Below are positions 1 to 35,461 of a DNA stretch of 35,461 nucleotides, one piece after another. The translations under genes were made by a program, and so were the position numbers. This DNA is from Nanobdellota archaeon (lineage in GTDB: Archaea > Nanobdellota > Nanobdellia > Parvarchaeales > Parvarchaeaceae): contig JAJYZA010000009.1 of assembly GCA_021800365.1 (NCBI GenBank), positions 1 through 35,461 on the forward strand, given 5' to 3'. Under the pieces are notes generated by a model, which saw only the letters and a program-made list of their open reading frames with translations, made no database searches and was not told the origin of the DNA. Position 1 is the first letter of the stretch; the number at the start of each line of letters is the position of its first letter.

Positions 1-1
1 G

Positions 2-334
2 GTAAGATACGATATCGGAGGCAAGACACTAGGAAGCGCGATATGCTACATGGAGGATGGGACTTTTCTGGTCGATTCCGTCGAGGGACACAGGACCTTT
101 AGGAAGCCTAAGATATTCGATGCGGTCCGCAGGGACTTGGTGGAAAGGGCGAAAGAGAAAGGAGCAAAAAGGATATTGTTCAGCAAAGGCGGCACAAACG
201 AGACTCCTAAGAAGTTCATGGATTACCTTGGAAAACTCGGGTTGAAGAAGGGAAAGATAAAGATGAAACTGGACACCAAAGGATATCTTGAAGCCGATAA
301 AAATGGAGCTTCTGGATACGTCTCGGAGATATAA
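2..334 (+). CDS. Hypothetical protein, 5'-partial (frame is open to the left edge of the window)
   Basis: ORF 50..334 extends in frame upstream to position 2 (VRYDIGGKTLGSAICYMEDGT...); stop at 334. Confidence 0.6.
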   Translation, partial: VRYDIGGKTLGSAICYMEDGTFLVDSVEGHRTFRKPKIFDAVRRDLVERAKEKGAKRILFSKGGTNETPKKFMDYLGKLGLKKGKIKMKLDTKGYLEADKNGASGYVSEI

Positions 335-395
335 CTAAGCTCTTATTTAGCTTACAGGAATAGATTATTTTAAATCACAAACGACTAAGTATTAA

Positions 396-1304
396 ATGAA
401 TAAGCTGATAATTGGTCTGTCGCTCGCCGCATTCTCTTCAGCCGCATATGCACTGTGGTCAATATTCAGTGACATAGTAGTATCCTTAAACCCTATAAGC
501 TATCTCGATTATTTGGTTATATTTGAGGCTTCTCTCTTTTTAATCAATATTCTGCTTATCCTTCTTTTCAAGGAGTATAGAAAAATCGGCCGCCGCAAAC
601 CAAAGAAGTCGTTATTTTTCTACTCGCTGCTCTCCGGTATATTTTTTGGGCTGGGCAGTATAATATTCTACAGTCTTATCGGGAACCAGAACTATCCCTT
701 CGTGGCGTCCGCATCCTATATAACGATAATTCCATTTATTTTCATTTTGGCAAGTGCAAAGAAACAAGACCCGAAGACGCTGGCAATAATCGGAACTGTA
801 ATAGTATTTGCTGGCTTGGTGCTGCAGGTGGTGGCGCTGTACGGCTCCAATTTTGGCGCGGCGACACGGATAATATCCCTTACAGCACTTATGTCAGTAT
901 CTTGGATGCTAGGATCTTATTTCCTGCTTATCTCAATGGTGTATAAAGGTTACAATATAATAAAAGCCGATGCACTTACTGCCTTCTTCGAGTTTATTAC
1001 TGTAGGGGTCTTTGGTCTTTCAATAGGAGCTTTTAACGGGTTCTTTAAAATAACGCCGCTTGAACTCGCGCTTTCTGTAGCGGTGGCCGGTTTTCTCGTA
1101 TTGGGTGGCCTGTCGGAAGAATTTTCCCTGCACATTCTTAAGCGATTTAAGCAGAAAATACTTGATTTATGGAATGTACTAGTTGATTTAGAAATCGTCG
1201 GAATAGCGTTATTCTCGATTTTTTTCCTCACGCTATATTATCCTTTTCTTATAATCGGATTGGCCTTGACGATTTTGGGAAGCATACTGATTGCATTGTC
1301 ATAG
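396..1304 (+). CDS. Multi-pass membrane protein, EamA/DMT-like
   Basis: 302 aa ORF with about 10 hydrophobic helices; family assignment is tentative. Confidence 0.7.
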   Translation: MNKLIIGLSLAAFSSAAYALWSIFSDIVVSLNPISYLDYLVIFEASLFLINILLILLFKEYRKIGRRKPKKSLFFYSLLSGIFFGLGSIIFYSLIGNQNYPFVASASYITIIPFIFILASAKKQDPKTLAIIGTVIVFAGLVLQVVALYGSNFGAATRIISLTALMSVSWMLGSYFLLISMVYKGYNIIKADALTAFFEFITVGVFGLSIGAFNGFFKITPLELALSVAVAGFLVLGGLSEEFSLHILKRFKQKILDLWNVLVDLEIVGIALFSIFFLTLYYPFLIIGLALTILGSILIALS

Positions 1305-1497
1305 ACATTTTAATGTTTTAAAACGTTTGTAAATGATTTAAGAGCAGTTATGCACCACATATTCGCCACAACATGGCGTTTGACAGCGTATCTTTTAGAG
1401 TAAATCTCTTTTGGTACGCTAATTTTATCAATAAAGTTAATAAAATTACTATAGGGTAGTAAAGCTTTAAATACTAGTTATCTTCATTTATTGATAT

Positions 1498-2511
1498 ATG
1501 AAAAGCAAAAATAGGCTGCTTGAGTTATTAAAAGAAAAGTTCGCAACGGCGAAGGCAAAAAAGACAGAAGAACGACGCTCGGCGCGGTTTTTTCTGGGTG
1601 ACCCTTCTGGAAGCCTCTTACAAGACATATTATTTGCAACTTTTTCCGATGTGGGATCGATAACCGCTTCTAAGAAAATGGCGGGTACATCGAGTGCTGA
1701 CGCGAAAATCGTCGATTTTTACAACGTACTTAATGATAGATTACAGAAGTATGGGGGCTCAAGGTATTGTTTTTGTAGCACATCTCCTTTTAAGCACCTA
1801 AGTAAAAAGAAAGCTATGTACTACTTAAATCTTTTGCCAAAACTAACTTCGAATGCAAAAAACCTTTACCAGCTTTCTAACATCTCAAACATCGTTAGCG
1901 GCTACAAAGACGCCGTTGAAATTAACAAGGAAATAATGAATGGATTAGCTATAAGTGCATTTATAAACAATTCAGATAATTTAAGGAAAGTCGTATATGG
2001 AGACACCATGAAACTAGATTATTTAGGTGCGTTTTTAAGGCGCGGCAAAACACTGATCGTCAGAGGTGAAACTGGAAATCATTTTGGTTATTGCCGTGAA
2101 CCTGGCAGTTTCGTTTCTGCTAGAAAGCTTATTGACGTATCAAAACCAAAAAAGTTTGCATCAATATTCTATAAAGCAATGGCGACTGAGGTGAAAGAAT
2201 TGTTTTTGCTGGATTTCGAATTTCTTGCAGGTATCGAAGCTGCTCTAATTGGATTATACGAGATCAGTGGATATGTAGATAGACTAATAAATCTGCCACC
2301 GCCAAGTATACTTTTAAATAGCGCAGCTGCGATTACGATTGCTCTGATGGGAGGTTATGCGCCATTTTCTGGGATTGCCAGAGCTTACAAGGATTATAAA
2401 AATCAGAAAGCGAGGTTCCCGGAGTATTATGAAAAGAAAGCGTATGATCGCTCTAAGCTACATACGTCTAGGTTGTCAAAAAATACAAGATCTGCGGAGA
2501 AGATATATTAA
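1498..2511 (+). CDS. Hypothetical protein with a possible C-terminal membrane segment
   Basis: 337 aa ORF, AT-rich promoter-like upstream sequence (aaagctttaaatac). Confidence 0.65.
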   Translation: MKSKNRLLELLKEKFATAKAKKTEERRSARFFLGDPSGSLLQDILFATFSDVGSITASKKMAGTSSADAKIVDFYNVLNDRLQKYGGSRYCFCSTSPFKHLSKKKAMYYLNLLPKLTSNAKNLYQLSNISNIVSGYKDAVEINKEIMNGLAISAFINNSDNLRKVVYGDTMKLDYLGAFLRRGKTLIVRGETGNHFGYCREPGSFVSARKLIDVSKPKKFASIFYKAMATEVKELFLLDFEFLAGIEAALIGLYEISGYVDRLINLPPPSILLNSAAAITIALMGGYAPFSGIARAYKDYKNQKARFPEYYEKKAYDRSKLHTSRLSKNTRSAEKIY

Positions 2512-2549
2512 AAGAGAATTATCATGTAAAGGTTGCTTGCTTCTTTGAA

Positions 2550-2740
2550 TCACGGCTCGTAGACCCATTTATATTCCTCTTTCTGCTTTAGTTCTTTCAG
2601 CAATCTTCCGGTGTCATAGTAATTCAATCCTTTCTTTTGCTTATCGCTTTTATGCTCTTTGTAGTAATTTTCTCTCAATTCTAAAGCCTTGTTCCAAACT
2701 ACCCTGCTTCAGCCGAAGTATCCTGAATAAGCGGTTAGAT
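2550..2740 (-). pseudogene. tnpB: Relic of IS200/IS605-type TnpB/OrfB N-terminal region
   Basis: Minus-strand translation ..TNLTAYSGYFG*SRVVWNKALELRENYYKEHKSDKQKKGLNYYDTGRLLKELKQKEEYKWVYEP*; strongly resembles TnpB N-termini (YFGCSRVVWNKAL...YYD...L..LK...EYKWL). An in-frame TGA sits where Cys is expected and the rest of the gene is missing. Confidence 0.7.
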
Positions 2741-2813
2741 TTGTACAAATGGACTTATAACAAGCTTTTGGAAGAAGCTATAAAATACAGTAATTATTAT
2801 ATACAATGGACAT

Positions 2814-3896
2814 ATGAATAACAAAGCAAATTCAAAGAAAGAAAAAAAGGACAGACGCGGATATGCAGTACCGGTTACTATTATAATAATCATTATAATA
2901 GTTTTGATTTTTCTTTTCTCGCCCGGCTTGTTCAAGTCATTGATCGGCAGCGTGCTTAAAAGCGGCGCGCCTTCCGTTGGTAATAATTCCTTAAGCCATG
3001 CTGGTGCCAACGTTTATGCATATGTTACAAATTACGGCAATTCGACTACGATCATAAATACTTCTGATAATAAGGTCATAGCCAATATTAATGCGGGGAG
3101 CCGGCCAATAGCTGTAGCGATATCGCCAAATGGAAAGTATGTGTATTTTGCGGATTCGAACGGCATGGTATCCATTATAAATGCAACGGATAATGCAATA
3201 ATCAATAGTATAAACGTTGGAGGAATTCCCTTAGATTTAGCAATAACTCCCAATGGCCAATATGTGTATGTAGTTAATTCTGCTAATGACCTGGTCTCTG
3301 TGATAAATACCAATACAGACACCGTCTCATCCACTATAAACGTTAGTTCTGAGCAATCAAGCGTAGCGATAGCCCCAAATGGCAAATTTGTCTATGTGGC
3401 AGACTATGCTAATAACATCGTAGTAATAAATGCTTCGTCTAATGCCATAATTACCCAGATATATACGGGTAGATTAAATTACGGGATCGCAATAACGCCT
3501 AGTGGAAATTTACTTTATGCAGCAACCGGAAACGGTTATCAGGTTATCAACACCTCTAATAATTTAGACATTAGTACCGTATCTATACCGGATGGAACGG
3601 TAGGCGTTGCTATATCCCCTAATGGGAAGTATGCGTTTTTCACAGACATTGTTCACGATATGGTAATAGTCCTTGTAAATGCTTCATATGGTACACAAGG
3701 GTTATATTATGTAAATGTGGCCCCCGAGCCATACGGAGTAGCGGTATTTCCAAATAGTCAGGTGGCTTATGTTACAAGTAATTTAGTTAATTCGTTGGCT
3801 GTCATTAACGTGGCCAGTGGAATACCATTTGAATCGACAACTATTACTATGGATTCTGGGGCGGGCATAGCAATAGCGGAAACGTCATTAAAGTAA
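2814..3896 (+). CDS. Membrane-anchored YVTN-family beta-propeller protein
   Basis: N-terminal TM segment; repeated ~42 aa units with YVTN/YVYFAD/YVYVVN, SPNGKYVY and NTxxNxVxxTI motifs. Confidence 0.85.
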   Translation: MNNKANSKKEKKDRRGYAVPVTIIIIIIIVLIFLFSPGLFKSLIGSVLKSGAPSVGNNSLSHAGANVYAYVTNYGNSTTIINTSDNKVIANINAGSRPIAVAISPNGKYVYFADSNGMVSIINATDNAIINSINVGGIPLDLAITPNGQYVYVVNSANDLVSVINTNTDTVSSTINVSSEQSSVAIAPNGKFVYVADYANNIVVINASSNAIITQIYTGRLNYGIAITPSGNLLYAATGNGYQVINTSNNLDISTVSIPDGTVGVAISPNGKYAFFTDIVHDMVIVLVNASYGTQGLYYVNVAPEPYGVAVFPNSQVAYVTSNLVNSLAVINVASGIPFESTTITMDSGAGIAIAETSLK

Positions 3897-3992
3897 CGTG
3901 CAAATTTTTATAAAGCGTATAAGTTTAATTCATTTACTTCGATAAAATTATCTTATCATATTGATTGCACTAAGAGAAATTTTGATTTTGCA

Positions 3993-4784
3993 CTAAACCT
4001 TGACGTGTTTAGGTTTCCAGCTACCCGTGCCGTCCGGTAACGATGTCCTTTCTAAATCCTGATAAATCAATGGGTATCGCGTTTTCATCTGGCTTGCGAC
4101 TTCATCGAAAACTTTCCTTATTTCTACTTCGGCGTATTCGGAAGTCCTCATAGTTATAACGTGTCTTATTGTCCTGTGGTTCGCGGTCCAGATCATATTA
4201 GTTGCCATGCCATCCGGCAAGATTCTTCGCAACGCCGATGTGAGCGTCTTCTTCAGAGTAAAGTCCATCTTATCCCAGTCGTATTTTTTCTCTAGGTTCT
4301 TATATTTGGTTTCTATGGTCTCGATTAGCTCGACGAATTCTTTCTCGTCTTTCATTTCCGGGGGCAACCAGAGTGAAAGCTCCTTCGGTCTGACATACCT
4401 TAGTGATTCCTGGCTTATCGCAGTTCCTGCGCGGTGCCTCACTAACTCGTGTGTAAATACTCTAGAAACGTTAATGAACGCAAAAGTGCACGTTGCGTGC
4501 TCTAAAATTGAGCCGTCGCCTTTTTTAAGTATGTTTTCTAGATATTCCTTTGAGGCACCTCTTATTTTGGTAACGTTTGGATTGAGGCCCACACCATAGC
4601 TCTCATAGCACATCCTCCCTGCTACTTCGATAAGGTACTCTCCCTGGCTAGAAGCGGTTGGCAACGTCGAATCATACCAATCTTTGCCGATTTTATCCGC
4701 GTGGTCCGAAAGCATTCTTTCTAAGTTTTCTTTTATCAGAGATGTTTCAGCTATCAAATAGACTTTCGGTTCGACTTTTTTCAT
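3993..4784 (-). CDS. thyX: Flavin-dependent thymidylate synthase ThyX
   Basis: RHRAGTAISQESLRY signature, CTFAFINVSRVFTHELVRHR, NHRTIRHVITMR. Confidence 0.9.
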   Translation of the reverse strand: MKKVEPKVYLIAETSLIKENLERMLSDHADKIGKDWYDSTLPTASSQGEYLIEVAGRMCYESYGVGLNPNVTKIRGASKEYLENILKKGDGSILEHATCTFAFINVSRVFTHELVRHRAGTAISQESLRYVRPKELSLWLPPEMKDEKEFVELIETIETKYKNLEKKYDWDKMDFTLKKTLTSALRRILPDGMATNMIWTANHRTIRHVITMRTSEYAEVEIRKVFDEVASQMKTRYPLIYQDLERTSLPDGTGSWKPKHVKV

Positions 4785-4923
4785 ACGATTTATTTTTATT
4801 GATGAGACGCCGATTGTTTAAATACTTTCTTTAGTAATGATTCTACTGACCAGATACAACCTAAATTTGTATGCCGTCAGCATATTGTTATCTATTTCTT
4901 TCTGCTATTTATGTTTCCCATTT

Positions 4924-5850
4924 TTAAGTTCGCTCTAATCCCACCGCTAAAGCATGTGGGTTTTCCCGCTCACCTTTGATAAATTTGTAAAGTCCGGGTC
5001 CCTTCCGGCCTTCAAATATCTGGCGATTCACTATGGTATCATGGAATATTTCCTCCGATTTACGAGCAAGGTCAGACAAATATTCACTTAGCTCTTCGGT
5101 TCTAAGGCTTTGTGTATATGCAGCTCCAAAGTATAGTTCTTTTGGTTTAAGTTTTTCTATCCAATGAGTAATCTTGGACATAGAGCACCCCGTGTCTATA
5201 TCATCGTCTATAATCAATATTGATTTATTTTCTATGGAAGCGTAGAATTCAGATAATGACATGCAGTTTGGGATATTCGGGGAGTTGTCTCTTAGCCTAT
5301 ACTGTGAATATCTAAGTGGAATTAATTTCGCCGCCGGTTTTACCATTTTTACTAAAAGCGCCGCTTCCAGTCCCCCATTTGCAATATAGATTATAGTATC
5401 TATGTTTATATCGTTTAATTTTTCTCTTAGATTCTTGTATAGCACGCGCATACAATAAGCATTTAGGACGGGGGTATCTTCTTCTAAATAACGCGACTGT
5501 GGATTGAGCTGCGCTATAAAACCCGTCTCGCGATTTAGACTATACGAAATTTTCGCCAGATCCACCCAGAATTTCTTTATGTCCATAGGCCTCCCCGCTC
5601 TAAACGCAGCAACGACAGTTTCGTCTAAAGAAAGCAGTTTTTCGAGAGTTTTCTGTCCGGCCGCCGGATTTTTAACTTCTTTGCGGGATTCCGATAATAC
5701 CGGCACCATTATCTGATTTAAGTATAGCTGGGTTATGTCGAGCATCTGACCGACTAAATATGCCCCTCTTTTTTCTTGTAAGGCACAAGTTAATATGCCG
5801 TCAAAGGACCTACCGTAATTATCGCGGCGGTATTTTATCGTTCCTTTCAT
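4924..5850 (-). CDS. Phosphoribosyltransferase-like protein (paralogue 1)
   Basis: SILIIDDDIDTGCSM PRPP-binding-like motif; homologous along its length to the adjacent ORF. Confidence 0.65.
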   Translation of the reverse strand: MKGTIKYRRDNYGRSFDGILTCALQEKRGAYLVGQMLDITQLYLNQIMVPVLSESRKEVKNPAAGQKTLEKLLSLDETVVAAFRAGRPMDIKKFWVDLAKISYSLNRETGFIAQLNPQSRYLEEDTPVLNAYCMRVLYKNLREKLNDINIDTIIYIANGGLEAALLVKMVKPAAKLIPLRYSQYRLRDNSPNIPNCMSLSEFYASIENKSILIIDDDIDTGCSMSKITHWIEKLKPKELYFGAAYTQSLRTEELSEYLSDLARKSEEIFHDTIVNRQIFEGRKGPGLYKFIKGERENPHALAVGLERT

Positions 5851-5867
5851 ATTTTTAGCTTTGACTA

Positions 5868-6842
5868 CTAGCGATATTTGAAAAGGCCCGGGCCTTTAAA
5901 GTAGACCTGTTTAAATGCACTGGGTAGCAGTATATCGTCTGGTATTTCCGTTTTTATCGGGACGTGGAATATCTCAGTTGAAGCGTGTGATATCGAGAAA
6001 AGCCAGCGGCTTAGCTCCCCGCCCCTCATTTTATTTAAACCATATGTGTATGCCGCGCCGAAATAAAGTTCTTTAGGTTCAAATCTACGCATCTCCGTGA
6101 TTATCATTGCCATAGATCTACCTGTGTCTATGTCATCATCTATTATTAACACGGATTTTCCTTTTACGGCGCGCTGTAAATCCTCTAAGGACATGTAAGA
6201 CGGTATGCGTGGAGCGGCATCGTGTTTTCTGTAATGTGAATATCTTACTGGGATAAGCTCTGCGCTTGTTTTTACAGCTTTCGCAATGCATGCTGCCTCT
6301 AAGGCTCCGTTGGCTAAATATATTATGGTGTCGACGTTTGTGTCCTTCAATTTTTCTTTTAAATTGGTATAGAAGACTTTCATACAGCTCGTGTTCAGTA
6401 TGCCCCCGGGGTTGTTACCTGCGTCACGGCCGACAAATTCTAGGTAACGCACTTGAATAGGGTTATTGCCTGTGGCATCCAGATTCGACTGGGCGGTGAT
6501 TCTTACACAGACATCCCGCAGACCTTTTTTGAATTTACCCGTGTCCATCTTCTTGCCGAGCCTAAAATCTGCTATTAGTGCTTCGTCAAGGGATAGTAAT
6601 TCTTCTAGGGTCGACTTTTCTGGCGCCGGCGGTGTATTATTGCGTGTTGGCTTGCCTATTTCCCGGTTTTTGCAGGGATCTTTCATTAATTTATTAGAAT
6701 AAGCCTGAGTTAGTTCTAACATTATACCTACAAGATAACTTTCATCTTTTTCATTTAATGCGTCAATCAGCAAATCATTAAGAGATCTTTTACTCTCATA
6801 TATGGTCGTATCAATGTTACGGTATTTTATTTCGCCTTCCAC
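5868..6842 (-). CDS. Phosphoribosyltransferase-like protein (paralogue 2)
   Basis: SVLIIDDDIDTGRSM motif; shared ELYFGAAYT, DTIIYLANGALEA, KLIPLRYS/ELIPVRYS blocks with paralogue 1. Confidence 0.65.
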   Translation of the reverse strand: MEGEIKYRNIDTTIYESKRSLNDLLIDALNEKDESYLVGIMLELTQAYSNKLMKDPCKNREIGKPTRNNTPPAPEKSTLEELLSLDEALIADFRLGKKMDTGKFKKGLRDVCVRITAQSNLDATGNNPIQVRYLEFVGRDAGNNPGGILNTSCMKVFYTNLKEKLKDTNVDTIIYLANGALEAACIAKAVKTSAELIPVRYSHYRKHDAAPRIPSYMSLEDLQRAVKGKSVLIIDDDIDTGRSMAMIITEMRRFEPKELYFGAAYTYGLNKMRGGELSRWLFSISHASTEIFHVPIKTEIPDDILLPSAFKQVYFKGPGLFKYR

Positions 6843-7123
6843 TTATGAATTATGAATAACTATTGTATTTAAAGGTTACTACTTCGTAATAAAGCTATTG
6901 AAGCAAAGGCATTTTTAATAACCTTAAATGAAATTTCTAAGCAGCGGCTAAAAATCTTGATGAATGGCCGGGCGGGAACGGTCCGGGAATTGCTAAAATT
7001 ATATAAATGTTTTCTAAGAACAGTGCGGCTTTATTATGGAATATGCGATAGCTTATCAAAATTGATTGGGTTTTAAAGCCAGAAAAGGAGCGATACTTGA
7101 GCAAACGCCCCATCGGTTTTCGG

Positions 7124-8356
7124 TTATCCTTTCTTGTACGAAAAAACGAAGAACGCCGCGCCAAGTGCAAGTATCGAGAACAGAAAAGTCGTTACATATC
7201 CCGACATTGCAGATAAAAGCCCGGACAAGAATGCTCCAAGCACGCCCGAGAACCCGAGCACGGCCGCCCAAACGCCGACATAATGGCCAGGTCCCTGTCT
7301 TCTTATTTTTTCATAGAGCATGACCGAGGAAGTTATGTTCCAGATTGCATAAGCTATTCCAGCGACGAAATATGCCAATATATTCCACCCGAAGACAAAA
7401 CCGGGCATTACCGCCAATGGAAGAAAGGCCAGCGCCGGCGCCGCGCTTCTAAGTAGAGTCGAAACCTTGTAATAGCGCTCTAAATTTATATTGCTCAATA
7501 ATGAAAGCACTACTACGTATACTATGAGCTGCGCGATTGCATTCCCCATGTTTACAATGAAGATCTGGGAATACGTGAGCGAATGCGCATACAAGAACGG
7601 AATGTAAGACGTGTTAAACAAATACAAAGCCAAGTTGAACAAAGATATCGAAGCGAGAAGAAGGTATATGTGCCGTATCACCTTCCTTTTTAACCCCTTT
7701 CGTATGCGGTCTATAAGAAAATGTCCCGTTAAAACGTACGGCGTTACGCTAAGCATGTTCAGTACCCCAAAGCTTTTCTTTACGACCTTCTTGTGCTTGG
7801 GTTCTATGTTTGTTTTGTCCGCGCTTATCAGCCTAAACGCGAGGACTAGAGAGATTACATTGACGACAAGAAGCAGCAAAAGATAGTCCTTTGCGAAGCT
7901 GCCATCGATGAACAGTCCGGGGACCATACCCAATGCGTCCCCTATTATTAGCATAGTACTGTACCTGCTGAAATACTTTGGAAGGCTCTTTCTCATTCTG
8001 CTTGACATTACCATTATATTCAAAGCCGGTGCCGATGCCGTCGCTATAAAAGCGTATAAGCCGTATACCGATTCTACCGCTGCGACCTGAGTCAGGAAAT
8101 AAAGTATCAACAGCACCGGAAAAAGCCCGATCACGGAAATTAGCACGAAAAGTTTTATCCTATTCAATCTGTCTGTAAGGTCTCCCCAAAATATCGAAGC
8201 AGGGATGGAAATAAGGGCATACAGCGCTGTCGCGATGCCTACGTCATATACCGAACCGCCAAGTGATAAAATATATAGTGGAAGAAGCACGCCAAGCCCA
8301 CCAGAAACCGCGGCAATCGGCAGTATAGAATACATCCAAACAGAAGAGGTCTTCAT
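7124..8356 (-). CDS. MFS-type transporter
   Basis: 410 aa, about 12 TM helices, FWGDLTDRLNRIK loop resembling the MFS loop 2-3 motif. Confidence 0.8.
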   Translation of the reverse strand: MKTSSVWMYSILPIAAVSGGLGVLLPLYILSLGGSVYDVGIATALYALISIPASIFWGDLTDRLNRIKLFVLISVIGLFPVLLILYFLTQVAAVESVYGLYAFIATASAPALNIMVMSSRMRKSLPKYFSRYSTMLIIGDALGMVPGLFIDGSFAKDYLLLLLVVNVISLVLAFRLISADKTNIEPKHKKVVKKSFGVLNMLSVTPYVLTGHFLIDRIRKGLKRKVIRHIYLLLASISLFNLALYLFNTSYIPFLYAHSLTYSQIFIVNMGNAIAQLIVYVVVLSLLSNINLERYYKVSTLLRSAAPALAFLPLAVMPGFVFGWNILAYFVAGIAYAIWNITSSVMLYEKIRRQGPGHYVGVWAAVLGFSGVLGAFLSGLLSAMSGYVTTFLFSILALGAAFFVFSYKKG

Positions 8357-8568
8357 AGCAAAAACTCATATCTCAATAAGTTAATTAATCTATTGGCGGT
8401 TATAAAAATAATCATACAATAGAAAGTGCTGTCCGTACGCAGTTCCTTGTGCTTGGATTTTTATCACTAAATTACGCTGCGGACCAGGTCATTGATTTTC
8501 ATCAACCGTATTTAGTGAAAAGACTATAATAAAGGCATAAATATACAAACACTCCACTATAAATTAAT

Positions 8569-9018
8569 ATGGAATCCCCTACACGGCATTTGGAATTAAC
8601 GCTTGGCAGGCCATTACAGCGAGCTGACCTAGAAAGCCTCATAATAGACGCAGCAGCTGGCGTAGGTTATGGCGTACCTGCAGCAACTTATATTACCAAA
8701 CAATCTGACAGCGCCATTAGCACATGCGCGCTGAAAAGGGACTATAAAAACCACAAGTTTGTAAATGCGTCTCGCCTCGGTATCGAGTACCGGTTACAGC
8801 GTAGCGCGCCGCTCGGACCTGGCCCAATAATCAGTATGTTTTTTTATGAGGACTACCATGACATAGATGAAAATATGGTTAGCGACATCGCAATCAGTGA
8901 TTATAATTATGATAGCCCATTGGAGGACATGGCAAACGCAAAGATTTTAAACGCAATTATTGACAAAATTAGCCGCAAATATCGTCATTGTAAGCATATC
9001 CCTGAAGATTCAATATAG
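8569..9018 (+). CDS. Hypothetical protein
   Basis: 149 aa ORF, AT-rich promoter-like upstream region; 2-nt gap to the next ORF suggests co-transcription. Confidence 0.55.
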   Translation: MESPTRHLELTLGRPLQRADLESLIIDAAAGVGYGVPAATYITKQSDSAISTCALKRDYKNHKFVNASRLGIEYRLQRSAPLGPGPIISMFFYEDYHDIDENMVSDIAISDYNYDSPLEDMANAKILNAIIDKISRKYRHCKHIPEDSI

Positions 9019-9020
9019 AT

Positions 9021-9425
9021 ATGGGAGGAATGGAGGACGTCGGCTCTAATCTTGAAGACTTAGTTAAAAACGCAAAAGAAACGACCGAGCTAGATTCAAT
9101 CTATGAAAAAGCGTACGACTTGATTAAAAACTACGGACGTAATACCTATAAGCATACGCGGTTGTATGAGGAAAGAGAACCGAATGGGAAATTTCTTGGA
9201 GTATTCAAAAGAAGCAGGCGCACATTCGCCGTAGAGTACGATGAATATTCAGCGTACTGTTACTGTTTTTTATATAGGCACATGAAAATATATGATGGGG
9301 AAAAACTCGTCTTTGAGACCTTTGCTTCAGATCTTTATTTCGGCGCCGCTCTTTTTGGGTATAGTAAACCAAAGATAATCAAATACAGTCCAGGCAAATG
9401 GGAAGATAAACTTAATAAAAGTTGA
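9021..9425 (+). CDS. Hypothetical protein
   Basis: 134 aa ORF immediately downstream of 8569..9018, ggagga-rich start region. Confidence 0.5.
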   Translation: MGGMEDVGSNLEDLVKNAKETTELDSIYEKAYDLIKNYGRNTYKHTRLYEEREPNGKFLGVFKRSRRTFAVEYDEYSAYCYCFLYRHMKIYDGEKLVFETFASDLYFGAALFGYSKPKIIKYSPGKWEDKLNKS

Positions 9426-9679
9426 GAAAACTATTAAGTGCCATCAAATAATGATTTTATGAGAGTCTTATTCGACTGTGATGATATATCCATCTAGAAT
9501 TTATTTTAGTTTTTCGTTTTCTTGATTATTGCCATTAGTCAATCTCTTGATCTTTTATTTTTAGATAATGCGGTGAGAAGCACATAAATAAAAACCGATT
9601 TTGTTAGTACCTAGCGACATTCGGTTCGCTATTCGCGTAATAAAATAGATCCGGTCTCGCTGCAAACGATTCGCTTGCG

Positions 9680-10549
9680 TTATCTTCCATCTTTGGTGGA
9701 TTTTTCTCTAAATAAGAAATCGGCTCCGGCATAGTTGTGTATGTACCGTATTCTTGAGCCGGTATAATTTGGATCATATGAAAAGACTTTTTTGAAGGCT
9801 GGGTCCAGAATGTAAACATGTGAATCTATTCCCTCTTCAGGATGTATGTCCTTAAAATCAAGCCTGACCCAGGCGTGGTGGACTCCCTTACTCCTGTTGA
9901 AATATCCTCTTTCAAAACGCATACCGCCTGTCAAGTGTGCTTTTCCACCGAGTCTTTTTATATCTTCGTCCTCGGAAAGCAAGCATGCCAATGCCAGAGC
10001 CTGCTCAAAACACACTGGTGGCACATATCCGGTTATAGAATCTTCCAAAGACATTTTTTTAAAATGCAACAGATAGTTTTTCGCCGAAGAAAGCGCATTA
10101 TAAGTTTTTGCGCTATAAAATCCAATGACACCAAAAGCGTGCGGCATATCTCTGGATATTCCGATAGTATACGAGATGATTTTGTTTATGCCTCTTTTTT
10201 TGCGCGTTTCTTCAATCCTCGTGTTAAATATAGCGCTTACCTTACCCGCTGGGGGAACTTTCACTCCGTAATCTGAATTGACGCAAATGTCACCTTCCTT
10301 TAAATCCGTAGATTCGGTGGGCAGATACTCGTATTTTTCTGAAGAAAATTCCACTAGATCCTCGAGTCTACTTTGCATATCTGGATAACGTTGATTTATC
10401 TTTTGGATATAGCTGTCTAAAAGCTTTTCTGCCTTTTTGGTTTTCGGTTCGATTTGGTTAAAGCTTAGGTTTTTTACTAATTCTAATTCTTCTGGAGACA
10501 GTGATCCGCCTACTTTAACATTTTTAAGCAGGCTAGTTATTCCACGCAT
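9680..10549 (-). CDS. Transglutaminase-like (papain-fold) protein
   Basis: Putative Cys-His-Asp triad in order: PVCFEQALALACLLS ... HHAWVRLDF ... YILDPAFK. Confidence 0.55.
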   Translation of the reverse strand: MRGITSLLKNVKVGGSLSPEELELVKNLSFNQIEPKTKKAEKLLDSYIQKINQRYPDMQSRLEDLVEFSSEKYEYLPTESTDLKEGDICVNSDYGVKVPPAGKVSAIFNTRIEETRKKRGINKIISYTIGISRDMPHAFGVIGFYSAKTYNALSSAKNYLLHFKKMSLEDSITGYVPPVCFEQALALACLLSEDEDIKRLGGKAHLTGGMRFERGYFNRSKGVHHAWVRLDFKDIHPEEGIDSHVYILDPAFKKVFSYDPNYTGSRIRYIHNYAGADFLFREKSTKDGR

Positions 10550-10955
10550 ATCATATTAGAGAAGCATTTGTACTTAAAGTTAAAAAAGTATGTCGATATC
10601 TTTCGACGAAAAATGGATACCTAAAAGTGTATTACCAGTCGCTAATAAGATTCCTAATTCAAATTCCATTAATGTTATTTATTGTTCCACAACGGATAAA
10701 TATAAAGTCAGTAAAAATTTTGCTGTAATTCAAACATTTTTATCTTTTTATAGGTACTTGTCTATGTACCATCCGTAAAGACTTTGTAGTTTAATCAGTA
10801 ATAAAACTACATAAAAAGCCCTGTAGACTTTGTTTATAAAATAATCAAATAAGCTTACTTTGTAAACAGTTTTAAGACTTTATAAACAACGCCCCAGCCG
10901 CAGAATCTTTATATACTCAAAGTCATCTTATACTCTAAAATAGTGATTAAAACAA

Positions 10956-11714
10956 GTGGGTCAAAAGACTATGAAAGAAAGGATTAGAAGACTATTGGGG
11001 ATATTATTCGAAAAGCAAAAGGATTCACAGACAGAAACGACTCAGAAACCGTCAATAAAGGGCTATAAATTCGTATCCAAAGACCTTAGAAGCCTTTTAG
11101 GAGACGCGCCGCAATGGACTCCAGGGGTCATGCTCACATATAACGGTGAAGTCGAGCCGGGATATAGAGGTTTCCATGCATCATCTGATTTACGTTCGGC
11201 TTTCGATAATGAGCCGGGCGATCGTTTATTCGAGGTGGAAGCCCGCGGCGTGGTCTACGGCGATGGAGGTCTGTTCGCAGCCAAAGAGATGAAGCTTACA
11301 AACGAGATAGACCTGAAACCTCTGTTGGTGGAATATGCAATCGACTGTGCGAGACACGTGCTTCCGAACTATGAGAAGAAATATCCAGGCGACGCTCGAC
11401 CCAGAAAAGCCATCGAAGCTGCGGAGAAATGGCTGAAAGCGCCTACTGAAGAAAACAGGATTTCTGCTGAGTATGCTGCAGATTTTGCTTGGTATGCCGC
11501 CGTTTCTGCTCTCTATGCCAATCATGATTCTCAGTCTGTCGAGTTTGCTGCTCGGTCTGCTGAGTCTGCCGCCGAATCTGCTTCTTGGTATGTTGATAGG
11601 TCCACTGCTAAATCTGCTGCTTGGTTCGCTGTTTGGTCTGCTGCTGATTCTGCAATGGAAGAAAAATGGCAGACGAATCTGCTCGAAGAGCTGGTAAAGA
11701 AGCATTACTTATAA
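10956..11714 (+). CDS. Accessory/phage-type protein, DUF7666-like N-terminal domain plus Ala/Ser-rich degenerate repeat tail
   Basis: GYKFVSKDLRS...PGYRGFHASSDLRSAF; C-terminal AEYAADFAWYAAVSALYA...SAESAAESASWYVDRSTAKSAAWFAVWSAADSA. Confidence 0.55.
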   Translation: MGQKTMKERIRRLLGILFEKQKDSQTETTQKPSIKGYKFVSKDLRSLLGDAPQWTPGVMLTYNGEVEPGYRGFHASSDLRSAFDNEPGDRLFEVEARGVVYGDGGLFAAKEMKLTNEIDLKPLLVEYAIDCARHVLPNYEKKYPGDARPRKAIEAAEKWLKAPTEENRISAEYAADFAWYAAVSALYANHDSQSVEFAARSAESAAESASWYVDRSTAKSAAWFAVWSAADSAMEEKWQTNLLEELVKKHYL

Positions 11715-11815
11715 ACATTAAATCCAGGCAAAGTGATCTATTTTAGACACATAGGAAACAAATTAAAATCGAGATAACCGCCGCGAGCTTTGTTTGTAAG
11801 TTATAGAACAATAGC

Positions 11816-11982
11816 GACTTAATAAACAAAATGGACTTATAAATATAGCCAGACTTATTTCACAACTTTAGGACTTTTTGCACAGAATTTGACTTATTGC
11901 ACAAAGCCAGCCCTATAGGCTTTGCACATAAATTCATAAAAGCCTAAGCCCGCACACAAATTAGGCTTCCTGCACATAAATT
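11816..11982. repeat. Iteron-like array of short degenerate repeats (GACTTATTGCACAAA / GGCTTTGCACATAAATT)
   Basis: GACTT at 11816, 11834, 11852, 11872, 11891 (18-20 bp spacing); GCACA at 11880, 11899, 11924, 11952, 11972. Confidence 0.7.
11902..11918 (+). repeat. Left copy of exact 17-bp direct repeat CAAAGCCAGCCCTATAG
   Basis: Identical to 18181..18197. Confidence 0.9.
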
Positions 11983-12019
11983 AAATACTTGAGTGCGTAA
12001 CTTTAATAGGTGAACTAAT

Positions 12020-12298
12020 GTGACAGCCAATGAGCAGGATATAGATGCGCTATTATCTTTTGTGTACTCAGGTAAAATCCGAGAAGCGCTAGTAGACCGG
12101 CTAGCAAAACTAACACCTAAAGGGGTACCACTATTCAGGCTGAAAAGCAATATGGGGAAGGGATATTCATATTCCGTTTGGAGAGCGGCAAAGGCTTTAG
12201 AAAAAAAAGGGATAATAAAATCCGTCAAAGCGCCTGGTTCAAAGTCACCGGTTTACTTTATTACAGATTTGGGTTTAAAGGTGTATGGAAGAATGTAA
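12020..12298 (+). CDS. Small winged-helix DNA-binding protein, putative transcriptional regulator
   Basis: 92 aa, GTG start; PLFRLKSNMGKGYSYSVWRAAKALEKKGIIKSVKAPGSKSPVYFITDLGLKVY is wHTH-like. Confidence 0.6.
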   Translation: MTANEQDIDALLSFVYSGKIREALVDRLAKLTPKGVPLFRLKSNMGKGYSYSVWRAAKALEKKGIIKSVKAPGSKSPVYFITDLGLKVYGRM

Positions 12299-12299
12299 G

Positions 12300-12716
12300 T
12301 TAGGTGCATAAATTCGTATATTCCGATTTTATCCTTTTCATGCAACCTGCCAGGTTATTATTTATATCATGCTCCCATAGTCTAATTACCATCCAACCGC
12401 CGACTCTCATAAAGTTATTGAACTTATTATCTCTTTTTCTATTATCTCCGATTTTTTTAATCCAATAACGTTTATTCGATTTTGGCATCTTGAAGTGCCT
12501 TGGACATGCATGCCAGAAACAGCCATCTACCATTATAGCGAGTTTTGCTCTTGGAAAGGCTACGTCGATTCTATATGGTCCACTTTTATAATCTTTCTTG
12601 TATCTATACCCAATACGCCAAAGTTCTTTGCGTAGACGAAGCTCTGGGCTTGTATCTTTCCCTTTTATTTTTGACATTATCCTGCTTCTGATCTCCTTAG
12701 AAACGGTATCTGTCAT
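12300..12716 (-). CDS. vsr: Very short patch repair endonuclease (Vsr)
   Basis: SRIMSKIKGKDTSPELRLRKELWRIGYRYKKDY...YRIDVAFPRAKLAIMVDGCFWHACPRH; probable start is the internal Met MTDTVSKEIRSR. Confidence 0.9.
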   Translation of the reverse strand: MTDTVSKEIRSRIMSKIKGKDTSPELRLRKELWRIGYRYKKDYKSGPYRIDVAFPRAKLAIMVDGCFWHACPRHFKMPKSNKRYWIKKIGDNRKRDNKFNNFMRVGGWMVIRLWEHDINNNLAGCMKRIKSEYTNLCT

Positions 12717-12767
12717 ACATAATTCAGGGATCCAAAGGTATAAAAGATCCATCTGACCATATAAATC

Positions 12768-14417
12768 ATGGACCAAAATTTAAAGGTAGCCGATTTCTTT
12801 TGTGGGGCCGGCGGATTTTCAGAGGGATTTAGGCAAGCTGGATTCGATATCGCATTCGCTCTTGATCTATGGGGGCCCGCTATCGAAACCCACCAGCTAA
12901 ACCATCCGATGTGCAAATCGATGCAGATGGATATATTAGAACTCAGTTCGCCCGAAATTATAGATAAAATAATCCCAAATGTAGATATAATAATCGGTTC
13001 CCCTCCCTGCGTTTCTTTTTCATACGCAAATCGTGGGGGTAACGTAGACAAAAGTGAAGGTAAAATGCTGGTGAAGGCATTTCTGCGAATAATCGCATGG
13101 AAGAAAAAGAAAGGGGCATTAAGATATTGGGCTCTTGAAAACGTTCCTGCGCTCCGCGCATACATCAAACAGAGATATACATTTGATGAGCTCGATTTGC
13201 CCGGTGGGAACAAAACTGCGTTGGAAGTCAATGGAGATCTATACGATGCTTCGGAATACGGCGCACCACAAAGGCGAATTAGATTTATATGCGGAGACTT
13301 CCCTAAACCAAAAAAGGCTGAGAGACAAATTACATTGGGTGATGTGATATCCGCTCTGAACACGAAAAAACCCGTAGTATCTGATCCAGTATATGACCTC
13401 AAGATACTGCGAGACCATTTGACTGATCATTATTATGATACTTCTATCCCAAAATTTAGATGGCAAGAAGCAAAGAGATTAAAATTAGACTCTGGGTTTT
13501 ATGGCAGAATGAGTTTTCCGGACGAGTTGAACCGACCCAGTAGAACGGTAATGGCGCTCAAAACCGTTCCATCAAGAGAATCCATAATATTGGAGGTCAG
13601 CAAATCAGGAGAGTATCGTAGTCCAACAATAAGAGAATTTGCTAGCATAATGGGTTTTCCGATAACTTATCTTTTCCAAGCGAATAGCGAGGCAACGAAA
13701 CAAAGATTAATTGGAAACGCTGTACCGCCCCCGCTGTCTTACAGTATTGCGGATTCGATAAGAAAGACCGAAGGCTTAAAATCCACTAAGCTAATAAGTA
13801 CGCCAGTAGATGTCTCAAAGCTTAGATTAAACCTAAATGGAATGGCAATAAAAAAGGGCTCTCCGCATGATAGAAAGCCAATGGCACGATTTGCGAGACA
13901 CATAGACTATTTAAAGTACCGTAGTTTCAGAGTCGAACTAGATAATAAATCATCCAACTTTGCTGAAGATAAGATTATTTGGACCGCAAAATTACATCAT
14001 TCGACTGGCAAAGAGCAAATGAAATATCTAGAGGCACAATCTAAAAGCGTACTTGCTAAATTAAAGGAATCAGGAGATAATAGCCGAATCGCTGCATTTG
14101 TGAAAGATCTCCAAAAAATGCTTGGCGATAAGATACCGTCTGCAAAAGAATTCCAGATCCAGTATTGCAAAATCAAGAAAGAAAAGAACCTTCTTTCTCC
14201 AGAAAATGCCCTGACTGCAATAAGGGCTCTAATAGATGTGCACTTCCCTGACAAGGCATTTAAAGATATAACTATAAGGGTGAATAACAGAAAAAATTCT
14301 GGTTTCCATTTCTTTGGCAAGGAGGTCAGCTATATAGATGTGCCTATACGATTCCTTGCAGGTCTTTACGCATGCCAACGAATCGTTGAATTGACACAAA
14401 AAGAAAAAAGTGCATAA
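12768..14417 (+). CDS. dcm: DNA (cytosine-5) methyltransferase with C-terminal extension
   Basis: ADFFCGAGGFSEGFRQAGF (motif I), GSPPCVSFS (IV), ENVP (VI), QRRIRFICG (VIII), RLIGNAVPPPL (X); about 200 extra C-terminal residues. Confidence 0.9.
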   Translation: MDQNLKVADFFCGAGGFSEGFRQAGFDIAFALDLWGPAIETHQLNHPMCKSMQMDILELSSPEIIDKIIPNVDIIIGSPPCVSFSYANRGGNVDKSEGKMLVKAFLRIIAWKKKKGALRYWALENVPALRAYIKQRYTFDELDLPGGNKTALEVNGDLYDASEYGAPQRRIRFICGDFPKPKKAERQITLGDVISALNTKKPVVSDPVYDLKILRDHLTDHYYDTSIPKFRWQEAKRLKLDSGFYGRMSFPDELNRPSRTVMALKTVPSRESIILEVSKSGEYRSPTIREFASIMGFPITYLFQANSEATKQRLIGNAVPPPLSYSIADSIRKTEGLKSTKLISTPVDVSKLRLNLNGMAIKKGSPHDRKPMARFARHIDYLKYRSFRVELDNKSSNFAEDKIIWTAKLHHSTGKEQMKYLEAQSKSVLAKLKESGDNSRIAAFVKDLQKMLGDKIPSAKEFQIQYCKIKKEKNLLSPENALTAIRALIDVHFPDKAFKDITIRVNNRKNSGFHFFGKEVSYIDVPIRFLAGLYACQRIVELTQKEKSA

Positions 14418-14527
14418 AAAGTTTATAAAAAGTTTATATTAAGTGCAAAAACTATAAATTTTAGCGTTACTTACTTATCTTTAGTCTATAAGTCTTCCCA
14501 GGCTTTGTCTGCGAAGATGGAGGAAAG

Positions 14528-14896
14528 ATGGTATATTACAGATTAACAGAAGAAAACGTTAGATTGCTAATCCCAAAGGGGAAAACGGGAGTTTATAAGT
14601 TGGGGGAGCTCGAAGAATCTAATTTCTTGGTCCATTACGTAGGAAGAAGCGATACCGACTTACAAAGAAGATTACTGAGGCATGCGCTGAACAATCGCAA
14701 CACATTCTTTTCTTTCAATATCACCGGAAGCGCTAAGACGGCATTCTTAAGGGAATGCATGAATTTCCATTCATTCAATGATCTGACGAATGCCATACAC
14801 CCTGCTAGCATTGGGAATATGCATTGTCCAGTCTGCGAAGTTAATGAGCATTTCGAGTCTTTGGCTCGAGGAGGTAAACAACATGGAAAAAAGTAA
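14528..14896 (+). CDS. GIY-YIG nuclease-like protein
   Basis: GVYKLGELEESNFLVHYVGRSDTDLQRRLLRH (GIY..YVG pattern plus Arg) and C-terminal CPVC; GGAGG upstream of ATG. Confidence 0.65.
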   Translation: MVYYRLTEENVRLLIPKGKTGVYKLGELEESNFLVHYVGRSDTDLQRRLLRHALNNRNTFFSFNITGSAKTAFLRECMNFHSFNDLTNAIHPASIGNMHCPVCEVNEHFESLARGGKQHGKK

Positions 14897-16556
14897 TATC
14901 AGTTTCGCTTCCGGCGAAAAATTTATAGAAAGCATGCGCCACCAAGGCCTATCAGATGGTGATGCTATAAAAGAATTGGTAGATAATTCGCTAGATGCGA
15001 AAAGCGAACATATCCATATAAATATAGAGAAGGGCGCGAATGGCATAAACATTTTAGTGCAAGACGATGGTATAGGGATGGATAGAGATTTGCTAGAAAG
15101 GGCGCCCTCTTTCGGAAATTCTGGTATCGATTCTGGGGGAAGAATAGGACGCTTCGGTTTCGGTTTGCCAACAGCCATAACTAGTAAAACCAGGCATGCC
15201 GAACTGTTTTCAAAAACTAAGGATGGGAAGTGGAATTATACATATGTTGATTTAGATGAGATTGCTGCCAGCGCAGATTTAAAATTGCCTCGCGCTTTGC
15301 AGAAATCGCCATCCGAACTTCTTGCGGGCGGAATACAGAAATATGAAACTGGGACGATTGTTATTTTGAAGGATTGCGATAGGATGGATCATGAAAAAGT
15401 GGATACGATTTTAAGGGCCATAAAAGACGATTTAGAGATTACGTACTGTTATTTTATAGCAGATGGAATGGAAATGACCTTAAACGGAGAGAGATTAGAA
15501 CTTAACGATCCACTGATGTTGCTCAAAGACCACAAATATGTTAAGGACCTAAGAGAAGGCTTAAAGAAAGAGGAACTAACAGATACTACCGGCTATGCTG
15601 AACAGATAGGGGAGATAGAAGACATACCGAATGAGAATGGGAGCAAATCCGGTAGGGCTAGAATAAAACTAACGCTCTTGCCCATTAAAGACATAGAGCG
15701 TACCGGTAAGGCTAGAAAATATGGCATCGGCTTGAAAGAAGAGGGATTCTACTTAGTTAGAAATAAAAGAATAATTTCTGGTGCTCAAACTCTCGGGTGT
15801 TTTACTCCCCACCCCATGTTGACATATTTTAGAGGTGAAATAGATTTCGATTCAGACATGGATGAAGATTTTGGCATTCAAGTGAATAAATCGAGATTTA
15901 GATTATCTAAATCGATGCAAGATAAGATTTATAGCAGGGTCAGGGAACTTATAAACACTATAAGGCAGAAACAGTATGATACGATGCACGAACTACATCA
16001 AGATAGAAATGGTGGCGCGGCAGAAGAAATTGCCTTATCAGTGCCGCTTAGAACTCCTAAAGAGATAAAGACTGCAACAGAAGAGGATGTAGAGAAGGCG
16101 ATTGAAGAAGAGAGCAAACAGATTGAGAGCAATAGTATGTTATCCTCTGAGGAAAAAGAAAAACAGATAGAGGATATTAAAAAATCTTTAGAGAACGCAG
16201 AACCATACATAATCGCCACAGAAAATAATAGGCAGGGGCCGATTTTTGTCTGGGAATACCTGGGCAAAAGTACCAAATTGATAATAAATAGGGATCATCC
16301 TTTCTATAAATATGTCTGGTTAGCCTTATCTGATGAAAAATGTCCAACGGATTATAGAAGGACCGTTTTATCGCTGTTCTTATTTACTTTAGTCAAGGGA
16401 GAACAGATACACAGGCAAGAGCTTGAGGATGGGAACGTCATTGGTTATCAAGAATTACAGGCGCTTTGGAGCATGACTTTGAGGAAACTGTTAACCTCCG
16501 ATAAATTTCTTAAGTTTTATGATGAAAAAGGATTGGAGGACGATTATGAAAGTTGA
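14883..16556 (+). CDS. MORC/MutL-like GHKL ATPase (HATPase_c_3 type)
   Basis: AIKELVDNSLDA (N box), VQDDGIGM (G1), GRIGRFGFGLPTA (G2); probable start MEKSNISFASG at 14883 after GAGGAGG, overlapping the upstream ORF. Confidence 0.8.
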   Translation: MEKSNISFASGEKFIESMRHQGLSDGDAIKELVDNSLDAKSEHIHINIEKGANGINILVQDDGIGMDRDLLERAPSFGNSGIDSGGRIGRFGFGLPTAITSKTRHAELFSKTKDGKWNYTYVDLDEIAASADLKLPRALQKSPSELLAGGIQKYETGTIVILKDCDRMDHEKVDTILRAIKDDLEITYCYFIADGMEMTLNGERLELNDPLMLLKDHKYVKDLREGLKKEELTDTTGYAEQIGEIEDIPNENGSKSGRARIKLTLLPIKDIERTGKARKYGIGLKEEGFYLVRNKRIISGAQTLGCFTPHPMLTYFRGEIDFDSDMDEDFGIQVNKSRFRLSKSMQDKIYSRVRELINTIRQKQYDTMHELHQDRNGGAAEEIALSVPLRTPKEIKTATEEDVEKAIEEESKQIESNSMLSSEEKEKQIEDIKKSLENAEPYIIATENNRQGPIFVWEYLGKSTKLIINRDHPFYKYVWLALSDEKCPTDYRRTVLSLFLFTLVKGEQIHRQELEDGNVIGYQELQALWSMTLRKLLTSDKFLKFYDEKGLEDDYES

Positions 16557-16766
16557 TTATTTGTCCCTTGTCACAGTTAGCAGGAATGTAGGATTAAAAG
16601 AGGGAGGACGGACATAAGGATGCCAGGCCCCGCCCAAAGACCAGCTCATGACTGGGAGGGTCCAACGATTCCTAGCTAGCACCGTTTATGATGTAACGAG
16701 ACTTGATCTAAATAAAAAGCTTTCTAAAAGAAAACGTACATCAAAATTTAATGGAATTGTAATTAA

Positions 16767-16901
16767 TCATTTAAGCGCCTTCATTATAAGTTCCTCAATA
16801 AATTCAGACACATCAATTTCTTTGTCAATACAGTGTTTCTTTACCTTCTTCCAAAGTTCCGGATTTATCTTTATACTTGTAGTTTTTCTTTTGACATCCA
16901 T
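16767..16901 (-). CDS. Ribbon-helix-helix (CopG-like) small protein
   Basis: 44 aa, absent from the supplied ORF track: MDVKRKTTSIKINPELWKKVKKHCIDKEIDVSEFIEELIMKALK*. Confidence 0.65.
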   Translation of the reverse strand: MDVKRKTTSIKINPELWKKVKKHCIDKEIDVSEFIEELIMKALK

Positions 16902-16957
16902 ATCTCTATATAAAGTTAATTATATTTATAGATTTACATAAATAAAGATTTATATAC

Positions 16958-16985
16958 TATTATAGTATTGCATAATACTATAATA
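16958..16985. promoter_or_regulatory. 12-bp perfect inverted repeat with 4-nt loop between divergent RHH and transposase genes; candidate operator
   Basis: TATTATAGTATT-GCAT-AATACTATAATA. Confidence 0.55.
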
Positions 16986-16996
16986 CTTTGTGAGAA

Positions 16997-18166
16997 ATGG
17001 AATGTAGATATTGTAAAAGCGAGAACGTCATTAAGCGAGGAACGATAAAGCTGAAAAATAGCAAAGAGAAGCAAATTTACTTCTGCAAAGACTGCAAGAA
17101 GCGCTTCGTGGCCGAAAAGGAATACGAGCGAGTTTTCCCTATCGAGCATAAAGTGTACGTCAAGTCGGAGCGCAAGACATATCCCCAGGACTGGCCAAAT
17201 TACAACGAGGCGCAGAAGCAGGAGAAGCTGATATTCACCGACCTTCTGAAGGAGCTCTGCAGCTTCATAAAAGACGAAACGCCGCCTTATACCGGCAGAC
17301 CAGCAGTACCGATACGGCAGATGATATTCGCCTGCGTGATAAAATGCTATGAACGAGTCTCTTCCAGAAGAGAATACTCAGAACTCAAGATGGAACAGGA
17401 AAGAGACAAAATCTCGATAGTCCCGCACTTCAACACTGTAATAAAGTACTTCAATGATCCTAAGCTGATACCTATACTTACAGATCTGATAACATTCTCA
17501 GCATTGCCATTGAGAGGAGTGGAAGATACTTTTGCAGTGGATTCGAGCGGGCTTAGTTCTGCTTTATACTCAAGGTGGTTCGATTACAGATTCAACAACG
17601 ATAGGAAGGTCAGGAACTGGCTGAAGATACACGCCATATGCGGCACGAAGACGAACATCATAACAGCTATAAAAGTCACCGCTGGGAAAGCCGCAGATTC
17701 GCCGCAGTTCCCGCAACTTGTCAAGAATACTGCTAAATTCTTCAAGGTAAGTGAAGTGTCAGCGGACAAGGGTTATTCAAGTAGGTACAATTACGAAGCT
17801 GTTGCTGCAGTAGGCGGTGAATGTTATATCCCGTTCAAGAAGAATTCCACTGGAACTAGCCGAGGATCCGTACTCTGGCATAAGATGTACCATTACTTCA
17901 TGCTGAATCATGAGGAATTCGAGGCTTATTATCATAAACGGAGCAATGTCGAGTCGACATTCTCTATGATCAAGAGGAACTTGGGCGGCAGGCTGATGAT
18001 GAAGAAGGAAGTCAGCCAGGTGGTGGAATCGTTGGCTAAGGTGCTCTGCCATAATATCCTGTGCTTAATCCACGAAAGCTTCGAAAGTGGCATTATTTTT
18101 GACTTGGCCTCCTGTGCACATTTATTGGGCTCGGTGAACACAAATTCGACTTTAATTAAAGGATAG
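16997..18166 (+). mobile_element. DDE transposase (IS4/IS5/IS1182-like) with N-terminal zinc ribbon
   Basis: CRYCKSEN...YFCKDCKKRF zinc ribbon; FAVDSSG, SADKGYSS, YHKRSNVESTFSMIKR catalytic blocks. Confidence 0.85.
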
Positions 18167-18180
18167 GCTTAGTTTATGTG

Positions 18181-18197
18181 CAAAGCCAGCCCTATAG
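18181..18197 (+). repeat. Right copy of exact 17-bp direct repeat CAAAGCCAGCCCTATAG
   Basis: Identical to 11902..11918. Confidence 0.9.
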
Positions 18198-18266
18198 AAA
18201 GGTTTATATATTAGTTATAATCTAATAACTGTATAGTAGTAGCAAAAAGCAACAAAGGAGGCATAT

Positions 18267-18614
18267 ATGGAAACAAAGAAAAAAACATTGGGTGAGATTT
18301 TAGGTAACATTGGAGGTACTATTAAAAGTGCACTTAAAACATACGCTTCGTATGGTCATCGTTTTGGCGAGAAGAGTATACTTAATAAGCTGGATGCTAC
18401 AGATTACGCTTCAATCGCTGAGGTTGGCATGACAGAAGGACTGATCTATGCAGGGGCGATTTATGCACTCGCAGGACGTACCCCGATGTCTTCAATTTAC
18501 AGTCTATTGGCGATTCCGGCTTTTGCGCTATTTAGAGTTGGACAGATGGCATATACTTCCAGAAAATGCCAGAAAGTCGAAAAGGAAATGCGCAATGAAA
18601 CGCCTTGGGTATAA
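18267..18614 (+). CDS. Small hypothetical membrane-associated protein
   Basis: TATA-like tttatatatt, AAAGGAGG upstream of ATG, 115 aa with hydrophobic segment. Confidence 0.6.
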   Translation: METKKKTLGEILGNIGGTIKSALKTYASYGHRFGEKSILNKLDATDYASIAEVGMTEGLIYAGAIYALAGRTPMSSIYSLLAIPAFALFRVGQMAYTSRKCQKVEKEMRNETPWV

Positions 18615-18793
18615 AGCTAAAAATATTTACCGATATCCCCCAGCGGATGAATCTGTTGGGTACCACAAGCTGACTTCCGATAGGATGTATCATAGTTTAC
18701 GGTTTCTCTGGTTTCTATGTAACAAAACGATCACAATGAGGACAAGATAAGCTGTTATCAGGAACAGACGAAAATTTCTGACCGAAGTACGCT

Positions 18794-18811
18794 CCATAGG
18801 CAACCCTATGG
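18794..18811. terminator. Short hairpin between convergent genes, possible terminator
   Basis: CCATAGG-CAAC-CCTATGG. Confidence 0.3.
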
Positions 18812-18822
18812 CCGCGGATTAT

Positions 18823-20127
18823 CTATCCTGATTTTAGATCATTTCTCAGGATCTCTTCTACCTTCATCAGAAGCGCAGGCGAGAATGCTATATTAAGTTC
18901 TCTGGTCCTGCCATAGCGCCCGTTGCTCTTTACTCTAGACATTATCAGAGAATTGTAATCCATGTCGGCTATTAGGTCGGATATCCTTCTGAAAGTAAGC
19001 CTTTTCAAGCCATACTTGTCGGATATCTTAATGTATGCATCGTAGACTTCGCCGCTGTACACCTTGCCCATCCTTTTACTTCTTGCCGTGACTATGATCG
19101 AATATAATATGCTCTTGCCCTGCTTCGTCATGGACTTGATCATCTCTTCTGTTATATTCTGTTCTAGGATATCGGTGGCCTTGTCCAAGTCTTCCTCAAG
19201 TACTTTTACTCTTCCCGACTGTTGCGTTGTCTCGCCAGCGACTCTTAGAAGATTAAGCGCCTTTCTTACGTCTCCATGCTCTTGTGCGGCGAGTGCTGCA
19301 CATTTCTTTATTACGCTTTCGTCCAAGGCATCGGTATAAAATGAATCTTTAGTCCTTGTTTGGAGTATATTCTCTATCTCGATTGCATTGTAAGGCTTGA
19401 ACACAAGTTCTACCGGGCTTAATGAACTTTTTACCCGTTGATCCAATGAAGCCTTAAGGTCTGTGTTGTTGGATATGCCGATTATGGAAATCTTAGCGTG
19501 TTTCATCGACTCATTTAATCTAAGGAGGCTATAAAGGACTCCGTCTCCTGCGTTTTGTATCAATTTTTCTATTTCGTCGAGTATAAGTATAAGATATTTA
19601 TCTTCGATATCGACATTGGAGACTAAGCGCTTGTATAGCTGATTCACTGAAAGGCCGCTTACTGGTACTTTAACGCCGAAAACCGTGCAAAGGTTGGATA
19701 TAAGTCTATATTCCGTGTCGTTGTTTTCGAGACGGCAGTTTATATATATCGGCATCACGTTGACGTTCTTATCCAAAGCCAATGAAGCGAGATTCTGAGC
19801 CACATATCGTGTCACCAATGATTTTCCAGTGCCGGAAAAACCATAGATAAGTAGGTTTGATATTCTCTCCAGCAACAGACTCGGCGCCAAGATATTAGAA
19901 ATGACCTCTATTTCAGCGTCTCTGTGAAGTATCTCAGTCGGCACGAAAGACGATGACAGTGCTTCCTTATTTTTAAATATTCTTTTGTTGAGAAGAAACT
20001 GATTGAAAATGTCTTTTGGGTTAATTTTTTTCTTTTCTGTTTCTGAAGACGAAAGCTCACGAGAGATTTTTTGAGAATCATCGAAAAAATCTTTTGGCAT
20101 ATAAAATTTTATAATTATTACTAGCAT
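18823..20127 (-). CDS. cdc6: Orc1/Cdc6 family replication initiator (AAA+ and C-terminal winged helix)
   Basis: LLIYGFSGTGKSLVTRYVA (Walker A), YLILILDEIEKLI (Walker B), GISNNTDLKASLDQRVKSSL (sensor/arginine region). Likely start MPKDFFDDSQK is internal. Confidence 0.9.
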   Translation of the reverse strand: MLVIIIKFYMPKDFFDDSQKISRELSSSETEKKKINPKDIFNQFLLNKRIFKNKEALSSSFVPTEILHRDAEIEVISNILAPSLLLERISNLLIYGFSGTGKSLVTRYVAQNLASLALDKNVNVMPIYINCRLENNDTEYRLISNLCTVFGVKVPVSGLSVNQLYKRLVSNVDIEDKYLILILDEIEKLIQNAGDGVLYSLLRLNESMKHAKISIIGISNNTDLKASLDQRVKSSLSPVELVFKPYNAIEIENILQTRTKDSFYTDALDESVIKKCAALAAQEHGDVRKALNLLRVAGETTQQSGRVKVLEEDLDKATDILEQNITEEMIKSMTKQGKSILYSIIVTARSKRMGKVYSGEVYDAYIKISDKYGLKRLTFRRISDLIADMDYNSLIMSRVKSNGRYGRTRELNIAFSPALLMKVEEILRNDLKSG

Positions 20128-20159
20128 TTACCTATTTAAATAGATAATGTAACTAAATG

Positions 20160-20560
20160 TTATATAACTCTAGATATATAACTTTAATTCTATGAATGCA
20201 TAGAGACACCTATGTTTCCTGTGGAGAAGATTTTAGTAATTTTATAAACATTAATTGATTACTTACTACTTCTATTATTCTATATAGAATAATAGAATAA
20301 TAATATAATATGGTTCCATAAGAAATCATAGTCTATTCCATAGGAAATAATCCAACAGATAAATAATCCCGATCTTAATTAAAAATAATTTTTTATCTTT
20401 CATAGAAAAATTTAAATAAAAAAGATTCTGCAGTGGAAATTTTAAACATCTCTTTTCATTGGTATCGTTTCGTTTGGAAAAATGGTTTTGCCGACGATTT
20501 TTGCTGTTTTTTGCGCTTTAAAAAGGAAAAGTTTAAATATAGTTATTACATTAAGAATAG
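20160..20560. promoter_or_regulatory. Candidate replication origin region upstream of cdc6
   Basis: AT-rich intergenic region with 28-bp perfect palindrome (20270..20297), ORB-like TTCTCCACAGGAAACATAGG (minus strand, 20209..20228), direct repeats TTCCATAAGAAATCAT/TTCCATAGGAAATAAT (20314, 20336). Confidence 0.5.
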
Positions 20561-20569
20561 AATAAAATT

Positions 20570-20851
20570 ATGAGAAAAGAAAAATTAAAGTATGGTAATA
20601 TGTATGAGCATAAATATATGACACAAGCTCCTAATTTATCCAGATTAAAATCAAGTTTTTCATCTCTAGTATCTTATTTCAACGTTTCCAGAGGAAATGA
20701 GGGTGTCTGTGTGACCGCAAAGAGATCATTAGTGATTAATCTGGCAGTCCTGCCTATGCTCGCGGGCTTCACTACCCCGTTCATTGCTTTATTGACGATT
20801 CTTTCTTTCGGTCTGATAGTAACGCTCGGAGGAGTTTATGGGCAGAGTTAG
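20570..20851 (+). CDS. Small hypothetical protein with C-terminal hydrophobic region
   Basis: 93 aa; overlaps the next ORF by 14 nt. Confidence 0.5.
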   Translation: MRKEKLKYGNMYEHKYMTQAPNLSRLKSSFSSLVSYFNVSRGNEGVCVTAKRSLVINLAVLPMLAGFTTPFIALLTILSFGLIVTLGGVYGQS

Positions 20852-22340
20852 AAGCCTCATGCCAGCATTAATATTACTCATAGTATTACTTTTGATGGGG
20901 ACATCGAGAGCGCAGACTGGCGGCGGTTCGATTAGTTGCAATAACCTTACCTATTTAGTTTCTACTACATTATCCCAAAACGTTAATGCGTCTGCATGCT
21001 GGATTATAATAGGCAAAGGCGTAGATCTTACTCTTAATAATTATAATATTTCAGCGAAGGTGATTGAAAACAATGGCACATTGATATTCACGTCGCCGGC
21101 ATATGATGCTGAAAGCGCCAATAGCTGGTATGACCCGTCTTCCTCGGTGATAGATACCCCGTACTTAATAAATTATGGAACTATTTATTGGCAGGAGCCT
21201 ATAATCAATTTCACTAACTTTTATAATTATGGGATAATAAACGACACTCTCGTAGCGAATGGGAACACTGCATGCGTCGTCCCTTCGCCGGTCGGTTATC
21301 CTTCCTCATTTTCAGGTTCCGGCGGAGGCGGCCAATCTGGAGGTTCCGGATACGGCGGCATCGGTGGAGCGGCTAGGATCGGACTTATAATTGAGGCTGG
21401 GAATTTCGTCAATACAGGCGCGATCTTTGATAATGGGCTGGATGCAGGCAACGGCGGCGTAGATTGTACGACCAACTTCTGGGCCGCCGGAGGAAATACC
21501 CTGGCGACAGGCGGCAGTGTCGGCAGTCCGGGTCAGAACGGGATAACTCCGCCTCAAAAATTGCTGTCTTTTTCGGACAACTTGTCTGTGCTCGATAGCG
21601 CGGGTGGCGGATGGGGACAAAGCGATTCAGCCGGAGGCAGCGGGGGTGCATCTGTAGAGGTACTTTACGGCAGCGGTTCCGGTTTCAATAATATTTACGT
21701 ATACGGCGGGCAAGGAATAAATGGCGGAGGGACTGGTGGAGCGGGCCAGATATTTCTGTTTGCTGATCCAAATCTGGTGACAGACCCTTCCTCAGGAGGT
21801 GTGAATTCCACGACGAACTTCTCTGCCGGCGGAAACAAAAATAGCTCGCTGTCTGGTAACATGAGCCTCCTAGAATCAGAAGTACGGAATCTAACTGCAG
21901 TTGTATTGTCCATTAAGGCGCAGATCGGCAACCTTAATCAGAGCTATGCGGCTTTTTCTTCAGGGATAGGCAGCGAATATACCACGATAGAAGATGAGTA
22001 CTCCTCCTTAGGCGGTTTGATGGGCAGCGGTTTTAAAAATCTTTTAAGCCAGGACAGGAACGCATCCGATTTATTAACGGATCTTGTAAACAGCTCTATA
22101 AGCACCGCTTACGTCTTGAACAATGGCACGGATAAGGCATTAAAAAATCTCTCGTCGTATGTGGTGGGATTAGACCAGCCAAAGATCCGCTTTCCGAACG
22201 TTTCCATTTTCAATTCAATGAGCCCTTTTCCGCCGAACACATCTACAAAGCCGCAGCCAAGCCTTGCACAGACGATAATTTCGGACATCGTAAGCGCTGC
22301 AATGTTTCTTCCGAATCTGGTGTATTCTCTTTTGGTGTGA
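20838..22340 (+). CDS. Secreted Gly/Ser/Asn-rich surface protein with signal peptide, coil and C-terminal hydrophobic anchor
   Basis: N-terminal LMPALILLIVLLLMGTSRAQ; GGGGQSGGSGYGGIGG-like stretches; C-terminal hydrophobic tail. Confidence 0.7.
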   Translation: MGRVRSLMPALILLIVLLLMGTSRAQTGGGSISCNNLTYLVSTTLSQNVNASACWIIIGKGVDLTLNNYNISAKVIENNGTLIFTSPAYDAESANSWYDPSSSVIDTPYLINYGTIYWQEPIINFTNFYNYGIINDTLVANGNTACVVPSPVGYPSSFSGSGGGGQSGGSGYGGIGGAARIGLIIEAGNFVNTGAIFDNGLDAGNGGVDCTTNFWAAGGNTLATGGSVGSPGQNGITPPQKLLSFSDNLSVLDSAGGGWGQSDSAGGSGGASVEVLYGSGSGFNNIYVYGGQGINGGGTGGAGQIFLFADPNLVTDPSSGGVNSTTNFSAGGNKNSSLSGNMSLLESEVRNLTAVVLSIKAQIGNLNQSYAAFSSGIGSEYTTIEDEYSSLGGLMGSGFKNLLSQDRNASDLLTDLVNSSISTAYVLNNGTDKALKNLSSYVVGLDQPKIRFPNVSIFNSMSPFPPNTSTKPQPSLAQTIISDIVSAAMFLPNLVYSLLV

Positions 22341-22341
22341 T

Positions 22342-22977
22342 GTGGAAGACGATGATCTCGAAAAATTATGCGATGCCATCCAAAAACTTAATAAGCGGGT
22401 CTCGGACCTAGATCAAAGGAACGTAGATATCGAAAGCCTTATAGCCTCTCTAGCGCCGGTACAGGGCAAGCAGAACGTCGACAACATAGTGGACCAGGAA
22501 TGCACTATCGCGGATCCTTTGAATCTAAATGGATACAAGAGTATATCGATGCCTAACGGGGGCGTAGTGAAACTTAAGTCAAAATCATTCTGCATAAATG
22601 GAAGACATCTGGTCGTGAATGCGGACGACATAATATTCTGTTCTAAATGCAACACGATAATGTGCAAGCAGCACGATCATGGGCTGGATGAACCGGTCTG
22701 CACAAACTGCCTAAAAGAGGAAATAAAGGATTTCGATGACGTAAGCCTTTACATCCTTTTTTCTCTGCGCAATGGCATATCTATAAGGCGGCTAAAAGCA
22801 AGGATCAACGTCCCGCAGGAGAAGTTCAAGGAGGCAATCGAAAAGCTGTTTTCATACAGCAGCATATCACAGGATATTTTCCTGAGATACCACATAACCA
22901 TCTACGGCGAGCAGGTACTTGATACGGCCGCGCGCCTGTACGATTTCTCTTTTTTGGAGCCTCTAAAATCCAAATGA
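22342..22977 (+). CDS. Zn-finger-containing protein with helical C-terminal domain
   Basis: CINGRHLVVNADDIIFCSKCNTIMCKQHDHGLDEPVCTNC; GTG start; 1-nt spacing to both neighbours, so operon-like. Confidence 0.65.
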   Translation: MEDDDLEKLCDAIQKLNKRVSDLDQRNVDIESLIASLAPVQGKQNVDNIVDQECTIADPLNLNGYKSISMPNGGVVKLKSKSFCINGRHLVVNADDIIFCSKCNTIMCKQHDHGLDEPVCTNCLKEEIKDFDDVSLYILFSLRNGISIRRLKARINVPQEKFKEAIEKLFSYSSISQDIFLRYHITIYGEQVLDTAARLYDFSFLEPLKSK

Positions 22978-22978
22978 T

Positions 22979-24901
22979 ATGAGCATAGACAAAGCGCTGG
23001 AAGAAGCCGTGCTAAAAGTAAACAGGTACGGCAGGTTAACCGACGTTTCAAACATAACCGCGATGCTTGAGCGCGTTGCAAAGACTGCTGACTTTGAGAT
23101 GAAAGCGTTCCTGCTCCAGAGGGTCTTCTCGATGCTTAATGCGCTAGAATCCAGGTTTCCGCTGGCAGATGCCATGGAGGAGCCGCCCGAGATAAGGCCT
23201 ATGCCGGGAAACATTTCGCTCGGCAGCATAGTCGACGGCGCAGGAGGGAGCATAGATTTCAAGCTTTCAAAAGAGGACCTCAACAAGAACATACTGATAG
23301 CGGCTGCGGTAGGCCACGGCAAGACCTCGTTGATATACAACCTGCTGACGCAGCTGAAAGGCGAAGATCTGGCTTACCTGGTATTCGATCTCAAGCGAGA
23401 TTACAAATCTCTCGCTTTGGAAGAAGATACAATATATTTAGATGCGGGCAGTCTGCGGATAAACCCGTTCGAGCCGCCGGCAGGAGTGCCGTTCAAGGAA
23501 TGGGCCGTGCACCTGGTCGACACGTTTTCTCATGCTTTTTCGCTTCTTATCGGCAGCCGCGATTTTCTACTGAGAAGCATGCTCGATTTTTATGATTCTA
23601 CCGACGACAAAGGTGCCGTCACCCTACCGAATTTTCTTTGTTTTCTCGATGAGATGCACGTCAGAAGCGAATATTTCAAGGTCGTTCAGGGACGCATAGC
23701 AGCACTGCTGGCTTCATCCGATATCTTTTCGTGCGGCAATGGCATCGACATTTCTGGACTGGACAAGTTCAATGTAGTGATAGGCATGGACAAGCTCGGG
23801 CTACCTGAGCAGTTTTTTGTATTTTCTCTAGTGCTGTCACATCTTTTTTATATGAACATCAATGACCCGACGAAACGGGGCAATCTTTACAAGGTCATAG
23901 TCGTCGACGATGCGCACACCCTTCTCGACGTCAACAGGGAGAGAGACTATGCGATGGGAATACCGGTGATACACCAGATAATCGCCAAGATGCGAGAGCT
24001 CGGGGTAGGTTTTATTTTCGCCGACCAGCAGATGTCATCGCTGATATCAGGAGTCATACAGAACAGTAATACGAAGTTCATAGGAAGGATCAACATGATG
24101 GACGACCTTAATCGGGTCTTTGGAAGGGCTCTCGACACTCAGGTGGTAAAGACGGTATCGACTCTAAACACAGGAGAATTCTTGGTATTATCAGACAAAG
24201 CGACCCCTTTCTGTGTTATGGAAGCTAGGCGGATAAAGATGAACAAAGACATTGACGATGTACTTGTCCAGATAAATCAAAGGGGCTACAAAAAGTTTTT
24301 GTATCATTCTATAGAGTCGGACGACTTGAGCATTATACGGCAGTTCATGTCAGAAGTAAGCAAAAACCCGGAATCAGACTCGATGGCGCATAAGAAAAAC
24401 TTGTCCCCGGCTATTGACAGCAGGAAATTCGATATCGTGCGGCAAAAGTTACTCAAGGATAATCTCATAGATGAGATATCTCTGAGGACTTCTGAGGGAA
24501 AAACCTCTAAATTTATATATCTAAAAGCATCCGCCGCTGAAAAGATAGAAGACATTAGCATTAATGAAAAACCTGTTCTTTGGGAGAGAGATGTGTTCGC
24601 AAAAATGGTATTAAAGAGGCTTATAATACAGAAGCTCACGGCGCAGCACATCGAATTTACAGAAGACGAGACGGGATTGTTATTGGGCGGCTTTAAAAAA
24701 GTATACATAACTTTCATGGACAAAGGAGATGCGCTGTCCAAGATAATGGAGACGGCTTTTTACAAGGTCATAGATGTCGTAGACGACAGCATAACGGAAT
24801 CTACGGTGCTTTTAAGACTCCGCAAGATAAGCAAGCCGGAAGCCCTGGTAAATCTAAAAAATTTAAGGGTATTCGAACCGGCAGATTTTAACTTATTTTG
24901 A
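22979..24901 (+). CDS. HerA/VirB4-like ATPase
   Basis: AAVGHGKTSLIYNLL (Walker A), YLVFDLKRDYKSL, KVIVVDDAHTLLDVNRE (Walker B), FIFADQQMSSL. Confidence 0.75.
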   Translation: MSIDKALEEAVLKVNRYGRLTDVSNITAMLERVAKTADFEMKAFLLQRVFSMLNALESRFPLADAMEEPPEIRPMPGNISLGSIVDGAGGSIDFKLSKEDLNKNILIAAAVGHGKTSLIYNLLTQLKGEDLAYLVFDLKRDYKSLALEEDTIYLDAGSLRINPFEPPAGVPFKEWAVHLVDTFSHAFSLLIGSRDFLLRSMLDFYDSTDDKGAVTLPNFLCFLDEMHVRSEYFKVVQGRIAALLASSDIFSCGNGIDISGLDKFNVVIGMDKLGLPEQFFVFSLVLSHLFYMNINDPTKRGNLYKVIVVDDAHTLLDVNRERDYAMGIPVIHQIIAKMRELGVGFIFADQQMSSLISGVIQNSNTKFIGRINMMDDLNRVFGRALDTQVVKTVSTLNTGEFLVLSDKATPFCVMEARRIKMNKDIDDVLVQINQRGYKKFLYHSIESDDLSIIRQFMSEVSKNPESDSMAHKKNLSPAIDSRKFDIVRQKLLKDNLIDEISLRTSEGKTSKFIYLKASAAEKIEDISINEKPVLWERDVFAKMVLKRLIIQKLTAQHIEFTEDETGLLLGGFKKVYITFMDKGDALSKIMETAFYKVIDVVDDSITESTVLLRLRKISKPEALVNLKNLRVFEPADFNLF

Positions 24902-25025
24902 CAATTGAGTTGTAAAGGAGTAAACAAAACAAAATTCTGCTCGCAATGGAAAATAAGATATCATGTAATCTTAGCTGGTTTTAAACGCGGCAAACGAACT
25001 TACATATGCGTCAAATAGGCAGGCC

Positions 25026-25181
25026 ATGAACGATAGAGAAATAAGCAATCTTATAGTGGCTTCAAAAGAACTCCACTGCAATAATCTTCTCGTCATAACA
25101 TGGGACTACGAAGCCGAGGAGAAAGTCAAGGGCAAGAAGATAAAATTCGTCCCTCTATGGAAATGGCTCCTCAATCTTTAA
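25026..25181 (+). pseudogene. C-terminal remnant of an archaeal AAA/DUF4143-type ATPase, forming the upstream part of the pilin repeat module
   Basis: MNDREISNLIVASKELHCNNLLVITWDYEAEEKVKGKKIKFVPLWKWLLNL*; resembles tails of archaeal ATPases ending in IPLWKWLL. Confidence 0.5.
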
Positions 25182-25306
25182 ATCTTCCAGTCAGCATAAA
25201 TCCTTATGCTGCAGAAAGCAAAGCCGAACAGGAAATCCCAGTCGGCATTGGAGTACATGATGACCTATGGCTGGGCCATACTGATCATAGTAATTGTCGC
25301 GGGAGT
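25110..25306 (+). repeat. Pilin 5' module, copy A (ATPase tail + TTTAAA promoter + pilin N-terminus)
   Basis: Near-identical to the modules at 27911, 30641, 33841 and 35122. Confidence 0.85.
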
Positions 25307-26318
25307 ATTGTATTCTCTAGGAGTCTTCTCGCCGAGCAATTCTGCGTCCACGACGATCACAGGCTTCTCTGGTCTTGGAAGTGTAAGCGCCACATGTTTA
25401 ACCGACAACGCATTAGAGATAGGCATCGGTGATTTGACCGGCGCAACGATAAACATAACAAGGATAAACGCCACAACTCAGAATGGTTTTAGATCAATTA
25501 CGAATTTTACATCCGCGATAATACAACAGAATCAGCTTATAAACTTGGTATTGCCTAACATTTGTTCCGGCGGTGGAAACGCGCTAAGCATAATCATTCA
25601 GTATACAGAGCCGGGCCAGCTATTGTCAGGTCCATATTTCTCTAGTGGTACTATTTCTACATCAGCGATGGCGCCAAGTTTTAATCCTAGTTATTATTTT
25701 AATATATTCGGACGACAAAGTTCATACACGCCACCGTATGCAAATTCTAGTTTTGCAATAAACTTTACCGCATTGACATTGTCTGCTTGGGTTTACAATA
25801 ATGGCTCGGGCATCTACTGGCAGAACATAGTCGAAGTTTTTAATAGTACATACCCATCATTTTTAGACATAGGTGTTATAGGTCCGGGTAGTTCTGTAGT
25901 TATTAGGTGGGCAACAAGCGGGCCAATACAGCCGCTCGGCTCAAATATCCCTGTAAGTACTTGGGCGATGGTTACCGGTACTTGGGATGGTGCAACAAAC
26001 AACCTCACTATCTACCTAAATGGTAGACAAGTAGGCAGCGCAACTGGAAACGGAGCCGCGCTTTCGGCAATAAAGGCTCTTAATATAGGGGGCGGTTACG
26101 GGGGAATGTCTACCTTTGCAGGCAAGCTGTCTGATATCCAGGTATATAACACGGCGCTTTCTCCAGCGCAGGTAAATACGCTTTACAACGAAGGCTTTGA
26201 CGGCGTCCCGTTCTCAAATGCAAATTTAGTAGGCTGGTGGCCATTGGATGGTACTGGACAGGACTATAGCGGGAACGGCCACAACGTTAAGCTTTACGGA
26301 GCCACTTTCAGTCGCTAA
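25206..26318 (+). CDS. Class III signal-peptide pilin-like protein with C-terminal LamG/concanavalin-like domain (cassette 1)
   Basis: MLQKAKPNRKSQSALEYMMTYGWAILIIVIVAGVLYSLG; LTLSAWVYNN...WAMVTGTWDGATNNLTIYLNGRQVGS...LSDIQVYNTALSPAQVNTLYNEGFDG LamG pattern. Confidence 0.85.
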   Translation: MLQKAKPNRKSQSALEYMMTYGWAILIIVIVAGVLYSLGVFSPSNSASTTITGFSGLGSVSATCLTDNALEIGIGDLTGATINITRINATTQNGFRSITNFTSAIIQQNQLINLVLPNICSGGGNALSIIIQYTEPGQLLSGPYFSSGTISTSAMAPSFNPSYYFNIFGRQSSYTPPYANSSFAINFTALTLSAWVYNNGSGIYWQNIVEVFNSTYPSFLDIGVIGPGSSVVIRWATSGPIQPLGSNIPVSTWAMVTGTWDGATNNLTIYLNGRQVGSATGNGAALSAIKALNIGGGYGGMSTFAGKLSDIQVYNTALSPAQVNTLYNEGFDGVPFSNANLVGWWPLDGTGQDYSGNGHNVKLYGATFSR

Positions 26319-26339
26319 TTAGCTACGGCTTTCGGTTTA

Positions 26340-26468
26340 GGGTATGTCGGTTTACCAATAACACCAAATGATTTGATAGCTTGGCTGCCGCTAAACGTGA
26401 ATGCAAATGATTACTCCGGCAATAACAATAACTGCGTGGCAACAAACGTGAACTGGGTCTCCCCTTAA
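26340..26468 (+). pseudogene. Orphan C-terminal cassette fragment of a pilin-LamG gene
   Basis: GYVGLPITPNDLIAWLPLNVNANDYSGNNNNCVATNVNWVSP*, without an N-terminus. Confidence 0.75.
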
Positions 26469-26640
26469 GCTTTTTGACTTTCTACCCGAAAACGCCCGAT
26501 TATTCGCGTTTCTCATGAAAACAAGATTATGCATTAACGTTTTCTAAAGAAATGTGAAAAAGAGAGAAAACCGTAAGTAACCTAGGCAACAAGATTTTGT
26601 TACTTACGTTTATATACTTATACGAGTATATTTTTGCATG
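26468..26640 (+). repeat. 173-bp intergenic repeat, copy 1 (contains AbiEii promoter)
   Basis: Near-identical to 29089..29260; includes IR GTAAGTAAC..GTTACTTAC. Confidence 0.9.
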
Positions 26641-27294
26641 GATCTGCCGTTAGAATTGCTTTTAAAGAACAAAGAGTACCTCGAGATCGCAAGGCTGCAG
26701 GATGAGGTAATCTCGAAGCTTTACAACGTAAATACTAAATTAACATTTCATGGTGGCACGTCTGTCTGGAGATGTTATGGAGGGAAGAGATTTTCATTCG
26801 ACCTTGACATGTATGTTAAAAGCCGAAACGAAATACCAAAACTAATGGAGAGCTTAAGCGGACAAGGGCTACATGTCAAAAATGCTAAATTGCGCAGAGG
26901 AGCAAGAGCCATCTCCTATTATAGTGTCTCAAATAACAGAACCGCAATAACGTTAGAATTCAGTCAGAAGAAAGTAGCGGACAGAGTTATAGCGACATAC
27001 ATTAAGACGGATGGATCTGGCATGGACATATTCTCATTGTCTCCTGATAATCTTGTCAAAGAGAAGATAGCCGCCTACACATCTAGAAGGGCTATAAAGG
27101 ACCTATACGATATATTTGTGCTCGTACATATTTTGGATGTTAATAAAACTAGATTGGAGGTGTCTAAGCTAATAGCAGGTATAAAGCCCCCGACGGACGA
27201 AAAAACGTTACCGCAATTAATTTATGATGGGCCAGTCCCAGATTACAAATCTATATTGGATTATATAAAAAGACGATATGAAATACGTTCATGA
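26638..27294 (+). CDS. AbiEii-like nucleotidyltransferase toxin
   Basis: LTFHGGTSVWRCYGGKRFSFDLDMYV (GGT..R.S.DLD), KEKIAAYTSRRAIKDLYDIFVL. Confidence 0.75.
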   Translation: MDLPLELLLKNKEYLEIARLQDEVISKLYNVNTKLTFHGGTSVWRCYGGKRFSFDLDMYVKSRNEIPKLMESLSGQGLHVKNAKLRRGARAISYYSVSNNRTAITLEFSQKKVADRVIATYIKTDGSGMDIFSLSPDNLVKEKIAAYTSRRAIKDLYDIFVLVHILDVNKTRLEVSKLIAGIKPPTDEKTLPQLIYDGPVPDYKSILDYIKRRYEIRS

Positions 27295-27877
27295 GTTTTT
27301 GAAGCACTTTTCTAAAGTGCCTGCCTTTAGCACTAAAGACGCCGAACAATTTTTGATATATATCGGATCAGGGAAAAAATATCCAAAACGCTTCATACAA
27401 AATATGCGAGTCGGTAATCGAATCTTTAAACTTGCCAAAGGCATGTATACCACCCAGAATAACAGCGAAGTGATCGGTTTTGCATTTTCCCCGTTCTATT
27501 ATGGGCTTACCTACGCACTATCTTATTATAATGTGTGGGAAGAACGAGCCAATCCGGCGATAGTGACAACTAAAATTGTGAGAAGCGGCACGAGAAAAGC
27601 GATGGGCATCAATATTTCTGTCTTTAGAATACCAAAGACCATGTTTTTTGGTTACAACATGATAAAAGGAGAAGCAGTATATTATCCGATTTCGGACCCC
27701 GAAAAAACTTTCATAGATTTAGTGTATTTTGGGATAAGCCTTAGGGAAGACACGTTAAACAGATTAGTAGCAAGACTCGATCGCAAAAAATTAAGAGAAT
27801 ATCTTCTTCGTTCTCCTAAACGACTATGGGACAGCACAGAAAAAATATATTATAGCGCCACTCATCGCAAGATTTAG
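27278..27877 (+). CDS. AbiEi-like putative antitoxin / transcriptional regulator
   Basis: Overlaps the toxin ORF; FKLAKGMYTT, YYPISDPEKTFIDLVYFGI typical of AbiEi-like proteins. Confidence 0.65.
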   Translation: MKYVHEFLKHFSKVPAFSTKDAEQFLIYIGSGKKYPKRFIQNMRVGNRIFKLAKGMYTTQNNSEVIGFAFSPFYYGLTYALSYYNVWEERANPAIVTTKIVRSGTRKAMGINISVFRIPKTMFFGYNMIKGEAVYYPISDPEKTFIDLVYFGISLREDTLNRLVARLDRKKLREYLLRSPKRLWDSTEKIYYSATHRKI

Positions 27878-27910
27878 CAATTTTATCGGATACCAACTAG
27901 AAGAGCAAAT

Positions 27911-28090
27911 CAAAGGCGAGAAGATAAAATTCGTCCCTCTGTGGAAATGGCTTCTTAATCTTTAAATCTTCCAGTCAGCATAAATCCTTATGCCTCAGAA
28001 AGCAAAGCCGAACAGGAAATCCCAGTCGGCATTGGAGTACATGATGACCTATGGCTGGGCCATACTGATCATAGTAATAGTCGCGGGAGT
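27911..28090 (+). repeat. Pilin 5' module, copy B
   Basis: gagaagataaaattcgtccctctgtggaaatggcttcttaatctttaaatcttccagtcagcataaatccttatg... Confidence 0.85.
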
Positions 28091-29090
28091 GCTGTACAGC
28101 TTAGGTATCTTCAGTCCTTCATCGTCCACAGGCACGACGATAACAGGCTTTTCAGATTTTGGCGTAAACGGCCAATGTATCCAGGGAGGCGCATTACAGA
28201 TGCAGATAACAAACGGCATAGGATATCCTATTAACGTAACCCGCATAAACACCACTGGCTCAAACGGACAGTCAGTTACGATAAACACCTCAGTCTTAAT
28301 TTTACCCAGCCAGTCACAGCTGGTCTTTATTCCTGGCGCATGTCCTGCTTCCGCAGGCTCTTCTTATTCGAATCCCGTCACGTTTACGTACAAGGAACCC
28401 GGACAGACTTTATCCGGACCATATCTCTCCAAAGGTACAATATCGGGACGATCTAGCATAGAGACTTCCCCAAGTTTAGTCGGAGGATTCGAAATCAACT
28501 CGCTCTCCCAAAAAAGTCAAATTTCAATTGCCGATCCAAAAGTGAATATATCCGGTGGAGGTTATAACACCGTTGGGTTTTGGATGAACTTGTACAATTT
28601 CGGAGGAGAGATGCCCTTTTCATTTACTGGGTCAGATATTTTTATTGACGCGCCAACTTGCTTTGGCTTTAATTCCTTTGCGTCGGATGACTATGGTACT
28701 AGCATATCCGCAAATAAATGGGTATACGTCGTCGCAGTATTTTATAACGGTGCTTATACAGGCAACGCACAAATTTACCTAAATGGTACGCTTCAAACAC
28801 TATCGCAGTGCATTGGCACCGCGCAGAATCAAGTGGCGTCAACAGTTACATATATCTCCGGTAGCGGGGGTGATATGTACACATTCCAAGGTAAATTGGC
28901 GAACTTTCAGCTTTATAATAAAAAACTTTCGAGCTCACAAGTTTCCACTTTATATGATGAGGGTATTGGCGGAGCGCCACTTCAAAATGCGGGCCTCATT
29001 GGTTGGTGGCCTTTGGAAGGCAATACAAATGATTACAGTGGAAATGCATATAATGGAAATGCTTTGAACGTTACGTGGGTTTCACCATAG
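27990..29090 (+). CDS. Pilin-like LamG protein (cassette 2)
   Basis: MPQKAKPNRKSQSALEYMMTYGWAILIIVIVAGVLYSLGIF; C-terminal GGAPLQNAGLIGWWPLEGNTNDYSGNAYNG. Confidence 0.85.
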   Translation: MPQKAKPNRKSQSALEYMMTYGWAILIIVIVAGVLYSLGIFSPSSSTGTTITGFSDFGVNGQCIQGGALQMQITNGIGYPINVTRINTTGSNGQSVTINTSVLILPSQSQLVFIPGACPASAGSSYSNPVTFTYKEPGQTLSGPYLSKGTISGRSSIETSPSLVGGFEINSLSQKSQISIADPKVNISGGGYNTVGFWMNLYNFGGEMPFSFTGSDIFIDAPTCFGFNSFASDDYGTSISANKWVYVVAVFYNGAYTGNAQIYLNGTLQTLSQCIGTAQNQVASTVTYISGSGGDMYTFQGKLANFQLYNKKLSSSQVSTLYDEGIGGAPLQNAGLIGWWPLEGNTNDYSGNAYNGNALNVTWVSP

Positions 29091-29260
29091 CTTTTTGACT
29101 TTCTATCCGAAAACGCCCGATTATTCGCGTTTCTCATGAAAACAAGATTATGCATTAACGTTTTCTAAAGAAATGCGAAAAAGAGAGAAAACCGTAAGTA
29201 ACCTAGGCAACAAGATTTTGTTACTTACGTTTATATACTTATACGAGTATATTTTGCATG
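29089..29260 (+). repeat. 172-bp intergenic repeat, copy 2
   Basis: Two visible substitutions and a 1-nt T-run indel relative to 26468..26640; similarity stops after the ATG. Confidence 0.9.
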
Positions 29261-29308
29261 ACCATCAATAGAAAGACTTAAATATATTCAGTAATAACAT
29301 AGTTATAT

Positions 29309-30598
29309 ATGAAATATATTGAGAGGTTGCTATTGGACGAAATAAAGCGATGGATCAAAAGAAGAGAAATATTAGCTATAAAAGGCCCAAGGCAATCGGG
29401 TAAAACCACTTTATTAACTATACTTTCAGACTGGCTGAAAATCGAAATGAAAGTAAACGAAAAGCACATAGTCTATGTAACATTTGAGGACCGGGAACAA
29501 CTAGATAACTTCTATCAAAATCCAAAGGATTTCGTCGACAGATACGTATCAGATGACGACACGTATTATTTCCTGATAGACGAAGCGCAGTACTGCCAGG
29601 ACTTAGGACAAAAACTTAAGCTGGTATACGACCTATTTAAAAATACTAAATTGATAATAACCGGTTCTTCATCGCTGGAGCTAAAAAATCGAACCGGAAA
29701 ATTTCTCGTAGGCAGGATTTTCGAGTTCGAGTTGTTTCCTTTGAACTTCTATGAATTCCTTAATTATAAAGACCCCGGGCTCGCAAAATCTTATAAAGTC
29801 CTGAAAGATAAATTCGATTCGGCTCTATCCGGCCGCAGCGATGGTTTTGAAATTAAAAAAGACAAAGATATACTCCTAAAGGATATTTTGCATTATTTAA
29901 ACGAGTTTGTAACGTTTGGCGGTTTTCCAGCCGTAGTATCCGCGGAAGACAGCGAAGAAAAGATTGCGATACTTAAAAACTTAACCAATACTTACATAGA
30001 CAAGGACATCGCCTCTTTCCTGCAGATAAGTGACACGATACGGTTCAGAAAGTTTATAACTGCGATAGCAGCTTCTAATGGGGGCATGCTAAAATTAGAA
30101 AGGTTGGCGGGGGAAGTCGGCAGTTACTTCAAAGAAACATCTAAACTGCTCGATGACCTGGAACAGACCTATATAATCAGGAGAATAAGCCCCTACCACA
30201 GAAACCTCGTAACGGAACTAAAGAAAGAACAAAAGGTTTACTTTGTAGATACTGGTTTAAGGAATTCACTTATCGCGAATTTCTCTAATTTGGACCAAAG
30301 ACCGGACGCGGGGGTGTTGGTAGAGAACTTCGTACTCAATGAGATCGCCCCCCGCTCACGCCTGCATTTCTGGAGGACAACCGCAAAGACGGAGGTCGAC
30401 TTTGTTGTAGAAAATAAAAAGCTGACGCCAATAGAAGTTAAATTTCAACATCTTTCAGACGCGACCGGCTCTAGAAGCCTGTACGGTTTTTTGAACGAAT
30501 ACGGCTCTAAATCCTGCTTTGTCTTAACCAAAGATTTTTGGGGAGAACGGCTTTTTAATGGCTCAAAGATACTTTTTATGCCAGTAGTTTACGTATAA
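29309..30598 (+). CDS. AAA ATPase with DUF4143-type C-terminal domain
   Basis: IKGPRQSGKTTLL (Walker A), YYFLIDEAQYC (Walker B), LIITGSSSLELKNRTGKFLVGRIFEFELFPLNFYEFL, VENFVLNEIAPRSRLHFWRTTAKTEVDFVVENKKLTPIEVK. Confidence 0.9.
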   Translation: MKYIERLLLDEIKRWIKRREILAIKGPRQSGKTTLLTILSDWLKIEMKVNEKHIVYVTFEDREQLDNFYQNPKDFVDRYVSDDDTYYFLIDEAQYCQDLGQKLKLVYDLFKNTKLIITGSSSLELKNRTGKFLVGRIFEFELFPLNFYEFLNYKDPGLAKSYKVLKDKFDSALSGRSDGFEIKKDKDILLKDILHYLNEFVTFGGFPAVVSAEDSEEKIAILKNLTNTYIDKDIASFLQISDTIRFRKFITAIAASNGGMLKLERLAGEVGSYFKETSKLLDDLEQTYIIRRISPYHRNLVTELKKEQKVYFVDTGLRNSLIANFSNLDQRPDAGVLVENFVLNEIAPRSRLHFWRTTAKTEVDFVVENKKLTPIEVKFQHLSDATGSRSLYGFLNEYGSKSCFVLTKDFWGERLFNGSKILFMPVVYV

Positions 30599-30640
30599 TG
30601 GCAATGCTGTGGTAGCGTCGCCTTATAATTTAAGATCGGG

Positions 30641-30834
30641 GCCGAGGAAAAAGTAAACGGCAAGAAGATAAGGTTCGTACCGTTGTGGAAATGGCTCCTT
30701 AATCTTTAAATCTTCCAGTCAGCATAAATCCTTATGCTGCAGAAAGCAAAGCCGAACAGGAAATCCCAGTCGGCATTGGAGTACATGATGACGTATGGCT
30801 GGGCCATACTGATCATAGTAATTGTCGCGGGAGT
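30641..30834 (+). repeat. Pilin 5' module, copy C
   Basis: gccgaggaaaaagtaaacggcaagaagataaggttcgtaccgttgtggaaatggctccttaatctttaaat... Confidence 0.85.
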
Positions 30835-31927
30835 GCTGTACAGCTTAGGGATATTCTCACCGTCATCATCCTTATCATCAACAGTCACAGGTTTCTCCAA
30901 CCTCGGTAGCGTGGCGGGAGAATGCACTGCTAACGGAGTCTTAAGGATAGACTTAGGAGACTCGACTGGTTATCCAATAAACATCACCAGTATTACAGCA
31001 AAATCATCCACAGGCCAGATATCCATATTCAAGCCAAATTCTACTATAGACCCAAATCCAATAATTCAGCCTACTTCAAATTACATATTCTCTGTTCCAA
31101 ACGTCTGCCCTGCAACAGGCTCACGCTATTCTTTAGCAGTTACAGTAAACTACACTGAACCTAGCCAGATATTTCCTGGGCCGTATACCTCAACCGGAAC
31201 GGTTTCTGGAACGTCCTCTTCTTTAATTTTACCGGAATATGTAGCTGAATTCTTTGGTCAAAATTCAACCGATGGAGGCGGTTCGCCGATAAGCACAATA
31301 GAGATAAGTAATCTAGCTATGGAAGCAAATTCACCAAAAACATTTTCAATGTGGGTTTATATGAATTCTATATCAGGTGTAAATTCTGTGCAGCCATTTA
31401 TTGAATTATTCTGCTCGGGAGCCATGTCGCCGTTGGGTCTCAACTCAGGGAGTATCTGGGGATCGGTATGGCTCCTTCCTGACTTAGTAAGTCCCGGTGT
31501 GCACCAGGGAGAATGGTACTATACAGTTCTGTCTTATAATAACGCCACGGGTAATGATTCTTTGTATGTAAATGGGGATCTGGTTTCATCTAATACTGGA
31601 GCAGAAAGCTGGCCATCCAGCAGCGTATGTTTTTATTTAGGTTATCCAAATGGGCACCCCACCATATTTTCTTCGTTCACCCCGAATATAGCGTCTACAA
31701 TAGATGGTTTTGTTAGTAACCTTCAATACTATAACCATTCTCTTTCGCCCGCACAAATAAAACAATTGTACACAAGCGGACTTACTGGTAAGCCCATTAG
31801 CGGGATGAACATAGATGTATTTTGGCCTTTGAATGGTTCGGCTGTGGATTACAGCGGAAACGGTAAAAATGGGATTGTTTCGGAGGTTCTCTTTACAAGT
31901 AATTATCAGGACACGGGGCTTTCTTAA
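30734..31927 (+). CDS. Pilin-like LamG protein (cassette 3)
   Basis: Shared N-terminus; FSMWVYMNS...YTVLSYNNATGNDSLYVNGDLVS...NLQYYNHSLSPAQIKQLYTSGLTG. Confidence 0.85.
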   Translation: MLQKAKPNRKSQSALEYMMTYGWAILIIVIVAGVLYSLGIFSPSSSLSSTVTGFSNLGSVAGECTANGVLRIDLGDSTGYPINITSITAKSSTGQISIFKPNSTIDPNPIIQPTSNYIFSVPNVCPATGSRYSLAVTVNYTEPSQIFPGPYTSTGTVSGTSSSLILPEYVAEFFGQNSTDGGGSPISTIEISNLAMEANSPKTFSMWVYMNSISGVNSVQPFIELFCSGAMSPLGLNSGSIWGSVWLLPDLVSPGVHQGEWYYTVLSYNNATGNDSLYVNGDLVSSNTGAESWPSSSVCFYLGYPNGHPTIFSSFTPNIASTIDGFVSNLQYYNHSLSPAQIKQLYTSGLTGKPISGMNIDVFWPLNGSAVDYSGNGKNGIVSEVLFTSNYQDTGLS

Positions 31928-31980
31928 TGTATATCTATAGTAATCACAAATAGCAGAGAAACGAGCACACAAAGTTTAAA

Positions 31981-32053
31981 CTACTCAAGCAGGATTTGAA
32001 CCCGCGATCCTTTGGTTAACAGCCAAATGCTCTTACCGTTGAGCTATTCCGGC
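31981..32053 (-). tRNA. tRNA-Asn(GTT)-like, with non-complementary acceptor stem (degenerate, chimeric or unusual)
   Basis: RC: GCCGGAATAGCTCAACGGTAAGAGCATTTGGCTGTTAACCAAAGGATCGCGGGTTCAAATCCTGCTTGAGTAG. Good D, anticodon (CTGTTAA) and T arms; GCCGGAA versus TTGAGTA pairs at only 3/7. Confidence 0.65.
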
Positions 32054-32220
32054 GTAGATTTCTAGTACTACTATATAAGACACGTATCTTATAATACACC
32101 GGAGGAGATGTACGGGATGCTGATGACTCCGTTGAAGAGCAATCCAAAGATACTTGATCGGGCTATCCTAAGGAGATTAAACCAAAAACAAAAGCCGCAA
32201 ACGAAGCTCTATTTTAGAAA

Positions 32221-32673
32221 ATGAGAGCAGGCGGGGACTTTATCATTAGTAATCTGGCATTCTTCTTTGTCCTATCCGAAGCTAGCCCAGTAAAGTATGT
32301 GCCATATAACTCATGGGTGATGGTGACTTACACATACGATTTCATAAGTCCAACGGATGTTGTTTATACTACCTGTGTAAATTCGACATGCTCAAGTAGC
32401 GTTCAGTCAATGACCCAACCAGACACTTACATAAATGAAGCTATGTTTATATTCGGTACTTATCAGCTAATTGGCGATGCGGCGAATGCACAGGTGTATA
32501 ATGTAACTCTAACTCAATCACAGATTTCTCAGCTTTATTCGGAAGGATTAAGTGGTGCGCCAATCTCAAATGCAGGCCTAGTTGGCTGGTGGCCTTTAGA
32601 CGGCAATGCGAACGATTACTCAGGCAATAATAACAATGGCGCGGCCGCGAATGTGAACTGGGTGTCGCCTTAG
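32221..32673 (+). pseudogene. 5'-truncated pilin-LamG cassette (no signal-peptide module)
   Basis: Starts within LamG-like sequence (YVPYNSWVMVTYTYDF) and ends with LYSEGLSGAPISNAGLVGWWPLDGNANDYSGNNNNGAAANVNWVSP*. Confidence 0.75.
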
Positions 32674-32779
32674 TTAGTAAAGCGTAAAAACCCGGCTTTT
32701 CGCACGGCGCAAACACTTATAAATTAACAGGTAATTATTAAATTAACAAAAGTGTTCGTAATAGAACATAAATGTTCAT

Positions 32780-33334
32780 ATGGAAAAAGAGATTGTTTTT
32801 AACTTGATTAACGAGCTCCGCTTGGATAGTTTCACCGCAGCTCGTTTGGCTGTGATACTTAAAACTAATCATATGACAGTCATACGGGCAGCCAGACGAC
32901 TGGTAGAAGAAAACGTCCTTGACACGGTTAAAGAAGGTAGAAACAAACTCTACTCGTTAAAAACCACTCTAGAAGCTAAAAATTATCTTTTTATGGCTGA
33001 GTTATATAAACTTAATAAATTGATAAACAAATACCCTACGATGCGCAGAATTGTCGGGATAATTCAAAACGACAGAAGAATAGAATTAGCTGTTTTGTTC
33101 GGTTCATATGCGAATTTTAGCGCAGACAAAACTAGTGACATAGACATCTTTATAGAGGGAAACAACGCAAAGATACGCGAGGAGATAGAAAGCAAAGACT
33201 CGAAAGCAAGTGTGAAAATCGGCAGATATGTTGAAGATAATTCTCTAATAAAAGAGATTTGGAAAAAACATATAATATTAAAGGGGATAGAAGTTTATTA
33301 TGAAAAAACTAAGTTTTTTAGTAAAGCTTTATAA
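32780..33334 (+). CDS. wHTH + minimal nucleotidyltransferase (MNT) protein
   Basis: N-terminal HTH; AVLFGSYANFSADKTSDIDIFIEG (GS..D.D NTase motif). Confidence 0.8.
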   Translation: MEKEIVFNLINELRLDSFTAARLAVILKTNHMTVIRAARRLVEENVLDTVKEGRNKLYSLKTTLEAKNYLFMAELYKLNKLINKYPTMRRIVGIIQNDRRIELAVLFGSYANFSADKTSDIDIFIEGNNAKIREEIESKDSKASVKIGRYVEDNSLIKEIWKKHIILKGIEVYYEKTKFFSKAL

Positions 33335-33785
33335 GAAAGGAGTTATAAAGGTAGTGGCTCCCAGCGATGAGATAAGGGACTCTTATTTTTCAAAGTCCGA
33401 AAGCTATCTCGATTCCGCCAAAATTTTAATAAAGGAGAACAAACTCGAAGAAACAGTGTCGCTTTTATATTATAGTATGTACTATTCACTTTTGGGTTTA
33501 TTATTTGAAATTGGCATAAAAAGCGAGAATCACATCGCTTCGATAGAACTTTTAAGTTCTGTTTTTGGCATTGACCCCAAAGAAATTGTCTTCGCAAGGA
33601 GGGAACGCATAAACAAACAGTATTATGTAGATTTTAAAATATCAAAAGACGATGTAGACAAATTGGTGAAAATCGCAGAGGACTTCAGTTCTAAGATACA
33701 GGACTATTCTAGCAAACTTACTAGTTCTAAAATAGGTGAATTAAGAAAAACATTCACAAAGTGGTTAAACAGCGTCCAACTTTAG
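33300..33785 (+). CDS. HEPN-domain protein, partner of the MNT
   Basis: SYFSKSESYLDSAKILIKENKLEETVSLLYYSMYYSLLGLLFEIGI; overlaps the MNT gene. Confidence 0.75.
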   Translation: MKKLSFLVKLYKKGVIKVVAPSDEIRDSYFSKSESYLDSAKILIKENKLEETVSLLYYSMYYSLLGLLFEIGIKSENHIASIELLSSVFGIDPKEIVFARRERINKQYYVDFKISKDDVDKLVKIAEDFSSKIQDYSSKLTSSKIGELRKTFTKWLNSVQL

Positions 33786-33840
33786 ACACTTGGTTAGACG
33801 CCGCACTTCTGTTCTAAGCCGGATGATTTACAAGACAACA

Positions 33841-34004
33841 AGGTTCGTACAATTATGGAAATGGCTCCTTAATCTTTAAATCTTCCAGTCAGCATAAATC
33901 CTTATGCTGCAGAAAGCAAAGCCGAACAGGAAATCCCAGTCGGCATTGGAGTACATGATGACGTATGGCTGGGCCATACTGATCATAGTAATTGTCGCGG
34001 GAGT
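33841..34004 (+). repeat. Pilin 5' module, copy D
   Basis: aggttcgtacaattatggaaatggctccttaatctttaaatcttccagtcagcataaatcc... Confidence 0.85.
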
Positions 34005-35046
34005 GCTGTACAGCTTAGGTATCTTCAGTCCTTCATCGTCCACAGGCACGACGATAACAGGTTTCTCGGATTTTGGCGTAAACGGCCAATGTATCCAGGG
34101 AGGAGCATTGCAGCTGCAGATAACAAACGGCATAGGATATCCTATTAACGTAACCCGCATAAACACCACCGGTTCAAACGGACAGTCAGTTACGATAAAC
34201 ACCTCAGTCTTAATTTTACCCAGCCAGTCACAGCTGGTCTTTATTCCTGGCGCATGTCCTGCTTCCGCAGGCTCTTCTTATTCGAATCCTGTCACGTTTA
34301 CGTATAAGGAACCTGGACAGACTTTATCCGGACCATATCTCTCCAAAGGTACAATATTGGGACGATCTAGCACAGAGAGACAGCAACAAGTGGCTAGTTT
34401 TAATCCAAATCTGCACAGTTATGTGCTAGTCCATAGTTCAAGTTCATTGAATATAACCGGCTCTATGACAGTCGTCGCATGGTATTATCTCGTTGGCGCC
34501 ATTGGTAATTATATCGAGGGATTAGTGTGGAAATGCGAAGCCCTCTTTCCGGGAGGAAATGGACCAGCCGGTGGCTACAACCTTGCGTTGGGATGGACTA
34601 CAAGTTATGATTTTGAAGACGGACCACAAAACTCCAGTGGCTGGACTACCGGTGCTTCCGGATCAGACACGGGCAGGTGGATACAGTTAGTCGGTATAAA
34701 GTCAGGCGGGACTAATACGCTCCAATTATATTTCAATGGGATCGCAAACGGCCCGAACTCAGCAGCAACTTGGCCTCTCACTGATTCGGTGGAAAATTTA
34801 ACTATAGGTGCATCAGAAAACCCATCGCTCAGTTATTTTTTTAACGGTTCTATAAGCAACGTTCAGATATACAATACGGCATTGTCTAATGCGCAAGTTC
34901 AACAGCTATATTCGGAAGGGCTTAGTGGTGCACCGCTCCCCAATGCAGGCCTTGTTGCGTGGTGGCCTTTGGATGGTAATGCCAACGATTACAGCGGAAA
35001 CAATAATAATGGTGTGGCGACGAACGTGAGCTGGGTTTCTCCTTAA
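33904..35046 (+). CDS. Pilin-like LamG protein (cassette 4)
   Basis: First ~155 aa almost identical to cassette 2, then a different LamG-like domain; ends LYSEGLSGAPLPNAGLVAWWPLDGNANDYSGNNNNGVATNVSWVSP. Confidence 0.85.
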   Translation: MLQKAKPNRKSQSALEYMMTYGWAILIIVIVAGVLYSLGIFSPSSSTGTTITGFSDFGVNGQCIQGGALQLQITNGIGYPINVTRINTTGSNGQSVTINTSVLILPSQSQLVFIPGACPASAGSSYSNPVTFTYKEPGQTLSGPYLSKGTILGRSSTERQQQVASFNPNLHSYVLVHSSSSLNITGSMTVVAWYYLVGAIGNYIEGLVWKCEALFPGGNGPAGGYNLALGWTTSYDFEDGPQNSSGWTTGASGSDTGRWIQLVGIKSGGTNTLQLYFNGIANGPNSAATWPLTDSVENLTIGASENPSLSYFFNGSISNVQIYNTALSNAQVQQLYSEGLSGAPLPNAGLVAWWPLDGNANDYSGNNNNGVATNVSWVSP

Positions 35047-35121
35047 ACTATAGCACGTCTGTCATGCTCTCTGCCGACAACCTCAAGCAAAACATATATA
35101 AAAATTATAATTCATAACTGC

Positions 35122-35318
35122 GAAGCCGAGGAGAAAGTCAATGGCAAGAAGATAAAATTCGTCCCTCTGTGGAAATGGCTCCTTAATCTTTAAATCCTCC
35201 AGTCAGCATAAATCCTTATGCTGCAGAAAGCAAAGCCGAACAGGAAATCCCAGTCGGCATTGGAGTACATGATGACCTATGGCTGGGCCATATTGATCAT
35301 AGTAATTGTCGCGGGAGT
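35122..35318 (+). repeat. Pilin 5' module, copy E
   Basis: gaagccgaggagaaagtcaatggcaagaagataaaattcgtccctctgtgg... Confidence 0.85.
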
Positions 35319-35461
35319 GCTGTACAGCTTAGGTATCTTCAGTCCTTCATCGTCTGCATCGTCAACAGTCACAGGTTTCAACGGCTTAGGCTCGCCAAAT
35401 GCAATGTGCATGTCGGATGGAGGCCTGCGTCTGCAGTTAGGCAACAGCTTAGGTTACACAA
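35218..35461 (+). CDS. Pilin-like LamG protein (cassette 5), 3'-partial at the window edge
   Basis: atgctgcagaaagcaaagccgaacaggaaatcccagtcggcattggagtacatgatgacc...; frame open to the end of the window. Confidence 0.8.
   Translation, partial: MLQKAKPNRKSQSALEYMMTYGWAILIIVIVAGVLYSLGIFSPSSSASSTVTGFNGLGSPNAMCMSDGGLRLQLGNSLGYT

Follow-up and report, generated by a model that had tools for sequence, protein, structure and literature searches.

The DNA analyzed here, a stretch of 35,461 nucleotides from a Nanobdellota archaeon (referred to as the window), carries a Vsr endonuclease gene (vsr) divergent from a C5-cytosine DNA methyltransferase gene (dcm), which is followed by a small ORF and by a gene for a MORC-family ATPase (Table 1). 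This raises the question whether the four genes act together in DNA restriction and modification and, if so, which product cuts DNA. An initial annotation had described them as a compact restriction-like system and had suggested the product of the small ORF, thought to be a GIY-YIG protein, as effector nuclease; its gene order, positions and strands agree with our profile matches and coordinates. That the DNA is archaeal, as assumed there, is backed by an Orc1/Cdc6 gene downstream (Table 1). Restriction operons with MORC, Dcm and Vsr have indeed been described, a minority of them without helicase (Iyer, Abhiman & Aravind 2008, PMC2292703), and this minority supports a corresponding interpretation of the window, in which no helicase was found between 11.8 and 20 kb. 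Our best explanation, to which we give about an even chance, is that the locus was acquired horizontally and is a restriction-modification cassette of the MORC type that lacks a helicase and uses the GIY-YIG protein as a modular effector.

Table 1. Features of the vsr/dcm/GIY-YIG/MORC locus and a nearby replication gene (positions in the window).
Feature	Positions	Strand	Details
Vsr mismatch endonuclease	12300..12716	-	138 aa from ATG at 12716 (MTDTVSKE...)
Putative vsr/dcm divergent promoter region	12717..12767		51 bp, read from sequence
C5-cytosine DNA methyltransferase (dcm)	12768..14417	+	549 aa
AT-rich spacer between dcm and GIY-YIG gene	14418..14527	+	110 bp
GIY-YIG nuclease gene	14528..14896	+	122 aa
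MORC-family GHKL ATPase gene	14883..16556	+	557 aa
Orc1/Cdc6 gene	18823-20127		Cdc6_C 1.2e-19

The Vsr protein exceeds the cut-off of its family model (TIGR00632 vsr: 126.7 bits, 5e-37; cut-off 97.9), matches Pfam Vsr (74 bits, 6.9e-21), and its translation shows the D-G-C-F-W-H-x-C...H signature. The ORF as listed (12300-12776) begins with TTG; the ATG at 12716 is the likelier start, and as 51 bp then separate it from the dcm ATG at 12768, the two genes are divergent without overlap. The sequence TATAAAA lies approximately 26 bp from the start codons of both genes, which may be transcribed from a shared, leaderless archaeal promoter. Dcm matches Pfam DNA_methylase (5.8e-39) and TIGR00675 (110 bits; cut-off 100.7); its catalytic domain comprises residues 1-335, and a C-terminal extension of about 200 aa follows (residues about 340-549; 13785-14414), which as sole query gave no match on plasmids. 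With Vsr above its cut-off, the complete C5-methylase motifs (FCGAGG, PPC81, ENV124-126, QxRxR, and GN) and directly adjacent genes, a Vsr/Dcm pair is present.

The small protein alone scores 19.3 bits against Pfam PF01541, under the cut-off of 22.6. By family-level comparison of sequences the ORF nevertheless is a GIY-YIG nuclease, as the initial annotation had supposed: a family of 18 members aligned to UvrC N-terminal domains with an hhalign probability of 92.4% (E 5e-7; reversed control 1.1%), placing the GxY, YxG, R, E, and N of the family in register. A first comparison with eight members had reached a probability of only 35%, and it was the addition of ten solo members that raised it to 92%. 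Searched against 5322 ORFs, the family profile retrieved beyond the family itself eight best matches that were all PF01541 loci, and it gave no match to a small YhbQ-like set. In the window protein the conserved residues are G21-x-Y23, Y37-V-G39, R48, E76, and N88; G21, Y23, Y37, V38, G39, R48, E76, and N88 are invariant in seven members, and across all 18 members E76 and N88 are retained throughout, G39 in 17 and R48 in 16. The protein ends in a tail with HP (91-92) and CP-x-C (100-103). An AlphaFold2 model (pLDDT 78) has the order b1-b2-a1-b3-a2; with this model Foldseek returned insignificant and unrelated matches only from the PDB, and a structure search of a viral library placed many GIY-YIG proteins near the top, none of them at E<=0.001.

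The protein encoded downstream matches HATPase_c_3 (2.1e-19) and contains the N box ELVDNS, DDGIGMD, and GRFGFG, the latter two being the glycine motifs. MORC proteins are defined by these ATP-binding motifs of the GHKL type and a subsequent S5 domain bearing the signature GhXhhpXXRhl, and the window protein fits this definition with GFYLVRNKRII at residues 288-298, so that its earlier assignment as a MORC ATPase was borne out. Membership in the MZA system was rejected, the protein scoring 66 bits as MzaB against an NCBIfam cut-off of 850. Among 376 further genomes sampled from the phylum none has a close MORC, a point in favor of the horizontally acquired cassette. The MORC gene begins 14 nt before the end of the GIY-YIG gene, which confirms the overlap noted previously; a GGAGG (14870-14874) within the GIY-YIG gene lies 8 nt upstream of the start at 14883, rendering the longer alternative start at 14790 given by the ORF finder unnecessary. 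To judge from the overlap and the internal GGAGG, translation of MORC is probably coupled to that of the GIY-YIG gene.

In the restriction-modification cassette that we propose, the C5-methylase would mark the cell's own DNA and thereby protect it against the GIY-YIG nuclease, and Vsr would repair T:G mismatches arising by deamination of the 5-methylcytosines made by Dcm. MORC, expected to be an ATP-gated dimeric clamp like MutL (its predicted structure, with a pLDDT of 40, is too poor to support a clamp), would load on DNA and license the GIY-YIG protein, the cutting effector, where the methyl mark is absent, presumably on foreign DNA. We consider that the tiny nuclease probably cuts unmarked DNA in what is likely a DNA-defence cassette.

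Whether the two halves of the locus belong together can be judged from their occurrence elsewhere. GIY-YIG and MORC genes overlap or abut in the window, on a Nocardiopsis plasmid, in three Streptomyces, in Actinacidiphila, and in an additional actinomycete (G639). The adjacency recurs in at least three genomic settings besides the window and is more than chance; co-occurrence of the pair elsewhere was a check that the initial annotation had set for its proposal. Four of the actinomycete pairs, those in the streptomycetes, lie beside DndABCDE phosphorothioation loci (DndB 1e-139, DndE 4e-39), where inspection of 8 kb by eye showed no DndFGH; the other two, in Nocardiopsis and G639, have no methylase or Dnd gene within about 6 kb. 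Together with the single occurrence of the complete four-gene set, in the window genome only, these two latter pairs argue against a single cassette, and so do the 110-bp spacer and the solo GIY-YIG members in the phylum Zixibacteria and in two archaea. The term restriction-like system therefore stands with regard to its components, the published precedent, and the recurrent pair, and is less secure with regard to the four genes acting as one system.

Alternatively, an orphan Dcm-Vsr pair could lie next to an independent GIY-YIG–MORC defence module that senses a signal other than Dcm methylation. The association of the pair with phosphorothioation genes or with no modification genes within about 6 kb favors such an arrangement of unrelated neighbors, as do the TATA-like sequences in the spacer (at 14422, 14433, and 14453), which may function as promoter, the Shine-Dalgarno GGAGG (14519-14523) preceding the GIY-YIG ATG, and the fact that vsr and dcm form an independent divergent unit found in another archaeal locus (L057) as well. 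We nevertheless regard it as somewhat doubtful, since five of the seven known pairs adjoin modification genes and since the relatives of the methylase, whose surroundings had been missed by the initial annotation, point in the other direction. Three loci of the same archaeal class encode Dcm homologues over the full length including the extension (L057, L058, and L059; 41-46% in tblastn, 43-48% in a second comparison). L058 has a MutH-type nuclease as neighbor; L057 and L059 have DndD/DndE-like proteins and a PLD/HKD-SF2 helicase, in L057 with a divergent Vsr and in L059 without an intact one. Two more distant methylases (L060 and L043) also adjoin a MutH-type nuclease. In these five loci some restriction module always lies beside this methylase clade, and in the window the GIY-YIG–MORC pair is the sole candidate for it. 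Since different restriction modules accompany the full-length relatives, the slot for restriction looks exchangeable. GATC, which of all 4-mer palindromes is the most strongly under-represented in the window, was considered as Dcm target because related methylases have MutH-type partners; its depletion is equal in same-genus genomes without a methylase match and hence is no evidence for this target, which was rejected.

Elsewhere the members of the GIY-YIG family mostly stand alone, a further feature not recognized initially. In Zixibacteria solo members occur in 10 of 134 genomes, several amid housekeeping genes and none near MORC or Dcm, and the two archaea carry their solo members likewise away from both. 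On this basis the small protein might be related to GIY-YIG enzymes but serve in housekeeping or repair, and stand beside MORC genes by chance; since the tight pairing is repeated in an archaeon and in actinomycetes, involves MORCs of two clades, and occurs beside defence genes and on a plasmid, this is very improbable. Slightly less so, and still unlikely, is a suicide or backup function, in which the nuclease would attack the cell's own chromosome upon loss or inhibition of the modification system. Such a role was proposed for URI nucleases that lie at the boundaries of Dnd systems, in some cases on the opposite strand (PMC10853773), and the streptomycete pairs are convergent with the dnd genes. 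The published proposal, however, concerns a standalone nuclease, whereas the coupling to an ATPase argues for a regulated, DNA-loaded enzyme, and the window pair is co-oriented with dcm.

A single clade of GIY-linked MORCs was rejected (p-AU 0.00014), so that one GIY-YIG family is associated with two MORC clades and at least two events, of pairing or of ATPase replacement, have occurred. The actinomycete GIY-linked ATPases do not have the exact S5 signature and are therefore termed MORC-like or paraMORC. Viral scans with GIY-YIG and MORC queries and a search of a phage collection with the GIY-YIG query revealed no relatives. The recurrence in bacteria beside a chemically different marking system makes the two genes, together about 2 kb, look like a portable effector module. 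Tentatively, we see in them a previously undescribed modification-gated module, its nuclease family combined at least twice with different MORC clades, that would provide restriction activity to 5-methylcytosine systems in the archaeon and to phosphorothioate systems in streptomycetes. Many Dnd phosphorothioation loci have no known restriction partner, and the mechanism of MORC proteins is poorly understood even in eukaryotes; if the module is real, it would give the Dnd loci of streptomycetes a restriction partner that can be tested and, being shared by archaea and bacteria, provide a minimal system to study how MORC, as a clamp, reads the mark on DNA and allows a nuclease to cut.

Both MORC–Dcm–Vsr operons (PMC2292703) and GIY-YIG (URI) genes bordering Dnd loci (Rakesh, Aravind & Krishnan 2024, PMC10853773) are already published; for the GIY-YIG–MORC pair we found no report in the papers open to our search. 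The window contains the MORC with S5 motif, C5-methylase, Vsr, and nuclease of the former operons, which usually include an SF2 helicase, in their helicase-less form, and differs in the nuclease, the published types being RE-fold, HKD, HNH, and EcoRII-like; GIY-YIG, URI, and UvrC are not mentioned in PMC2292703. The Fuscovulum Dcm-Vsr-MORC-HNH-helicase-EcoRII_N operon likewise shares Dcm, Vsr, and a MORC of the same S5 signature (there GFYIYREGRLI) with the window, but has an HNH nuclease and SF2 helicase instead of the GIY-YIG protein and all genes on one strand. The CxC-ABC/DndE-HKD-helicase system, which comes with cytosine methylases (PbeABCD-like; PMC10853773), resembles the neighbors of the full-length methylase homologues in L057 and L059, and L057 has the divergent vsr and dcm in common with the window; the genes of the window that we examined around the cassette, however, include neither DndD/CxC ATPase, DndE nor HKD-helicase genes, GIY-YIG and MORC standing in their place. 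CMoRE (PMC12923530) and SNIPE (PMC13190303) also employ a GIY-YIG anti-phage effector, yet they are single-protein defence enzymes with sensing or membrane domains of their own and no ATPase partner, unlike the window pair. The URI nucleases at Dnd borders share with loci L031-L034 the antiparallel GIY-YIG gene at the edge of the Dnd cluster; that paper regards them as standalone and makes no mention of MORC, whereas here the GIY-YIG gene belongs to a conserved pair, which occurs also with a 5-methylcytosine methylase.

The initial annotation had read vsr, dcm, a small ORF and an ATPase gene as a restriction-like system of Vsr, C5-cytosine methylase, GIY-YIG and MORC proteins, and all four genes lie at the positions that it gave. 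With its likely ATG at 12716, vsr is separated from the divergently oriented dcm by 51 bp; this gap contains a TATAAAA about 26 bp from either start codon and may serve as promoter. The ATPase start is preceded by a GGAGG internal to the 122-aa ORF, and both genes overlap by 14 nt. The S5 sequence of the ATPase, GFYLVRNKRII, fits exactly the MORC signature defined by Iyer et al. (PMC2292703). Assignment of the ATPase as MzaB was rejected, as its PADLOC and NCBIfam matches are weak and the NCBIfam score is far under the cut-off.

Features of the window and of compared loci
Feature	Locus	Position	Strand	Basis or remark
252-aa protein	window	10956-11714		Imm5-like and DUF7666 matches; low-complexity Ala/Ser-rich stretch
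92-aa ORF	window	12020-12298		convergent with vsr; resembles small winged-helix regulator; no significant family match
Vsr	window	12300-12716	minus	over curated cut-off
C5-cytosine methylase (Dcm)	window	12768-14417	plus	over curated cut-off
122-aa ORF, GIY-YIG	window	14528-14896	plus	family-level sequence comparison
GHKL ATPase, MORC	window	14883-16556	plus	GHKL motifs and S5 signature
DDE transposase	window	16997-18166		DDE_Tnp_1, 6.9e-21; ~440 bp downstream of MORC gene
Related methylase beside DndDE-like and helicase genes	L057	6669-8889		vsr and dcm divergent as in window
Related methylase beside DndDE-like and helicase genes	L059	8458-10227		vsr-like ORF degenerate
~180-aa ORF	L033	7405-7941		5' of actinomycete pair
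~180-aa ORF	L041	5522-6073		5' of actinomycete pair; HTH-like matches

The 122-aa ORF alone scores below the Pfam cut-off (19.3 vs 22.6 bits). Outward searches gathered a family from actinomycetes (a Nocardiopsis plasmid, Actinacidiphila, three Streptomyces and one further actinomycete), from archaea besides the window (one of the same class and one haloarchaeal plasmid) and from Zixibacteria (one MAG, then nine further genomes of the phylum). An alignment of 18 members has E76, H81, N88, H91, P92 and C100 in every sequence, R48 in 16 and G39 in 17. Using hhalign, the family matched UvrC nuclease domains at 92.4% (E 5e-7; reversed control 1.1%), the GxY, YxG, R, E and N positions lining up. 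When 5322 ORFs of all loci were ranked, the eight best matches beyond the family were all PF01541 loci. The AF2 model (pLDDT 78) shows the order b-b-a-b-a; Foldseek returned nothing significant in either library, with many viral GIY-YIG proteins near the top of one. Family-level comparison thus upholds the earlier reading and establishes the ORF as a predicted GIY-YIG nuclease. The HP...CPxC tail characterises this family throughout, and it may bind metal.

The GIY-YIG–MORC pair also recurs elsewhere. A MORC-like ATPase gene follows the GIY-YIG gene immediately in Nocardiopsis and in four streptomycete loci, mostly with a 4-nt overlap (8-nt gap in the streptomycete locus L033), and in the genome G639 a 2-nt gap separates them. 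Among 296 sampled actinomycete genomes two contain the family, both as the pair. The ~180-aa ORF preceding actinomycete pairs is absent from the window. In the streptomycete loci (L031-L034) the pair, at about 7.9-10.1 kb, faces a DndABCDE phosphorothioation cluster in convergent orientation. Upstream there is an additional DndB-like gene, and inspection of the 8 kb revealed no DndFGH. Within ~6 kb of the Nocardiopsis and G639 pairs no modification genes were seen.

That the dcm–vsr genes and the pair are independent neighbours in the window is a strong rival reading, if a less probable one than a single system. The main argument for the pair being the restriction half of one system is that GIY-YIG and MORC replace other restriction modules beside the methylase. 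Methylases of the same archaeal class that are related to it over their full length, C-terminal extension included, adjoin differing modules: a MutH-type nuclease (4e-40) in L058; a DndD-like ATPase and a DndE-like small protein together with a PLD/HKD-SF2 helicase in L057; and the same DndDE-like and helicase genes in L059. The DndE-like proteins have no Pfam match, and their putative label is based on size, position and published gene order (PMC10853773). MutH-type nucleases also adjoin a shorter methylase of the same genus (L060) and a more distant one of Haladaptatus (L043). In the window this restriction slot is held by GIY-YIG and MORC. In such a single system Dcm would protect self DNA, Vsr would repair deaminated 5mC, and MORC, like MutL when it works with MutH or Vsr, may be an ATP-gated clamp that permits the GIY-YIG nuclease to act on DNA lacking the mark.

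The window ATPase stands apart from the actinomycete GIY-linked ATPases in a MORC tree of 18 rows, and constraining them into one group comes at a cost of 66 log units (p-AU 0.00014), a result to be read with caution given the long branch of the window row. The GIY-YIG family has therefore joined MORC-type ATPases at least twice, or has exchanged its ATPase. The family is also wider than the pair: no MORC or Dcm gene lies within about 6 kb of any Zixibacteria member (found in 10 of the 134 genomes sampled from that phylum), of the G014 member or of the Salinigranum copy. All of these are solo genes, several of them amid housekeeping genes. Solo members with the HP...CPxC tail are widespread, occurring in that phylum and in archaea (L147-L155, L136, L040, L035).

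Base composition does not point to recent transfer, because the cassette GC (37-41%) resembles that of the window (41%); the distribution does, because a close MORC is absent from all other 376 sampled genomes of the phylum. Around the DDE transposase no clear terminal inverted repeats were found. Of the 4-mer palindromes in the window (1-35461), GATC shows the strongest depletion; this was rejected as a methylase trace, since GATC is depleted across the genus with or without the methylase.

MORC relatives occur in further settings. On Vibrio/Photobacterium plasmids (L026, L029, L030) they lie near PAPS-reductase-like genes, followed by dcm in L026 and DUF6884 in L029; on Roseivivax and Leisingera plasmids (L023, L027) a DruA/DUF4338 gene directly follows the MORC-like gene and a second ATPase gene lies upstream. 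No publication on the GIY-YIG–MORC pair was found by title or abstract in a search of a library made up largely of open-access journal articles. The published MORC operons share MORC, Dcm and Vsr with the window but are described without GIY-YIG (PMC2292703). URI/GIY-YIG genes at Dnd borders were published without MORC and interpreted as suicide effectors (PMC10853773), whereas the pairs described here are distinguished by their MORC partner.
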